Shown: in pieces, positions 1 to 64,000 of the stretch | Numbering within the stretch: position 1 is the first letter of the stretch | Layout of the letters: each line of letters begins with the position of its first letter | Assembly (NCBI RefSeq): GCF_000478195.2 | Contig: NZ_AUZM01000004.1 | Coordinates: 62,001 to 126,000, forward strand | Length of the DNA: 64,000 nucleotides | Reading direction: 5' to 3' | Source: Lyngbya aestuarii BL J | GTDB lineage: Bacteria > Cyanobacteriota > Cyanobacteriia > Cyanobacteriales > Microcoleaceae | Program-made: the position numbers and the translations under genes | Notes under the pieces: model-generated | What the model was told of the DNA's origin: nothing | Database searches by the model: none | The model's input: the letters and a program-made list of their open reading frames with translations, nothing else

Positions 1-1149
1 TTCTAAGGCTAAGTCAATTAAGAAGTCTAAACTTTTATAAGGTGAAGGTATTATCTTTATTCCTTTTCCTGTGTCTTCTTCAGAGAATTTTGAATAATCT
101 TCTAATAACTTGACATCTTCATAAGTTAAAGGTTTTCGATTTTGTAAACTTTTAAAAGTATTCCAAACTGCCGATCTATATTTTGCCATTGTTTTACTCT
201 TGATCGGTGAAAAGTTATATCTAAATTGAGTTGGATCTTCTAATTGAAGCTTCTTCCACTCTCTCCCCACTCTTATTGTGCCATTTAAATCCATTATCGC
301 TTTTTTCCTTTTATTAATTTGCAGCCCTATCCCACTCGCAATATAACCCTCAATTAACGCCTGTTCATTCCAATCACTCCAAATTCTCGCCCGTCCAATA
401 CGGCTACTTTCACCGCCTTTAAACGGTATCCACAAAAACAACACCAGAGAATACTTTTTATCTAAAAGAAACTCAGCACAATATTTACTATTTTTAGCAG
501 TACCATTTCCATATTTAATACTTCCTACACTTGAAAACTCTTGTATACTAGAATCAAAGCTGAGAATCTTCTCTCTTATTCTCAAAATTGTCTCTTTTTT
601 ACTCGGTGGAAAATCCGTCATAAACTTCCGAAGTCTTTGAGGTTGACTGGGAAGATTACTTTCTCTCGCATCCTCATAAAAAATTTGAATTTGTGAAGTT
701 TTCTGGCTATCAATATCTTTCAAAATGAGATAAAACTTGTTATCCTCTTGAACAATAGAAAACTGAAAAAACTCAAATTTGAGATGATGATATTGGCGAT
801 CAATTAAATTATCTCGGTGAAAACTGGGTGCGATCGCCACCAAATTCACAGGTTTGTCATAATCAATGCGATCGCCAAAGGGCTTGTCTTCAAGCAAAGC
901 ATGGTAATATCGAGTCAGCTGCTGAACAATGCCTCTATCTTCAACATTTTTTAACTCAATCACCACCAAGCGTCCGGTTTTGTCTGTAGCCAAAAGATCA
1001 CAACGTTGATTATTAACAATATATTGACGTTGGATAACCGTCCAACCCAGTATTTGATCGAGATGAGAAAACAGAAAATCTTCTAACGCTTCCTCACTCT
1101 CAAATTCCCAACATGAGCCAGTTTTCCTTAAAGTGACAAAACTTTGCAT
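1..1149 (-). CDS. NucS-like PD-(D/E)XK endonuclease (3' end cut by window edge)
   Basis: An open frame of 383 codons runs off the left window edge without a stop, so the C-terminus is missing. It begins MQSFVTLRKTGSCW at the ATG read from 1149. Near residues 20-70 it shows a helix with acidic residues, then CDLLATD with Asp51 and the strand VVIELK with Glu65 and Lys67. This D-x13-E-x-K spacing fits a PD-(D/E)XK nuclease core of the NucS/RecB-like type (COG1637), usually found on DNA-repair or branched-DNA nucleases. The later part (residues 150-383) is Lys-rich and I do not recognise it. It is divergent from the SNase-like gene at 1227, with only 77 bp between them. Exact substrate is unknown; the nuclease call is fairly sure, the NucS label less so. 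Confidence 0.6.
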   Translation of the reverse strand, partial: MQSFVTLRKTGSCWEFESEEALEDFLFSHLDQILGWTVIQRQYIVNNQRCDLLATDKTGRLVVIELKNVEDRGIVQQLTRYYHALLEDKPFGDRIDYDKPVNLVAIAPSFHRDNLIDRQYHHLKFEFFQFSIVQEDNKFYLILKDIDSQKTSQIQIFYEDARESNLPSQPQRLRKFMTDFPPSKKETILRIREKILSFDSSIQEFSSVGSIKYGNGTAKNSKYCAEFLLDKKYSLVLFLWIPFKGGESSRIGRARIWSDWNEQALIEGYIASGIGLQINKRKKAIMDLNGTIRVGREWKKLQLEDPTQFRYNFSPIKSKTMAKYRSAVWNTFKSLQNRKPLTYEDVKLLEDYSKFSEEDTGKGIKIIPSPYKSLDFLIDLALE

Positions 1150-1226
1150 TTCCGTTGCAGGGTTCAGATTAAAATTATGATATCATAGCCATCACTTAAA
1201 CCTAGAATTTTTGTATTTAAAGAACA

Positions 1227-2168
1227 GTGGGAACTTGGATTAAAGACTTACAAGTTACGAAAGTTGTTGATGGAGATACCCTCAAAGTATTGTTGAATGG
1301 TAAACGAGAATTTTTGAGGCTGCACTGTGTTGACACCGAAGAATCGTTTCCCTGTGGAACAAAACCCGTTACAAATGCGGGAATTGCATCTTCAGAAATG
1401 GCAATCCAATACTTTACGAATTCTGATGGTGAACTGACGCAGGTTGATGTAGAATTTGATGGGGACGAACCCGTTGAAGTCTGTCTAGAAAAATACCGAG
1501 ATAGTCACGGTCGGATTATTTGCTATATTCATAAAGACGGTGAAAACTATAATACTTGGTTGATTAGAGAAGGTTGGAGTCCGTATTTTATTAAATATGG
1601 TCGTTCTATATTTTATCATCAACAAATGATGGAAGCTGAAGCCGAAGCCCAAGCTTATCATCGGATTATTTGGAACGCTCATACCAATCAAAATGGGGCT
1701 TTCCGCAACTACGAATTATTAATGTCTTGGTGGACACTACGAGACTCAATTATTCAAGATTATCGCCTCAATGGAATTCGGGCGGGAGTGCTTTCGGTAC
1801 GTTTAGATTACCCTAAAATTATCGCCGCCGCAGCAAAAGAAGAATGGATTACCATCTTTTGTGATTTACAAGATGGCGTGACCAAATGGATTGGAAGCGG
1901 GGCGTTGATTCATACAGGTTCAAAAGATCATATCTTAAAATTGTGGATTCCCGAAGCTAAAAACGATAAAAATGCACCCCTAGCTCAACTCATTCAAAAA
2001 CGTTATTCAGGTTTAGGACGAGGTTATGTTTATGTGAGTGGAAAAGCGGTAATGTATCGTGATAAACCAGAAATTACGTTAACAGATCTCAAACAGATCT
2101 CCGATTTTTGTCCAATTTTTCCCATTGAAAAACAGAGGCTTGTCAAAACCCGAGAAAAAAGTCAATAA
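1227..2168 (+). CDS. Staphylococcal nuclease-like (SNase) protein with C-terminal OB-fold-like domain
   Basis: The first 130 residues follow the thermonuclease fold. VDGDTL carries the metal-binding Asp15 and Asp17, Arg31 sits in FLRLHC, and VDTEES gives Asp36 and Glu39, the position of the catalytic glutamate. The later HGRI supplies the second catalytic arginine, followed by LIREGW. These match D19, D21, R35, D40, E43 and R87 of the S. aureus enzyme, so activity is likely. Residues 170-313 look like an added OB-fold (ending GKAVMYRDKPEITLTDL), which would bind nucleic acid. No signal peptide is visible, unlike the secreted enzyme. The start is GTG; no good ATG lies upstream. It ends 18 bp before the SOUL gene, so the two may be co-transcribed. 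Confidence 0.75.
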   Translation: MGTWIKDLQVTKVVDGDTLKVLLNGKREFLRLHCVDTEESFPCGTKPVTNAGIASSEMAIQYFTNSDGELTQVDVEFDGDEPVEVCLEKYRDSHGRIICYIHKDGENYNTWLIREGWSPYFIKYGRSIFYHQQMMEAEAEAQAYHRIIWNAHTNQNGAFRNYELLMSWWTLRDSIIQDYRLNGIRAGVLSVRLDYPKIIAAAAKEEWITIFCDLQDGVTKWIGSGALIHTGSKDHILKLWIPEAKNDKNAPLAQLIQKRYSGLGRGYVYVSGKAVMYRDKPEITLTDLKQISDFCPIFPIEKQRLVKTREKSQ

Positions 2169-2186
2169 AGCTGCTAAACTATAAAT

Positions 2187-2717
2187 ATGATTCTTGAAAA
2201 TAGAGTACAAGCAATGCCGACTTCTTTACCGGAAGGATTTCCTGAACCCACTCAAGCAGGTGTAATTGAAATCAAATATTATCCGGCTTATCGGGGAGTA
2301 ACCTATTCTCATAGCGGAGATTTAACCCAAGCCACCAAAGCAGCATTTAACCCCTTATTTCAGCATATTAGCAGTAATAATATTGCCATGACCACACCTG
2401 TAGAAGCCCGTTATCAAGATGCTTCTCGGGCGGAGGTTTCGTTTTTGTATTCAAGTCCTCAAATTTCTCCTCAACAGGTTCAGTCTGATGTTCAAGTCCT
2501 AGATACTGAAGCGATGATGGTGGTCAGTATTGGAATTCAAGGGGCTTATACTTGGGAAAGTTACGAAACTCATCTTCAGAAACTTCAGAGTTGGCTACAA
2601 CAAAATCCTCAATATCAAGCAGTTGATTCGCCTCGACGATTATTTTACAACTCCCCCATGACACCCGAATCTCTCAAATATAGTGAAGTCCAAATCCCCA
2701 TTCAAAAAGTCTCTTAA
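2187..2717 (+). CDS. SOUL family heme-binding protein
   Basis: A 176-residue protein of the SOUL/HBP family, soluble proteins that bind heme or other tetrapyrroles in eukaryotes and many cyanobacteria. Family features seen are the early VIEIKYYPAYRGV strand, NIAMTTPVEARY (the conserved M-T-x-P-V block) near residue 70, and a C-terminal RRLFYNSPMTPES close to the family's usual ending. There is no signal peptide, so it is probably cytoplasmic. The ATG at 2187 is 18 bp after the SNase-like gene; Met10 (2214) is an alternative start. The heme role is family knowledge, and the real ligand here is unknown. Confidence 0.8.
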   Translation: MILENRVQAMPTSLPEGFPEPTQAGVIEIKYYPAYRGVTYSHSGDLTQATKAAFNPLFQHISSNNIAMTTPVEARYQDASRAEVSFLYSSPQISPQQVQSDVQVLDTEAMMVVSIGIQGAYTWESYETHLQKLQSWLQQNPQYQAVDSPRRLFYNSPMTPESLKYSEVQIPIQKVS

Positions 2718-2979
2718 CTCTAATCAAATTAAGGTGACATTTTACATCTATCTAAAGATAGATTTTTTGACGTATTAAAAATGTTAAATTGAGAGGATAA
2801 CTTTATTTTTAAGTAGAAAACATCATTATAGATTAATATTAGCTCAAAGTCGCAAAGACTGACTTGACTTTTCACTTCAGTTTAGGTATTCTCACAAAAA
2901 TAATCATTCAGGGTCTAGGAGAATACCCAGTTATAAAACTCACATATTTTCCTCAAACCCATCTAAAGTATTGTCAACT

Positions 2980-4929
2980 ATGAGTTCACAACTGCCCACA
3001 CAAAAACTGTCAAAAATTGACCGCATCAGCCAAGACGAAGCGATTGAAAAAATAGAAGAAACCATTGACTCCCCAACCGAACAAGATATTGATTTGGAGT
3101 TTCTCTACACCCGAGATATTGAATTTCGTCAAGAAACCATTTATTTTATTGTTGTAGATCGATTTTGTGATGGAGATCCCGATAATAATGAAGGCCCTAA
3201 TCCTGAACTTTATGATCCCGAAAAACAAGATTGGGGAAAGTATTGGGGCGGAGATTTACAAGGAGTTATTGATAAGTTAGATTATCTCAAAAATTTAGGC
3301 GTAACAGCCCTGTGGTTAACCCCTTTGTTTGAACAAGTCGAAGGATTATTCTTTGAAAGTGCAGCCGTTCATGGATATTGGACAAAAGACTTTAAACGAA
3401 TTAATCCTCGCTTTATTGGTGTTGATGAAAACCCCTCACTCAACCAAACTCAAGATACAAAAGATACTATATTTGATCGGTTAATTGAAGAATTAGACAA
3501 ACGAGGTATGAAGTTAATTCTAGATATCGTTTGTAACCATAGTAGTCCTGATGTCGCCGGAGAAAAAGGCGCCCTTTATGATGATGGTGTCAAAATCGCC
3601 GATTTCCATGAAGACGCGAATCACTGGTATCATCACTACGGAGAAGTCACAGACTGGGAAGATGAATGGCAAGTTCAAAACTGTGAATTAGCAGGACTGG
3701 CTTCATTTAATGAAAATAATACCGAGTATCGAACTTATATCAAATCAGCGATTAAACAATGGATAGATCGGGGGGTTGATGCGTTACGAATCGATACCGT
3801 TAAGCATATGCCAATCTGGTTTTGGCAAGAATTTATTGCGGATATTACGACCTATAGACCCGATATTTTTATCTTAGGAGAATGGATTTATTCTAGCCCA
3901 GATGACGGACTTTCTGTAGAATTTACCAATAATTCTGGAATGTCAATACTAGATTTTGGACTCTGTATCGCAATTCGACGGGCGTTAGGAAACTGTGAAG
4001 AAGATGGGTTTTATTTAATCAAAGATATTCTCGATAAAGATCATTATTACGACAGTGCAACCGAATTAATTACCTTCATTGATAACCATGATATGCACCG
4101 TTTTCAAACCTTAAATTCTGATCCGGGTTATTTGCATATGGCGGTAGCCTTAATTATGACTTCCCGAGGAATTCCCTGTCTGTATTACGGGACTGAACAG
4201 TATCTTCACGATGATACCAATGGCGATCACAATCCTTACGGAAATAACGATCCTTATAACCGTCCGATGATGGAAAAATGGGATAAAGATAGCCCTCTCT
4301 ATCGTGAAATTCGACTGCTTTCAGGGGTGCGACGACTCAATCCTGCGGCTTCAATGGGAGGTCAATGGCAAAAATATATTACCCCTGATATTTATTGCTA
4401 CACTCGTCGCTATCGGGATTCTAGAGTATTTGTCGCCATGAACCGAGGCGAAGATGTTGTTTTAGAAGCGGTAGAAACCGGTTTACCGGATGGAGAACAT
4501 ACCGATGTAATGTCACCGAATAAATATGAAGTAGTCGATGGACATATCCATAATCTTCAGTTAGATTCTAAACAAATTATTGTCCTTTCTCATGTCGGCG
4601 AACGACTCAAAGCCCAAACCATTGTCCGAGTTCAGTTGAATGGAGTGCAAACCCTTCCGGGTGAAAGTATTGTGATTATCGGAGATTGTCCAGAACTCGG
4701 AAATTGGGATATTGGCAAAGCTTATCCTCTAGAATATATTAATAGTAATACTTGGTTTGCAGAAATTCCTTTTAATGAAAGCGCCGGAAAACTAATCAAT
4801 TATAAGTATACCATGCTACGAGAAGGACAATCCCCTCTCCGGGAAAATTTAGTTTCTCGTCGTTGGGTGATTGCCAGTGAAGGGATTGTAAAATGGCGAG
4901 ATCGATGGGCTCCTGGGCGAGAATCTTAA
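2980..4929 (+). CDS. GH13 alpha-amylase family enzyme with C-terminal CBM20 starch-binding domain
   Basis: A 649-residue glycoside hydrolase family 13 protein acting on alpha-1,4 glucans. All four GH13 blocks are present: LDIVCNH at 182-188, ALRIDTVKH at 268-276 with nucleophile Asp272, LGEW with acid/base Glu301, and DNHD at 368-371 with Asp371. The metal-site region and an Asn-Gly-Asp-rich loop (DTNGDHNPYG) resemble the CGTase/maltogenic amylase group. From about residue 545 a CBM20 starch-binding module follows (VIIGDCPELGNWD). No signal peptide is visible, so it probably acts on internal glycogen. I chose the ATG at 2980; an in-frame TTG lies 9 bp earlier. A 262-bp AT-rich leader precedes it. 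Hydrolysis versus transglycosylation cannot be decided from motifs. Confidence 0.88.
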   Translation: MSSQLPTQKLSKIDRISQDEAIEKIEETIDSPTEQDIDLEFLYTRDIEFRQETIYFIVVDRFCDGDPDNNEGPNPELYDPEKQDWGKYWGGDLQGVIDKLDYLKNLGVTALWLTPLFEQVEGLFFESAAVHGYWTKDFKRINPRFIGVDENPSLNQTQDTKDTIFDRLIEELDKRGMKLILDIVCNHSSPDVAGEKGALYDDGVKIADFHEDANHWYHHYGEVTDWEDEWQVQNCELAGLASFNENNTEYRTYIKSAIKQWIDRGVDALRIDTVKHMPIWFWQEFIADITTYRPDIFILGEWIYSSPDDGLSVEFTNNSGMSILDFGLCIAIRRALGNCEEDGFYLIKDILDKDHYYDSATELITFIDNHDMHRFQTLNSDPGYLHMAVALIMTSRGIPCLYYGTEQYLHDDTNGDHNPYGNNDPYNRPMMEKWDKDSPLYREIRLLSGVRRLNPAASMGGQWQKYITPDIYCYTRRYRDSRVFVAMNRGEDVVLEAVETGLPDGEHTDVMSPNKYEVVDGHIHNLQLDSKQIIVLSHVGERLKAQTIVRVQLNGVQTLPGESIVIIGDCPELGNWDIGKAYPLEYINSNTWFAEIPFNESAGKLINYKYTMLREGQSPLRENLVSRRWVIASEGIVKWRDRWAPGRES

Positions 4930-4937
4930 CAAGAAAG

Positions 4938-5019
4938 AGGGAACAGGGAACGACGGATCAGGGAACAGGAAGAAGGCAAAAGGCACTCATGCAAAAGTAA
5001 AGACTGTTCCTTGTTCCTT
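4938..5019. repeat. Imperfect inverted repeat of GGAAC-rich short repeats
   Basis: The segment after the amylase gene carries GGGAACAGGGAAC near 4939 and the near-complement GTTCCTTGTTCC at 5005-5016. The motif recurs near 21360 and 54730, so it belongs to the short repeated sequences common between genes in filamentous cyanobacteria. It could fold as a hairpin after the gene, but there is no clean T tract. Confidence 0.4.
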
Positions 5020-5077
5020 TAAAACTGTTTTTACGGGTGATGGGTGACTGAAAATCCCCGCCCCTACAGATATTCAA

Positions 5078-5500
5078 TTAATAAGAATCTCCCGAAAGAT
5101 GAACAATCAGTTCACGATTATGTCGATGATTGCGATGTTCCCAAACATAAAGACCCTGCCAAGTTCCTAATACTAATCGTCCTTGAGAAATCGGAATTTG
5201 TTCAGAAGTATGAGTCAAAACACTACGAATATGAGCGGGCATATCATCAGGCCCTTCAGCATCGTGAATATAATGATTGCCTTCAGGAACTAATTTTGAT
5301 AAGAAATTTTCTAGATCTACTAATACATCTGGATCAGCATTTTCTTGGATAATCAAACTAGCTGAAGTATGGCGCAAAAACACACTACACAAACCAGTTT
5401 TAATGCCAGATTTGGAGACAATATCCTCAACTTGATGGGTGACTCGGACGAGAGACTTAGGAGTGGTAGAAACTCGAATTAATTGTTGATAGTGAGTCAT
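5078..5500 (-). CDS. YjbQ family protein (UPF0047)
   Basis: A 140-residue protein of the YjbQ/UPF0047 family, small trimeric proteins whose E. coli member has weak thiamine-phosphate synthase activity; the true role is unsettled. Signature pieces are GLCSVFLRHTSASL, EGPDDMPAHIRSVL and GTWQGLYVWEHR. I chose the ATG at 5500 (MTHYQQLIRVST) because the family is about 140 residues long; an upstream in-frame Met at 5548 would add 16 unconserved residues. It is divergent from aspS, with about 226 bp between the starts. Confidence 0.85.
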   Translation of the reverse strand: MTHYQQLIRVSTTPKSLVRVTHQVEDIVSKSGIKTGLCSVFLRHTSASLIIQENADPDVLVDLENFLSKLVPEGNHYIHDAEGPDDMPAHIRSVLTHTSEQIPISQGRLVLGTWQGLYVWEHRNHRHNRELIVHLSGDSY

Positions 5501-5726
5501 AACCGTTAATCGTAAATAATGGACAATCTTTTGAGAGAACAGCGTCACACACTTTTAACACTATATCTACATCTAACAGAGTTGCGTCCGTCCTCAAAGA
5601 CTAATGCAGACTTGTGACTGACCCTCGAAAAATAAAAATAAAATTAAGTTAGCAATTTTGCTCACCTATTATATACTGGTATTTTGCTAATCTTGTATGT
5701 GAATCCAGATCGAAAAATCGATAGCC

Positions 5727-7529
5727 ATGCGAACCCATTACTGTGGACAACTCAGAAGTACCGATATCGGAAAAACCGTCACTCTCTGCGGATGGGTGGA
5801 TCGTCGTCGAGATCATGGCGGAGTGATCTTTCTGGATTTGCGCGATCGCATGGGTATCGTTCAAATTGTCAGCGATCCTCAACGCACTCCAGACTCCTAC
5901 AACATCGCGGAAACGATGCGAAATGAATATGTGGTGAAAATCACGGGTCGAGTCTCTCAACGTCCAGATGAGTCCCTCAACACCAAACTCGCCACCGGAG
6001 AAGTCGAAATCTATGCCGATCAAATTGAACTTCTCAACGCCCTGGGAAAACCACTTCCCTTTCAAATTTCCACCGCAGAACCCGAATCTGTTAAAGAAGA
6101 ATTACGCTTAAGATATCGCTATTTAGACATCAGGCGCGATCGCATGACTCGCAACCTTCAACTCCGTCATGGGGTGGTCAAAGCAATGCGTCGTTTCCTC
6201 GAAGATCAAGAACACTTTATCGAGATTGAAACCCCAATTCTGACTCGTTCCACCCCAGAAGGGGCCAGAGACTATGTTCTCCCGAGTCGGGTTAACCCCG
6301 GAGAATGGTTTGCTTTACCGCAGTCCCCGCAATTATTTAAACAATTGTTGATGGTATCGGGAATGGATCGATATTATCAGATTGCTCATTGTTTTCGAGA
6401 TGAAGATTTACGGGCGGATCGTCAACCGGAATTTACTCAATTGGATATGGAAATGAGTTTCATGTCTCAAGAGGAAATTCTAGCTTTAAATGAAGCGTTA
6501 GTGGCTCATATTTTTAAAGCAGTTAAAGAGATAGATTTACCCCTTCCTTTTCCCCGTTTAACCTATGCTGAAGCCTTAGATCGGTATGGGAGTGATAAGC
6601 CAGACACCCGATTTGGTTTAGAATTAGTTGATGTTTCTGATCTTGTTAAAGACTGTGGGTTTAAGGTCTTTTCAGGAGCGGTTCTATCGGGCGGAATTGT
6701 CAAAATATTACCGATTCCGGGTGGAAATGAAGCTTTTTCTAATGTGAGAATTAAGCCCGGTGGTGATTTATTTAAAGAAGCCAGTGAAGCCGGGGCGAAA
6801 GGCTTGGCTTATATTCGGGTCAAAGAAGGCGGAAAACTCGATACTATTGGGGCGATTAAAGATAACTTGAGTGAAGACCAAAAGCAAGAAATCCTCAAAC
6901 GAACTCAAGCTAAACCGGGTTTCCTGTTGTTATTTGGGGCGGGAGAAACAAACACAGTTAATAAAACGTTAGATCGTTTGCGGTTAGTGGTTGGGGAAGA
7001 ATTGGGATTAATTGCTAAAGATCAGACCAATTTTCTGTGGGTGACTGATTTTCCGATGTTTGAATGGAATGCAGATGAAAAGCGTTTAGAAGCCTTACAT
7101 CATCCGTTTACGGCACCCCATCCAGATGATTTAGCGGACTTAAAAACGGCTCGGGCTTTGGCTTATGACTTGGTTTTAAATGGGTATGAAATTGGCGGGG
7201 GAAGTCTGCGAATTTATCAGCGAGATGTCCAAGAAAAGGTATTTGAAACGATTGGATTATCGATTGAAGAAGCGTTTAATAAGTTTGGATTTTTATTAGA
7301 AGCTTTTGAATATGGTACCCCTCCCCACGGAGGGATTGCTTATGGTTTAGATCGGTTAGTGATGTTGTTGGCTGGAGAAGAATCCATTCGAGATGTGATT
7401 GCCTTTCCGAAGACTCAACAAGCCCGTTGTTTGTTAACTAATGCACCGTCTAAGGTAGAGGATAAACAGTTAAAAGAATTACACGTTGCCTCGACCTATA
7501 AACCGAAGAAGTCAGAAGAAAAGAGTTAG
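5727..7529 (+). CDS. aspS: Aspartyl-tRNA synthetase
   Basis: A 600-residue class IIb synthetase that charges tRNA-Asp. The N-terminal OB-fold anticodon domain is clear ([18 protein letters not shown]). Motif 2 lies in [18 protein letters not shown], a bacterial-type GAD insertion occupies roughly residues 290-420, and motif 3 is [13 protein letters not shown] followed by [10 protein letters not shown]. The length matches bacterial AspRS. The gene stands alone, divergent from YjbQ, and a dispersed palindrome follows its stop at 7544. Some cyanobacterial AspRS also charge tRNA-Asn; the motifs seen do not tell which kind this is. Confidence 0.97.
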
Positions 7530-7543
7530 TTCACAGTGAAATT

Positions 7544-7568
7544 GTAGGGTGGGCAATGCCCATTCTAC
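7544..7568. repeat. Dispersed palindrome, GTAGGGTGGGC / GCCCATTCTAC
   Basis: GTAGGGTGGGC at 7544-7554 pairs with GCCCATTCTAC at 7558-7568 around a 3-base loop. A second near-identical copy sits at 48982-49006, just after the lysyl-tRNA synthetase gene. It is one of the short mobile or amplified hairpins found between cyanobacterial genes; it may also slow or stop transcription after aspS. Confidence 0.65.
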
Positions 7569-7644
7569 CTGATTGATGATCCTGAACCGAGAAAAAAATA
7601 ATCACCCCAGAATAATATTACCGGGGTAGATGCTGCTGATGCTC

Positions 7645-8205
7645 TTAATCGTCCACAATATTTGCCCAGGCGGAGAAAGAAGGCGGAAAGAAATCGATTT
7701 CATATTCAGATTCTTCCCATTCTTTAACCCAAAGCGGAACTTTTCCTTTCTCTAGTGTCAGAGCAAACTGTCGTTCTCCAACTTCTGTGATGTGAAAAAT
7801 TTGTTTGAGAGTATCGCCTTGATCTAAAGCTTCACTGAGGATTTCATCAAGTTCAGGAGCAACCCGTTTAACCCGGCTTTTGTTGTCTTCATCAACCCAA
7901 AGTAACTTCAGAGATTTGAGATTACGCGGACTGAGTTCACTCCTAAAATAAACTCGTTTAAGCGTTGCTACGGGTTCTAAACTCCGTTCAATGCGGCGAA
8001 TTTGTTGGAGTCGTAAGTTGTGATGTTCGGCGAGACTTTTGCGTTCAGGTGCTGAAATAATCCCCTTAGTATTGGCGTGTTCCATCCCATATCTCACCAA
8101 CGAACAGCCCAAGTTAGCTAACAGGTGAATAAGCTGTCGCTCTTTGGGAGTGGCTTGGCGTCGAACGAGGGTGTTAGTGGCTCTCCTTGGTCTTCTTGCT
8201 GTCAT
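7645..8205 (-). CDS. Conserved hypothetical protein, 186 aa
   Basis: I do not recognise a named family. The frame codes for 186 residues with no gaps or rare-codon runs. The N-terminus is basic (MTARRPRRATNTLVRRQATPKERQ starts it), followed by a helix-rich middle with LQQIRRIERSLEP and an acidic C-terminal tail rich in Glu, Asp and aromatic residues. There is no signal peptide or membrane helix, so it should be cytoplasmic. The basic start and acidic end would suit a nucleic-acid or ribosome-associated protein, but this is only a guess. It converges on aspS with about 115 bp between the stops. Confidence 0.6.
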   Translation of the reverse strand: MTARRPRRATNTLVRRQATPKERQLIHLLANLGCSLVRYGMEHANTKGIISAPERKSLAEHHNLRLQQIRRIERSLEPVATLKRVYFRSELSPRNLKSLKLLWVDEDNKSRVKRVAPELDEILSEALDQGDTLKQIFHITEVGERQFALTLEKGKVPLWVKEWEESEYEIDFFPPSFSAWANIVDD

Positions 8206-8986
8206 CTGGACTTACTCTATTCGTCTTGTACTTGAGGACTTTCCCTTGAATTGCAACCCCTTTATCCTGCACAAGAGCGACAAAATCCGCCAGAGTCTGG
8301 GGAAAATTTGTTATAGTCTTGACCTTTATGGGAAGGCGAGCAGTGAATCAACAGGAGTAAGTACAACAGTCTTGGGTTGGCAACCCATCGGTTAGCTGTA
8401 GGCGAGGTTTATTCAAAGGGATAAGGTACTCCATTAAAACACTTAATGGCAGATATGATCAAAATTGAGATCATCCTTAACAACGGGGAAAGGGACAAGC
8501 CAGAACTTTTAGTCTGATAATTCGGGGGTTTAGCCCTCTATTATTACCTGACATTATTGATAGCTTTTTGAAAAAGTGGGTAATTGCAATAGACCTCTTG
8601 AATTAATCAAAAGCCAACTGCAATAATATCAATATAGACTCGCACACCTTAATTGGTCAAAAGCATTCAATCTGAACTTGTCCGTAGTGTCCAAAGTTGT
8701 CCACAGATTCCCGATTTTAGGGTGAAATGCTTAACCAATTGATCGATTTGGGTGTTCTACCATCAGGGCGCATCTCCTTTTCTTAGAATACTAGGTGATC
8801 CTATTATATCCCAGATGAGGAGATATTTAGAGAGGGGGTACTTCCCCCTCTTTCAGTATGTTTTTTCGCAAATGGACAGTATTTTTAGAGTTAGCATCGA
8901 TAAATGCAGGCTAAACCCCCTTGAGAAATGGTCAGGGATTTGTTAATTTTAGGAAGACAAAACTTAATGAAATGTAAACAATCCCT
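8206..8986. other. Gene-poor intergenic stretch with several hairpins
   Basis: No supportable protein gene lies here. A 64-codon frame at 8752-8946 has no coding character. Hairpins seen are GGGTT/AACCC near 8375, a long-range ATCTCCT (8772-8778) / AGGAGAT (8818-8824) stem and a terminator-like hairpin at 8832-8850. Together they leave room for a small RNA on the plus strand, for which I have no family match. Confidence 0.5.
8832..8850 (+). terminator. Terminator-like hairpin after a possible small RNA
   Basis: GAGGGGG at 8832-8838 and CCCCCTC at 8844-8850 pair perfectly around TACTT and are followed by TTTCAGTATG and a T6 run. No protein gene on the plus strand ends here, so it would end a non-coding transcript from the 8.2-8.8 kb gap, or act as an insulator before the small gene at 8987. 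Confidence 0.5.
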
Positions 8987-9205
8987 ATGGAACGCTCCAA
9001 ACTCGTTGCCTATCTCACGGGTGCAATTTCTATCATTTTAGCGATCGCTTACCTATTATTAGTCTCTCTGCTGGATCTTCGAGGCGAAATGATTCCGGCA
9101 CCTCAAGACCCGTTAATGATTCCATCTGGGATCAAATCTTTGTCATTAACTGCGGAGAATTTGCACTCTCAAACTGCATTTACTGCACCATTTTTGTCGC
9201 CTTAA
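8987..9205 (+). CDS. Small single-pass membrane protein, conserved hypothetical
   Basis: A 72-residue protein starting MERSKLVAYLTGAISIILAI, with one strong hydrophobic helix at about residues 8-28 followed by DLRGEMIPAP. I recall this start and the LLDxRGEM ending from short conserved proteins across cyanobacteria; no function is known to me. The last 26 bases overlap the convergent kinase gene. The C-terminal third is low in hydrophobic residues and may be variable. Confidence 0.6.
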   Translation: MERSKLVAYLTGAISIILAIAYLLLVSLLDLRGEMIPAPQDPLMIPSGIKSLSLTAENLHSQTAFTAPFLSP

Positions 9206-10115
9206 TCATGTGATAAGCAATCAATAATTGGGTGATCGCCAACGGATAACTTTGCAGAATTTCTCCTGTCGTTCCAGTCAGTTTACCCAGTTCTTGATTT
9301 CCCACACTACAAAAATCCTTCAAGTGAGGAAACTCATTACATAACATCATCTCCAAAGAATTTACTTGTTCGAGAGTCGCATGACTATCAATTTCTAAAA
9401 CATCCACAGGCTTACCCATATCTCGATCCAATCCTAAACGGACAGCCGAGAGGGGATAGCGATCATTTTGATCTAGAATCTCTGTAAAATCGGGATGAGG
9501 AATTGTCGGACGCAACACCAAACGCACATTCAAATTAGAACTGTTAGTTTCTTCATTATCGGGTGGATAAAACGTCACCACCACATCAGCCCATTTGCGT
9601 TGGGGACGAATAAAAGCCTCTGAGTCGGGTTCTCGTTGACGCAAGGCGGCTAATACATCTTCTTCTGAGTAGCTTCGTTTCATGGTATCGCGTTTCACTT
9701 TCCACTGAGTTCGCAGAGACTCAGGCGGGGCGAGATACACCCGTACATCGTAGCAATCCCGGGCGCCGCGAGTTGAATATCCCAGTAATCCCTCGACAAT
9801 CACAAAGCGGTTAGGCTTAACATACTCGGGGGGTTCAAATGTACCCGTGTGATGACTGTAAATCGGTTTAAGAATCGGTTGTCCTGTCCGCAACAGGGTG
9901 AGATGCTGCTGCATAACATCAAGATAGTTTGCATCTGGATGCAGCGCGGTCACTCCTAATGCTTTTCGTTGTGTACGATCATAGCGATGATAGTCATCTG
10001 TACAGATCACAGTCACGTTTTCTGGACCCACAACCTGGGCAATACCCCGTGTTAGTGTCGTTTTTCCGGCTGCACTATCCCCAACAATACCTAAAATAAT
10101 CGGACGATTGCTCAT
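9180..10115 (-). CDS. Phosphoribulokinase/uridine kinase family P-loop kinase (PRK paralogue)
   Basis: A 311-residue kinase of the PRK/URK family. The Walker A loop is GDSAAGKTT, followed by ICTDDYHRYDR, VTALHPDANYLD and KPIYSHHTGTF, all typical of PRK. The Calvin-cycle enzyme of cyanobacteria reads GDSGCGKST, with a redox-active cysteine in the loop. Here that cysteine is Ala, while the second one (ICTDDYH) is kept, so thioredoxin/CP12-style disulfide control should not work. The sequence also differs from the main enzyme after residue 110. It is therefore probably a second, constitutive PRK-like kinase whose sugar or nucleoside substrate is uncertain. Confidence 0.75.
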   Translation of the reverse strand: MSNRPIILGIVGDSAAGKTTLTRGIAQVVGPENVTVICTDDYHRYDRTQRKALGVTALHPDANYLDVMQQHLTLLRTGQPILKPIYSHHTGTFEPPEYVKPNRFVIVEGLLGYSTRGARDCYDVRVYLAPPESLRTQWKVKRDTMKRSYSEEDVLAALRQREPDSEAFIRPQRKWADVVVTFYPPDNEETNSSNLNVRLVLRPTIPHPDFTEILDQNDRYPLSAVRLGLDRDMGKPVDVLEIDSHATLEQVNSLEMMLCNEFPHLKDFCSVGNQELGKLTGTTGEILQSYPLAITQLLIAYHMIKATKMVQ

Positions 10116-10235
10116 CTTGCTCCCTTTGCCGAACGGTAGCCTAATATGATCATTCTATTAGGGAAGGTCGGCCAAATCAAGTCGAACCAAGAGTCAGCAA
10201 TATTTTAAATCTAGATTTGTATTCAATTAATTCTG

Positions 10236-10565
10236 CTAAAATTCCATACGATACTGACGTAAAGCCGCTCTAACTAAGCGAATTTCATCATAACTATATT
10301 GCTCACATAAATGCTCATAAATAATTTGAAGTCCTGTATCTCCAACTGCTTCTATGGCTTCAGTAATCGCTTTTTGGCGAGGTAATGAAACCAAACGATT
10401 AATATCGACAGATTGGCTCATTTCAATTAACTTAATTAAATGCCCACTCACCACGCTTTCAGACAAATTTCGGTGATGGGCGATCTCCTGAATACTCAAC
10501 CCTTGCTGATGCAATTGTAAAGTATACATTTGACTATTTATTGATGAATTAAAATTGGAAATCAT
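10236..10565 (-). CDS. Stand-alone HTH_40-type domain protein (detached RecQ C-terminal domain)
   Basis: A 109-residue protein: a short Ser/Asn-rich start, then a helix-turn-helix (GLSIQEIAHHRNLSESVVS with GHLIKLIE), a pattern of the HTH_40 domain that ends many bacterial RecQ helicases. The C-terminal part (YSYDEIRLVRAALRQYRMEF) matches the usual end of that domain. It begins 5 bases after the recQ stop, in another frame, so it is translated as a separate protein, presumably from the same mRNA and coupled to recQ. Its likely job is to help RecQ bind DNA or a partner. The alternative is a recent frameshift in a formerly single gene. Confidence 0.7.
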   Translation of the reverse strand: MISNFNSSINSQMYTLQLHQQGLSIQEIAHHRNLSESVVSGHLIKLIEMSQSVDINRLVSLPRQKAITEAIEAVGDTGLQIIYEHLCEQYSYDEIRLVRAALRQYRMEF

Positions 10566-10570
10566 AAATT

Positions 10571-12427
10571 TTAGGGAGATGTTAATCCCCCAGAAAGACC
10601 TTGTTCTTCACAATAGTTACGAATAGCGTTCACAAACCGTTCTCCATAGCGACTTAACTTATGGTTTCCAACCCCTGAAATCTCTAAGAAAGCCTCTAAT
10701 GTTACCGGACGTTGTTGTGCCATCGCTCGTAGTGTAGAATCGGGAAACACCATATAGGGGGGAATCAATTGTTCATCAGCAATCGTCTTGCGAAGTTGAC
10801 GTAAATGATCAAATAACATCTCAACTTCTGCGGCCAGTGAACGGGTTTGAATATCTAAATTCCGTTTTTGAGCAATCACAATTTCAACTCGTCGCTGACG
10901 CTGCATCACTTCCCAACTACAAGCATTTAGTTTCAAGATACCATAACCATCTGTTGTCCGGTCAAGCAACCCTTGATGAATTAGCGATCGCCCTAAACTT
11001 TTCCACTCATCAACGGTGTGATCTTTTCCGATCCCATAGGTTGAAAGTTTATCATGTCCTCGTGCAAAAATTTTCTGACTTTTTGAACCCCGTAAAATAT
11101 CAATAATATAGCTCATTCCATACCGTTCCTTACAGCGAGCCACACAAGATAAAAACTTCATCGCCTCTATCGTCCAATCTTCTATTGGCTTAATTTCACG
11201 ACAATTATCACATTGCCCACAATTGCCGGGAAATTTTTCCCCAAAATAACCTAAAATAATTCGATTTCGACATTCAGTAGATTCGGCATAATCAATCATA
11301 TGTCGAAGTTGGTGACGACTCATTCGTTGTTCATCGGGCTGGGGTTTTTGAGCGATTAAATATTCAATCGTTTTAATATCACTTCCTGACCAAAATAGAA
11401 TACATTTTGCCGGATCATTATCTCGTCCGGCTCGTCCGGCTTCTTGATAATAACTTTCTAAAGTTCGGGAGAGATCATAATGAACTACAAAGCGAACATC
11501 TGGCTTATTAATCCCCATCCCAAACGCCACTGTTGCCACCATGACTTCGACATCATCTCGAATAAAACGAATTTGATTTTCGCGGCGTTCTTCGTCGGGT
11601 AATCCGCCATGATAGGGTAAACAAGCAATCCCTTTTTCTCGTAATTTAAACGCTAAATATTCAACTCGTTTCCGAGTTAGACAGTAAATAATTCCTGAAC
11701 CGCCCGCTTGCTGAATAATTTTCAACAATTGCTTAAAACTGTGAGTATGTTTAGGAAGAACTTCATAATAAAGATTGGGACGTAAAAAACTCGCAATATG
11801 AATCAAAGGTTGATTTAAAGCAAGCTGTTCAATAATATCCTCTCGCACTCGGGGAGTTGCTGTGGCTGTTAATGCCATCATCGGAATCTGAGGATAACGG
11901 TGTCGTAACTGTTTTAACTGTCGATATTCTGGCCGAAAATCATGACCCCATTCCGAAACACAATGGGCTTCATCAATGGCAAAAGCTGAGATTCCCACTT
12001 GAGTCTTGACAAGATCTAAAAAAGATAAAAATCGTTCGCCTAAAAGCCTCTCTGGGGCAACATAAACCAGTTTTATTTTTCCTTTCAAAATTGCGGCTTC
12101 CCGCGATCGCAATTCCTCGGGTAAAAGTGTACTATTGAGAAAAGTAGCTGCAATGCCATTATCCTCCAGCGCAATCACTTGATCCTGCATCAAAGCAATC
12201 AGAGGGGAGACAACGACTGTTATCCCCGGTTTTAAAAGTGCTGGTAACTGAAAGCACAAAGATTTTCCGCCCCCAGTCGGCATAACAATCAGCAAATCTC
12301 GCCTTTGGAGGGCTTGTTCAATAATTTCTCGTTGTCCCGGACGGAAGGAGTCGTAACCAAAAAAGTGCTTGAGGGACTGTTCAAGGGATTGGGGCTGGGC
12401 GAAAGAGGATACAGATAGCCCTGACAT
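10571..12427 (-). CDS. recQ: ATP-dependent DNA helicase RecQ
   Basis: A 618-residue superfamily 2 helicase that unwinds DNA 3'-5' in recombination and fork repair. Seen in order: motif 0/I with PTGGGKSLCFQLP (Walker A), DEAH box in FAIDEAHCVSEWGHDFRPEY (shown in part), SAT-like TATATPRV, motif VI QEAGRAGRD, a zinc site with four cysteines (CRNR ... CGQCDNC), a winged-helix RQC region and an HRDC domain ending ISGVGNHKLSRYGERF. The protein stops right after HRDC. The HTH_40 domain that often follows is encoded next door at 10565. The ATG at 12427 gives the expected N-terminus. Confidence 0.95.
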   Translation of the reverse strand: MSGLSVSSFAQPQSLEQSLKHFFGYDSFRPGQREIIEQALQRRDLLIVMPTGGGKSLCFQLPALLKPGITVVVSPLIALMQDQVIALEDNGIAATFLNSTLLPEELRSREAAILKGKIKLVYVAPERLLGERFLSFLDLVKTQVGISAFAIDEAHCVSEWGHDFRPEYRQLKQLRHRYPQIPMMALTATATPRVREDIIEQLALNQPLIHIASFLRPNLYYEVLPKHTHSFKQLLKIIQQAGGSGIIYCLTRKRVEYLAFKLREKGIACLPYHGGLPDEERRENQIRFIRDDVEVMVATVAFGMGINKPDVRFVVHYDLSRTLESYYQEAGRAGRDNDPAKCILFWSGSDIKTIEYLIAQKPQPDEQRMSRHQLRHMIDYAESTECRNRIILGYFGEKFPGNCGQCDNCREIKPIEDWTIEAMKFLSCVARCKERYGMSYIIDILRGSKSQKIFARGHDKLSTYGIGKDHTVDEWKSLGRSLIHQGLLDRTTDGYGILKLNACSWEVMQRQRRVEIVIAQKRNLDIQTRSLAAEVEMLFDHLRQLRKTIADEQLIPPYMVFPDSTLRAMAQQRPVTLEAFLEISGVGNHKLSRYGERFVNAIRNYCEEQGLSGGLTSP

Positions 12428-12638
12428 TGATTTATACGAGATAGATGGACTTCTTTACTATTGTAGAAAAATCTGTTCCCCCTGGCTTTATTCTCGCTAC
12501 AATAGCCAATGCCGAAAAATTTGATTCAGGTCTGCCTCAATCCGATTTCGGGGAAAATTAGGGCAATTCTTGAATAATAGCATTCTTCCTGTTCAGGTTT
12601 TCAGAATTGATCCAGTCTCAAAAATCAAGGGTACAAAT

Positions 12639-13817
12639 ATGATTCAGTCTTCGGTGCAGCCAGCTGATATTTTAATTGTGGATGATACTCCTGAAAATTT
12701 ACGACTGCTGTCTTCGATGCTAGAAGAAACAGGCTACAAAGTTCGTAAAGCCACCAACGGGAAACAAGCGTTAAAAGCGATAGAAGCTCAATCTCCTGAT
12801 TTGATTTTACTCGATATTCTGATGCCGGAAATGAACGGTTATCAAATTGCCAAACATCTCAAAAGTATAGACTCAACTCGGGAGATTCCGATTATTTTTC
12901 TGAGTGCGCTTAACGATACAATGGATAAAGTTTTTGCGTTTGATGTCGGTGGGGTTGACTATATCACAAAACCCTTTCAAATGCAAGAAGTGTTAGTCCG
13001 GGTGAGAACTCAAATTACCTTGCGAGAACAGCAAAAACAACTTCTAGACCAAAACAAAAAACTGCAACAAGAAATTAAAGAACGCAAGAAAGTAGAATCA
13101 GCCTTACGAGTTTATATTCATGCAGTTTCTCACGATTTAAGAAATCCTGTCACCGGAATGTTAATCCTTCTGAATAATTTACTCGCTAAAAAATCTTCAG
13201 ACTCTCCCTCAACACTAACCATTAATACTAATATTATCGAACAAATGGCGAAAAGTTGCGATCGCCAACTGAATCTTCTCAACTCTTTAGTCGAAACCAG
13301 TGATACAAGTTTACAAGGGATTTCTGTTAATTGTCAACCCTTAGATTTGGTTGATTTCACCCAACAAATTATCGCAGAATGGCAACCCGTTTTTGAAAAA
13401 AATAGAGTGATCCTAGACACTGAACTTCCCTCAAGTTTGCCCCCAGTTCAAGCCGATTATCATCAAATTTGGCGAGTTTTTGATAACTTAATTTCCAATG
13501 CGATTAAATACAATCCCCCCGGATTAACGTTAACGCTTTCTGCGGAAATTATCTCAGAAAAAAAGTCAAAAAGCAAGAATTATACCCAATGGATAAAATA
13601 CACCATTTCCGATGATGGAATTGGCGTTAAACCCGAAGAAGCCGAGGAACTCTTTGAACTCTACAAACGGGGGAAAAACGTTGGCAAAATCAAAGGATTA
13701 GGTTTGGGTTTGTATTTGTGTCGGCAAATTATTAACGCACACGGCGGAAAAATTGGCGTTATTGCTAACAAAAATTCTGGTGCATCCTTTTGGTTTACGT
13801 TACCTGTGTTATCATAA
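12639..13817 (+). CDS. Hybrid response regulator / histidine kinase
   Basis: A 392-residue two-component protein with the receiver first. The REC domain (about 5-125) has DDTPEN, phospho-acceptor Asp in LILLDILMPEMNGY and Lys in ITKPFQ. A short coiled coil (about 130-155) leads to the kinase. The H box is AVSHDLRNP, the N box FDNLISNAIKYNPP, G1 ISDDGIGVKP and G2 GLGLGLYLCR, so the kinase looks active. There is no membrane segment or PAS/GAF sensor; input probably comes from a partner kinase phosphorylating the REC domain. I chose the ATG at 12639, preceded by AAGG; an in-frame TTG lies 69 bp upstream. A MITE-like element begins right at its stop. Confidence 0.88.
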   Translation: MIQSSVQPADILIVDDTPENLRLLSSMLEETGYKVRKATNGKQALKAIEAQSPDLILLDILMPEMNGYQIAKHLKSIDSTREIPIIFLSALNDTMDKVFAFDVGGVDYITKPFQMQEVLVRVRTQITLREQQKQLLDQNKKLQQEIKERKKVESALRVYIHAVSHDLRNPVTGMLILLNNLLAKKSSDSPSTLTINTNIIEQMAKSCDRQLNLLNSLVETSDTSLQGISVNCQPLDLVDFTQQIIAEWQPVFEKNRVILDTELPSSLPPVQADYHQIWRVFDNLISNAIKYNPPGLTLTLSAEIISEKKSKSKNYTQWIKYTISDDGIGVKPEEAEELFELYKRGKNVGKIKGLGLGLYLCRQIINAHGGKIGVIANKNSGASFWFTLPVLS

Positions 13818-13920
13818 TATAGCGTTTTCATTTGAAATGTAAACAGCAGTGCAAGCGTCTCGCGTGCTAGCTCTCGGTTTCTCATCAACCATTTTTCACA
13901 AATCACTTGAAAACGCTATA
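13818..13920. mobile_element. MITE-like element with perfect 13-bp terminal inverted repeats
   Basis: TATAGCGTTTTCA at 13818-13830 and its exact reverse complement TGAAAACGCTATA at 13908-13920 bound 103 bp with no coding frame. Both ends carry TATA, so TA target duplications next to TAGCGTTTTCA ends are possible, as for IS630/Tc1-mariner-type elements. It sits between the histidine kinase stop and the R-M module. No transposase for it is visible in the window. Confidence 0.6.
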
Positions 13921-14002
13921 AGTTTCGTCCGCGCCAACGCAGTGTTAGATACACGGACTAAGCATAGCAACGTGAGAAAGACAGCTCACTAATAGACATC
14001 AC

Positions 14003-14048
14003 TTGACACTTACACGTAAATTTAATACTATAGTATTCAAATACTATA
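14003..14048 (+). promoter_or_regulatory. Promoter and candidate controller-protein operator before the methyltransferase gene
   Basis: TTGACA at 14003-14008 and TACTAT at 14026-14031 form a -35/-10 pair with 17 bases between them. The -10 lies inside the perfect palindrome ATACTATAGTAT (14025-14036), and a second ATACTATA follows at 14041-14048, 16 bp on and just before the ATG. This layout fits repression by the controller protein; a similar AATACTAT box stands upstream of the controller gene. Confidence 0.55.
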
Positions 14049-14055
14049 AAAGTGA

Positions 14056-14754
14056 ATGTTTTATTACTACGGTAGAAAAAAACAGATAGCGAAGCACTAC
14101 CCGTGTCCTAATTTCGAGACTATAATTGAACCGTTTGCAGGTTCAGCAGCTTACTCCCTGTACGGAGATCACTGGAAGAGAAACGTCATCTTAATTGAGA
14201 GAGATGAGCGTGTTTCTGATATTTGGCAATGGCTAATCAATGAAGCTACTCCATCTGAGATTAAAAATCTTCCTGATTTAGAGATTGGTGAAAAAAGTTC
14301 TGAGTTTCTTCACATCATCCATGCTGCCACAAAAATGGCATTTCACTATAAAACTATTAAGGTTACTCCTGTTCTTGCGAGAAATTGGGAGATTAGCAAA
14401 CGATATATGTCAGAAAATTTATTTAAGATTAAGCACTGGCGTATTATTAGTGGTGATTACACTCTAGCTTCTGACATAGAGGCTACTTGGTTTATTGATC
14501 CTCCCTACAAAGAGGATACTGGAAAAGGCTATCGCTATAGTAGTAAGCTGATCGACTACAAGAAACTGGCAACATGGGCAAGGGTAAGGAAGGGAGAAAT
14601 TATATTCTGTGAAGGACATCAAGGGGATTATTTACCCTTTAAGCCACTGTTAGAATTAAAGGGAGTGGCAGGTAAGACTAGCAAGGAAGTTATTTATTAT
14701 CGGTCTCACAAGGCTAGTGAGCAGCTTGAACTTTTTCAGCTTTCTTCTAGATAG
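14056..14754 (+). CDS. Adenine-specific DNA methyltransferase of a Type II R-M system
   Basis: A 232-residue N6-adenine methyltransferase. The SAM-binding motif is IIEPFAGSAAYSLYG near residue 22, and the catalytic motif is IDPPYKEDTGKGY near 150, in the order of the D12/alpha class. It would protect the host sites from the partner endonuclease. It runs toward the endonuclease gene and overlaps it by 8 bp at the stops. The start at 14056 follows the operator closely, so the mRNA leader must be very short. It is small for the family, and the recognition sequence cannot be read from motifs. The compact unit, flanked by a MITE-like element, suggests horizontal transfer. Confidence 0.85.
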   Translation: MFYYYGRKKQIAKHYPCPNFETIIEPFAGSAAYSLYGDHWKRNVILIERDERVSDIWQWLINEATPSEIKNLPDLEIGEKSSEFLHIIHAATKMAFHYKTIKVTPVLARNWEISKRYMSENLFKIKHWRIISGDYTLASDIEATWFIDPPYKEDTGKGYRYSSKLIDYKKLATWARVRKGEIIFCEGHQGDYLPFKPLLELKGVAGKTSKEVIYYRSHKASEQLELFQLSSR

Positions 14755-15412
14755 AAAACTTTAGAATTCTTTGATAGAGATTTTTGTACTGAGGATTATC
14801 AATCAAAGCGACCCATCCCTGTCCCATTTTTTCTTTTCCACTCACCTTCATACCTGTCACTTTTGTGTTTCTACCTACTGTACCGCTTATACTACCCCAA
14901 TCGTCTGTAGTTAGATTGTCAGCATAAAAAACTCCCGTCACCTTTGGATAGTTAAAGTCATGTTCACTTTGGACAAAATCCCAAACCAGCCCTAAAAGTT
15001 CTTCGACTTCTTGATGATGTGCTTGCCAAGTGATTCCTTCTAAAGAGTTGATTCTGGGTTGTCCAGCTCTCAAATTTGCTCCTTTGGTAATATTCCCAAC
15101 TGTACATTTAATCTCAAGACCTACTGGATAATTACGCAGTTCTTCTTCTGATGCATATTCTCCTTCTGGAGGAATAACATCAGGGTGTCCTTTTTCAATA
15201 GGATTGACAATTGCGCCTGTTACTCCTGCTATAGCCTGGCAGAACATAGAGCCAACAATTGAACTTGTAGTCTTGTAATCAATATTTTTATACACGGTTG
15301 AAGGGATAGTTTCTAAAAAATCATTGGTTTGATGCAACGCAGAATCTATATGCTGCCCATTAACCTCAAATCCACAAAAAATCTTGAATCTCGGATTAGT
15401 TATGTATGTCAT
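14747..15412 (-). CDS. Probable Type II restriction endonuclease (PD-(D/E)XK)
   Basis: A 221-residue protein with no family name I can give with confidence. In its middle, GHPDVIPP followed about 30 residues later by VGLEIKCTVG gives the Asp ... Glu-x-Lys set of a PD-(D/E)XK nuclease. Context makes the case: the controller gene lies upstream on the same strand and overlaps it by 17 bp, and a DNA methyltransferase converges on it. Overlap with the controller gene means late, coupled translation, as in other C-protein systems where cutting must lag behind methylation. Alternative: a different enzyme of a defence module, but the endonuclease reading fits best. Confidence 0.75.
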   Translation of the reverse strand: MTYITNPRFKIFCGFEVNGQHIDSALHQTNDFLETIPSTVYKNIDYKTTSSIVGSMFCQAIAGVTGAIVNPIEKGHPDVIPPEGEYASEEELRNYPVGLEIKCTVGNITKGANLRAGQPRINSLEGITWQAHHQEVEELLGLVWDFVQSEHDFNYPKVTGVFYADNLTTDDWGSISGTVGRNTKVTGMKVSGKEKMGQGWVALIDNPQYKNLYQRILKFSI

Positions 15413-15635
15413 TTAATGTCTGTTCAACTTCAGCTATCAACACACTGGCAGTGGTGTTTAAAGATGTTGCAATCTGAAATAGGACAGACAAAGTAGGTGA
15501 TTTCAAGCCACGCTCTATCTGACTGACGTAAGTGCGGTGAATACCTGCTCTGTCAGCGAGTTCCTCTTGCGAGATTTTTGCTATTGCTCTGTACTTGACT
15601 AGAACTTGACCTAAAGCCTCATTAATATCTGCCAT
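15396..15635 (-). CDS. XRE-family controller (C) protein of the R-M system
   Basis: A 79-residue helix-turn-helix protein. The fold is clear: ISQEELADRAGIHRTYVSQIE with GLKSPTLSVLFQIA is the five-helix XRE/Cro pattern shared by C proteins of PvuII/BamHI-type systems. Such dimers first activate their own promoter and the endonuclease gene, then repress at high level, and often also repress the methyltransferase gene. The gene overlaps the endonuclease start by 17 bp. Paired boxes stand 25-50 bp upstream of its ATG, and a similar box precedes the methyltransferase gene. Confidence in the fold is high; the circuit is inferred. Confidence 0.85.
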   Translation of the reverse strand: MADINEALGQVLVKYRAIAKISQEELADRAGIHRTYVSQIERGLKSPTLSVLFQIATSLNTTASVLIAEVEQTLNDIHN

Positions 15636-15657
15636 TGTATAATCATCTCAATGCAGA

Positions 15658-15687
15658 GACTATTAGTCTACAGACAATAGTATTCAA
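15658..15687 (-). promoter_or_regulatory. Candidate C-box operator upstream of the controller gene
   Basis: On the minus strand the sequence reads AATACTATTGTCT, then GTAGACTAATAGTCT, giving two partly symmetric half-site pairs (GACT/AGTC type). AATACTAT and the following G-T match the palindrome before the methyltransferase gene. Spacing of about 25-50 bp from the controller ATG is usual for C-boxes. Confidence 0.5.
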
Positions 15688-15738
15688 TCATTATAACCTT
15701 TGAGAGTTCCTTGCTATAGGGATAAAAGGAAACTCAGA

Positions 15739-17508
15739 TTAAAAAGAAAATGTTGTTCTTAACGTCCCAATCAGGATATCATCATTGCGGCTATCTTGGT
15801 TGGGATTTGTAATAAAAATAATCCCCGGAGTAATCGAAATTTTATCATTCACCGGATAGCGATAAAACGCTTCTAAATGCCAAGATTGGTCGTTGGGAAA
15901 CTCAAATTTTAATTCATCCGGCGCATCAATATCGTTTAAATAGGGTTCTCGACCGATAACAATTCCGCCTAAACTTCCTTCTTTAAATAAGTCTGGCAAC
16001 CCTAATGTTACCGCAAAATTCCAAATTTGCCCATCACCAATATTAATCACTCTCGCATCAGTATATCCTCCCCAACCGCTTAAAACAATTTTACGATTAA
16101 TTCGCCATGAAGCTTGTAAACCATAAGAATTACTCACCACTCCTGCTGCAATTCCACCTGAATTAATTCCCTCGCTTAAGCCTAAAATAGAGTTGGCAAT
16201 TCCACTCCCAGTTACACCATTAATTGCATTTCCATCAATATTATCTCTATTTCGGTCAACAACTAAACCATTTCTTAAACCATTATCAAAGCCAAAATTT
16301 CCCGGCGTTGAATAGGCGTGATTGTAAGTAAAAGCAAACTGTAAATTTTCTCTCGGTGTTACGGTAATTTGGGCTAAAGTTGCATAATCTCCATTAAACA
16401 AACCATTTCCCTGACTCGCATCTCCCGCATTTGCAGCCAGATAACCCACAGAAACCGAAGTAGACCCAAAAATTCCGTTTAAAAACTGTTCATTAAAGCG
16501 ATAATGCAAACCCATTCCGCGACCCGCACCAATGCGATAAATCGGGTTGCGTTGACCAAAGGTACTTAAACTCCCATTTCCACCATCTCTATCATCTAAA
16601 TAGGGGTTAACGGTGGGGACAAAATCATCCCAAGTTACTCCTTTTGCGGCTAAGGTTAATTGCAGTTGATTGTTAATTGGAAACTGATAATATAATCGTT
16701 CTAATTCAACTTGACTTTCTGTATCTCCACGAAAATTAAAGGTTTGTGTTCCCTGGCGAGTAAATCCCAAATTAAACGGTTCGGCGTTTCCCATTTGGAG
16801 GCGAGTCAGGAGTAAATCTTCACCTGTAAAACTGGTGTTAAAATTGAGACGAACTCTATACTGAAAAACAGTTTGATTGCGGTTTTCTTCCGTTCCTCGA
16901 AAGGCAATATCATCACCCCAAGCATCAGTAATCGCAAAAATACCTTCTCCGGTGAGTTTTGTTGTCGTTGAAAATTGATTAGCGACTAAAACTTCTGTCC
17001 GGTCTTCTAAGTCTGTAACTTGACCTCTAAGTAAACTTAATTCGGCTGCAAATTCATTTTGTAACCGTTGTAAGGCGATAAATTCATCTTCGGTTAAACT
17101 GTCTTCAACTGCGGCGTTTAATAACTCGTTAATTCGTTCCAAACAAGCATTTAAACCCCCTGCAAATTCATAGCGGGTTAACGAACGATTTCCGCGAAAA
17201 GTTCCATCAGGATAACCTGCAATACAGCCAAACCGTTCAACTAAAGATTGTAACGCTTGAAACGCCCAGTCGGTGGGGTAAACATCAGACAGTTGGGAAA
17301 CTGAAGTCACTTGACTCGCTGAGGTATTTTTGCGTCCTTCTTGACTGTAACGTTGGAGTTGTTCTAAAGTCTCTGAATATTCAGCTAAAATACGACTAGA
17401 ACTTAAGCCTAAAAATACAGGAGATGAGCAGAATATTAGCAGAAATCGAGCTAATTTGCAAAATGATACAGGGTTTTGATACCATCCAATTCTTATTTCC
17501 GGCGTCAT
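15739..17508 (-). CDS. SLH-domain OprB-type outer-membrane porin
   Basis: A 589-residue cyanobacterial porin (iron-uptake-porin/Slr1841 type). The N-terminus has a signal peptide with a hydrophobic stretch near residues 19-40. An SLH domain follows at about 68-125 (SQLSDVYPTDWAFQALQSL, then GYPDGTFRGNRSLTRYEFA), which anchors such porins to peptidoglycan. A coiled coil (about 130-170) leads to a beta-barrel of roughly 400 residues ending in an aromatic strand, RTTFSF, the classic C-terminal Phe for barrel insertion. An AAGGAG ribosome site precedes the ATG. It gives passive exchange of ions and small solutes across the outer membrane. Confidence 0.92.
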   Translation of the reverse strand: MTPEIRIGWYQNPVSFCKLARFLLIFCSSPVFLGLSSSRILAEYSETLEQLQRYSQEGRKNTSASQVTSVSQLSDVYPTDWAFQALQSLVERFGCIAGYPDGTFRGNRSLTRYEFAGGLNACLERINELLNAAVEDSLTEDEFIALQRLQNEFAAELSLLRGQVTDLEDRTEVLVANQFSTTTKLTGEGIFAITDAWGDDIAFRGTEENRNQTVFQYRVRLNFNTSFTGEDLLLTRLQMGNAEPFNLGFTRQGTQTFNFRGDTESQVELERLYYQFPINNQLQLTLAAKGVTWDDFVPTVNPYLDDRDGGNGSLSTFGQRNPIYRIGAGRGMGLHYRFNEQFLNGIFGSTSVSVGYLAANAGDASQGNGLFNGDYATLAQITVTPRENLQFAFTYNHAYSTPGNFGFDNGLRNGLVVDRNRDNIDGNAINGVTGSGIANSILGLSEGINSGGIAAGVVSNSYGLQASWRINRKIVLSGWGGYTDARVINIGDGQIWNFAVTLGLPDLFKEGSLGGIVIGREPYLNDIDAPDELKFEFPNDQSWHLEAFYRYPVNDKISITPGIIFITNPNQDSRNDDILIGTLRTTFSF

Positions 17509-17617
17509 TCTAATCTCCTTATTTTTTAAAGCTAATTATTCTATTTCATCACAATCTTTCCACCCTGAACGACAATAATTTAAACTCAATTTGATCGCTT
17601 TATTATCTACCCGTTTT

Positions 17618-19252
17618 TTACGCCAATTTCATCACCACATCTAAACTATGTCCAATCACTTGATAAACCTGACGTTGTTCAAATAGTTCTAAAATCTCTG
17701 GATTAACTTTATTTTGAGCGGCTTCTTTGCGTAGGATTTTTAAAGCGGTTATCGTTGGTAAACCATGCTGATAAGGCTTGTCTCCGGCTGTTAGCGCATC
17801 ATAAATATCCGCAATTGCCATCATCTGCGCCTGCATCGAAATTTCCGCCTGTTTTAAATTTAAAGGATAGCCTGTACCATCAAGTTTTTCATGGTGTCCA
17901 TAGGCAATTGTGGGAACATCTTTTAGGTCTTTTGTCCAGGGAATTTTCTCTAGAAACTTATAAGTATGCGTCACATGAGACTCGATAACTAACCGTTCTT
18001 CTGGAGTCAAATTCCCCTGTTTAACCAACAGCAAATTCATTTCTTTGGGAGTAATTAAAGGTTTTGTTTCTCCATCAATATCCCGATACACTATTTGAGT
18101 TAATTTTGACAGTTTATCGACGGGTTTTTTCTCAGTAGCTTGGGGTTCATTTGCTTCTAAGAGTATATTCCAACAATCGTTTAACTGCTGAATTGCTTGG
18201 CTTAAGTTCGCGTCTAACTGTTCAATTTGATCAGGCGGTAAATTTTCAGTCTTTGTCGATTTTTGATTGCTATTTTTCAGCAACAGTTCATATTTAGCTT
18301 GAGTACATTCCCATTCGAGAGTTCGCCTGGCGAGTGCAAAACGTTGACGAATCACTTCTAACTGGTGGGGATATAACTTTTTAGACTTAGTTAAAATCGC
18401 TTCGGGAACCCCAATTTTACCAAAATCATGCAATAATGCAGCATAACGGATTTCTTGAATTTGGCGATCGCTAAAGGTAATTTCTGCCAAAGAACCGTTT
18501 GTCGTCGTGTTAATTTCTTCGGCTAAACGGACGGTTAACTGTGCAACTCGTTCCGAATGACCAAAAGTGCAGGGATCTCGCTGTTCAATCACTTGCACGG
18601 AAGCCTTGACAAATCCTTCAAAAAGGGATTCAATACTATCTTGAAGGGCATTGCGTTCAATGGAAATTGCGGCCTGAGAAGCCAGACTTCGCAAAATTTG
18701 TTCTTCCCATTCTCCATAGGGTTGAGTCATTTCCAGCGTATTTTCAGGCACCAGCGTCACATCGGATCTAACTTTGCGGTTGATCAACTGAAGCACTCCC
18801 ATCGTTTCTCCCTGACGGTTTTGCATCGGAAGAACCAATACTGAACGAGTCAGGTAGCTAATATCGCGATCAAAACTGCTATCAAGGCGATAGGGTTTGT
18901 CGGGGGGTAACTGATACGCATCGGGAATATTCAAGCTTTCCCCAGTCAACGCTACATAACCCGCTAAACTCCTATCGGTGAGGGGAATTGCAAACTCTCG
19001 AAACGACAGGTTAGGAAGGGAGACATTTTGAGCGACTTTAAACAATAACTTCGGAGTATTGTCGGTGGAGTCTACCAAATAAACACTACCCGCATCACTA
19101 CAAGTAATTTCCCGACTCTTGGCTAAAATCAAATTGAGTAGGGTACTCAAGTTTTGGGTACTCGATAAAGCGGCGCCGATATCTAATAGCTTTTCAATTA
19201 ATTCTGCTTGTTCGGCTAACTCTTTTAAATATTCTGGATTCTGAAAAATCAT
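17618..19252 (-). CDS. GAF domain / HD-GYP phosphodiesterase
   Basis: A 544-residue cytoplasmic signalling protein. Residues 15-200 are a GAF domain (IGAALSSTQNLSTLLNLIL to SQAAISIERNAL). The HD-GYP domain follows, with LLHDFGKIGVPEAIL (metal-binding HD) and HHEKLDGTGYP (the GYP signature). An unusual insertion of roughly 110 residues, rich in Gln, Lys and Glu, splits the HD-GYP core between these motifs. HD-GYP enzymes break down cyclic di-GMP; both metal motifs are intact, so activity is likely. The GAF ligand is unknown. It lies 109 bp upstream of the porin gene on the same strand, but no operon link is evident. Confidence 0.88.
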   Translation of the reverse strand: MIFQNPEYLKELAEQAELIEKLLDIGAALSSTQNLSTLLNLILAKSREITCSDAGSVYLVDSTDNTPKLLFKVAQNVSLPNLSFREFAIPLTDRSLAGYVALTGESLNIPDAYQLPPDKPYRLDSSFDRDISYLTRSVLVLPMQNRQGETMGVLQLINRKVRSDVTLVPENTLEMTQPYGEWEEQILRSLASQAAISIERNALQDSIESLFEGFVKASVQVIEQRDPCTFGHSERVAQLTVRLAEEINTTTNGSLAEITFSDRQIQEIRYAALLHDFGKIGVPEAILTKSKKLYPHQLEVIRQRFALARRTLEWECTQAKYELLLKNSNQKSTKTENLPPDQIEQLDANLSQAIQQLNDCWNILLEANEPQATEKKPVDKLSKLTQIVYRDIDGETKPLITPKEMNLLLVKQGNLTPEERLVIESHVTHTYKFLEKIPWTKDLKDVPTIAYGHHEKLDGTGYPLNLKQAEISMQAQMMAIADIYDALTAGDKPYQHGLPTITALKILRKEAAQNKVNPEILELFEQRQVYQVIGHSLDVVMKLA

Positions 19253-19473
19253 AGGGTTCGTAGATGCTGAACAGCGGTCATCACATCAGATCGAGTTGCT
19301 CAGACTGCAACACTACTCTCCTCCTATTATCCGTTATTTTTGACCAAATGTAGAGATTTTGTAGAGAATATCTCGATTTGCTTAGAGTTTAACCTCAATC
19401 AGAGAAAGCCCAAGAACGAACTTTCTCTAAGGCGATCAACTGCGGGTTTCAGCTTTCCTGTGAAACCTAAAAT

Positions 19474-19755
19474 TTACTTCAGACTAGAAATTTGCTTCGC
19501 CATCGCAAAATCTTTTTCTGTTAAACCCCCCGCATCATGGGAAGTTAAACTAATCGTTACTGTGTTGTAAGAAATGGCAATATCTGGATGATGTCCTGCT
19601 GCTTCAGCGGGTTCGATCAACTTGTTCACAAAATCCATTGCTGTGACAAAATCCTTAAACTTCATCACCTGCTTCAATTCTTTTCCCTCAACCTTCCAGT
19701 CGGGAACCTCAGACGCCATTTCTTTGACTTGAGTTTCTTGCAATACTTCGGCCAT
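19474..19755 (-). CDS. Pterin-4a-carbinolamine dehydratase
   Basis: A 93-residue protein of the PCD/DCoH family. The signature EAAGHHPDIAISYNTVTISLT (given in part) holds the paired histidines of the active site, and HDAGGLTEKDFAMA completes the family pattern. It dehydrates 4a-hydroxytetrahydropterin and thus recycles pterin cofactors; in cyanobacteria other roles (molybdopterin or regulatory) are proposed. I chose the ATG at 19755 (MAEVLQETQ), because the upstream Met adds eight unconserved residues. The 600-bp region upstream, on the same strand, holds the riboswitch-like folds described separately. Confidence 0.9.
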   Translation of the reverse strand: MAEVLQETQVKEMASEVPDWKVEGKELKQVMKFKDFVTAMDFVNKLIEPAEAAGHHPDIAISYNTVTISLTSHDAGGLTEKDFAMAKQISSLK

Positions 19756-19872
19756 TTTGAATCTCGTTCTACTCAACAACTAAGGTTGATTGCCCTTAAA
19801 ATAACTATCCGCTCCCACCCGGAATAGCTTCAGCACTAGGCTTTGGCATTTTGGGGATGAGAGCGGTCTAGC

Positions 19873-20058
19873 GGGTCATCTGAATTGGAACCTGACTGCC
19901 GGAAGAACTCTTGAGAGCAGCCACTCCTTCTAGAACATCTGTAGCTCCAGAGGGAAACTAGCCTAACTCTAATAGTCAGCTCCGGCGCACAGCCGGCATT
20001 TTCCAATCAGGTGACCCATGCGTTTACTACTTTCAATCATGGGCATCACCTCCTTTTT
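19873..20058 (+). ncRNA. Candidate structured RNA with mutually exclusive stems (strand uncertain)
   Basis: GGGTCATCTGAATTGGAA (19873-19890) pairs over 100 bases with TTCCAATCAGGTGACCC (20001-20017): 17 pairs with one bulge. TGCCGG (19897-19902) and CCGGCA (19993-19998) extend it. The 3' arm GGTGACCCATG (20010-20020) can instead pair with CATGGGCATCACC (20038-20050), which is followed by TCCTTTTT, a terminator form. On the plus strand one pair is a G-U wobble; on the minus strand it would be C-A, so plus is slightly favoured. Read on the minus strand it would be a leader of the pterin dehydratase gene. I cannot name an RNA family. Confidence 0.4.
19969..20040 (-). CDS. Possible 23-codon leader peptide with a very strong ribosome site
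   Basis: AAGGAGGTGAT, almost fully complementary to the 16S rRNA 3' end, ends 4 bases before an ATG that opens a 23-codon frame (start MIESSKRMGHLIGK, end CAGADY). Such a strong site is rare in this window. The frame lies inside the alternative stems, so it could be a leader peptide. It may equally be chance: the ribosome-site bases also form the terminator-like stem on the other strand. Confidence 0.25.
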   Translation of the reverse strand: MIESSKRMGHLIGKCRLCAGADY

Positions 20059-20159
20059 CCCTACACGGTTTGTTATTACTTCAACGCTAGCTAGCATAAC
20101 ACACATACTAGGTTTTTGTGCAACCCCTTTCGCAAAAAAAGTCTGAAATGCCTATGGGG

Positions 20160-20236
20160 AGGTGGGGTGCAGGGGGAGGTGGGGAGGTGGGGTGCAGGGG
20201 GAGGTGGGGTGCAGGGGGAGGTGGGGTGCAGGGGGA
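20160..20236. repeat. GC-rich tandem repeat, 17-bp unit
   Basis: The unit AGGTGGGGTGCAGGGGG repeats about four times, with one partial AGGTGGGG unit inserted. It forms no credible protein; minus-strand translation gives a Pro-rich low-complexity run. Confidence 0.85.
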
Positions 20237-20257
20237 GACAGGAGTCAGGAGTTTAGA

Positions 20258-20347
20258 ATTACCTTTTACAAGATTGCCTTTTACAAGATTGCCTTTTACA
20301 AGATTGCCTTTTACAAGATTGCCTTTTACAAGATTGCCTCTTGTCTT
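20258..20347. repeat. Tandem repeat, five 15-bp units plus a degenerate sixth
   Basis: ATTGCCTTTTACAAG repeats from 20273, with one earlier variant (ATTACC...) at 20258 and a decayed last unit to 20347. Since 15 is a multiple of three, it leaves long open frames that encode a GNLVK repeat; I treat these as artefacts. Confidence 0.9.
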
Positions 20348-20369
20348 TTTACTGTTCACTGATAACTGT

Positions 20370-21290
20370 TTACTCTACCCCTTCATATCGCCAAGGTACC
20401 GGATCAACCGCTTGAGCGTGAACATATAACCCCCAGTGTAAATGCGGCCCGGTAGAAATTCCCGTTGAACCCACTCCACCAATAACTTGACCAGCTTTCA
20501 CCATATCCCCTTCTTTGACATCAACCCGACTCAGATGAATCAAAATACTGCTAACTCCTTGACCATGATCGATCCCCACCGTATTCCCGTGTAGTTCAAA
20601 ACCTTGGGACTCTAACCCCACCAACGCGATCCGACCCGCGGCAGGTGCAATCACAGGCGAACCCGTACCTGCTGCATAGTCAACCCCTCGGTGATAATAA
20701 TTCTCGGCAAATTCACCGTTGTAATAGCGGCGAACCCCATAAATGGTACTGACATAACCGTTACTCGGTCGCATAAACGGCCCATTCCAATATTTTTCCG
20801 GCGTTACCAAGGCTTTGAAGGCATCCACTCGGTCAAATTCAAAATCAGTCCCCTGAATGCTGTTCTTATCGTCTGACAGCCAAATAGACTGGGTAGGGAA
20901 ACTGCGATCGCGCACTTGTACGGTGAGACTCTGCTGTTGAGTACCATCACTGACTTGGAGTTGTCGAGTTCCGGGCTGATCTAACGGTATTGTCGGAATT
21001 AACGCTCGATAACGATTTCCACTGAGAGGAAACATCGGATAAGTTTTACCATTTAATACAACACTCGGGTTAGAACTCGGTGTATTTCCGGTTGCATTTA
21101 AAGTCACCGAAACCGTATCGCCTAACTGGGGAGAAGACGGCTTCACCTGAACTTGAAAAGAAGCGCTCGCCGGAATTGCCATGGTCAAGCCGACAGTCAT
21201 CAAACCTAGCATCAAACTTTTTAGCCAACGGGATATTCTCAAACCCCCTGTTGGAGAAGGGGAAAACTTGAATACATCTAAGATTTTCAT
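20370..21290 (-). CDS. M23 family metallopeptidase (peptidoglycan endopeptidase)
   Basis: A 306-residue exported cell-wall protein. A hydrophobic signal segment lies at about residues 24-44 and ends ASA, a usual cleavage site. An Ig-like beta domain (about 45-130) is followed by the LytM/M23 domain: HRGVDYAAGTGSPV with the zinc-binding H-x3-D and HLHWG with the last histidine ligand, so the enzyme looks active. It cuts peptidoglycan cross-links or activates amidases in the periplasm. Short repeats (21305-21354) stand just upstream of the start. Confidence 0.9.
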   Translation of the reverse strand: MKILDVFKFSPSPTGGLRISRWLKSLMLGLMTVGLTMAIPASASFQVQVKPSSPQLGDTVSVTLNATGNTPSSNPSVVLNGKTYPMFPLSGNRYRALIPTIPLDQPGTRQLQVSDGTQQQSLTVQVRDRSFPTQSIWLSDDKNSIQGTDFEFDRVDAFKALVTPEKYWNGPFMRPSNGYVSTIYGVRRYYNGEFAENYYHRGVDYAAGTGSPVIAPAAGRIALVGLESQGFELHGNTVGIDHGQGVSSILIHLSRVDVKEGDMVKAGQVIGGVGSTGISTGPHLHWGLYVHAQAVDPVPWRYEGVE

Positions 21291-21304
21291 CTTACCTCTT
21301 TTGA

Positions 21305-21354
21305 GTGAACAGTCACCCGTGAACAGTCACCAGTGATCAATGATCAATGATCAA
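21305..21354. repeat. Short tandem repeats (two 14-bp and three 7-bp units)
   Basis: GTGAACAGTCACC(C/A) occurs twice at 21305-21332, then TGATCAA three times at 21334-21354. These are heptamer-based short tandem repeats typical of filamentous cyanobacteria. Confidence 0.8.
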
Positions 21355-21459
21355 TCTTCCCTGTCACCTGTTCCCTGTTTATATGGCACTCCCATTTTTG
21401 AGAAGTACCCTAATATTTAATTAACACGTTGTTACATTTTGTCGTTTTATTTAAAATCC

Positions 21460-23793
21460 GTGCAAGAAGACTTTAGATTAATTGTTGATTTAGTGATCGT
21501 TCTCGCCGCCGCAACAGCCGGAGGTTTACTCGCTTCTTTGCTGAAACAACCTGCCCTCTTGGGCTATCTGATCGGCGGTATCGTTATCGGCCCTTCGGGA
21601 CTGGGTGTAATCAAAGAATTAATACAAGTCGAAACCCTTGCCCAGTTTGGCGTTGCGTTTCTGCTATTCGCTCTCGGTGTAGAGTTTTCCTTTGCCGAAC
21701 TCAAGAAAGTCCAAGCGATCAGTTTGGGGGGAGGGGGTTTACAAATTATCCTAACTATGCTGCTGACAACCGTTGTTTCTCTGGGTGTGGGTTGGGTGAG
21801 TTCTCCGGTTCAAGGCATCTTTCTCGGGGCTATTTTATCCCTTTCCTCAACGGCTGTTGTCCTCAAATGCTTGATGGAACGGAACGAAACCACCACCCCT
21901 CATGGTCAAGTGATGTTGGGAATGTTGGTGGTGCAGGATTTAGCTTTAGGCTTAATGTTAGCGGTTCTACCTGCTTTAGATCAACCCGCCGAAGCCCTGG
22001 GTTTAGCCGTTGGGCGTAGTTTAATATTAATTGGATTATTTGCGCTTGGTGCTGTTGCTGCGGGTATTTGGATTATCCCCTCATTATTGCGTTTTTTGGC
22101 TCAAACTGAAAGCCGCGAATTGTTTTTATTGGGTGTGGTTGTTTTATGTTTAGGAATTGCGTTATTAACCGAACATTTAGGATTTTCAATTGAAATGGGT
22201 GCATTTGTGGCGGGTTTAATGATTTCTGAGGTGGAATACGCCGATCAAACCCTGACTTATGTTGAACCTCTGCGTGATATTTTTGCTGCTTTATTTTTTG
22301 TCGCTGTAGGAATGTTAATTGATCCGGTTTTCTTGTGGCAACATTTAGAACTAATTTTAGGATTAGTTTGTCTGGTTGTGCTGGGAAAATCACTAATTAT
22401 TATTCCGATTGTTCGGAGTTTTGGCTATACCACTAAAACCTCAATTATTGTCGGATTAGGACTCGCTCAGATTGGAGAATTTTCGTTTGTACTCGCAAGT
22501 GCCGGACAAAATTTAGGCTTAGTTTCTCGTCGAGTTTATCTGCTCATTTTAGGAACAACAGCCGTAACCTTAGTGATTACTCCTTTTGTTTTACAACTGA
22601 TTCCTCGTCTATTAGACTGGATGGAAAATGTACCTTGGTTATTTGCACTATTAGAAGAAACCTCTTTACCCATTGCAATTTCTGACGATTTACCTCAACA
22701 AAATCATGTGATTGTTTGTGGGTATGGACGAGTTGGACGAAACTTAGTACAAATCTTGATTAATCATGACTATCCCGTGATAGTTATTGATCATTCTGAA
22801 CGGACAATTCAAGAGTTACGCCATGCTAAAATCCCCTATTTGTATGGGAATGCCGCAAGTTCTCATGTATTAGCAGCAGCAGGAGTTGATCGCGCCTGTG
22901 CGATGGCAATTGCACTTCCTGATCCGATGAATACTCGATTGTGTTTAAAGCGATCGCTAGAATATTCACCCGATCTCGATATTACCGTGATGGCATACCG
23001 AGATAAAGATATTGAACTGTTGTACCATTTAGGAGCCAAAGAAGTCGTACAACCGGAATTTGAAGCCAGTTTAGAATTATCAACTCATTTGCTGGTGAGT
23101 ATAGGATTACCCCTCAATCAAATTCAACAACAAACCCAGAAAATTCGGAACAGTCATTACCTCGATCTGCGTCCCGAAGAATCTCCTATACAAATTTCTC
23201 GCAACTTACAACAAGCGGCGCAAAATATGAATAGTAAATGGTACACTCTCCCCGAAGATTCTCCCTTAGAAGGAATGACGATTCAACAAACCGATTTACG
23301 TCATCTCAGTGGAGTAAGTGTAATGGCAATTCGCCGATCTAATGGAGAAGAAGTTGATTATCCCAATAGTAATACTTCCCTTGAAAAAGGTGATCGGTTG
23401 CTACTTGTCGGAGAACCCGAAGCATTAGCTATTTTAGATCAACTGGCAAAAGGAGAGGTTAAACTTCCGTCTGATAGTGTATCTTGTCAATGGTTAGTGA
23501 TCCTGGAAAATAGTCTTGCGATCGGGAAAACCTTAGCAGAAATTGATTTACTTCGACGCTACAGTGTTCAAGTGCAAGCCTTACGCCGTCAAGGTAAATT
23601 TTTACGTTGGCCTCATCCGACCATGGACTTACAAGCGGGTGATCACTTATTGCTGTGTGGTGGCTTCCAAAATCTCAATCAGGTTCGTTGTGATCTGATT
23701 CCGATGATCACTCCAGGGAATGCTAAAACAGTTGCATCTTCAACAAAAACCGAAAGCAATCCCTCGGAAACGAAACAACCTGCAACGCTTTAG
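21460..23793 (+). CDS. CPA2-family cation:proton antiporter with TrkA-N and TrkA-C domains (KefB-like)
   Basis: A 777-residue membrane transporter. Residues 1-390 hold about 12 hydrophobic helices of the Na+/H+ exchanger fold (LLGYLIGGIVIGPSGLG, LLFALGVEFSF, GAFVAGLMISE). Residues 410-530 form a Rossmann TrkA-N domain (VIVCGYGRVGRNL, VIDHSE), binding NAD(H). Two TrkA-C-like (RCK_C) modules follow, with GDRLLLVGEP and GDHLLLCGG. Such proteins move K+ or Na+ against protons. I chose GTG at 21460, as relatives start at QEDFRLIVDL; an in-frame TTG lies 21 bp before it. It overlaps the 3' end of hfq by 4 bp. Confidence 0.9.
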   Translation: MQEDFRLIVDLVIVLAAATAGGLLASLLKQPALLGYLIGGIVIGPSGLGVIKELIQVETLAQFGVAFLLFALGVEFSFAELKKVQAISLGGGGLQIILTMLLTTVVSLGVGWVSSPVQGIFLGAILSLSSTAVVLKCLMERNETTTPHGQVMLGMLVVQDLALGLMLAVLPALDQPAEALGLAVGRSLILIGLFALGAVAAGIWIIPSLLRFLAQTESRELFLLGVVVLCLGIALLTEHLGFSIEMGAFVAGLMISEVEYADQTLTYVEPLRDIFAALFFVAVGMLIDPVFLWQHLELILGLVCLVVLGKSLIIIPIVRSFGYTTKTSIIVGLGLAQIGEFSFVLASAGQNLGLVSRRVYLLILGTTAVTLVITPFVLQLIPRLLDWMENVPWLFALLEETSLPIAISDDLPQQNHVIVCGYGRVGRNLVQILINHDYPVIVIDHSERTIQELRHAKIPYLYGNAASSHVLAAAGVDRACAMAIALPDPMNTRLCLKRSLEYSPDLDITVMAYRDKDIELLYHLGAKEVVQPEFEASLELSTHLLVSIGLPLNQIQQQTQKIRNSHYLDLRPEESPIQISRNLQQAAQNMNSKWYTLPEDSPLEGMTIQQTDLRHLSGVSVMAIRRSNGEEVDYPNSNTSLEKGDRLLLVGEPEALAILDQLAKGEVKLPSDSVSCQWLVILENSLAIGKTLAEIDLLRRYSVQVQALRRQGKFLRWPHPTMDLQAGDHLLLCGGFQNLNQVRCDLIPMITPGNAKTVASSTKTESNPSETKQPATL

Positions 23794-24002
23794 ATTTTAG
23801 GTTTGATGTAAGCGATCGCCTGTCGCCAAACGAGTATCGGTTGTTGATGTTCGTCTTGGAGGCAGATGCAGTGATGATCTTGCCAAAATACGGTGCCGAC
23901 TAGAATATCATTGGTGAGTAGCTTAATTTCGATAGGCTGTTTCTCTTGAGTATAGGTTTGAACTTGGCGAATACTGGGTAAACCTGTATCAAAGTCAGAC
24001 AT
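23790..24002 (-). CDS. hfq: Hfq, cyanobacterial type
   Basis: A 70-residue Sm-fold protein matching the short, divergent Hfq of cyanobacteria: FDTGLPSIRQVQ, EIKLLTNDILVGTVFWQD (Sm1) and the final AIAYIKPKI (Sm2). In Synechocystis this protein is needed for type IV pilus motility and DNA uptake rather than for classic sRNA annealing; that is family knowledge. I chose the ATG at 24002 (MSDFDTG), since an upstream start would add 22 unconserved residues. The stop overlaps that of the antiporter gene. Confidence 0.9.
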   Translation of the reverse strand: MSDFDTGLPSIRQVQTYTQEKQPIEIKLLTNDILVGTVFWQDHHCICLQDEHQQPILVWRQAIAYIKPKI

Positions 24003-24131
24003 GATGAGTTGGTTTTTGGGGGTTAAGGATAAGACAAATTTTATCTTATCGCTTAGGGCTTTCCTCAACGTATTTATTTGAGTAATTTCTTTGTAATCGA
24101 GGACTTCAAATCAGCATCAGAGACATCCGTA

Positions 24132-25175
24132 ATGCGTCAATCCTCAAGCCAGAGTCGATTTCAAGTCAAGATTGTCAACCGATCTGCCTTGATTCGTTTA
24201 GCGATCCTTTTTATGGTCTTGCTGTTTCTAGGGGTCTGGGCATGGTTGACCATGTTTCGGATGCCTCAACAAAGTTATAATGGGCAACTTCCAGCTTTAC
24301 AACCTGAAGAAATAGCCCTTCAAAACTCACTTAAACAGGATGTTCAAAAACTTGCTGGTGAGATTGGTGTACGCAATATTGGTCAATATGAACAACTGAA
24401 TGCGGCTAAAACTTTTTTGGAGATGGCTTTGACTCAAGCCGATTATGAGGTGAAAATACAAGAGTATAAAATTCAAGAAAAGTCATTTTATAATCTTGAA
24501 GCTGAACATTTGGGAACAGAAAAACCGAATGAAATTATTGTGATTGGCGCTCATTATGATTCGGCTTTTACCAGTCCGGGGGCTAACGATAATGGTACTG
24601 GTGCCGCAGCAACTCTAGAACTTGCACGAATATTTGCTAATCAATCAACTCAACGCACAATTCGTTTTGTTGAATTTACCAATGAAGAACCTCCTTTTTT
24701 ATGGACTGAAAATATGGGAAGTTTAGTCTACGCTAAACAGTTACACAAAAATAATGAAAATGTGGTAGCGATGTTCAGTTTAGAAACAATGGGATATTTC
24801 TCTGATGCCGAAGACAGTCAAAAATATCCCCTTCCTGTAATTGGTTTATTGTATCCCAATCGGGGTCATTTTATTAGTTTTATTGGCAATCTCAACTCTA
24901 GTGATTTAGTCCGAAAAACGGTGGGTTCGTTTCGTCGTCATGTTCAGTTTCCCTCTCAAGGAGTTTCGTTACCGGGTTCTATTCCGGGGGTAGGTTGGTC
25001 AGATCAATGGTCTTTTTGGCAACAAGGATATCAAGGAATTATGATAACGGACACGGCTCCTTATCGCTACCCTAATTACCATACAGAAGAAGATACTGCT
25101 GATCAAATTGATTTTGAGAAGTTAGCACGAGTTGTTGCGGGTTTGGCAAAAGTTATTTCTGAGTTGGCGAAATAG
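24132..25175 (+). CDS. M28 family zinc peptidase, membrane anchored
   Basis: A 347-residue exopeptidase. A single signal-anchor helix lies near residues 19-41 (LIRLAILFMVLLFLGVWAWL). The zinc site is complete: GAHYDS (His141, Asp143), GANDNGTG, TNEEPP with catalytic and ligand glutamates, ETMGY and the final NYHTEED. It probably trims peptides in the periplasm as an aminopeptidase. I chose the ATG at 24132; an in-frame TTG at 24078 would add 18 residues. Its start is 129 bp from the divergent hfq start. Confidence 0.88.
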   Translation: MRQSSSQSRFQVKIVNRSALIRLAILFMVLLFLGVWAWLTMFRMPQQSYNGQLPALQPEEIALQNSLKQDVQKLAGEIGVRNIGQYEQLNAAKTFLEMALTQADYEVKIQEYKIQEKSFYNLEAEHLGTEKPNEIIVIGAHYDSAFTSPGANDNGTGAAATLELARIFANQSTQRTIRFVEFTNEEPPFLWTENMGSLVYAKQLHKNNENVVAMFSLETMGYFSDAEDSQKYPLPVIGLLYPNRGHFISFIGNLNSSDLVRKTVGSFRRHVQFPSQGVSLPGSIPGVGWSDQWSFWQQGYQGIMITDTAPYRYPNYHTEEDTADQIDFEKLARVVAGLAKVISELAK

Positions 25176-25210
25176 TTTTATTCTTTTAAATTTGCCTTTT
25201 ATCAAGCAAA

Positions 25211-25235
25211 CAGGTAGACAAACGATGCCTACCTG
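25211..25235. repeat. Palindrome CAGGTAG / CTACCTG between convergent genes
   Basis: CAGGTAG (25211-25217) and CTACCTG (25229-25235) pair around an 11-base loop, between the converging M28 peptidase and ctaB genes. Without a T run it may end transcription poorly, but it resembles the other dispersed palindromes of this window. Confidence 0.5.
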
Positions 25236-25269
25236 AAAGTGATTTTATTCAGTTGTTATCTTTTGAGAG

Positions 25270-26271
25270 TTATCCCTGATAAATCGATGAAACAACGGCA
25301 ACGGCACTACCCATCCAACTGTGGAGATGATCGCCGAAAGCGGTAACGATGTGATGAGTTACAGGTAAACTATCAATTACCATTCCAGTACAAAGCAACA
25401 TCATGTACAAGATGGAATATTTAAACAAAGAACGAGCAACTTTTTTATCTTCAGGAGACTGTAACAACTGCCAAGCTTTCTGAACAAAAATAGCCCCTAA
25501 ACCCAAAGCGATCGCGGCGTAAACGATACCACTGGTGTGTAAAGGATAAACCAACATTAAGGTGAAGGGAATCATAATCAGAGTGTAAACCCAGATTTGT
25601 TTAGCAGTGGGTTCATCTCCGGCAATCACAGGTAACATAGGAACGCCGACTTCTTTATATTCATCGCGAATCATAATTGCCAACGCCCAGAAATGAGGGG
25701 GAGTCCACAAAAAGATGATCAGAAATAGAAGCCAAGCCGCCCAGCTTAAATCTCCGGTAACAGCCGCCCAACCGACTAAAGGAGGAAAGGCACCGGCTGC
25801 ACCACCAATGACAATATTTTGAACACTATTGCGCTTTAACCAATGGGTGTAGATCACGACATAGAAGGCAATGCCTAACATTGCTAATACCGCTGCCAAT
25901 AGGTTGGCAAATACAGTCAGTAAGGAAAAGGAAAGAACCGCTAGAGCGATCGCAAAGAATAAAGCATGACGGGGTTTGACTCGTCCAGAGGGAATCGGCC
26001 GCCAGCGTGTCCGTTCCATGATGTAGTCAATGTCGCTGTCATAGATACAGTTGATGGTGTTAGCTGAACCTGCGGCAAAAGTACCGCTAGCAAGAGTAAT
26101 CACCAATAATAGGGGATCAACTTCTCCTTTAGCGGCTAACCACATCCCTGCGGCTGTCGTGATTAGCAGGAGCAGAATAATTCTAGGCTTAGTGAGTTGG
26201 TAGTAGCTCTGAACCACTTGGATCAAGTTTTCGTGGCGGCGAGCGCTGCTGTTGCTAATAATCTCTTGCAT
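25270..26271 (-). CDS. ctaB: Protoheme IX farnesyltransferase (heme O synthase)
   Basis: A 333-residue UbiA-type membrane prenyltransferase that adds a farnesyl group to heme b to give heme O. The first aspartate motif reads [15 protein letters not shown] and lies near residue 75, after an N-terminal [14 protein letters not shown] typical of CtaB. About nine membrane helices follow, with [13 protein letters not shown] as the second conserved loop. It follows ctaA by 69 bp on the same strand, so the pair should form one operon making heme A for the oxidase encoded divergently. Confidence 0.96.
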
Positions 26272-26340
26272 TGATTTTCTCTTTTGACGTGTTCTTCGAT
26301 GGGGAATGAGTGAATTTCATTCCGAGTTCCAAATTCTCAG

Positions 26341-27282
26341 TTAGGACTTGGCTGAAGGGATGAACGTATTGCTTGTTTTATGGCTGTTGCGATCGCGAAA
26401 GGCCAGAACGGTCAAAGCAATCAGTATTCCGAGCAATGTGGCTGCAATCACTTGATGAGTAACAGTTAGAGGTTCAACTTGCAGATGCAAGCGGAAGGTG
26501 GCAACTCCCACTGCAATCTGAGCTATTACACAAATACCAGCCCAGTTCGCTAAGTTTCGTAGCATTGGATGCAAAGCTGAAGTTCGCCATGCTAAAAACA
26601 CAACAATTAAGGTGGCAACGGTCGGAGGAACAACCCCTGCAATGTGGCTATTCATGACGGTACAGAGTTGAGTGCCGCCAAAACATTGGTGTAATGCCCA
26701 TTGAGAGGCAACCAATCCACCGATCAAACTTTGAAGATAAACTAAAATTGCTGCGGTTAAGCTTACCCAAGGGAGTTTCCCGCATTGGCCTGTGCCTTTG
26801 TAGGGCATCATAGAACAGCCGATGATCAGCAAGGTGGTAAAGAATAATAGGGCTGTTCCGAGATGAGCGGTGACGATATCAAACCGTAGGAGTTCTGTTA
26901 CTGTTAAGCCACCGAGAATGCCTTGAAATACAATCAAACTCAGGGCAAAGGTAGACGCCCAAGGTAGCCATTTGGGTAACTCTTGTCGATACCACATCGA
27001 TAAGCCACACAGAGTCAGCGCCCCGAAACCGATGATGGCAGCATCTAGACGGTGAAACCACTCTAGAAACACCTGCAAATTCATTTGAGCCGTTGGCACC
27101 AATTGACCGTAACACAGGGGCCAGTCCGGGCAAGCAAGACCCGCATTCATTACCCGTGTGGCACTACCGATCGCCATTAAAATTAAAGTGGCAATACAGA
27201 GTTTCCAGACCAGGCGACGAATGCGATCGGCGGGCTGAACGTCAGTAGAAATATTTCTGTTGTGAAGGACAGTATTAGCCAT
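26341..27282 (-). CDS. ctaA: Heme A synthase
   Basis: A 313-residue membrane enzyme of the COX15/CtaA family that oxidises heme O to heme A. Eight hydrophobic helices are seen, with conserved histidines in EWFHRLDAA, TAHLGTALL and THQVIAATLLG, plus ACPDWPLCYGQ, the usual extracytoplasmic cysteine pair. The gene is first in the ctaA-ctaB pair and is divergent from ctaC, with a 604-bp gap that must hold both promoters. Confidence 0.95.
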   Translation of the reverse strand: MANTVLHNRNISTDVQPADRIRRLVWKLCIATLILMAIGSATRVMNAGLACPDWPLCYGQLVPTAQMNLQVFLEWFHRLDAAIIGFGALTLCGLSMWYRQELPKWLPWASTFALSLIVFQGILGGLTVTELLRFDIVTAHLGTALLFFTTLLIIGCSMMPYKGTGQCGKLPWVSLTAAILVYLQSLIGGLVASQWALHQCFGGTQLCTVMNSHIAGVVPPTVATLIVVFLAWRTSALHPMLRNLANWAGICVIAQIAVGVATFRLHLQVEPLTVTHQVIAATLLGILIALTVLAFRDRNSHKTSNTFIPSAKS

Positions 27283-27886
27283 GAATTCTGTCTATAGTTT
27301 GAATTGACAATGAATGGTTGAGCTTTTGTCTCTAAGCTTTGTGTTGTTGACAACCCCACTTCTTAGAGAATGCTTAAGGTTAACGGATTGATTTTGCCAT
27401 TGGTCTTTATCCTCATACCCCATCGATTAATCACTCATCATTAAATCTCTAGTCTGGATTCTCGGTTCTACTGATCTACCTTAGCGACACAATCGGCAGA
27501 TGGGCAGACTTTTACAAAGTTTTCGGATTTTATTTGTTTGTTAAGTTATGTAAAGCCCACCCGAAATGTTTTTAAGAAAAATGTTAATTTGAATTCAGAA
27601 AAGCAATGAGGTTTGTATTATCACTTTGGCTCGTGATTCCGACTCAGCGGAATCCTAAAGAAAAGTCTAAGAATTAGTAAGAAAGACCGCTTGTCTTGGT
27701 GATCTGCTATACCTTATAGAGTGAGGTTTTAGGTTAAAAATTGAACAGATTTTGCCATTAATTGTCTTCTCGTTATCCCCAATTTCCCCATCACCCTGGT
27801 CTAAAATCATCATTCACTAGACAAAATTGCATCGCAGATCTCTAGTGTATAAAAACAAGGGAGTGCCAAACTAAGGAGGTATCACA
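27283..27886. other. Divergent control region between ctaA and ctaC
   Basis: This 604-bp gap holds no gene I can support. It must contain the promoters of ctaAB (minus) and ctaCDE (plus). TATAAAAA at about 27847 near ctaC could be part of a -10 region, and AAGGAGG lies 11 bases before the ctaC start. I see no clear operator. Confidence 0.6.
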
Positions 27887-28888
27887 GTGAACATTCCCGG
27901 TTCAATCTTAACCATGCTGTTTGGGATCGCCATAACGCTCATCAGCCTCTGGTACGGCCAAAATAACGGTCTTATGCCTGCTGCGGCATCAGCAGAAGCT
28001 TCAAGTGTCGATAGCTTATTTCAACTAATGCTAACGATTTCTTTTGGCTTAACCCTGCTCGTTCAGGGAGTTCTAGTCATTGCATTTTTTAAATTTCGCC
28101 GTCGTCCCGGTGATCACAGCGATGGGCCGCCGATTCATGGCAACTTATCGCTAGAAATTCTCTGGACAGCAATTCCCGCTGTTACCGTGTTAGCCGTCGG
28201 GATTTATAGCTTCGAGATCTATAACGCAATGGGTGGACTTGACCCCATGGTGTCGGGTCAACACTCGATGGAAGCGCACGCCAAAATGCGAGGAAGCGCG
28301 ATCGCCGCCCCTTTACCGGGAGAAAATGGGGCAACTCCCCCAGCCGAACGCTCTCAAATTGCTTTGGGAATTGGCGCCCGTCCCGATGAACTGGGTCAAA
28401 ATGCAAATGTTGTCGTTGATGTTTCGGGGCTGCAATATGCCTGGCTATTCAACTACGCTGATAGTGGTGTTATAGCGGGTGAACTGCACGTTCCCGTCGA
28501 TCAAGATGTACAACTCAACATCACCGCCCAAGATGTGATTCACGCTTTCTGGTTACCCGAATTGCGTCTGAAGCAAGATGCGATCCCCGGTATGACCACA
28601 GAACTACGGTTCAAAACGACAAAAGTGGGAACCTATGCGGTTGTCTGTGCAGAACTGTGCGGAGGCTATCATGGCGCAATGAGAACTCAGATGATTGTTC
28701 AGACTCCTGAAGACTATCAAGCCTGGGTTCAAGAAAATGCTGTTGCTCAAAATCCGAACTTAGCGGAAACTTTAGCCGTGAAGCCGGAGGAAATGTCGAA
28801 CAGCGAGTTTCTCGCCCCTTATGCAAAAGAAATGGGTGTCAATGAGGAACTCCTGGCACAAATCCAGACAGAAGTTCATCCCCAGTAA
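27887..28888 (+). CDS. ctaC: Cytochrome c oxidase subunit II
   Basis: A 333-residue CuA-bearing subunit of the aa3-type terminal oxidase. Two N-terminal membrane helices (a signal-like first helix and one near residues 45-70, then about 90-110) precede the cupredoxin domain. The CuA ligands are intact: a histidine in DVIHAFW, then Cys254, Glu256, Cys258, His262 and Met265 in CAELCGGYHGAM. An Ala/Gly-rich insertion (about 115-160) precedes the domain. The start is GTG, backed by a clear AAGGAGG 11 bases upstream. It takes electrons from cytochrome c6 or plastocyanin. Confidence 0.96.
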   Translation: MNIPGSILTMLFGIAITLISLWYGQNNGLMPAAASAEASSVDSLFQLMLTISFGLTLLVQGVLVIAFFKFRRRPGDHSDGPPIHGNLSLEILWTAIPAVTVLAVGIYSFEIYNAMGGLDPMVSGQHSMEAHAKMRGSAIAAPLPGENGATPPAERSQIALGIGARPDELGQNANVVVDVSGLQYAWLFNYADSGVIAGELHVPVDQDVQLNITAQDVIHAFWLPELRLKQDAIPGMTTELRFKTTKVGTYAVVCAELCGGYHGAMRTQMIVQTPEDYQAWVQENAVAQNPNLAETLAVKPEEMSNSEFLAPYAKEMGVNEELLAQIQTEVHPQ

Positions 28889-28893
28889 CCCCT

Positions 28894-28947
28894 TTGAGGT
28901 TAGAGGTGAATTAGGTTTGCGTGTTAACTCACCTCTCCTAACACCTC
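28894..28947 (+). other. Hairpin between ctaC and ctaD
   Basis: AGAGGTGA (28902-28909) and TCACCTCT (28929-28936) pair, and flanking GAGGTT/AACACCTC bases extend the stem with bulges. There is no T run, so it is more likely an mRNA processing or partial stop signal that sets subunit ratios than a full terminator. Confidence 0.45.
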
Positions 28948-29174
28948 ACACCCAGACAGACGTTACCTGCAACGTCAAACCCTGAAATTATCACTCAATT
29001 TCCCTCTAGAACGGATTTTGGAATTGTCGAATTCTCAACTTCTGCTAGAAATCGATACCGATGACGAAAAACGGATTAAGTGATCGCGGGGAAGCAAAAA
29101 TTTTTGCAGCCCAGTTATAGAGGTAATCCGTTACAACCACTTTTTATCCGTTTTCATCTTTTTTTTCTTTTCCC

Positions 29175-30899
29175 ATGACACAAGCACAGTTAGATGTAAA
29201 CACTAATCTTCCTGAATCTCATGCCCATCAGGAAAGACACTGGCGAGACTTTTTTGGTTTTAGTACCGATCACAAAGTCATTGGCATTCAGTATATTGTC
29301 ACCGCTTTTATCTTCTTCCTAATCGGAGGCGCGATGGCAGGGGTAATTCGGACGGAACTCGCCACCCCCGATCCGGACTTCGTGACACCAGAAATGTACA
29401 ACAGCCTGTTCACCCTGCACGGAACGATCATGATCTTCCTGTGGATCGTGCCTGCGGGTGCAGGTTTTGCCAACTATCTGATCCCCTTAATGATTGGGGC
29501 GAAAGATATGGCGTTTCCGAAACTCAACGCTGTCGCCTTCTGGCTGGTTCCCCCGTCTGGAATCTTGCTGTTGGTGAGTTTGGTGATTCAAAACGCCCCG
29601 CAAGCGGGTTGGACTGCTTATCCCCCTTTAAGTTTGGTGTCGGGTAAAATCGGCCAAGAACTGTGGATTATGAGCGTTCTACTGGCTGGAACGGCTTCGA
29701 TCTTGGGTGGACTCAATTTTGTGATCACCATTTTCAAAATGCGGATTCCGAGCATGGGCTTGTATGATATGCCCTTGATGTGCTGGGCGATGATCGCCGT
29801 TTCCGCTTTAATCTTACTCTCGACTCCTGTACTGGCAGGTGCGTTGGTACTCCTATCGTTTGACTTACTGGCGGGGACGAACTTCTTCAACCCAGCCGGA
29901 GGAGGTGATCCGGTAGTTTACCAACATTTATTCTGGTTCTATTCGCACCCGGCGGTTTATATCATGGTTCTGCCCTTCTTTGGGGTGATCTCTGATGTGA
30001 TTCCAGTTCATGCTCGTAAGCCGATTTTTGGTTATCATGCGATCGCCTTTTCCAGTCTGGCGATTAGCTTCTTAGGCTTAATTGTCTGGGCGCACCATAT
30101 GTTCACCAGTGGAACTCCCGGTTGGTTGCGGATGTTCTTTATGATCGCCACGATGATCATCGCGGTTCCCACCGGAATTAAGGTGTTTGGCTGGCTAGCA
30201 ACGATTTGGGGCGGTAAACTGCGCCTCAACAGTGCGATGCTATTTGCAATGGGTTTCCTGTCTACCTTTGTGATTGCTGGGGTAGCGGGAATCATGTTGG
30301 CATCTGTTCCTTTTGATATTCACGTTCACGACAGCTACTTTGTAGTTGCTCACTTCCACTATGTTCTGTTTGGTGGGGCGGTATTTGCGATCTATTCGGG
30401 AATTTATCATTGGTTCCCCAAAATGGTCGGACGGATGCTGAATGAACCCCTGGGTATTGTTCACTTCATTTTGACGTTCATTGGGACGACGTTAACCTTC
30501 TTACCGATGCACTATCTGGGCTTACAGGGAATGCCCCGTCGGGTGGCGATGTATGACCCCAAATATGCAGATGTCAATATGATCTGCACGATTGGGACTG
30601 CGGTATTAGCGGTTTCCACTATTCCTTTCTTGATTAATGCGATTTGGAGTTGGTTCAAAGGCCCCTTAGCCCCGGATAATCCTTGGGATGGACTCACTCT
30701 GGAATGGATGACAACTTCTCCTCCTCCGATTGAGAACTTTGTAGGTACACCTGTCCTCAGAACAGGCCCCTACGACTATGGAATGAAGAAAACTCTAGCG
30801 ATTCGTGAACGCTTAAAAGCAACGAATGGTTCAACTCGGAGTAAACAAGACGGTGTTCCCCTCTCTGAAGCGAAGTCTTCTTCGTTGTTGGATGAGTAA
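29175..30899 (+). CDS. ctaD: Cytochrome c oxidase subunit I
   Basis: A 574-residue heme-copper oxidase core subunit with 12 membrane helices. Conserved blocks are FTLHGTIMIFLW (heme a ligand histidine), FYSHPAVYIMVLP with the CuB histidine, WAHHMFTSG (two CuB histidines) and HFHYVLFGG (heme a and a3 ligands). The A1-type glutamate of the D channel (GHPEVY) is absent; YSHPAVY marks an A2-type enzyme. It reduces O2 to water and pumps protons. The gene lies 286 bp after ctaC and 154 bp before ctaE. Confidence 0.97.
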   Translation: MTQAQLDVNTNLPESHAHQERHWRDFFGFSTDHKVIGIQYIVTAFIFFLIGGAMAGVIRTELATPDPDFVTPEMYNSLFTLHGTIMIFLWIVPAGAGFANYLIPLMIGAKDMAFPKLNAVAFWLVPPSGILLLVSLVIQNAPQAGWTAYPPLSLVSGKIGQELWIMSVLLAGTASILGGLNFVITIFKMRIPSMGLYDMPLMCWAMIAVSALILLSTPVLAGALVLLSFDLLAGTNFFNPAGGGDPVVYQHLFWFYSHPAVYIMVLPFFGVISDVIPVHARKPIFGYHAIAFSSLAISFLGLIVWAHHMFTSGTPGWLRMFFMIATMIIAVPTGIKVFGWLATIWGGKLRLNSAMLFAMGFLSTFVIAGVAGIMLASVPFDIHVHDSYFVVAHFHYVLFGGAVFAIYSGIYHWFPKMVGRMLNEPLGIVHFILTFIGTTLTFLPMHYLGLQGMPRRVAMYDPKYADVNMICTIGTAVLAVSTIPFLINAIWSWFKGPLAPDNPWDGLTLEWMTTSPPPIENFVGTPVLRTGPYDYGMKKTLAIRERLKATNGSTRSKQDGVPLSEAKSSSLLDE

Positions 30900-31053
30900 A
30901 CTTCGCTTCAACGTCAGGAGAGTTTCTAGGAATGAGGGTTAGGACAGTGATCGGTTGTCCGTTCGTCAAATTGGCATAACAGAAGTACCGATTCTCGCCT
31001 AACCTCTCCCCCTGATGATTTTTGATTTGTACCCTAATTTGTCGTAGAGATTC

Positions 31054-31674
31054 ATGCAAGGTTCAACGATTGACAACACAAAAACCGCTATGGGTTATCA
31101 AGCCCAAGAAATGTCTGCTCATGGCCATGAAGAACATCCCGATCTCCGTCTATTGGGCGTGATCGTGTTCTTGGTGGGTGAGAGTATGATTTTTATGGGG
31201 CTATTTTCTGCCTATCTGATTTTTAGAGGGGAATCGACAGTCTGGCCCCCCGATGGCATTGAACGCGAACTCTTACTTCCTGGAATTAATACCCTGATTC
31301 TGATTACGAGCAGTTTTGTGATGAATAAAGGCACCGCTGCCATCAAGAAAAATGATCAAGCGGGTTTGAGAACATGGTATATCATCACGGCTCTGATGGG
31401 TGTTGCTTTCCTCGCGGGTCAGATTTTTGAATACAGTAATCTAGAATTTGGCTTGACTACAAATGTGTATGCCAGTTCCTTTTATGTGTTAACTGGATTT
31501 CACGGAATGCACGTTACCTTTGGAGTGCTGTTAATTTTAGGGGTTCTGTTTCGAGGTCGCAAAGACGGTCACTACACCAGCGAGAGTCACTTTGGCCCGG
31601 AAGCGGCAGAGATTTACTGGCACTTTGTTGATGTGATCTGGATTGTACTCTTTCTGTTGTTGTACATCCTCTAA
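31054..31674 (+). CDS. ctaE: Cytochrome c oxidase subunit III
   Basis: A 206-residue subunit with five membrane helices, the short bacterial form. Signature pieces are FLVGESMIFMGLFSAYLIFRG, GFHGMHVTFGV and IYWHFVDVIWIVLFLLLYIL at the C-terminus. It stabilises the oxidase and proton uptake. It is the last gene of ctaCDE and is followed 32 bp later by a good rho-independent terminator. Confidence 0.96.
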   Translation: MQGSTIDNTKTAMGYQAQEMSAHGHEEHPDLRLLGVIVFLVGESMIFMGLFSAYLIFRGESTVWPPDGIERELLLPGINTLILITSSFVMNKGTAAIKKNDQAGLRTWYIITALMGVAFLAGQIFEYSNLEFGLTTNVYASSFYVLTGFHGMHVTFGVLLILGVLFRGRKDGHYTSESHFGPEAAEIYWHFVDVIWIVLFLLLYIL

Positions 31675-31706
31675 ATTCTCAGATCGCTTTTGTTCAATAA
31701 TATTCG

Positions 31707-31725
31707 CCCCTGATGGGGTTTTTTT
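31707..31725 (+). terminator. Rho-independent terminator of ctaCDE
   Basis: CCCC-TGAT-GGGG (31707-31718) is followed directly by seven T residues. It lies 32 bp after the ctaE stop. Confidence 0.8.
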
Positions 31726-31793
31726 ATTTCTAATTTTTTGTAATAAAATCGTAATTATCTAAACTACAAAAGACTTTGGGAGTTAAAAATCGA

Positions 31794-32066
31794 ATGAGAT
31801 GCGAACTCTGTCAACGAGATTTACCTAAATTAACGGTACATCACCTTGTTCCTCGTCAGAAAACCAAGCGCAAGAAACTTGATCCCGGCCCGACGGTCAA
31901 TATTTGTTCGGCTTGTCATCGTCAAATTCACACTTTGTTTGATAATACTCACCTTGCTAACGAACTCAATTCTCTCGATGCTTTGCGAAGTCAGCCGCAA
32001 ATGCAAAAATTCCTCGCTTGGGTGAGAAAACAAGATCCTTATAAACGGGTTAGAGTTCGTTCCTGA
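31794..32066 (+). CDS. HNH endonuclease-like protein
   Basis: A 90-residue protein with an HNH-type zinc finger: MRCELCQRDLP gives the first CxxC, VHHLVPRQ the histidine pair, and CSACHRQIHTLFDN the second CxxC and last histidine. The core is intact, so it may cut or nick nucleic acid. Such short stand-alone HNH proteins are common in cyanobacteria, and their role is unknown. I chose the ATG at 31794 over an in-frame TTG 18 bp upstream. Confidence 0.8.
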   Translation: MRCELCQRDLPKLTVHHLVPRQKTKRKKLDPGPTVNICSACHRQIHTLFDNTHLANELNSLDALRSQPQMQKFLAWVRKQDPYKRVRVRS

Positions 32067-32240
32067 TGCGGTGAAAATTTAAAGATATTAGAGGAATGGG
32101 ACAATTGTAATCGTTGATTGATTCAATGGTCGTCGGGTAGTTATTGATCTGTACAAAGCAACGGTATAGACTGAATTATTGCCAAAGAAAATCAACTCAC
32201 AGTCTCTAGCATTTTGTCGGATGCTAAAGAACCTATTACA

Positions 32241-33440
32241 ATGAATCAAAATTTACTGAAGCAGGCGATTAACCGGGACAAAGTTTTTAAAAAACTATTA
32301 CAAACTGAACTGAATCAGGGGGCTAACGCCAATCATTTAGCTTTTTTGGATCGAGGAATTGAAAACTCACCCTATCGAAATGAAATTGATCGCTATCCGA
32401 CATATCTGCTTCAGAAATCTATGACATTTCGCCCCTATCCTCAACTGGGGAAAATTCCTGAAATTAATCCAGATTCACTCTCATTTCTGCATGAAGAAAT
32501 TACCGAAGCTTGTATTTGTCTGGGGCGTTGGGAACAGGAAGAATTACAAACATTGTGGATGGGTAAAAATCCGCTTAGAAAAGCTCAATTTTGGAGTTCG
32601 ACGAAGATTATTCCGGTTTTAAATGTATTGAGTCAAGTGAATTCTAAATTTCCCTGTTCTGCGGTGGAAAATTGGCAGATTCAAAATCCAGAAGATGAGT
32701 GTATGAAAGCTAGTTTTGATGCCATTGTTGAGGATATTGTTAGCTATGAAAAACAAATTGAAAGTTCTAATGCTTTATCGGCGATGTTTAAGCGGTTTGA
32801 AACTCGGGAAAAACTAGAGAAATGGCTACAGAATATTACGGGAAACTATGACTTAGAGTTTCAGGGGGATTATGGTGAAAGTCCTTGGATTATGAATCCT
32901 GAATTGGTTGATTGTCAACGAAAAGAGGTTTTATTAAAAGCAGTTTCTGAGACTGACAAAGGTGAAAATTTGCTTTCTGCTTATGATTTAACTCGAATTA
33001 TTTCTATGGTTGGCTGGCATTATTATCTTGATCCCAGTCTACAAATTCCGGGAGTCAATTGGAATAGTCTTAAACCTATTATTAAGGGATTGGGTAAAGA
33101 TACGGCTCGATTTGTTGATGTGGCGTTGGAGATGTTGGGATTAGAAAATGTGATTCGTTTTCCAGTGATTCTTTCTAAGTTAGGTCATGGGCCAAGTTCA
33201 TTAAGACAAACGATAGAGACGACTTATATGGCTTTTGTACAGTTTGTTGATCCTTTACCCAAAGCAACAGGAAATTCGGCAAAATGGCGTTCAATTGCGA
33301 TGACGTTACGGGGTGTAATTCCTATTCAAGATATGGAAAATTTTGATGATGAGTCTATCCGATTGGATGCACGAATAGCAGCAGAAGTCACTGAAATTAT
33401 ACGACGAGTGATTACGGAAGAATTGGATGAAGTGGTTTAA
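32241..33440 (+). CDS. Hypothetical protein, 399 aa
   Basis: I do not recognise this protein. It is a soluble protein of 399 residues, rich in helices, Asn, Glu and Leu, without repeats, a signal peptide or membrane helices. An ATG at 32241 starts MNQNLLKQAINRDK; a TTG nine codons upstream is possible. The C-terminal end is acidic (RRVITEELDEVV). Ser-Pro-Trp and GHGPSSLRQT are the only striking short runs. It stands 174 bp after the HNH gene and 355 bp before the large nSTAND gene on the same strand, and may be part of that locus. Confidence 0.6.
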   Translation: MNQNLLKQAINRDKVFKKLLQTELNQGANANHLAFLDRGIENSPYRNEIDRYPTYLLQKSMTFRPYPQLGKIPEINPDSLSFLHEEITEACICLGRWEQEELQTLWMGKNPLRKAQFWSSTKIIPVLNVLSQVNSKFPCSAVENWQIQNPEDECMKASFDAIVEDIVSYEKQIESSNALSAMFKRFETREKLEKWLQNITGNYDLEFQGDYGESPWIMNPELVDCQRKEVLLKAVSETDKGENLLSAYDLTRIISMVGWHYYLDPSLQIPGVNWNSLKPIIKGLGKDTARFVDVALEMLGLENVIRFPVILSKLGHGPSSLRQTIETTYMAFVQFVDPLPKATGNSAKWRSIAMTLRGVIPIQDMENFDDESIRLDARIAAEVTEIIRRVITEELDEVV

Positions 33441-33795
33441 AAGGTTAGGGATTTAACGTGATCTCTTTTGAAAGGGGAATGGAGTTGCAACTCTGATTTA
33501 GAACGAGTTAGAATAGAGAGACGACGCTAGACTCATTAGTAGCATCGTTACAGTTGTTTTTGTTTGTGAATTTTATTTACAAATTGGCAGTTAAATCAAA
33601 CTTCAGGGTGGAAATTAAAAAAGTAATAAACTGATGATTAACGATCTCAAAATTGTTCTATTTGTGATATTAACTTAACAAGTTTATAGAATAAGTTTAG
33701 TTTTTGTTAACGTTAAATCGGCTGAAATACACTCATTATTATTGATGAATATTAGGGCAGTATTAAATTTAATTAAATCAGAGGTACAATAATTT
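33441..33795. other. AT-rich upstream region of the nSTAND gene
   Basis: 355 bp without a gene or repeat that I can see. It is AT-rich and probably carries the promoter of the large nSTAND/WD40 gene. Confidence 0.5.
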
Positions 33796-36700
33796 ATGGA
33801 CGATGAAAATAGGGGTAAAAACAACAGATCTTTTAAAACATTATTAAGAATAATTAATTATTTTTCCAATGAGTTTTCTTTGGTTTTTGTCTGTTGTAAC
33901 TATCGAGACTTACGTCAAAAAGTTATGCGGAGCTTACGAAAAAAATGTTTAGTTGAAATTCAAGAAATTATTTTAGAGGTAGAAACTAAGACTCTTTATA
34001 CCAATATAAAAAATTGTCTAGGTGAAACAAAACCTCATGCTTTGATGATTTTTGGTTTGGAATCTGTTAATAATATTGAAGAAGTTCTCAAAGCAACAAA
34101 TCAAATTCGAGAGGAGTTTAGTCAGTTTAAATTTCCTTTGATTATCTGGATTGATGATCATCTTTTACAAATGATGATTCGGTTGGTTCCTGATTTTCAT
34201 AGTTGGGCAACAACGTTTGAGTTTGTGATTCGTGAAAAAGAACTGTTAAAGTTTCTTAAAAAAACAACCGATGATGTCTTTCAAACGATTTCAGATAGTG
34301 GAGCGAGTATTTTTTTAGAAGATTCAAGCTTAAAGTTAGGAAAAGGTTCACCCCTGAGAAATGAACTTGAACTGGCTCAAGAAGATATCCAGAAACGTAA
34401 TATTCAACTTGATATAGAACTAGCGGCTAGCTTAGAATTTGTATTAGGTCGGATCAGTGATAATTCCACAGAAACCGCTCGAATACATTATGAAAAAAGT
34501 TTAGCACTCTGGGAACAAACGGATAATTTAGAACGTTGGGGGTATATTTTATTTTATCTCGGTTTTTGGTGGCATAGTCATGCCTTCTTAAATCATTCAG
34601 AACAAGAGCAATCTCATTTATTAGCTAAGAATTATTATCAGCAATCTCTCCATAAATTTAAACAAGATAATCGTCCAGATTTAGCCTCAAAATTTATCAA
34701 TGCGTTAGCGTTAGCTTTATATCGTCTCAAACAGTGGGATGAACTCGAAGATGTTGCTAAAAAAGCGGTTGGCTTACATAAAGTTTATTCACATCCGTTT
34801 CGACAAGCAAGAGGTTATCATTTTCTTTCTGAAGTCGCTTTCGCTAAAGAAAACTGGAAAAAAGCCAAAAAGTTAGCGGAAAAATCCCTCAATATTTTTG
34901 ATCAGGAAGTCCAAGAAAGACTGACGACCATTTTACATGAAGAAGTCACGTATTTAATTTGGGAAAAGTCTTTTCATAAACCTTGGTATTTATTCTCACT
35001 CGCCAAAGCCCAAAAAAATTTAGGTGAAATTGAAGAAGCAATTACAACTTTAAAACACGCTCAAAAAATTGCTAAACCTGAATATGATCCAGAATTTTAT
35101 GTTGATACTTTAAATCAATTATGGGAGTTATACTTTCAAAGTCTGCAATATTTGGATGCGTTTACAACGAAACAAAAACGGCGAGAAATTCAACAACAAT
35201 TTGGATTAAGAGCGTTTATTGGTGCGGGTCGTCTGGTTCACAGTCAATCGATTACAAATCCCGGTTTACCTTTTGTTGAAAAAAATCAAAAAATTAACCC
35301 TGAAATTGCTGCATCTGGACGAGTGCGAGATCTCGAACGTTTAGTTAGACGTATTCGCTTAAATGACCGAAAATTAATTGTGATTCATGGACATTCTGGG
35401 GTTGGAAAAAGCTCGATTATCCAAGCAGGTTTAATTCCTCAACTCAAAAATATTTTTGTAGAAGAACGTCGAGTTTTACCTGTTTTACAACGATATTATA
35501 CAAATTGGGTTCAAGCATTAAGTCAAGCCTTATCTGAAACTTTTAGTCTTCTAACTTCTATTCAATTTGACTCAAAAAATTGTCAAACATTGGACGAAAT
35601 AAAAACTTTTCTTCAAAAAAGTCTCAAAAATAATTTGCTAATTGTGATCATTTTTGATCAATTTGAAGAATTTTTCTTTGTTTGTAAAGAACCTGATCAA
35701 CGAAAACAGTTTTATCAATTTCTTAAATTTTGCTTAGATACTCCTTTTGTAAAAGTCGTTCTTTCTTTGAGACAAGACTACTTACACTATTTGTTAGAAG
35801 CAAATCGCCTTAAATATTTTGAAACAGTAAATGATAATGTTCTTGATAAAAGTATTCTCTATCATATTGGAAATTTATCGCCCGATGAAGCCAAATCTGT
35901 AATTAATCAATTAACAGAAACCACTCAAATTAAGCCAGAAACAACTTTAATTGATGAATTAGTAAAAGATTTAGCTCAAGAATCAAATGAAGTTCGTCCA
36001 ATTGAGTTACAAGTGGTTGGTGCCCAACTCCAAGCCATGGAAATTACCACGCTAGAACAATATCAAAAAGAGGGGCCTACTCTAAGACTTGTCGAAAAAT
36101 ATTTAGAGGAAGTTATTGCTGAATGTGGATCTGAAAATAAACAATTGGCAGAATTAGTGCTTTACTTGTTGACTGATGAGAACAATACTCGTCCTTTAAA
36201 AACTCGCTCTGATTTATTGCGAGAACTGAGAGAATTTGCTCGCTATGTGGAGCAAAAAACTCATAATTTAGATACCGTTTTGAAGATATTTGTCGCCTCT
36301 GGATTAGTCTGTTTATTTCCGGAGATTCCGGTAGGACGCTATCAGTTAGTTCACGACTATTTAGTTTATTTTATTCGTCAACAACGCAGTGCTGAAATCA
36401 TTGCTCAACTGGATTATGAACGAGAAAAACGAGAGCAAGTAGAAAAAGAACTAAATCAAGTTCTTCAACAAACACTCGAAGAAGCACAGGCAAATATTAA
36501 ACGGAAGAAAAAACAGTTGATTCTATCGTTGGGTGTAAGTTTAGCAATGGTTATTCTTTCGGCTACAGCAATCCTCAGTACCATCACGGTGAGAGAACAA
36601 AAAGCTCAACTCAGAAGTCAAAATATTGAAACTGCAAACTTTAACTATACTGCTTTTTTAATTGATAATAATCAGTTGGAAGCTTCTTTGAGTATTTTAA

Positions 36701-38685
36701 GAGGAGCAAAATATTTCAGAGAAAGCTTTACTGAATCTTCTTTGGAAAAAGAAACCTTACACAAACTTTGGGCTGTGGTAAATTTACTCCAAGAACGGAA
36801 TCGATTAGAGGGAGATTTTGGGAATGCAATTGGAGTGAGTGTGAGCAACGATGGTCAACTCATTGCTTCTGCGGGAGAAGATAAAAAAATTAAACTTTGG
36901 AACTTGGCAGGTCAACTTATTAAGGAAATAGAAGGACACGATGCACCAATTTTATATGTTACTTTCAGTCCTAATAGTCAAATGATAGCGTCAGCAAGCT
37001 TAGACAAAACGATTAAACTCTGGACACGAGATGGAACTATAATCCAAACAATTAGAGGACATGAAGATGTTGTTCAGTGGGTCAGTTTTAGTCCGGATGG
37101 TCAAACGATTGCTTCAGCTAGTCGCGATCAAACAGTCAAACTTTGGACGCTTGAAGGAGCTTTAATTACTACTTTAAAAGGTCATACAAGTCCGGTTTCT
37201 AGTGTCCTTTTTAGTCCGGATGGTGAACTGATTGTCTCCGCAGATGAAAATGGAACTTTAATCTTTTGGAACCGTCAAGGTCAACTGCTAAAAACCTTCA
37301 AAGCTCACGAAGGAAAAATTTGGAGTATTGCTTTTAGTCCTGATAGTCAGACTATTGCATCTGCTAGTGCAGATCAAAAGGTTAAACTCTGGGGTCGTCA
37401 AGGTCAACTTTTGAATAGTTTAGAGGAACATAAACACCCCGTTTATAGTATTAGTTATAGTCCGGATAGTCAATGTATTGTGACAGCCGACATTAATGGT
37501 AAGATGATTTTTTGGAGCCGGGAAGGAATCTTAAAAACCACGATTCGAGGTCATCGAGATGCTGTCAATCAGGTCAGTTTTACTCCTGATAGTAAAATGC
37601 TTGTTTCTGCGAGTCGAGATAGCACCGTAAGACTATGGAACTTGAATGGTATTCCTGAAGTTTTTCAACCGGATAAAAAAGTTTACAGTCCTATTTTTAG
37701 TCCAGATGGTGAGATTATTGCTTCTGTAAGTGCAAAAAATCAAGTAATTTTATGGAAAGTTAATCGCCGGGTAAAACAACAGCTTCCTTATACCTTGAGT
37801 CAACAACTCCCCTTTTCAGCACATAGAGATATTGTGAATAATATTAGTTTTAGTCCAGATGGTAAAATGATCGCTTCTGCGAGTCAGGATAAAACGGTAA
37901 AACTTTGGAATCTTCAGGGTGAAGTGATCAAAAACTTACCTCATAATGCTCCGGTTTGGACAGTAAAATTTAGTCCGGATGGAACACTAATTGCTACGGC
38001 GAGTGAGGATAGAATTGTTAGACTTTGGGATAATAGGGGTAATCTTTTACAGACGCTCAAAGGACATCAAAAACAAATCAACGATCTCAGTTTTAGTTCT
38101 GATAGTCAGTTGATTGCATCAGCGAGTGATGATAATACAATTATTCTGTGGAACCGTGACGGTCAACGTCTACAAACACTAATTGGAAATGGAAATAAAT
38201 TTTCATCAGTGAGTTTTAGCCCTTCTCATGGGGATGAACAATTAATTGTGGCGGCGATGGCTGATCGATCTCTCGATTTTTGGAAAGGTCAGAATACAAC
38301 CTGGGAAAGGCTGAATACGAGAACAGCAGTGGGTGGACATACAGGGGAAATTTATGAGGTGAGTTTTAGTCCGAATGGTGAAATAATTGCTTCTGCCAGT
38401 AGTGACGGTACGGTAAAACTCTGGGATCGCTACGGAAATTTAATTTCGACTTTGAGAGTCGGTTCAGCACCTATACTCTCGGTGAGTTTTAGTCCCGATG
38501 CTCAAACTTTGGTCGCGACGGATCAACAAAATCGAGTGATTTTCTGGAAGTTAGATACTAGCAAATTTAACAGTATTAATTTTTTGCTTCGACAGATTTG
38601 TATTCAATTTAATGATTATTTAAAATATAATTCGACGGTTGATCAAACCGATCAGGTACTTTGTGAACAGATCACTCCTTATTAA
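33796..38685 (+). CDS. Large TPR / nSTAND NTPase / WD40 double-propeller membrane protein
   Basis: A 1629-residue multidomain protein. Residues 1-190 form an alpha/beta domain I cannot name (SLVFVCCNYRDLRQKV, PHALMIFGLESV), like a STAND-associated effector or sensor. About 200-480 are TPR-like helices. An nSTAND P-loop NTPase follows: Walker A GHSGVGKSS at 532-539, Walker B IVIIFDQFEEF at 616-625, and a winged-helix-like part to about 900. A membrane helix lies at about 905-930, preceded by a basic coiled coil. From about 990, 14 WD40 blades (SFSPDG ... ASASxDKTVKLW) make two seven-bladed propellers. Such proteins sense a ligand by the propeller and trigger signalling or programmed death. Function inferred. 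Confidence 0.85.
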   Translation: MDDENRGKNNRSFKTLLRIINYFSNEFSLVFVCCNYRDLRQKVMRSLRKKCLVEIQEIILEVETKTLYTNIKNCLGETKPHALMIFGLESVNNIEEVLKATNQIREEFSQFKFPLIIWIDDHLLQMMIRLVPDFHSWATTFEFVIREKELLKFLKKTTDDVFQTISDSGASIFLEDSSLKLGKGSPLRNELELAQEDIQKRNIQLDIELAASLEFVLGRISDNSTETARIHYEKSLALWEQTDNLERWGYILFYLGFWWHSHAFLNHSEQEQSHLLAKNYYQQSLHKFKQDNRPDLASKFINALALALYRLKQWDELEDVAKKAVGLHKVYSHPFRQARGYHFLSEVAFAKENWKKAKKLAEKSLNIFDQEVQERLTTILHEEVTYLIWEKSFHKPWYLFSLAKAQKNLGEIEEAITTLKHAQKIAKPEYDPEFYVDTLNQLWELYFQSLQYLDAFTTKQKRREIQQQFGLRAFIGAGRLVHSQSITNPGLPFVEKNQKINPEIAASGRVRDLERLVRRIRLNDRKLIVIHGHSGVGKSSIIQAGLIPQLKNIFVEERRVLPVLQRYYTNWVQALSQALSETFSLLTSIQFDSKNCQTLDEIKTFLQKSLKNNLLIVIIFDQFEEFFFVCKEPDQRKQFYQFLKFCLDTPFVKVVLSLRQDYLHYLLEANRLKYFETVNDNVLDKSILYHIGNLSPDEAKSVINQLTETTQIKPETTLIDELVKDLAQESNEVRPIELQVVGAQLQAMEITTLEQYQKEGPTLRLVEKYLEEVIAECGSENKQLAELVLYLLTDENNTRPLKTRSDLLRELREFARYVEQKTHNLDTVLKIFVASGLVCLFPEIPVGRYQLVHDYLVYFIRQQRSAEIIAQLDYEREKREQVEKELNQVLQQTLEEAQANIKRKKKQLILSLGVSLAMVILSATAILSTITVREQKAQLRSQNIETANFNYTAFLIDNNQLEASLSILRGAKYFRESFTESSLEKETLHKLWAVVNLLQERNRLEGDFGNAIGVSVSNDGQLIASAGEDKKIKLWNLAGQLIKEIEGHDAPILYVTFSPNSQMIASASLDKTIKLWTRDGTIIQTIRGHEDVVQWVSFSPDGQTIASASRDQTVKLWTLEGALITTLKGHTSPVSSVLFSPDGELIVSADENGTLIFWNRQGQLLKTFKAHEGKIWSIAFSPDSQTIASASADQKVKLWGRQGQLLNSLEEHKHPVYSISYSPDSQCIVTADINGKMIFWSREGILKTTIRGHRDAVNQVSFTPDSKMLVSASRDSTVRLWNLNGIPEVFQPDKKVYSPIFSPDGEIIASVSAKNQVILWKVNRRVKQQLPYTLSQQLPFSAHRDIVNNISFSPDGKMIASASQDKTVKLWNLQGEVIKNLPHNAPVWTVKFSPDGTLIATASEDRIVRLWDNRGNLLQTLKGHQKQINDLSFSSDSQLIASASDDNTIILWNRDGQRLQTLIGNGNKFSSVSFSPSHGDEQLIVAAMADRSLDFWKGQNTTWERLNTRTAVGGHTGEIYEVSFSPNGEIIASASSDGTVKLWDRYGNLISTLRVGSAPILSVSFSPDAQTLVATDQQNRVIFWKLDTSKFNSINFLLRQICIQFNDYLKYNSTVDQTDQVLCEQITPY

Positions 38686-38805
38686 GTCATCTAATAAAAA
38701 ACTGCACCTGAAAAATCAGGTGAGTCAATTTTGATTGCGGATGGCATCAATATTATATCTTGACAAGGTTTAGAAATGTCACACACGAAGGGTTGATTAG
38801 ATAGT

Positions 38806-39051
38806 TTATCCTCTCGGTGGACGAGATGAGCCTTGAGGAACTCCAGTTGACTTTGTTTCTTCACTAGCAAAGACCAAACTCGTTGATTTATCTTTTTCTA
38901 AAGAAACTTGACCGTGTTGAGAATTAACGGTGTGTGATGGTACAATATTATCAGTTATTGGCTTTGTTATTGCTCTAACTGCCATTGTCGGCATAAAACT
39001 TGCTGCTAATAATGTAGTAAATCCTAAACAAAATAGTGTTCTGTACGACAT
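38806..39051 (-). CDS. Small secreted peptide, 81 aa
   Basis: A short protein with a clean signal peptide: MSYRTLFCLGFTTLLAASF, then a likely cut near AVRA. The mature part of about 55 residues is polar and Ser/Thr-rich and ends in GVPQGSSRPPRG. AAGGAG precedes its ATG, a good site for this genome. I know no family. Similar Pro-Arg-Gly-rich tails occur in small cyanobacterial exported proteins, which could be signal or surface peptides. It faces the nSTAND gene (convergent), with 120 bp between their stops. Confidence 0.55.
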   Translation of the reverse strand: MSYRTLFCLGFTTLLAASFMPTMAVRAITKPITDNIVPSHTVNSQHGQVSLEKDKSTSLVFASEETKSTGVPQGSSRPPRG

Positions 39052-39640
39052 GATAAGCTCCTTTTTAGAGTTTTAGGTTTTCAGGTTTTCATTCGCTCAC
39101 ACTTCCCCGAAGCTGACTTCTCACATTACACAGAAATCAACTTGATTTTAAAAAAAGAAAAAGGGAGTGAAAGGCGGATGTCAAATTATATTTACGGCGA
39201 GAATATTTCTCTCAAAACTTGAATAAGATGGAAATAAATTCCAGTCTTAATCAAGATTTCTAGACTGAGCAGTTTACTTCCGGAAAACGAGGGAAATATG
39301 AGGAAGTTTTAAGAATGGGTTTAATCAGATCAAGGCGACGGAGGATTATTAAAATTTATTCATCAAAGGTCTGGGTTTCTTCCTTCTATTGACCTAAGAT
39401 CGGATTTAGGGTTCCCGTTATATATTGCTGGATAATCTGTGACTTGACTTCTGTTCAACCCCTCTAAAACACTACATTAACACTACAATATTAATACATG
39501 AGATTAACCCTTGAAAACCGCAGTTTTTTTGCTCCTTTTAACTTAATCATACCACACAGTCTAGAGTTGGCGATCCGCCTGGATATGACACTTCTAAAAG
39601 TTACTCGTTCTTGTGATTGTGAAGATTAAGAAAAATTAAA
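39052..39640. other. Intergenic stretch before dnaG
   Basis: 589 bp lying between the start of the secreted-peptide gene and the 3' end of dnaG. I see no gene, hairpin or repeat that I can support in it. Confidence 0.5.
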
Positions 39641-41581
39641 TTAACCCAGTTCTCCTAAAGGGACGGTTGCTAAGTCGTGGAACTTTGTATACCGTTGGGG
39701 TTCTAACTCTGCAATGCGTTGATGCGCCGCTAGAAACTCCTCATTGTACATTTTGAATAATTCCGGGTTTTCAGTCCGATCTGTATTTTGCCACATATGC
39801 AAGGCTAAACTACGACGCTTTCGACACAGGGTTAACTCCATTGATGCAATTGCCGCCCGAATCTCCAAGGGTGCCCGTCGAAGGTTAGCTTGTGCGGTAT
39901 CATCTAAGTAGAGTAAATGATCGATTTGTTGCTGCTGATCAGGAAACTCTAACAAATGATCTTGTAATTTTGAAATTAAATCAATTGATTCAATTGCTCC
40001 TTCTGAATTTTCTTCTATTTCCAAAATATTTCGCCACAAAAAACGATGATGGGAAAAACTAAACTGTAAATTTCCGATTTCTAACGCTTCCACAATCGTC
40101 TGACGATAGGGTGAACAGTGTAGATAAATTCGCAGCAGTAACGCCTCGGCTTCGGGTAATAAACTCTGTTCAGCTAAAACTGGTAGTTCGATCTCTGAAG
40201 ATTCTTCTGCTTTAAATTCATCCCGTCGTCGCAACTTTTGAAGCTGCTTTTGTAGGGTTTTGACTAGAAACGGAATTAACCGTACTTCCCCTTGACTTAA
40301 AATAGATGCACAAGACTGAATATATTGCGATCGCTGAATGTCTTGTTCAATTTTCTGCAACAATCTTACCATATTTTGCGCCACTTGTTGCGCTTGTACC
40401 ACTTTAGTTAAATCTCGCCCGACTAACATCTGATTAATTTGCCAGTCAATCCAGAGGGGCGCATTTTCTAATAATTTTTGATAATCTTCCGGCGAAGAAC
40501 TATATAAAAATTCATCGGCATCTTTTCCCTCACTAAGATTCAAAATTCGCAGTTGTACACTGCCCTGATACGCCAGATTTTCAATTTCTCCTATCGCCCG
40601 TTCAGCAGCTTTTGCCCCGGCTGTATCCGCATCAAAATTGAGGATAATTTGTTTAGATTCGCTATACCTTAAAAGTTGACGAACTTGAGTAATACTTAAA
40701 GCCGTTCCTAGCGCCGCCACAACATTTTCAATTCCCGCAGCATGGAGGGCAATCACATCAAAATACCCCTCAACAACAACCGCTTTATCCTGCTTAGAAA
40801 TTGCCGTTTTTGCCTTGTCTAACCCAAATAATGTTTTCCCTTTATCAAATAACTCCGTCTCTGGAGAGTTCAAATACTTCGGTTGTTCATCGGATAACGT
40901 TCTGCCGCCAAACCCAATCACTCGCCCTTGAAGATCATGAATCGGAATCATCAAGCGATCGCGAAATCGATCATAATAACCATTCCCTTTTTTGCGAGGA
41001 AGAATCAAACCCGCTTGTTCGACTAAATGAACCGGAAAGTGCTTTTGTTCGACTAAATAATCATAAAGCATTTCCCAACCTTTGGGGGCGTAACCGAGTT
41101 GAAAGTGTTGAATAGTTTCTGTATTTAAGCGTCTTTTTGCAGTTAAATAATCGAGTGCTTCTACGCCCTGAGACTGAGATAAAGCGTGTTGATAAAAGCT
41201 GGTTGCGATCGCTAAAATCTCATAAAGTTGTTCTCGTAGAGAAAGCTTTTGTTGTAACTCTTGACGCTGTTCGGGAGACTCTGTTTTCACCGAAACCTGA
41301 TAACGACGCGCCAAGTCTAAAACAACATCTGCAAACGAAGATTTATCCAACTCCATCAAGAATTTTATCGCATTTCCACCCGCCCCACAGCCAAAACAGT
41401 AATACATCTGTTTGTTGGTACTGACGGTAAAACTAGGGCTTTTTTCTTCGTGAAATGGACACAACCCCGCAAAATCTTTCCCTTGACGTTTGAGGACAAC
41501 TCGTTCAGAAACGACATCGTAGATATCCGCCCTCTGCTTGACTTCTTCTATAGTATCAGGATGGATGCGGGGAGTTGACAT
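39641..41581 (-). CDS. dnaG: DNA primase
   Basis: A 646-residue primase making RNA primers for replication. The CHC2 zinc finger (CPFHEEKSPSF, then CFGCG) opens the protein. The catalytic TOPRIM core (about residues 260-345) has VVVEGYFDVIALH with its glutamate and NFDADTAG with the DxD acid pair. The C-terminal helicase-binding domain follows. ATG at 41581 is followed by TPRIHPDTIEEVK, the expected bacterial start. Single gene; not in the rpsU-dnaG-rpoD order of many bacteria. Confidence 0.96.
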   Translation of the reverse strand: MSTPRIHPDTIEEVKQRADIYDVVSERVVLKRQGKDFAGLCPFHEEKSPSFTVSTNKQMYYCFGCGAGGNAIKFLMELDKSSFADVVLDLARRYQVSVKTESPEQRQELQQKLSLREQLYEILAIATSFYQHALSQSQGVEALDYLTAKRRLNTETIQHFQLGYAPKGWEMLYDYLVEQKHFPVHLVEQAGLILPRKKGNGYYDRFRDRLMIPIHDLQGRVIGFGGRTLSDEQPKYLNSPETELFDKGKTLFGLDKAKTAISKQDKAVVVEGYFDVIALHAAGIENVVAALGTALSITQVRQLLRYSESKQIILNFDADTAGAKAAERAIGEIENLAYQGSVQLRILNLSEGKDADEFLYSSSPEDYQKLLENAPLWIDWQINQMLVGRDLTKVVQAQQVAQNMVRLLQKIEQDIQRSQYIQSCASILSQGEVRLIPFLVKTLQKQLQKLRRRDEFKAEESSEIELPVLAEQSLLPEAEALLLRIYLHCSPYRQTIVEALEIGNLQFSFSHHRFLWRNILEIEENSEGAIESIDLISKLQDHLLEFPDQQQQIDHLLYLDDTAQANLRRAPLEIRAAIASMELTLCRKRRSLALHMWQNTDRTENPELFKMYNEEFLAAHQRIAELEPQRYTKFHDLATVPLGELG

Positions 41582-41680
41582 GGATGCTTGACAATAACCC
41601 TAGACTTTGCCTAAAGATAGTAAAGGTTATTGTGGCATATTTCTTCAATTTTGGCGAGAGATAGACTAAAACCTTAACAA

Positions 41681-42022
41681 TTAACGGGGAAAAATCGCCT
41701 GATCTTCTACAATCATCTTCACAGACTCCGACTCTGCCAACGCATAAACTCCAGCGACGGTAATTTTAATCGCAATAGAACCCAAAACATTCGGACGTTC
41801 GCCGATCAGTTCCCCTTTATATTTTGTCAAAATCGGGCGAATATTATCAAGTTTATTTTCGGCAATTTGTTGAACTTCCTGGGGAGTTTTTTTGGTTCCC
41901 TGAGTTTCTGTTTTCAAAAAAACAATCACTCGAATCATTTCCCCTGAGTTCATACGAGATAACCGGGCTGCAAACTCCGAGCTAATTTTCATAGAATTGA
42001 GGACATAAATTTCTCCTGTCAT
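41681..42022 (-). CDS. Stand-alone I9-like peptidase propeptide/inhibitor protein
   Basis: A short protein (about 113 residues from ATG 42022; 103 from ATG 41992) with the fold pattern of inhibitor I9, the subtilisin prodomain: IRVIVFLKTETQG, a helix with AENKLDNIRPILTKY, then LGSIAIKITVAGVYALAESESVKMIVED. The ending IVEDQAIFPR resembles prodomain tails that sit in the active site. It lies about 400 bp downstream of the S8 peptidase on the same strand, so it may inhibit or fold that enzyme. No signal peptide. The start is uncertain; a third Met lies at 42073. Confidence 0.65.
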   Translation of the reverse strand: MTGEIYVLNSMKISSEFAARLSRMNSGEMIRVIVFLKTETQGTKKTPQEVQQIAENKLDNIRPILTKYKGELIGERPNVLGSIAIKITVAGVYALAESESVKMIVEDQAIFPR

Positions 42023-42418
42023 TGTATTCGGTAACTCAGAAAATTGAATCAACCAAAGGAAAGGAAATATCATAGATTTAAGTTAAAAAAATTGACCTCA
42101 CCCCTCCACCCCCTTTTTTAAGGCAGGGCTGTTTCATTCTCAGTTAAAAATTGCCGGGGTTGATGGTGAGTCCACCCCCGTGCGCGGGAACAAGCGCGTT
42201 GAGGGGAGTGGCTATCCCGTTGGGGGTGAAAGGGTTCCGGGGGTGATGGGGAGAGGAGTTTTTTCCTCCCTACCTCCCTACCTCCCCACCCCCCCACAAA
42301 TCAAGTTTTAGGGCCTTAACGCGCACGGCCCTGCTTTTTTAAGGGGGGATCAAGGGGGGATTAGAGAGGGGGAATTAATTTTTAATTCAAATCGGGGATA
42401 AAGTAGCCAGAGTATAGA
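42023..42418. other. Intergenic stretch with GC-rich nested inverted repeats
   Basis: Between the I9-like gene and the subtilase there are CACCCCC (42173-42179) / GGGGGTG (42222-42228), CCCG-TGCG-CGGG at 42177-42188, and AGGGCC (42310-42315) / GGCCCT (42327-42332). Runs of G and C flank them. I see no gene, only degenerate hairpin-type repeat DNA. Confidence 0.6.
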
Positions 42419-43747
42419 TTATTTCAGCGCTTCTAAGGCTTTTACAGGTTGAATTCGACCCCAACCCCAACGGTTATCCGGGCGCATTTCTTCACCACCG
42501 GGATGATAGGCGGTTTCTTTGAGGGCTTGAATAATTGCACTCAAAGGCGCTTTCGGATAAGCTGACATCAACAACGCCACAACACCAGCTACATGAGGCG
42601 TCGCCATGGAAGTTCCATCCATGTAAGTATATTGATAAATTCCATTGGGTTGTTGAACCGGAGGAATACAAGAATAAACCTGAGTTCCAGGTGCAGAAAC
42701 ATCGGGTTTTGTCACCCATTTATTCGGCGAATCTTCTGGGAAAACTAAACTCGCCCCACTACTAAAAAAGGCAATTCCTAATTCATCATTAGGAGACTTT
42801 TCTAACGCCCCAATTGAAAACGCATTATGAGCGCTTCCGGGTGAACTTGTATTCCCGTGATTTTCGTTTCCAATAGCAACAACAGGTAACACATCAAACT
42901 GATTGATCAGCATATCAAAAACTTCGGCAAACAAGGGTTCATAATAAGTCAAACCCAACGACATATTAATCACACTCGCGCCTTTTTCAATCGCCCAAGC
43001 CATCCCTTCAATTAAGGTTTGTAAAGTCGCATCTCCAATTAAAACACCACCCGCTAACAAATCGGCTTCTGGGGCTACCCCAATTGATACTCCTTTATCT
43101 GTTTTTCCGCCCGCAACCGTACCACAAACATGAGTTCCATGTTGTCCGGCGTCAAAATAAGGTGTCGCTGTAATTCGTCGTCCATTTGGGTCTACAATAA
43201 TAAAGTCTTTGACTCGATCTTTTAGAGCCGGATGATCACTATAAACACCTGTATCTAATACCGCAACTTTAACGCCTTTTCCTTTAGTGGTTTCCCACAT
43301 TTTGGCAATGTCTAAAACTTGCAAACCCCAAGTCATTTTTTGCTTTTCTTCTTGAGCCATCAAATCAGAATATTCGATTTGTTGGGGTTTAATTAGTTTG
43401 ATTTTTTGGTTGGGGATAACTGCAACAATTTCGGGTTGTTCAGCGAGGGCGGCAAGGGTATTACGAGTCACTTCTACTGCCGCGATAGGTAATGCACCAG
43501 AACCCACTTTTGTCGCGTGTAATGACTGACCTGTAGCATTTTGATAATTCGTCGCCATTCGAGCAACAACGTCTGTATTTTGTTGGCTGTTTTGTTGCAT
43601 CACTTGGAAACGTCGTTCATCACCCCGAGAAGGCATTTCTTCGGGGGGACGTTCGGTTCTGTAAATAACAATCGCATCTTGTTTACAGTTGGGATCACTA
43701 CTCCCTAAAGCCGGGAAAAAAGCGGAAGAAATTTTCGGTGTATTCAT
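42419..43747 (-). CDS. S8 family serine peptidase (subtilase)
   Basis: A 442-residue subtilisin-type protease. The catalytic triad is complete: Asp in VAVLDTGVYS, His in GQHGTHVCGTVAGG and Ser in DGTSMATPHVAG. The first 110 residues have an I9-like propeptide pattern (VEVTRNTLAALAEQPEIVAVIP). No signal peptide is visible, so it is either intracellular or exported by another route. The first 40 residues (MNTPKISSAFFPALG) are not conserved in type. A stand-alone I9-like gene follows on the same strand. No calcium-binding repeat is obvious. Confidence 0.9.
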   Translation of the reverse strand: MNTPKISSAFFPALGSSDPNCKQDAIVIYRTERPPEEMPSRGDERRFQVMQQNSQQNTDVVARMATNYQNATGQSLHATKVGSGALPIAAVEVTRNTLAALAEQPEIVAVIPNQKIKLIKPQQIEYSDLMAQEEKQKMTWGLQVLDIAKMWETTKGKGVKVAVLDTGVYSDHPALKDRVKDFIIVDPNGRRITATPYFDAGQHGTHVCGTVAGGKTDKGVSIGVAPEADLLAGGVLIGDATLQTLIEGMAWAIEKGASVINMSLGLTYYEPLFAEVFDMLINQFDVLPVVAIGNENHGNTSSPGSAHNAFSIGALEKSPNDELGIAFFSSGASLVFPEDSPNKWVTKPDVSAPGTQVYSCIPPVQQPNGIYQYTYMDGTSMATPHVAGVVALLMSAYPKAPLSAIIQALKETAYHPGGEEMRPDNRWGWGRIQPVKALEALK

Positions 43748-43856
43748 CGGGTTTCACTCTTGAATAGATTAATTGAATTCTACAGTTGAAAGGTCTAAAT
43801 ACTCGTAGACGTGCAAGGATTGTACCTTAACGGTCAGGAAAAACTTAGATGTTTTC

Positions 43857-43925
43857 TGCGGTCATCCTGAATCTAATGAAGTCTCGGGGAGATTCTTCGC
43901 TACGCTCAGAATAATAGAAGTTTAT
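43857..43925. repeat. REP-like interspersed element
   Basis: GTCATCCTGAATCTAATGAAG and GATTCTTCGCTACGCTCAG resemble a widespread bacterial repeat with a GTCATnCTGAG and GATTCTTCG arm. A related tandem pair is at 49008-49136. Confidence 0.45.
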
Positions 43926-43986
43926 CTGTATTTAGAGATTGTTTGTTGTTTCGGGTGGGTTGGGAGTATTTCCGGACATTCTGCAA

Positions 43987-45378
43987 TTATGAATTGTTCT
44001 CTAACATCGCAATACAATCAATTTCGACTAACACATCTTTGGGTAAACGCGACACTTCTACACAAGCCCGAGCAGGTGCATTTTCGGTTTCAAAATACTG
44101 TCCATAAACGCTATTGATCGCGGCAAAATCATTCATATCTTTGAGGAAAATAGTTGTTTTGACGACCTCTGACCAACTCGCCCCTGCTGCGCTTAAAACG
44201 GCTTCTAAGTTAGCCATAATTTGTTCGGTTTGTTTAGCCACATCTTGGAGATGAACAATTTGATTTGTTGTGGGATCGATAGAAATTTGCCCGGCGACAA
44301 AGACCATCCCATTCGCAATTACGGCTTGATTGTATGGGCCAACAGGAGCAGGGGCTTTATCTGTCCGAATAATTTGACGTGTCATCGCTTTAATTTGGGT
44401 AAGTTGAGTTAAGCTTGTATCCATTTCACAGATTTCTCCATCGGGCATCACAGCCCCTAGAAATTCAGCATTTTCGAGGTTCGCCCCGTAGAGGTTCGCA
44501 TCGGTTAAATCTGCTCCAATTAAACTTGCTCTACTCAGATTAGCACGAATTAAATTCGCTTGATTAAGATTAACAATTCTTAGGTTTGCACCCTCAAAAC
44601 AGGTTTCTCGAAGATTGGCATTTTTGAGGTTTGCACGATTAAGATTTACTCTCGCTAGATTTAATTTTGACAAATTAATCCCGGTTAAGTTGGCTTGTTG
44701 GAGTTTGGCACCTTCTAAGTTGGCATCTTGTAACCGAGCGTTACTCAGTTCTGCTAAACTTAAATCAGATTCTAATAGAATTGTCCGAATTAAATTGGCA
44801 TCTTGTAAGTTTGCTTTTTTAAGGTTCGCTCGGGTTAAATTGGTTTCCAGTAGATTAGCACCACATAAGTTAGCTTCTGATAAATTCGCCTCGGTTAAAT
44901 CCGCTCGACTTAAATTCGCAACAACTTTATCATACCAACTTAAACTCGCTGAACTTAAGTCTGCACCTCTCAAATTGGCACTAATTAAATTCACCGCATC
45001 TAAGTCTGCATTGTGAAAGTTTGCTTGTTTTAAATTCGCATGATTTAGACTCGCTCCGGTTAAATTTGCCCCGGTTAAATTTGCTCCGGTTAAATCAACT
45101 CCATGTAGTTTTGCTCGTCCTAAATCAGCCTCATTTAAAGTTGCATAGGAAAGAATAGCTTGACGTAAATCTCCCCGTAAATTCGCAGAAGTTAAGTTAG
45201 CATGAGAAAGATTTGCTCGCATTAACTTTGTTTCATTGAGATTGGCGTCAGTAAGATCAGCATTTTTCAAGTTGATATCACTTAAATCGAGGCGATCTAA
45301 ACTGGCTCCTACAAGTTCAACGCCTTCAAAATCTCGTTCTCCTTTGGTGTATCGTTCCAAAAGTTCAGTCGCATACAT
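43987..45378 (-). CDS. Pentapeptide-repeat / RidA fusion protein, copy 1 (RidA site intact)
   Basis: A 463-residue fusion. Residues about 20-330 are pentapeptide repeats (A(N/D)LxxANL type), a four-sided beta helix, with one break near SWYDKVV. The last 128 residues are a full RidA (YjgF/YER057c) domain: PVGPYNQAVI, VFVAGQISIDP, VVKTTIFLKDMNDFAAIN, APARACVEVSRLPKDVLVEIDC. RidA enzymes hydrolyse reactive enamines/imines; here the positions matching Tyr17, Arg105 and Glu120 of E. coli RidA are kept, so activity is likely. I chose ATG 45378 because it aligns with the paralogue start and has GGAG upstream; GTG 45396 and ATG 45393 are alternatives. Confidence 0.9.
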   Translation of the reverse strand: MYATELLERYTKGERDFEGVELVGASLDRLDLSDINLKNADLTDANLNETKLMRANLSHANLTSANLRGDLRQAILSYATLNEADLGRAKLHGVDLTGANLTGANLTGASLNHANLKQANFHNADLDAVNLISANLRGADLSSASLSWYDKVVANLSRADLTEANLSEANLCGANLLETNLTRANLKKANLQDANLIRTILLESDLSLAELSNARLQDANLEGAKLQQANLTGINLSKLNLARVNLNRANLKNANLRETCFEGANLRIVNLNQANLIRANLSRASLIGADLTDANLYGANLENAEFLGAVMPDGEICEMDTSLTQLTQIKAMTRQIIRTDKAPAPVGPYNQAVIANGMVFVAGQISIDPTTNQIVHLQDVAKQTEQIMANLEAVLSAAGASWSEVVKTTIFLKDMNDFAAINSVYGQYFETENAPARACVEVSRLPKDVLVEIDCIAMLENNS

Positions 45379-45694
45379 TATCGGTGTCTCCATCACCCAA
45401 TGAGTTTTAGTTTACAACCAAACTGTAAATTTTCTTACCTTTTTATTTTATATTAATATTTGTAACCTCTCCCCAACCTCTCTTTGAGAAAGCTACCATA
45501 TATACACATCTTGAGTTCAACATTAAAATTCTATATTTTGCCCCCCTTTGCCCCCCCAAAATTGGGAGGAACTCAAGTCTAGAAGTCCCCCAGAGTTGGG
45601 GGATTTAGGGGGCAATAGTCAACTCAATACTTCTGGATACACAGAAACCTTTTAGGGGAGGGCTAGGGAGGGGTAACAAATCCAATCACTTAAC
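45379..45694. repeat. G/C-run inverted repeats between the two fusion genes
   Basis: TCCCCCA (45586-45592) pairs with TGGGGGA (45597-45603) around GAGT. TTGCCCCC near 45538 and AGGGGGCAA near 45607 form an outer arm. No gene is present. This is a common intergenic palindrome type of filamentous cyanobacteria and may end transcription of copy 2. Confidence 0.65.
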
Positions 45695-47020
45695 CTAACG
45701 ACTCAACGCTACACATTCGATTTGAACGAGGGCATTTTGGGGAAGTTGAGCGACTGCAACGCAAGCACAAATGGGAGCAGTTTCAGTATCGAAATAGTTG
45801 GCATAAATAGCGTTCATCCCTGCAAAATCACCCATATTTTTTAAGAATATTGTTGTTTTCACCACGTCCGCCCAAGTTGCTCCCGCTTCGGCTAATATTA
45901 TCTCTAAATTTGCCATAATTTGTTCGGTTTGTTTGCCGATATCGTCCTCGTGTAAAATGCTGTTCAGTCGCGGATCGATGCCAATTTGTGCCGCTACATA
46001 TATCATCCCGTTCACAATAACCGCTTGATTTCGAGAGTTAGGCGGTTCGGGGGCTTTGTCTGTATTAATAATTTTTCGAGTATGATAAATTGGTAGATTA
46101 TACATCACCTGAAGATCGTTAAAATTTAAGATTTCACCATCTGGCATAATTGCACGAGTAAAATCAGCATTTTCAATATTCCATCCGTAGGTTTTGGCGT
46201 TCAGTAAGTTTGCTTTATGAAAGTTTGCACCACTCAAATCAGCTTTCATTAAATTCGCTCCTTGTAAATTGGCTCGATCTAAAATCACTCCTTGCAAACA
46301 AGCATTTTTAAATTTTGTATTTTCTAATGTCGCCACTGTCAAATCACAGTTAACTAAATTTAAGCCTGATAAATCCATCCCATTTAAACTAACGGCTCTA
46401 AGTTTTGCAGAATTTAACTTGATGCCTTTAAATATTAGATTTTTTAAATTAGCTCGGCTCAAGTCTGCTTTTGTTAAATCAGCATCAGTTAAATTAGCAC
46501 CGGTTAAAATAGCGCCGCTTAAATCCGCTTCGATTAAATTTACTCCTGTTAAATTAGCACTACTTAAATTAATTTCACTCAGATATGCCTTCTTGAGATT
46601 AGCACCACTCAGATCAACGCTAACCAATTCAGCATTACTTAAATTAGCTTCTTCTAGGTAAGAACCAATCAACTTTGAGCTGCTTAATTTTGCTTGACTT
46701 AAATTAGCGTCCCTTAAATCAGCTTGATTTAAAATTGCAGAACTCATTGTTACTTGACTCAAATTTGCTCCTCTGAGAGAAGCATTTGTCAAGTTCATAG
46801 AATCAGCTACTATACTAGATAGATTCGCATTATTTAAGTCTGCTCCTTGTAGAATAGCCGAAGATAATTTTCCTTTAGATAAATTTGTTCCAACTAAATC
46901 AGCACCACTGAAGTCTACTTGAACTAAATTCTGTCCTTGAAGATCTAAGCCACTGAGTTGTTCACCTCTAAAGTTTCGTTCGCCTTGAGCATATTTCTCT
47001 AACAGTTCTTTAGCGTCCAT
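45695..47020 (-). CDS. Pentapeptide-repeat / RidA fusion protein, copy 2 (RidA site degenerate)
   Basis: A 441-residue paralogue of copy 1, with the same order: MDAKELLEKYAQGERNFRG, pentapeptide repeats to about 310, then a RidA domain. The RidA domain keeps the fold (VYVAAQIGIDP-like block, VVKTTIFLKNMGDFAGMN), but the site differs: ARACVEV is ICACVAV, so the catalytic arginine is Cys; VEIDC is VQIEC, so glutamate is Gln; and GPYNQA is NSRNQA, losing the tyrosine. Enamine hydrolysis should fail, which suggests a binding or structural role. GGAG precedes the ATG. It lies 299 bp upstream of copy 1 on the same strand. Confidence 0.9.
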   Translation of the reverse strand: MDAKELLEKYAQGERNFRGEQLSGLDLQGQNLVQVDFSGADLVGTNLSKGKLSSAILQGADLNNANLSSIVADSMNLTNASLRGANLSQVTMSSAILNQADLRDANLSQAKLSSSKLIGSYLEEANLSNAELVSVDLSGANLKKAYLSEINLSSANLTGVNLIEADLSGAILTGANLTDADLTKADLSRANLKNLIFKGIKLNSAKLRAVSLNGMDLSGLNLVNCDLTVATLENTKFKNACLQGVILDRANLQGANLMKADLSGANFHKANLLNAKTYGWNIENADFTRAIMPDGEILNFNDLQVMYNLPIYHTRKIINTDKAPEPPNSRNQAVIVNGMIYVAAQIGIDPRLNSILHEDDIGKQTEQIMANLEIILAEAGATWADVVKTTIFLKNMGDFAGMNAIYANYFDTETAPICACVAVAQLPQNALVQIECVALSR

Positions 47021-47388
47021 GTTATTTTCTCCAAATTATTCTAGAATTATAAACCCAGATGTTACACTTCAAACCTTAAAATTTTCACTGAATATTCAAC
47101 TTAAAATAACAGATTTATATCAACAAAGATTGTTAGATTTAGGTAAAATTGAGAAAATCTAATATTATCCGAGTGCAAGCCTTTCGTTTTCCCGATAATT
47201 TTTTAGACAAAAATTTCAGCGAGTCAGATGCTCACACACTCGACTTTGAGCAACAAAAATCCTGAGTACACTCAGCTTGTTTTTAAGATTAACTTAAGAA
47301 TTAAATGCGATCGCCATCTAAAAAAATATAGTTTCGTAACAAGTTATGATAGAACATTAAACTTGAACTCCTACAGGAAATCCTAAAT
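47021..47388. other. Divergent control region, RidA fusion copy 2 and LysRS
   Basis: 368 bp holding the promoters of two divergent genes and one HIP1 site (GCGATCGC) at 47308. I see no other feature. Confidence 0.5.
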
Positions 47389-48963
47389 ATGGCTCAAAAT
47401 GAAACCCGTAACGAAGCAGAAGTCCGTTCTCGAAAAGTAGACGACTTGCGATCGCTGGGAATAGACCCCTACCCCAGTCAATCCTTTGCGCGATCGCACA
47501 CCGCCCAAGCCATCAAAGATCTATTCTCCCAGCCCGAAAATGAACTCCAAGACGGCGTTGCAGACCCCAACGAAGCCCCCCTCAAAGTGTGTGGACGCAT
47601 CACCTTCAAGCGCGATAGTGGGAGTATTGGCTTCATTGGGTTAACCGATACGTCGGGAACCATTCAACTCAAAATCGAGAAAAAACTCGTCACGGGAGAA
47701 TCGGGTGGATTATCTTTTAATCAAATCAAAAAATTATTAGATACCGGAGATTTTATCAGCGCTGAAGGAATAGGTTGTCGCACAAACCGAGGCGAACTTT
47801 CTGTACAAGTTCAACGATTAGACGTGCTTTCAAAAGCAACTATTCCCTTTCCTGACTCCTATTATGGCGTCAATGATCCCGAAATTTGTCGGCGTCATCG
47901 AGAGTTAGGATTAGTCAGTAGTCCTGAATCTTTTGCTACGTTTAAACTTCGTAGTCGCATTATTAAAAGTATGCGAACCTATCTGTGGAATGCAGAATTT
48001 GATGAAATCGAAACTCCAGTTTTACAAGCGATTTACGGCGGTGCTGCGGCGCGTCCATTTATTACTCATCACAATGCTTTAGATATTGATTTGTATCTGC
48101 GAATTGCAACCGAATTGTTCTTAAAACGGGCAGTTTGTGGGGGATTTGAACGGGTGTTTGAAATTGGGCGAGTGTTTAGAAATGAAGGCATTGATAGCAC
48201 TCATAATCCTGAGTTTACATCCGTTGAAGCGTATCAAGCCTATGCTGATTATTTTGACTTGATGACGTTGGTAGAAGATTTAATCTGTGTTGTGACGAAA
48301 GATGTATTAGGTGATGTTAGCGAAGTAGACTATCTCGATGATAAAATTAGTCTAGAGCGGAAATATGACTACAGCGATATTTATCCCAGTTTTACCGGAA
48401 AGCATTGGAAAGTGCAAACAATGGTAGAAGCAGTGCGGGAAAAAACAGGCTTAGATTTTGACACGTTGGAGTTGGGAGAAGCGATAAAAGAAGCAGAAAA
48501 ATTGGGTTTAAAACCTTCAAAGTTACATACTCAAACGTTAGGCTATTTGTTGTATGCGGTGTTTGATCAAAAGGTAGAATCAACTTTGATGGAACCGACA
48601 TTTATTATTGATTTTCCCGTGGAAGTCAGTCCTTTAGCCAAGCGTCATCGTTCTAAACCCGGGTTTGTTGAACGGTTTGAATTATTTATTCACGGTACCG
48701 AATATTCTAACGGATTTTCGGAGTTAAATGATCCGGTTGATCAACGTAAACGGTTTGAAGAACAACTCGCCCAAAAAAATGCAGGGGATGAAGAAGCGCA
48801 TCCAATGGATGAAGATTTTATTCAGGCGTTATCGTTAGGAATGCCAACTTGTGGCGGGATGGGAATTGGTGTAGATCGAGTGATTATGTTGTTAACTAAT
48901 ACTCAAAGTATTCGAGATGTGATCATGTTCCCAACTATGCGTTCAACGTTGAAAGATTCTTGA
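47389..48963 (+). CDS. Lysyl-tRNA synthetase (class II), divergent form
   Basis: A 524-residue class IIb LysRS. It has the OB-fold anticodon domain (LKVCGRITFKRDSGSIGFIG), motif 1 (MRTYLWNAEFDEIETPVLQ, shown to 20), motif 2 (FEIGRVFRNEGIDSTHNPEFT) and motif 3 (GMGIGVDRVIMLL, then RDVIMFPTMR). LysRS-type pieces such as RIATELFLKRAVCGGFERV make it LysRS rather than AspRS or AsnRS. It differs from the usual cyanobacterial enzyme in the linker (DSYYGVNDPEICRRHRELGL), where the norm is a YRxRYVDL block. It may be a second LysRS; I therefore give no symbol. The palindrome at 48982 follows. Confidence 0.88.
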   Translation: MAQNETRNEAEVRSRKVDDLRSLGIDPYPSQSFARSHTAQAIKDLFSQPENELQDGVADPNEAPLKVCGRITFKRDSGSIGFIGLTDTSGTIQLKIEKKLVTGESGGLSFNQIKKLLDTGDFISAEGIGCRTNRGELSVQVQRLDVLSKATIPFPDSYYGVNDPEICRRHRELGLVSSPESFATFKLRSRIIKSMRTYLWNAEFDEIETPVLQAIYGGAAARPFITHHNALDIDLYLRIATELFLKRAVCGGFERVFEIGRVFRNEGIDSTHNPEFTSVEAYQAYADYFDLMTLVEDLICVVTKDVLGDVSEVDYLDDKISLERKYDYSDIYPSFTGKHWKVQTMVEAVREKTGLDFDTLELGEAIKEAEKLGLKPSKLHTQTLGYLLYAVFDQKVESTLMEPTFIIDFPVEVSPLAKRHRSKPGFVERFELFIHGTEYSNGFSELNDPVDQRKRFEEQLAQKNAGDEEAHPMDEDFIQALSLGMPTCGGMGIGVDRVIMLLTNTQSIRDVIMFPTMRSTLKDS

Positions 48964-48981
48964 TTTTTGAGTGAGTAAAGA

Positions 48982-49006
48982 GTAGGGTGGGTAATTCCCA
49001 TCTTAC
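48982..49006. repeat. Dispersed palindrome, second copy
   Basis: GTAGGGTGGGTAATTCCCATCTTAC closely matches the palindrome after aspS (7544-7568), with paired changes that keep part of the stem. It is 18 bp after the LysRS stop. Confidence 0.65.
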
Positions 49007-49007
49007 T

Positions 49008-49136
49008 TAGATTATTCACAACGTTCAGAATGACAATTAAACTTGTCATGTTGAGTCTAACGAAACATCTCAATTAGATTATTCACAACGTTCAGAATGA
49101 CAATTAAACTTGTCATGTTGAGTGCAACGAAACATC
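49008..49136. repeat. Tandem duplication, 67-bp unit
   Basis: A unit beginning TAGATTATTCACAACGTTCAG occurs at 49008-49074 and again, nearly unchanged, from 49075. Each contains TGACA-ATTAAAC-TTGTCA, a hairpin, and ends near AACGAAACATCT. Confidence 0.85.
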
Positions 49137-49219
49137 TTGTCTAAAGTTAGACATTTACCGAAAATTTACATAGATACATCAAAAGTTTTACATAATCCTC
49201 TGTAATTTCACGGAGATAG

Positions 49220-50326
49220 ATGTTAAATTATCTAACATCAAGATTGTTTGAAATAATCAGAGTGTCATCTATGTCTCGCATCTACTCTTATAACATCGCC
49301 TTAACCACTTCTTTATTAAGTGTGTTAACTGTAGGAACTGTTTCGGTTCAAGCCGCTAGCCTGGATTCTCGTTTTAATCAAATCTTTGTTTTTAGTGATA
49401 GTCTTTCAGATCCGGGTAATATTTTTGAAGCTACAAATGGAGCGGTTCCAGAAAATCCTTTATCCTTCGGTGGACGCTTTTCTAATGGGCCAGTTTGGAC
49501 AGAATATTTGAGTCCAAAATTTGGCTTAAATCCCACTCCTTTTACGAGTCCGGTTCAGTCTTCAGATGGAACAAATTATTCCTTTGGAGGGGCGACATCG
49601 GGTGATCTGAATATCATTAATATTCTCCGCCCTGATATTCCGATAGAGTTTCCGGGATTAACTCAAGAACTCAATTATTTTATTGAACCATTATTAGCAC
49701 AAAATCAATCGGCAAATCCCGATGCGCTTTATGTAGTTTGGGCGGGTGCAAATGATTATATATTTGGTGGCGTGAGTGATCCGACAATACCTGTTAATAA
49801 TATATCAAAGGCTGTTCACTCGCTGTATGATGTTGGCGCTCGGAACTTATTACTGTTAAATTTACCGAGTTTAGGGAATACTCCGTTAGCTTTAAATAGT
49901 GATTTCCAGGAACCTTTAAATCAATTAACTGCGGCTCATAATTTTTTATTAAATTCAGCAGTAGAAGGCTTAAATCAATCCTTAACAGGCGTTAATATTG
50001 GTTTAGTTGATGTTAATGCTACGGTTAACAGCATTTTGCAAAATCCTGGTGAGTTTGGATTAACTAATGGTACGGATAGTTGGTCAAATGCAGTCGCGGC
50101 TTGTCTAGAAGTGGGTTGTGAAGAATTTCCCAATCCTGATGAATATCTCTTTTGGGATTTAATTCATCCAACAACAGCAACTCACGAAATTATTGCTGAC
50201 ATGGCTTACTCCACTGTACAGTCACAATTTCCAAAAGTTCCAGAACCCACGTCAATACTGGCGTTGAGTGCATTAGGTTTAGGATTTTTGTTCAATCAAG
50301 TTTCATCTCATCGCCGCAAAAACTAA
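49220..50326 (+). CDS. GDSL/SGNH esterase with PEP-CTERM sorting signal
   Basis: A 368-residue exported hydrolase of the GDSL family (lecithinase/thermolabile-hemolysin branch). Block I is FVFSDSLSDPGN (nucleophile Ser), then GGRFSNGPVW, WAGANDYIFG (Gly/Asn oxyanion residues) and DLIHPTTATHE with the Asp-His pair, so the site is complete. A signal segment lies near residues 18-46. The C-terminus has VPEPTSILALSALGLGFLF and a basic tail: a PEP-CTERM signal, which is cut by exosortase. Start 49220 has GGAGA four bases before it; ATG 49271 (MSRIYSYN) is a credible alternative that gives a cleaner signal peptide. Confidence 0.88.
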   Translation: MLNYLTSRLFEIIRVSSMSRIYSYNIALTTSLLSVLTVGTVSVQAASLDSRFNQIFVFSDSLSDPGNIFEATNGAVPENPLSFGGRFSNGPVWTEYLSPKFGLNPTPFTSPVQSSDGTNYSFGGATSGDLNIINILRPDIPIEFPGLTQELNYFIEPLLAQNQSANPDALYVVWAGANDYIFGGVSDPTIPVNNISKAVHSLYDVGARNLLLLNLPSLGNTPLALNSDFQEPLNQLTAAHNFLLNSAVEGLNQSLTGVNIGLVDVNATVNSILQNPGEFGLTNGTDSWSNAVAACLEVGCEEFPNPDEYLFWDLIHPTTATHEIIADMAYSTVQSQFPKVPEPTSILALSALGLGFLFNQVSSHRRKN

Positions 50327-50783
50327 ATTCTGATTGGCGAATCTTAAGAGGAGTGTTGAAAGAATTGGTTAAGAGCAGGTAAATAACTTCAAGGTGCGTT
50401 AGGTTAACGCACCCCTAGAAATTTAAAATTCCAAGTGAATAAAAGGAGAGAGCGAATCCAGAATTTACGACAAAATCGAGGGTTTTTCATGCTAGAGGGA
50501 AATGCGTGAGAAGCGGAACTCTATTAGTCGATTAAACCCTTATTTACCCTCATTCTTCCTTTCAGATAGAAAAGATGAAATCTGTAAATAAATTCCTGAT
50601 TAGAATGAAAACACGACCTTAATATAGGCTATTGAATTCAATCGACTTTTTTCAGTTGATAGCAGTCAACATTTTAAAGCGTAACCCATCAAACTTGACC
50701 AAACAGATAAACGACTTAATCATAGGGGATGAGTGAGTCGAGTGTGCTTTCAGGGTATGATTTTGAACATCCCTTTAGACTTC
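50327..50783. other. Intergenic stretch with a 9-bp-stem palindrome
   Basis: 457 bp after the GDSL gene. The only clear feature is the palindrome at 50393-50413; I see no gene. Confidence 0.5.
50393..50413. repeat. Palindrome GGTGCGTTA / TAACGCACC
   Basis: A perfect 9-bp stem around GGT. This GGTGCGTTA...TAACGCACC unit is a known type of dispersed hairpin in cyanobacterial spacers; the GTGCATCAGA/TCTGATGCAC pair at 61462-61516 is a related type. Confidence 0.7.
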
Positions 50784-51224
50784 TTATAAAGAAGAATTTT
50801 CTTCCTCCGCAGATACTTCTTCGGAATTCGGTGCAGGAGGAACATGATCCATATGACGAATCAATTCCACGAGAGCATTTGCTAATCGGGCGGCTACAAC
50901 TGTACCTTCAAACTCAAATTCAGGATCTCTAAGTGCTTCGATTAACATTTGTTTTCCGGTTTCTGTCATTGAAACCATCGGCACCTGATTTTCCTTTTCT
51001 ATTTGGATTGCTCCAGCAGTTTTGAGTTCATCATAAAGCCCCTGATAAATACCCACTTTTTTACCTTGGCGTTTTTGCTTAACCTTACTGGTGAGTTCGC
51101 TTTTCTTAACCTTGGCTTGAATTCCTCCTAGCGCCCACAATGTTAAAAGCAAGCGAGTTCTTGCCTTGGCATCCGCTTCACCTGTTACCGAATTTGCTGT
51201 CTCGTTATAAGTCATTGTTGACAT
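50784..51224 (-). CDS. Hypothetical protein, 146 aa, winged-helix-like
   Basis: A soluble 146-residue protein. From MSTMTYNETAN it has helices and a basic stretch (KVKKSELTSKVKQKRQGKKVG), then IYQGLYDELKTAGAIQI and MVSMTETGKQMLIEAL, the pattern of a winged-helix domain that could bind DNA. The C-terminal tail is acidic (SEEVSAEEENSSL). I chose ATG 51224; a longer frame reaches 51500, but the added residues look non-coding and overlap the divergent peptidase gene. Function unknown. Confidence 0.6.
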   Translation of the reverse strand: MSTMTYNETANSVTGEADAKARTRLLLTLWALGGIQAKVKKSELTSKVKQKRQGKKVGIYQGLYDELKTAGAIQIEKENQVPMVSMTETGKQMLIEALRDPEFEFEGTVVAARLANALVELIRHMDHVPPAPNSEEVSAEEENSSL

Positions 51225-51473
51225 ATCAATCACTTCGGAACACGAAAATACCATCAGATTGTACACCAAGATATAAACAGTCAAGTTGCTGGATTGGGGG
51301 TGGCTTAGGAGACTAGGGTTAAAGAGATTACAAACTCTAGAAAAAGTGATGAATCCGTCAACTATTAAGACTTGATCCGTGATTAAGTTGATTTGATTAA
51401 AGCTTGTCAGAATTAGCGACAACGAATGGCACACTAGAAATGATATAGTGTGTATCCGACAAACACCGCAATC

Positions 51474-53000
51474 ATGCCACTGCCGAACCAGGAACCTCAA
51501 TTAATCAAACTTAAACACCGTTTGAGTGAGATTAACGATATTGAATCGGTGGTTTCCCTACTACATTGGGATCAAGCCACCTATATGCCCGCTGGGGGGG
51601 CAACAGCAAGAGGACGTCAAATTGCCACCCTCAAACAGATTGCTCACCAAAAGTTTACAGATCCAGCTCTCGGTCAACTGCTAGAAGATTTACATCCCTT
51701 TGAGGCTTCTCTTTCCTACGATTCCCTAGCAGCAAGTTTGATTCGCGTTACTCGCCGAGATTATCAACGGGCAATTCGAGTTCCGGCTGAATTCATGGCA
51801 AGGCTATCTCAGCATCAAGCAGCCTCTTATAGCGCCTGGTCGAAGGCTCGCCCGGAGAATGATTTTGCCAAAGTCCAACCCTATTTAGAGAAAACCTTAG
51901 ATCTGTCTCTCGAACTGGCAAGTTTTTTTAACAATAGTCAACATATCGCTGATCCGTTAATTGAGCAAAATGACTACGGTATGAGTGTTGCCATGATCAA
52001 ACCCATTTTTCAGCAGTTGCGACAACAGCTTATTCCCCTCATCAAAGCGATCGCGGACTCCCCCCCGATTAATAATTCCTGTCTGCATCAGTTCTTTGCC
52101 GAACAAGAGCAACTCAGCTTTATCAAAGGCGTCATTTTTCGGTTGGGTTATGACTTTAACCGAGGACGTCAAGACAAAACCTTACATCCCTTTGCCACCA
52201 AGTTTTCGATTGGTGATGTCCGAATGACCACCCGAGTTTATGAACATCACCTCGATCAAGCTTTATTTAGTAGCATCCATGAAATGGGTCATGCTTTGTA
52301 TGAACAAGGTCTTGCACCCGAGTTTGAAGCAACACCACTGGCGAGAGGAACTTCTTTTAGTGTCCATGAAAGTCAGTCACGGTTATGGGAAAATCTCATC
52401 GGTCGGAGTCGAGGGTTTTGGGAGTGGTTTTATCCGCAACTCCAAGGAACATTTATTCGTCAGTTAGGACAAACTTCAGCAGAGCAATTTTATCGGGCGA
52501 TCAATACCGTCCAACCCTCCTTAATTCGCACAGATGCCGATGAAGTCACCTACAACTTACACGCCATGATTCGCTTCGATCTGGAGTTGGCAATGTTAGA
52601 AGGCACTTTAGCCGTGGGTGATCTACGGGATGCCTGGAACGAACGATATCAGAAGGATTTGGGTCTGATTCCCTCAAATGATACCAACGGCGTTTTACAA
52701 GATGTTCACTGGTTTGTCGGGTTAATTGGGGGAATGTTTCATGGGTATACGTTAGGAAACTTAATGAGCGCTCAATTTTATGAAGCCTTAATTGACAGCG
52801 ACCCAGAAATTCCCGTGCAGATCGAACGGGGAAACTTTCGCCACTTGCATCACTGGCTGAGATCTGAGATTTATCAACATGGCCGAAAGTATACGTCTGA
52901 CGAACTTCTTGAACGAGTTACAGGTCAGGGGTTGAGTCTTGAGCCATTTATGAATTATATTCGGAACAAATACGGATATCTTTACAACATTAAATTATAG
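51474..53000 (+). CDS. M32 carboxypeptidase Taq family metallopeptidase
   Basis: A 508-residue cytoplasmic zinc carboxypeptidase. The HExxH motif is HEMGH at 269-273, and HESQSRLWENLIGRS (shown to 15) carries the family's conserved glutamate ligand. IRTDADEVTYNLHAMIRF is the other M32 block. It removes C-terminal residues from peptides, with broad specificity. I chose ATG 51474 (MPLPNQEPQ); a GTG 24 bp upstream is possible. No signal peptide. Confidence 0.93.
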   Translation: MPLPNQEPQLIKLKHRLSEINDIESVVSLLHWDQATYMPAGGATARGRQIATLKQIAHQKFTDPALGQLLEDLHPFEASLSYDSLAASLIRVTRRDYQRAIRVPAEFMARLSQHQAASYSAWSKARPENDFAKVQPYLEKTLDLSLELASFFNNSQHIADPLIEQNDYGMSVAMIKPIFQQLRQQLIPLIKAIADSPPINNSCLHQFFAEQEQLSFIKGVIFRLGYDFNRGRQDKTLHPFATKFSIGDVRMTTRVYEHHLDQALFSSIHEMGHALYEQGLAPEFEATPLARGTSFSVHESQSRLWENLIGRSRGFWEWFYPQLQGTFIRQLGQTSAEQFYRAINTVQPSLIRTDADEVTYNLHAMIRFDLELAMLEGTLAVGDLRDAWNERYQKDLGLIPSNDTNGVLQDVHWFVGLIGGMFHGYTLGNLMSAQFYEALIDSDPEIPVQIERGNFRHLHHWLRSEIYQHGRKYTSDELLERVTGQGLSLEPFMNYIRNKYGYLYNIKL

Positions 53001-53179
53001 ATTTTAACGTTTTGTAATTAAGAGTCCTTTCCGGTACACCCCAACCATGATTTTGCAATTAGACTTAAAGAGATCTTCTATCTTTTACCGGATTTTTTGA
53101 TCGGAGGTAGATGATAAAATTCAGATAATGTGTATCGGCTCTGTACATCAACTGCCAATAAAGTTCAGGATAACTTCTC

Positions 53180-53872
53180 ATGTTTATCAGAAATGCTATC
53201 TTAGCCAGCTCACTGATTGTAGCTGTTTTGGGGTTTAATTCCACTGCTCGGGCAACGTCCGGCACAAACCCCGATCTCCCCAGGAAAGATTTCAGTTTTA
53301 GTGAAGAACTGCAAATCCCGGTCAGACGCTCTCCTGAGTTTGTTCCCGCAGAACCCCGTCAAGACCGACTGTTTTCTGAGCCTTTTTATGAAGGTTCGCC
53401 TCAACCGATCCGACGTTATACCCTTGAGCCGGGAACACGAGGCACACAGGTAACAGGCTTACAACAGCGTCTACAAGTTCATGGTTTTGATCCCGGTCGT
53501 GCTGATAGTGTCTTCGGTTCCCGTACAGAACAGGCCGTCAGAGCCTTCCAACAAGCCCGAGGACTAGAAGTTAACGGGATTGTAGATCGGGGAACCTGGA
53601 AGTTATTAGAAACTGATCCTCAGCCCGTAGCAACTGCTCCTCAGCCCGTAGCGGTCGCACAAGAAGTATTAACAAAAGGAACTAAGGGATCTTTAGTCAG
53701 AACCCTGCAAACCCGTTTAGAGATCAAAGGTTTCGATCCAGGCCCCGTTGATGGTGTATTTGGAAGTCGCACCCAAGCGGCTGTAATCGCCTATCAAGAG
53801 ACTAAAGGTTTAGAAGTCAATGGAGTTGTAGATGATCAAACTTGGACCACCTTGAGTCAGGAGTGGCGTTAA
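53180..53872 (+). CDS. Exported protein with two peptidoglycan-binding (PG_binding_1) domains
   Basis: A 230-residue protein. The signal peptide (MFIRNAILASSLIVAVLGF) ends near ARATS. Two PG_binding_1 repeats follow: GTRGTQVTGLQQRLQVHGFD with SVFGSRTEQAVRAFQQARG, and a second with SLVRTLQTRLEIKGFDPG and GVFGSRTQAAV. They are joined by a Pro/Ala linker. There is no catalytic domain, so it likely binds peptidoglycan in the periplasm, as a scaffold or a partner of hydrolases. Confidence 0.9.
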   Translation: MFIRNAILASSLIVAVLGFNSTARATSGTNPDLPRKDFSFSEELQIPVRRSPEFVPAEPRQDRLFSEPFYEGSPQPIRRYTLEPGTRGTQVTGLQQRLQVHGFDPGRADSVFGSRTEQAVRAFQQARGLEVNGIVDRGTWKLLETDPQPVATAPQPVAVAQEVLTKGTKGSLVRTLQTRLEIKGFDPGPVDGVFGSRTQAAVIAYQETKGLEVNGVVDDQTWTTLSQEWR

Positions 53873-54038
53873 TCGGTTCAGTCCGGAAAATTGCCTCTCA
53901 TATTATCTCCTAGAATCAGTTGGAAATTCTCTCAGGCTTTGACTTGTAGGCGGAACGGAGCATTGGAACAAAGCGTCATCAATGCTCAATTTATCATGTG
54001 TTAAGTGCTGAAGTGGGGTATAGATTCTGAGGTCAATT

Positions 54039-54060
54039 AGGGCGGTATACTTGCCGCCCT
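54039..54060. terminator. Hairpin between converging genes (bidirectional terminator candidate)
   Basis: AGGGCGG (54039-54045) and CCGCCCT (54054-54060) pair around TATACTTG, between the peptidoglycan-binding gene and exoD, which face each other. There is no T run, so termination is less sure. Confidence 0.45.
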
Positions 54061-54071
54061 CCCCAATCAAA

Positions 54072-54689
54072 TTAAAAAGACTGACGAAGATAGTTAATCC
54101 CGGTTTTGACCGCTTCATAACCATAAACCAGGATCAGTGTAGAAAGGGTAAGTCCGATCGCACAAACCACCAATCCCCCTAAACTAATCGCCCCATCATC
54201 ATCGAGTAGACCAAACCCGGTAATAAAAATCCCAATCGCAGGTAGAGTATTGGTTCCAGGAATCGGAATCATCATGGAGATAGACATCAACGCGATCGCT
54301 AATCCGATCAGAATCCGACCCGGAAAGCTAGTGCAAATAAAGCTTAAGCGGGGACGAGAAACCAATTCAATTTTTTGTAACCAGGGAATTCCCCCTTTCA
54401 AAAAACCCTGCACGGTTTTGAGATCGATGGGACGATTGAGCCATCCTTGAGGAAACCAAGGTTGCTTCGCCCCAACAATCAACTGAACCGCTAAGACTAA
54501 GAGCAAAATCCCAAACGGTACCGAATAACCTGGCGCAGGAACAGGTAAAGCCGAAGGTAAAGCCAACAAGACAAACAAAAACCCAAAGACCCGTTCGCCG
54601 CCAATATCGAGAATATCAGCAAGGGTCACTTGGGGATTACGTTCTTCATTAAAGAAGTAACGCTGGAGTTCAACAGAGAGTTTAGACAC
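54072..54689 (-). CDS. ExoD family exopolysaccharide-related membrane protein
   Basis: A 205-residue membrane protein of the ExoD family. Signature pieces are VTLADILDIGGERVFGFLFV, LPVPAPGYSVPFG and MMIPIPGTNTLPAIGIF, with four to five hydrophobic segments. ExoD was found in rhizobia as needed for exopolysaccharide and alkaline survival; its molecular role is unknown, and the family also occurs widely in cyanobacteria. The ATG at 54689 fits. Confidence 0.88.
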   Translation of the reverse strand: MSKLSVELQRYFFNEERNPQVTLADILDIGGERVFGFLFVLLALPSALPVPAPGYSVPFGILLLVLAVQLIVGAKQPWFPQGWLNRPIDLKTVQGFLKGGIPWLQKIELVSRPRLSFICTSFPGRILIGLAIALMSISMMIPIPGTNTLPAIGIFITGFGLLDDDGAISLGGLVVCAIGLTLSTLILVYGYEAVKTGINYLRQSF

Positions 54690-54800
54690 GGGTAGTGGGA
54701 AAGGGAAGGTAAAAATTCAGAGAAAATACGCAACCCAGATGGCAATTTTCGAGGAAACAGGGACAAGGAAACGGGAAACAGTTTTTTCTATAACCCGTCG

Positions 54801-54823
54801 CCTGTCACCTGTCACCTGTCACC
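54801..54823. repeat. Three tandem CCTGTCA heptamers
   Basis: CCTGTCA repeats three times, and similar CTGTCACC units occur near 21360. This is a short tandem repeat of filamentous cyanobacteria, in the gap between ahcY and exoD. Confidence 0.85.
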
Positions 54824-54845
54824 GATGACTGGTCACTAAATTCAA

Positions 54846-56180
<1,335 letters not shown>

Positions 56181-56334
56181 TCACAGCATTAGAGCGCACA
56201 TCCCCGACCTCAGAGGGGGGATTAACTTTTTGTTACCGCAGTTTAAATTTTGCAGTCCATAATACAGACTAACCTGATGTGGTCAGATTGGCTAGAGGGA
56301 TCTCGCTTGGCAAACGAGTCTTCAAGAGAGACAA

Positions 56335-56340
56335 TATAAT
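56335..56340 (+). promoter_or_regulatory. -10 element of the thf1 promoter
   Basis: A perfect TATAAT 25 bp before the GTG start. A clear -35 at the usual spacing is not seen, only TTGGCA 20 bp or more upstream. Confidence 0.4.
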
Positions 56341-56365
56341 CTTAAGTCCCTCTTAAGAATGGCTT

Positions 56366-57091
56366 GTGAACAACATCCGTACCGTTTCTGATACCAAACG
56401 CGCTTTCTATAGCATTCACACTCGTCCGATCAATTCAGTTTACCGTCGGGTGATCGAGGAGTTGATGGTTGAGATGCACCTACTGTCGGTCAATGTGGAT
56501 TTCCAGTATGATCCCATTTATGCTTTGGGTGTCGTAACTGCTTTCGACCGTTTTATGCAAGGATATCTACCCGAATCTGATAAGGAGTCTATTTTCAATG
56601 CTTTGATCAATGCTCTACAGGATGATCCCCAACGCTATCGAGCCGAAGCCCAGCGATTGCAGGAATTTGCTCAAACTCTCTCTGTTGAGGATATTGTCTC
56701 TTGGGTTGATGATGCGGCTAACTCTGAAGTTCAAAACGACTTGCAGGGTTCTTTTCAAAAGATTGCCACCACTCCCAAGTACAAATATAGTCGCATCTTG
56801 GCTATTGGTTTATTCACCCTGATTGAACAAGCCGATCCTCAAGCAATGGAAGACAAGGAAGCAACCCAGCAAACTCTGACTCAACTTGCTTCGGGATTAA
56901 ACTTACCCCTGGACAAATTACAAAAGGATCTAGAACTCTATCGCAGCAATTTAGAGAAATTGAAGCAAGCTCGTATTGTTATGGACGAAATGACTCAAGC
57001 CGAACGTAAACGGCGAGAACAACGGGCTGCTAAACCCGCCGTTAGTCCTACTCCTGAGTCGGCACCGGAAGAGGTTTCTTCTGACTCCTGA
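56366..57091 (+). CDS. thf1: Thf1/Psb29, photosystem II biogenesis and FtsH-partner protein
   Basis: A 241-residue thylakoid-associated protein. The N-terminus VSDTKRAFYSIHTRPINSVY and the block DPIYALGVVTAFDRFM are characteristic of Psb29/Thf1. It is helical, with a charged coiled C-terminus (KQARIVMDEMTQAERKRREQ) and an Ala/Pro/Glu tail. Thf1 stabilises FtsH protease complexes and is needed for PSII repair in high light. The start is GTG, as the reading matches relatives there. It marks the window as cyanobacterial. Confidence 0.95.
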   Translation: MNNIRTVSDTKRAFYSIHTRPINSVYRRVIEELMVEMHLLSVNVDFQYDPIYALGVVTAFDRFMQGYLPESDKESIFNALINALQDDPQRYRAEAQRLQEFAQTLSVEDIVSWVDDAANSEVQNDLQGSFQKIATTPKYKYSRILAIGLFTLIEQADPQAMEDKEATQQTLTQLASGLNLPLDKLQKDLELYRSNLEKLKQARIVMDEMTQAERKRREQRAAKPAVSPTPESAPEEVSSDS

Positions 57092-57290
57092 AAATGTCTA
57101 TGCTCACCTGGCTCTAACAAGTCCTCGCTCGCGTATAGACTTGTATGGAACGATTCAATTTCTGCTTGCTGAGAATTTCTGCGGGGGTTTAAGCTGTCAG
57201 AGTTGCGATTATTCCCGCTTGCTTTTTCGGTGTGCGCTTTACCGCTTCTAGAATCTAAGCACATCAACGGTCTCACCAATTGAGCCAGAA

Positions 57291-57329
57291 GCTTATATCC
57301 CCCAGTTTAAAAGGCGGGGGATCTTAAGC
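57291..57329. terminator. Long hairpin between thf1 and ComFB genes
   Basis: ATCCCCC (57297-57303) and GGGGGAT (57316-57322) pair, extended by GCTTA/TAAGC on the outside. It lies between converging genes and may end both transcripts, although no T run follows on either side. Confidence 0.55.
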
Positions 57330-57330
57330 A

Positions 57331-57858
57331 TTATGGTTCGTAATTTTCAGCATAAGTCTTGAGCAAGTCACTGATGTTATCGAGGACACCTTTACCGGAA
57401 GATTGTCCGAATACAGTTTTGTTTTGTGCAACTCGGTCTAGATTTAGATTAATGGCCTCTTTGACCTGACCCGAAATCATCTCGTAGAGGTCTTCTCTGG
57501 CTCTTGAACGCTGATATTGGGCGCCTTCTTCGGTTGTCGCATAGAGAGGAGGAAGTCGGTTGAGTGCATAGGCAGCGATGTCTCCGACATCAAGCGATGG
57601 TTCATTGTTATCCTCAATATCGGCAATTCTAGCGATCGCTTCACTGAGAACCAACTCCTCCATAACGTTGATAAACTGTTTACGGGGTAGAACAACCACT
57701 TCACCTGTTAACAAGGCTCCCATGAGGCGATCAAGTGCCATGTACTCCTCGATGGAGAGTTCGGATGCTGTATTGCAAATGCGTCCGACTTCAGCCTCCA
57801 TAGAAGGCGTTAAGTAACCATCTTGTAAAGCTTGCTCAACAATTTTCTCAATACTCAT
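57331..57858 (-). CDS. ComFB family protein
   Basis: A 175-residue protein resembling the late-competence ComFB family: MSIEKIVEQALQDGYLTPSM, then TASELSIEEYMALDRLMGALLTGEVV, IADIEDNN and DIAAYALNRLPPLYATTEEGA. The AYALNRLPPLY block is the family hallmark. Cyanobacterial members have been reported as cyclic di-GMP receptors (CdgR type). I chose ATG 57858; the upstream Met adds seven residues. It faces thf1 and is not in an operon. Confidence 0.85.
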   Translation of the reverse strand: MSIEKIVEQALQDGYLTPSMEAEVGRICNTASELSIEEYMALDRLMGALLTGEVVVLPRKQFINVMEELVLSEAIARIADIEDNNEPSLDVGDIAAYALNRLPPLYATTEEGAQYQRSRAREDLYEMISGQVKEAINLNLDRVAQNKTVFGQSSGKGVLDNISDLLKTYAENYEP

Positions 57859-58132
57859 AAGACCTTTAATACAGAACATCGCAGAACGGAGTGAACTTGT
57901 CTGTATTTGTCTGACTCAGGAGAAACAGCAATTCTCGCCTCTCCGACGACCTTGAGTCGGACAAATGTTTTCAATGATTTAGCTGTTTGTTAGTTTGGAG
58001 GGGCTACAAGAAAGCGCTTGAGACATTTTCTGTCTGTTCTAGCACATTGGCTAAGAATAACATAATAACTCCCCCTTTTCCCTATACAGAATACAGAACT
58101 TTATCCTCCGATCAATTCTTTTCTCGCGAGAG

Positions 58133-58807
58133 TTAATGGCCTTTCTGTACAATCAGATAGATCGGTTTGTAGCGCACAATAAAATTGCTCATTATATCTC
58201 GTTCTGCGGGGGTTGGTGTTGCCAAACAGCCTGCTGTTCCGGTTTGGGAGTTGTTGTCAAAGGTAGAAGGATCATAGTGTAGCCCAAATCCGCCTCGGTT
58301 TGTCTCAAAGGTCGGAGTAACAGGCGACCACACCCCCCCAAACTCGCCCGGAGCATATTCTACATGACCTGGATAATCAAAGGTATATACCCCAAACGGA
58401 ATCGGAGTTTGAGATCCCGGTACTTCGGAGGGATCTTGTAAACCGACCCGACCTGAAACACAGCGTATCCGATCAATCACCTGACCTGTGGTATCGATTA
58501 ATTCAGTTTGATACACTTTTAACCCTCCGGCAATGATTTCGGATGTTTGAGTGGTCACGACTTTTGCACCACTGAGTCCAAAGTCGGTTGAGGAGGGCTG
58601 TTCGGAAAGGGGAACAAAGGTGAGAAACTCCATCGCCACCCAACGATTTTGGCCAATCGCTACCCAAGTCCAATTTCCGACGGGAACGGGAGAACCTATG
58701 ACTGTAACTTTTGTACCGTTTTCTAGAGTATCAACTATCTCACCATTTGGACGATAACGAACATTTAAAGTATCTCCTTGCGTTCTCACAATTGCAGTCT
58801 TACTCAT
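58133..58807 (-). CDS. SH3b domain / L,D-transpeptidase-like protein without a signal peptide
   Basis: A 224-residue protein. Residues 5-65 look like a bacterial SH3 domain (TLNVRYRPNGEIVDTLENGT ... VAIGQNRWVAMEF). The rest has FGVYTFDYPGHVEYAPG and GGFGLHYDPSTF with TGTAGCLATPT, which resembles the H ... (S/T)xGC block of L,D-transpeptidases; the usual arginine after GC is replaced (GCLAT). It starts at ATG 58807 with GGAG upstream and has no signal peptide, so a role in the cell wall is unproven. Possibly a cytoplasmic or co-exported relative. The LysM protein lies 484 bp upstream on the same strand. Confidence 0.6.
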   Translation of the reverse strand: MSKTAIVRTQGDTLNVRYRPNGEIVDTLENGTKVTVIGSPVPVGNWTWVAIGQNRWVAMEFLTFVPLSEQPSSTDFGLSGAKVVTTQTSEIIAGGLKVYQTELIDTTGQVIDRIRCVSGRVGLQDPSEVPGSQTPIPFGVYTFDYPGHVEYAPGEFGGVWSPVTPTFETNRGGFGLHYDPSTFDNNSQTGTAGCLATPTPAERDIMSNFIVRYKPIYLIVQKGH

Positions 58808-58883
58808 CAATGTTTTCTCCTTTTAGAAATAGATGAGGTTTAAAAACAAAACTCTCTATGGCCTGATTTAATTGCAGCTTTGC

Positions 58884-59078
58884 TTAAATTTTATGGGGTA
58901 AAGGTTTAATCCAGAGGGCGGTCAAAAATATCGGTGTACCGCCAATTAATCCCAAGATTAACCATCGATTAAAGCGACGCCCTTTTTGTTTAGCAATTAA
59001 AGCAGCAATTCCCCCAATTAAACAATGAAAAAAAAGTAAAAACACAGTCAAAGCTGGATCGATGTCTAAATTAAGCAT
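58884..59078 (-). CDS. Small membrane protein, 64 aa
   Basis: A short hydrophobic protein with two helices: LTVFLLFFHCLIGGIAALIA and LILGLIGGTPIFLTALWI, separated by the basic turn KQKGRRFNRW, and ending in LPHKI. ATG at 59078 is likely. It resembles small two-helix membrane proteins found beside many cyanobacterial genes; no function is known. It is 77 bp upstream of the SH3b protein, so both may be on one mRNA. Confidence 0.55.
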   Translation of the reverse strand: MLNLDIDPALTVFLLFFHCLIGGIAALIAKQKGRRFNRWLILGLIGGTPIFLTALWIKPLPHKI

Positions 59079-59290
59079 TATCAATCTGGAGTGACGGATT
59101 TTAAACAGAATAACACAACTGTCTAAAGTGATTCAAGTGGAGGGGTTCATTTCTATTCAATCAACAGACTAAACAAGATTCTGAACGATCAATAATGAGT
59201 AATTAATTAGACGTTAATTGTAGAATTATCAAAAGTTTTCACCTTCTTTAGTTCTTCCTATTTCATCATTAAATTAACTTTTGTCTAAAA

Positions 59291-60154
59291 CTAATGTTGT
59301 AAACTCTGATAAACTCTAGCTTTTTCAGGGGAAAAACTCAAAGTCCCTGTAATTGTTTTATGGAGGATAATTTCATTAACAAATGCTTGAGCTTCACCTC
59401 GATGCTGTAGATTCCAAGCGGCATATAAACTGGGTGTATAGCGGTCATCTTTCCCGACTCCAAAATCATCATAAATCACCCAGAAAACCTCAAGAGTGTA
59501 ATCATGATCTGTATTCAGGGTAAATCGTTTGAGCAGTAAATCTGCACCTTGAATGCCTCCAATGGTTGCAAACAACGTTAAATCAGCTTTGCCCGGTTTA
59601 AACGCAAAATGAGGAATAGAAACTTTCAGCGCCTGAACATCAATGTTGTGAACATTTGCTTGGAGTTGTAGTTGTTGTTGAACTTGAGGAATAATTTGAT
59701 ACCAAACTTGTTTAAAAGGTTGTGAATCTTCAACTAACCGAGATAAAGGTGAATCAACTTCATGTTGATAAATACCACCTTTCCCCTGCAAAAAATGTTC
59801 AATCAGAGGTTTAAGGATTTTTTGATCGACAATTAAATTTGAGGGAGAATAGCGAATAAAAGCTTGATAAACTTTGCTCAAAAGAGGCGATAAAGGACTC
59901 AACTCATCCGGTGATAAAAAATCATCTCCTTGCCCATATCCAGAAGTGGGATGCAACCGTTCACCTATTTTAATCGGGAGATAAACCCTTTGACCTGCTT
60001 GCAGTTCAAAAGAGTCTGGGGAGATAAAACGAGTTCCGTTTTGTTGACGAATTTCTCGCCAGCAATCGCGATTTCTAAACTCTTTTTCAGCGATACTTTT
60101 TAGTGTATCTCCAGCTTGTACAGTGTAGGAGGTATCAAAAACAATCTTAGTCAT
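59291..60154 (-). CDS. LysM domain protein of unknown function, 287 aa
   Basis: The first 60 residues are a LysM-like domain (YTVQAGDTLKSIAEKEF ... GQRVYLPI), which usually binds glycans. The remainder has a compact domain ending with VFWVIYDDFGVGKDD and ATW/AAWNLQHRGEAQAFVNEI, similar to polymorphic-toxin or T6SS-linked LysM proteins, but I cannot name the family. There is no signal peptide and no membrane helix. ATG at 60154 is chosen over TTG 60160. Together with the SH3b/L,D-transpeptidase-like gene downstream it might form a cell-wall or secretion set, which is a guess. Confidence 0.6.
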   Translation of the reverse strand: MTKIVFDTSYTVQAGDTLKSIAEKEFRNRDCWREIRQQNGTRFISPDSFELQAGQRVYLPIKIGERLHPTSGYGQGDDFLSPDELSPLSPLLSKVYQAFIRYSPSNLIVDQKILKPLIEHFLQGKGGIYQHEVDSPLSRLVEDSQPFKQVWYQIIPQVQQQLQLQANVHNIDVQALKVSIPHFAFKPGKADLTLFATIGGIQGADLLLKRFTLNTDHDYTLEVFWVIYDDFGVGKDDRYTPSLYAAWNLQHRGEAQAFVNEIILHKTITGTLSFSPEKARVYQSLQH

Positions 60155-60466
60155 TTTCAACCTTTACTTAACATAATCTAATCTTTCAACTCTTTAACGA
60201 AACCTTCCGTAAAATTTGATCTTAAACTCAAACAGGTAATCACAGCAATTGTTCAGAACCGGGAAAAACCTACATTACACGATATCTATTGAATCTAACT
60301 TCTAATCCTAAAAATAGCCAGTCACACATTTAAGGGACGTTTACCCAGAAGACATTTCAGACATTCTGTGTATTCAAAGGAGTGGGACAATGATGACATC
60401 TAGAGAAATACACGATACATTAAGCTAACAAGGATTCAAAATCAAAAACAAGCTGAGGATTGGTAG
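60155..60466. other. Divergent spacer without visible features
   Basis: 312 bp between the LysM gene and the MDR gene. I see no gene, RNA or repeat. Confidence 0.5.
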
Positions 60467-61417
60467 ATGAAAGCGGTTATTTTTAATCAATATGGTTCAG
60501 CCAACGTGTTGGAATATCGAGAGATAGACACCCCCAAAATTAAACCGGATGAATTATTAGTTAAAATCTCCGCAACCAGTATAAACCCCGTTGACTGGAA
60601 AATCCGACAGGGACATTTACAATTAATCTCCGGTTACAACTTCCCCAAACAAATTGGCGCTGACTTGTCAGGGGTTGTCGTAGAAGTGGGGGAACGAGTT
60701 ACAGGCTTTCAACCGGGGGATGAAGTCTACACCAGTCTTAACCCGGTTTCTGGCGGGGCTTGCGCCCAATACGCTGCGGTTAAAGCTATTTCTACCGCCC
60801 TTAAACCCTCAACCATGACTTACGAAGAAGCAGCGGCGGTTCCCCTTGCGGGCCTAACTGCGTTACAATCTTTGTTTGATTTGGGTCAAATTCGACCGGG
60901 ACAAAAAGTATTAATTAATGGCGCTTCGGGTGGTGTCGGAACCTACGCGGTACAAATTGCTAAAGCGATGGAAACTGAAGTTACGGGAGTTTGTAGCACC
61001 GCCAATTTAGAACGGGTAAAACAGTTAGGCGCCGATATTGTCATTGACTACACTCAAGTTGATTTTACCCAACAAGGGACTCAATACGACATTATTTTAG
61101 ATGCAGTGGGAAAACAAATTTTTTCTAACTGTGAGAAGGTTTTAAAACCCGATGGAATTTATATTTCTACCCTTCCCACTCCTGAAAATATTCTCGCCTC
61201 TGCTCAAACTTGGTTGTTTCCCGGTAAATCTGCTAAATTAGTTTTGGCACAGCCCAATCGTCGCGATTTAGATGCGTTGCGGGATTGGATAGAAGCAGGT
61301 AAAATTCAATCGGTAATTGATCGGGTTTTTCCCCTTTCTGATATTATTGAAGCCCACAATTACAGCGAAACGGGGCGAGCGGTTGGTAAGATTGTTTGTG
61401 TTGTTGAAAGCGATTAA
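60467..61417 (+). CDS. Zinc-free MDR NAD(P)-dependent oxidoreductase (quinone oxidoreductase-like)
   Basis: A 316-residue medium-chain dehydrogenase/reductase. The N-terminal GroES-like domain shows INPVDWKIRQGHL, GADLSGVVVEVG and GDEVYTS; the Rossmann part has VLINGASGGVGTYAVQIAK for the cofactor. The catalytic and structural zinc cysteines of alcohol dehydrogenases are missing, as in the quinone reductase (QOR) branch that reduces enones or quinones using NADPH. An ATG at 60467 gives the standard start MKAVIFNQYGSANVLEY. The real substrate is unknown. Confidence 0.88.
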   Translation: MKAVIFNQYGSANVLEYREIDTPKIKPDELLVKISATSINPVDWKIRQGHLQLISGYNFPKQIGADLSGVVVEVGERVTGFQPGDEVYTSLNPVSGGACAQYAAVKAISTALKPSTMTYEEAAAVPLAGLTALQSLFDLGQIRPGQKVLINGASGGVGTYAVQIAKAMETEVTGVCSTANLERVKQLGADIVIDYTQVDFTQQGTQYDIILDAVGKQIFSNCEKVLKPDGIYISTLPTPENILASAQTWLFPGKSAKLVLAQPNRRDLDALRDWIEAGKIQSVIDRVFPLSDIIEAHNYSETGRAVGKIVCVVESD

Positions 61418-61427
61418 TAAATTCGTC

Positions 61428-61448
61428 GGGGCGCTGAGGTTGGCGCCC
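61428..61448. repeat. GGGCGC / GCGCCC hairpin
   Basis: GGGCGC (61429-61434) pairs with GCGCCC (61443-61448) across TGAGGTTG, 11 bp after the MDR stop; terminator or dispersed palindrome. Confidence 0.5.
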
Positions 61449-61461
61449 AAAAGAAAATAAA

Positions 61462-61516
61462 GTGCATCAGACAAAAAGGTTTATGGTGAAACCGTGAAAT
61501 TAATAATCTGATGCAC
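61462..61516. repeat. 10-bp inverted repeat GTGCATCAGA / TCTGATGCAC
   Basis: A perfect 10-bp pair bounding a 35-base loop, between the converging MDR and dynamin genes. The unit is of the GTGC(A/G)T(C/T)A type of dispersed hairpins, like 50393-50413. Confidence 0.65.
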
Positions 61517-61527
61517 CCTACCAGGGG

Positions 61528-63810
61528 TTAAATGTTAGGGAGAGTAAACTCTGTAAAACCGTTATCCTGTAAATCTTGATTAATGCTATCAACAGCTTGA
61601 TTAAAAGTGCCAATATTGGCTTTTACTTTGTCTTTCTCCTGTTGAATTTCTTTAATTTTACGTTCAGCATCCTTTTCTATTTTCTGTTCTAGCTGAGTAC
61701 GAGCAGGTTCATGGTGAGCAATAATGACTCCTACTAGATGATCTGCACCGGGTAAAAGATGAGAGTTAATGGTTTCATTAATCGTAGTCCGAAATCGGTG
61801 CATAATGGTGTGCTTAACTTTTTTGCTAAAATCAATTTCCAAAAGTTGTCGAACAGCAGGTTCAGCAGTTAACATTCCTTGAAAATCTGTGCTTTGACAA
61901 GCTTGATATAGCGTTTGTCGCAGTTGAAAATGAGGAACGGTTCCTTCTTGGTAAAATAAAGCGGTTTCTCGGATATAGGGTTCACATTCGGTTCGAGCTT
62001 CGTTTGTAATTGCATGAATTACCTCTTGACGCAAATCTTGATCGAGATTTTGATGAATTCCCGCATCATTCCCCAACAATTTTTCTAGCCGTTGGTAATA
62101 TTCAGCACTGGAGACATTGTGAGTTAATTGATTGAAGAAATTATTCACCAATTGTTGAGAAGATGCAGTTAAAACTTTTTTCAGTCCATTGGTGAGATAG
62201 TAAAACGCTTCTGACAAAATCGCCATCACCGGAACAACGACATTTTCTTCATGGCTTCTTAACGCTAATTGATGCGTTTCTTCAACGGAAAAGTTAGCGA
62301 TCAAACGGTCAAGCTCATTGAGCATATTTTTCTGAAGTTTACGATAATCTTTTTCTAAACGATTGTTATTGTTCGTCGCAAAAGCTTCATTGAGTTGTTC
62401 CTTAATATGTTCGGAAAAATCTTTACCAATTAGATGTAAGTCTAAGGCTAGTTTTTTCAATTCTCCATGTTTAATTTCCTCAACATCAACGGGTTTACTT
62501 TCCAACTCATCTCTCAAGTTAAAGTAATGTTTTATCAATTCATTACAGATGGGTTGAAGATCCTCTGCTAATGCTTGAAAGAGTTCGGGTTTACGTTTGT
62601 GCATGAGATAATAGTTCAGCTTTTCTTTAAACCCTTCAACTCCACTTTCTTGAATTAACTGATCCAGTAATTTGTTACCATGAGCATTGATAATTGCTTG
62701 AAATTTTTCTTTTGTATTTTTTGCAGCATTAATTTCAGGAGTAGCAGGAAATACATCAGGATCTACTTTCTCGGGAGTGCCAAAGTAGCGATTAAACTCG
62801 CTCTTAAATTCATCTGGTACTTCAAATTCAGAATTTTTTCGACGCAAAGAACCATAAAACCCTAACATTGCACTGGTTTTATAAACTCGTCCTTTTTGCT
62901 GTTCTTGGTGAAACTCGGAACGAATTACATCTTCTAGTAGTTGATGAAGTTTTCGGTTGTACCATGTCGCATCAATACGATTGAATACATAGAAAATGCG
63001 ATCGCCTACTCCGGGAGCCTTACGAATGTGTTCAATGAGATCAATTTCCGCTTCTGTTAGCGCTCCTTTTGAAGCTGTTTGCAAAACATAAACCACTGCG
63101 GAAGTATCAGAATCAGTGATTTTATTCTTGGCAATTTCAGCATGAATTAATAGAGGCGCATCTATCCCCGGAGTGTCTACGATAACAATTCCATTTTCTA
63201 GTAAGGAATTGTGACAGTAATATTTGATTTGCTTGAAAACGGCTGCATTTTCCCAACGAACATAGTTTTCTGCGTCCTCTAAATTGATAGCTTTTTTCCG
63301 ATCATTTTGAATATTTTCTTTGTTCTTTTCAAAACCCGTAAGCAACTGTTGAAGTAATTCGGCTTGTTTTGCTTGTGCTAAGTTTCCGTCTAGCGTTGAT
63401 CGATTCTGTTTTTGTTCGGCTTGTTCTCGCAGGTTTTGAATGCTATCAGGTTCATCCAAGTTTACGCTGTCTGCTAAGTTTAGCTTCTCACAAAGTTCGG
63501 AAATTTGTTTTTGAATTTCGGTTTTGCTAAAGAAGTAAAGAACTGCTTCTTCGTCATCTTGCTTTTGAGCATATTCAACGTAACATACAGTTCCGGTTGC
63601 AACTCCTTCGGAAGCAAAAAGCAATTTACGCTCTAACAGCGTATTAATTAAGGTAGATTTACCCGCACTAAAGGTTCCGGCAAAAACGATTTCAAATCGG
63701 GGAGAAGTGGCTTTGTGTAGAGAACGTTGAACTGCTGCTGTATCTACAACAATACCAGCATTAGAGATTAAGTTTAGCAGAGCGTCAACCTGATTTTGTA
63801 AGGCAGCCAT
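61528..63810 (-). CDS. Bacterial dynamin-like GTPase
   Basis: A 760-residue dynamin-superfamily GTPase. The P loop GTFSAGKST is at 45-53, switch II VDTPGIDAPLL near 209, and NRIDATWY (N/T-KxD-type G4) near 270. Long helical, coiled parts follow, up to residue 745. Near 520-560 (NVVVPVMAILSEAFYYLTN, shown in part) it has a hydrophobic segment, which could be the membrane-touching paddle. Such proteins remodel or fuse membranes, and cyanobacterial relatives act on thylakoids. ATG at 63810 is well placed. No partner dynamin gene is adjacent, though the window ends 190 bp on. Confidence 0.88.
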   Translation of the reverse strand: MAALQNQVDALLNLISNAGIVVDTAAVQRSLHKATSPRFEIVFAGTFSAGKSTLINTLLERKLLFASEGVATGTVCYVEYAQKQDDEEAVLYFFSKTEIQKQISELCEKLNLADSVNLDEPDSIQNLREQAEQKQNRSTLDGNLAQAKQAELLQQLLTGFEKNKENIQNDRKKAINLEDAENYVRWENAAVFKQIKYYCHNSLLENGIVIVDTPGIDAPLLIHAEIAKNKITDSDTSAVVYVLQTASKGALTEAEIDLIEHIRKAPGVGDRIFYVFNRIDATWYNRKLHQLLEDVIRSEFHQEQQKGRVYKTSAMLGFYGSLRRKNSEFEVPDEFKSEFNRYFGTPEKVDPDVFPATPEINAAKNTKEKFQAIINAHGNKLLDQLIQESGVEGFKEKLNYYLMHKRKPELFQALAEDLQPICNELIKHYFNLRDELESKPVDVEEIKHGELKKLALDLHLIGKDFSEHIKEQLNEAFATNNNNRLEKDYRKLQKNMLNELDRLIANFSVEETHQLALRSHEENVVVPVMAILSEAFYYLTNGLKKVLTASSQQLVNNFFNQLTHNVSSAEYYQRLEKLLGNDAGIHQNLDQDLRQEVIHAITNEARTECEPYIRETALFYQEGTVPHFQLRQTLYQACQSTDFQGMLTAEPAVRQLLEIDFSKKVKHTIMHRFRTTINETINSHLLPGADHLVGVIIAHHEPARTQLEQKIEKDAERKIKEIQQEKDKVKANIGTFNQAVDSINQDLQDNGFTEFTLPNI

Positions 63811-64000
63811 TGTGTAACCTGTTGGGGTAGAGTTTTGTTTTTATTTTTCTATAAGCAAGCTACAGAAATCGTCGGGATAATTTCGGAAAAACTTTGAGAT
63901 TTTTTTTGAGAAAAATATTGAGTATTTTTATTTATAAATAACTGTATATTGATGTTTATATGACTTGATATAAACGAGTGTAAAAAATATAGGGGCGTAA

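Follow-up and report, generated by a model that had tools for sequence, protein, structure and literature searches.

Known Rid proteins and pentapeptide-repeat proteins

The RidA subfamily (TIGR00004, PF01042) comprises imine/enamine deaminases. In published RidA structures, Arg105 binds the substrate carboxylate, and Glu120, as seen in Arabidopsis RidA, enters the pocket from the neighbouring subunit (PMC4960622). A salt bridge between Lys73 and Glu122 (K136–E182 in Arabidopsis) ties the subunits together and is important for trimers (PMC4960622). Replacement of the same arginine by alanine in the Arabidopsis protein (R165A) leaves 2.2% of the activity (PMC4960622), and the Rid subfamilies without Arg105 are thought unable to hydrolyse imines (PMC4433059). 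In Rid4–Rid7, the essential arginine has been lost naturally with the Rid fold retained; these separate subfamilies keep Glu120 and mostly the tyrosine (PMC4433059). A multidomain variant, 3x-RidA, carries three RidA domains in tandem (PMC4433059). In parallel, pentapeptide proteins have been assigned roles in protein binding: HetL acts by binding the regulator HetR (PMC7476756), and others are gyrase mimics (PMC8145042).

The locus described here brings the two folds together in two adjacent genes, copy 1 and copy 2. Both resemble the RidA subfamily in fold and family score, and copy 1 does so in its catalytic residues; they differ from it in that the domain stands behind a long pentapeptide beta-helix, and copy 2 lacks Arg105, Glu120 and Tyr17. 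Copy 2 has in common with Rid4–Rid7 the natural loss of the arginine within a retained Rid fold, but it lacks all three residues and falls outside those subfamilies, having Gln120 and nesting among cyanobacterial RidA fusions. As in 3x-RidA, a multidomain protein would be built on a RidA trimer, but here from one RidA domain and a beta-helix arm. The arm has the quadrilateral beta-helix of HetL, Alr5209 and Np275, the Nostoc pentapeptide proteins that are its closest solved structures; those are free-standing, whereas the helix here is longer and has a RidA domain attached. SopA (PMC8145042) likewise joins an N-terminal pentapeptide beta-helix to a C-terminal enzyme domain, but its catalytic domain and role are unrelated, and an inactive paralogue of the copy 2 kind was not found in the literature consulted. 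A search of the open-licence literature for pentapeptide with RidA, YjgF or L-PSP returned no description of the fusion.

Two fused genes at one locus

The window, a stretch of 64,000 nucleotides from Lyngbya aestuarii BL J, carries on its minus strand a pentapeptide-repeat/RidA fusion with intact active-site residues (copy 1, 43987..45396) and a pentapeptide-repeat/pseudo-RidA fusion of 441 aa (copy 2, 45695..47020). Both reading frames are open at these coordinates and match Pfam and TIGR00004 models, which confirms the two same-strand fusions of the preliminary description. The GTG of copy 1 at 45396 is probably not the true start; the ATG at 45378 gives a family-like N-terminus, MYATELLERYTKGERDF, and a protein of 463 aa. 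The two proteins have the same layout: a capping helix, a beta-helix of 55–59 pentapeptides, a conserved cap (A-x-M-P-D-G-E), a linker of ~20–30 residues, and the RidA domain. In copy 1, the beta-helix of ~59 pentapeptides follows the N-terminal capping helix at 44449..45330 and the RidA domain lies at 44005..44376; in copy 2, a beta-helix of ~55 pentapeptides (46148..46972) is followed by the MPDGE cap and flexible linker (46076..46147) and a degenerate RidA domain (45704..46075), all on the minus strand. Pfam matches are strong for both halves of copy 1 (pentapeptide E 1.4e-73, RidA domain E 9.7e-46) and of copy 2 (7.7e-62 and 3e-34), and the NCBIfam RidA model TIGR00004 scores 173.9 bits for copy 1 and 131.7 bits for copy 2, both above the curated cut-off of 106.25 bits. 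A frameshift or assembly artefact behind the copies was considered and rejected, both frames being open and relatives alike.

The predicted structure of copy 2 consists of a continuous beta-helix (residues 16–294, pLDDT mostly 81–98), a disordered linker (residues 296–315, pLDDT <50), and a RidA fold (mean pLDDT 84) that superposes on solved RidA chains with TM 0.8–0.9. Foldseek matched the arm to HetL and Np275/Np276. The model of copy 1 is poor in its RidA part (pLDDT mostly 30–55) despite a canonical sequence.

Two neighbours serve as locus markers: an S8 peptidase downstream of copy 1 (42419..43747, minus strand), which adjoins a fusion or an unfused RidA in two related genera, and the divergent lysS (47389..48963, plus strand), which flanks the single active fusion of genus g3 and the unfused RidA of genome G004. 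Between the copies, 45540–45615 is a short C/G-rich dispersed repeat with ~20 more partial matches genome-wide. After the peptidase, 41681–42073 encodes a 130-residue protein with no Pfam match, which may at a guess be a free-standing propeptide-like inhibitor; in G015, a relative (44%) likewise comes after the peptidase (L069:5044-5532). Farther out, 33793–38682 encodes a 1630-residue protein with an STAND-type NTPase (nSTAND1) and many WD40 repeats, and 49220–50326, from a reading of its sequence, a secreted SGNH/GDSL-like protein with a PEP-CTERM-like tail.

Loss of active-site residues in copy 2

Alignment with E. coli RidA confirmed the residues first reported for the two copies. Copy 1 has Tyr17 (codon 44332–44334), Gly31, Asn88, Arg105 (44068–44070), Cys107 and Glu120 (44023–44025), keeping the tyrosine, arginine and glutamate as claimed. 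Copy 2 has Arg17 in place of the tyrosine (46031–46033), Ala31, Asn88, Cys105 for the arginine (45767–45769), Cys107, and Gln120 for the glutamate (45722–45724); Asn88 is thus retained while Tyr17, Arg105 and Glu120 are all gone. The changes go beyond those named in the preliminary description: they take in all of the active-site loop (PVGPY to PPNSR) as well as the adjacent strands (A104I, R105C, R112Q, K115Q, V117A and E120Q), and all fall at positions with at least 95% conservation across 120 intact RidA domains. Lys73 and an acidic residue at 122 are present in both copies, and the Lys73–Glu122 pair is kept in copy 2. Copy 2 has nine replacements in common with copies from a sister genus (g10), out of 53 sites at which 95% or more of the 120 intact relatives agree: V14P, G15N, P16S, F28Y, A104I, R105C, R112Q, V117A and E120Q, the one exception being a g10 copy with Lys at the R112Q site. 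Several of the nine belong to the loop and strands from which the RidA substrate pocket is built. By residues, RidA membership extends to copy 1, which has Arg105, Glu120 and Tyr17, and not to copy 2; by score, it extends to both. Lacking the three residues, copy 2 is classed here as a homologue of RidA rather than a RidA enzyme.

Spread of the fusion in cyanobacteria

The domain order had been presented as unusual; it proved ordinary in this clade, and the idea of a rare architecture unique to this genome was rejected once fusions were found across genomes of the order. Of the 391 genomes sampled from the order, at least 105, belonging to 11 family groups, contain a fused frame, counted when it has at least 300 residues and judged by frame length and the reach of the match (the arm was read directly in fetched loci only). 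Already among the first 60 genomes searched, many of the best Rid matches sit in frames of 370–474 residues, and among the named carriers are Microcoleus, Tychonema, Nostoc, Anabaena, Rivularia and Aphanizomenon. Nostoc punctiforme NIES-2108 has a match to the fusion (L173). Across a phylum-wide sample of 386 genomes, the sole match outside the order under a strict threshold was an unfused RidA. In 14 of the first 60 genomes, all 99–100% complete (G008, G010, G011, G014, G016, G021, G022, G025, G026, G029, G032, G033, G035 and G055), the fusion, with intact residues, is the only gene of the Rid superfamily, and is therefore the housekeeping RidA there. Six genomes of genera g6 and g7 (G005, G006, G012, G018, G023 and G027) show cap and linker homology upstream of a short RidA frame, broken by stops, as if the fusion had reverted to an unfused RidA.

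Degenerate copies and locus history

Tyr17, Arg105 and Glu120 are kept in 142 of the 153 distinct fused genes read; one further gene is truncated by a contig end. The Cys105/Gln120 type comprises copy 2 and five tandem genes in two single-contig g10 genomes, three in G009 and two in G015. All six form one clade (support 100/99) on long branches; from the cap through the linker to the RidA domain, the g10 dead copies match copy 2 at 46–48% identity, and a P-N-S loop is common to all. A scan of named genomes gave 80 loci, nearly all of them intact fusions and none of this type; the fused gene at L184 is frame-broken at its end, and a Microcoleus vaginatus copy of 188 aa (L122), outside the counted fusions, has Pro for Arg105. 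Among the five g10 dead copies, positions 73 and 122 are Lys/Glu in two, and Thr/Gln, Asn/Gln and Thr/Lys in the others; the two positions therefore change together, which may indicate altered or exclusive trimers, or weaker ones.

Partial losses occur elsewhere. A fusion in G037 (L052:2566-3807) has Asn17, Glu73, Glu88 and Ala120, keeps Arg105, and has its interface pair altered to Glu/Asp; one tree joins it to the dead clade (40/10), and another places it elsewhere. The same fusion carries a stretch, AQLPQNALV, identical to copy 2, for which convergence and shared descent are both possible. In genus g65, Tyr17 has become Cys in two of the three genomes without loss of Arg or Glu, and an intact unfused RidA lies 1–2 kb away; these fusions (L222, L223 and L224), with their changed Tyr17 loop, may represent the same trend at an early stage, reached independently. 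Every genome with a degenerate fused domain (G000, G009, G015, G037, G122 and G204) has another intact RidA.

In genus g3, a single active fusion sits between lysS and the S8 peptidase, where the window has copies 2 and 1. The active RidA of g10, an unfused one, adjoins the same peptidase, with a transposase-like gene inserted in G009; the dead array lies between a 6-phosphogluconate dehydrogenase and an S4-domain gene (names read from sequences). The tree places copy 1 beside the unfused RidA of g10 (support 93/82). An AU test gave p 0.197 for holding copy 1 and copy 2 together, and the tree is compatible with either copy 1 or the g3 type as the source of copy 2. The simplest reading of these sequences would be a duplication in the common ancestor with catalytic loss in one copy; in g10, the active copy would then have lost its arm, and the dead copy moved and multiplied.

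Selection on arm and core

Among diverged tandem copies in g10, dN/dS is 0.15–0.33 in the RidA half and 0.5–0.7 in the arm. The RidA half lies below neutral expectation in all five pairs, which share genes and are not independent (counts of changes; p 0.014 to 1.2e-5). Between arm and core, two pairs differ with p 0.003 and 0.007, and the other three give 0.06–0.18. Synonymous rates are broadly alike in both halves, and gene conversion alone therefore cannot explain the contrast, to which it may add. Copy 2 has no close relative, so the case for selection on it rests on the replacements in common with g10. Random residues or frame breaks in relatives of copy 2 had been proposed as the mark of mere decay; the relatives instead carry the same Cys and Gln in unbroken frames under purifying selection. 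The dead type is rare but apparently not the product of decay. With catalytic residues lost and fold and selection retained (selection having been measured on the sister-genus copies), copy 2 is, to judge from its sequence, a pseudoenzyme, and the dead-enzyme reading is well supported.

A proposed pseudoenzyme scaffold and its alternatives

We put at about even the chance that copy 2 is a pseudoenzyme scaffold, its RidA core kept as a trimerisation hub for three long arms. The ancestor would have been an active fusion of beta-helix arm, flexible linker and RidA domain, an architecture that is the usual form of RidA across much of the order. A duplication, probably at the lysS/S8-peptidase locus, would have freed one copy from catalysis; Arg105, which binds the substrate, Glu120, which serves the pocket of the adjacent subunit, and the loop with Tyr17 would then have disappeared from the freed copy, which kept the fold and, in this genome, the Lys73–Glu122 bridge. 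It is this loss of Arg105 and Glu120 with retention of Lys73–Glu122 that leads to the hub reading. Copy 2 would most likely be a three-fold hub offering three arms, of ~14 coils each, to a partner protein, and copy 1 would carry on imine hydrolysis. The arms are taken as the binding parts because pentapeptide proteins with known roles bind proteins. Trimer assembly, arm-mediated binding, the absence of copy 2 activity and the order of duplication are all inferred. Counting against the hub, the Lys73–Glu122 pair is lost in three of the five g10 dead copies and altered in G037, and the arm–core difference in dN/dS reaches p <0.01 in only two of the five pairs.

An unlikely and unsupported alternative is that the two copies assemble into heterotrimers in which copy 2 tunes or damps the activity of copy 1, the Arg105 and Glu120 of each pocket coming from different subunits. 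The copies adjoin on one strand, both have Lys73 and an acidic residue at 122, and the glutamate is supplied by the adjacent subunit in Arabidopsis RidA (PMC4960622). The fused active/inactive pair from which the preliminary description drew mixed trimers is not conserved, however: g10 has its own dead arrays among unrelated genes and an unfused active RidA elsewhere, by the S8 peptidase, and the salt bridge of the shared interface is gone in three of five g10 dead copies. Nor did the suggested co-occurrence of an R/E copy with a C/Q copy extend to other tandem fusion pairs, those of G296, G309 and G368 (L219, L218 and L217), in which both copies have the active-site residues.

Slightly less probable still is a new ligand, metal or redox site, in which Arg105 to Cys would create a Cys-x-Cys motif (C105, C107) in each inter-subunit cleft for binding a metal or sensing oxidants or a new ligand. 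All six dead-type genes have both C105 and C107, changes in the loop and strands flanking the pocket are common to them, and the RidA domain is under purifying selection; but C107 is ancestral, so that only one residue is new, the sample is small (six genes in two genera), and a ligand signature was not found. It is very doubtful that copy 2 is still a deaminase acting on an altered substrate through other residues. Natural RidA proteins with Ser in place of the Arg exist, and loss of the Glu alone leaves at least a quarter of the activity (PMC4433059; PMC4960622); yet in copy 2, Arg, Glu, Tyr and the loop have changed together, and Arg to Ala by itself already removes nearly all activity (PMC4960622). 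Relaxed decay, with the RidA half a passenger heading to loss and the beta-helix alone of importance, is the most improbable reading, since the long branches of the dead clade and the genome's retention of an active copy and an ilvC-linked Rid protein, which would allow it, are set against open frames, specific replacements common to two genera, a dN/dS well below 1 and below that of the beta-helix, and a TIGR00004 score still above the cut-off.

Implications

The pseudoenzyme scaffold may extend beyond this locus. We consider it possible, though somewhat less than even in probability, that pseudo-RidA hubs recur in cyanobacteria: after duplication, fusions would shed their catalytic function but not the trimer core, and would expand into tandem arrays whose arms diversify, the result being a modular binding platform with three arms. 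The functions of pentapeptide-repeat proteins in cyanobacteria are almost all unknown (PMC8145042), and here the other half of the protein has a defined chemistry, which offers a handle. The arm belongs to the housekeeping RidA in many genomes, and because dead versions occur in nature, what the arm does can be told apart from what the enzyme does. If true, the scaffold would show clearly how an enzyme of metabolic repair can become a structural hub.
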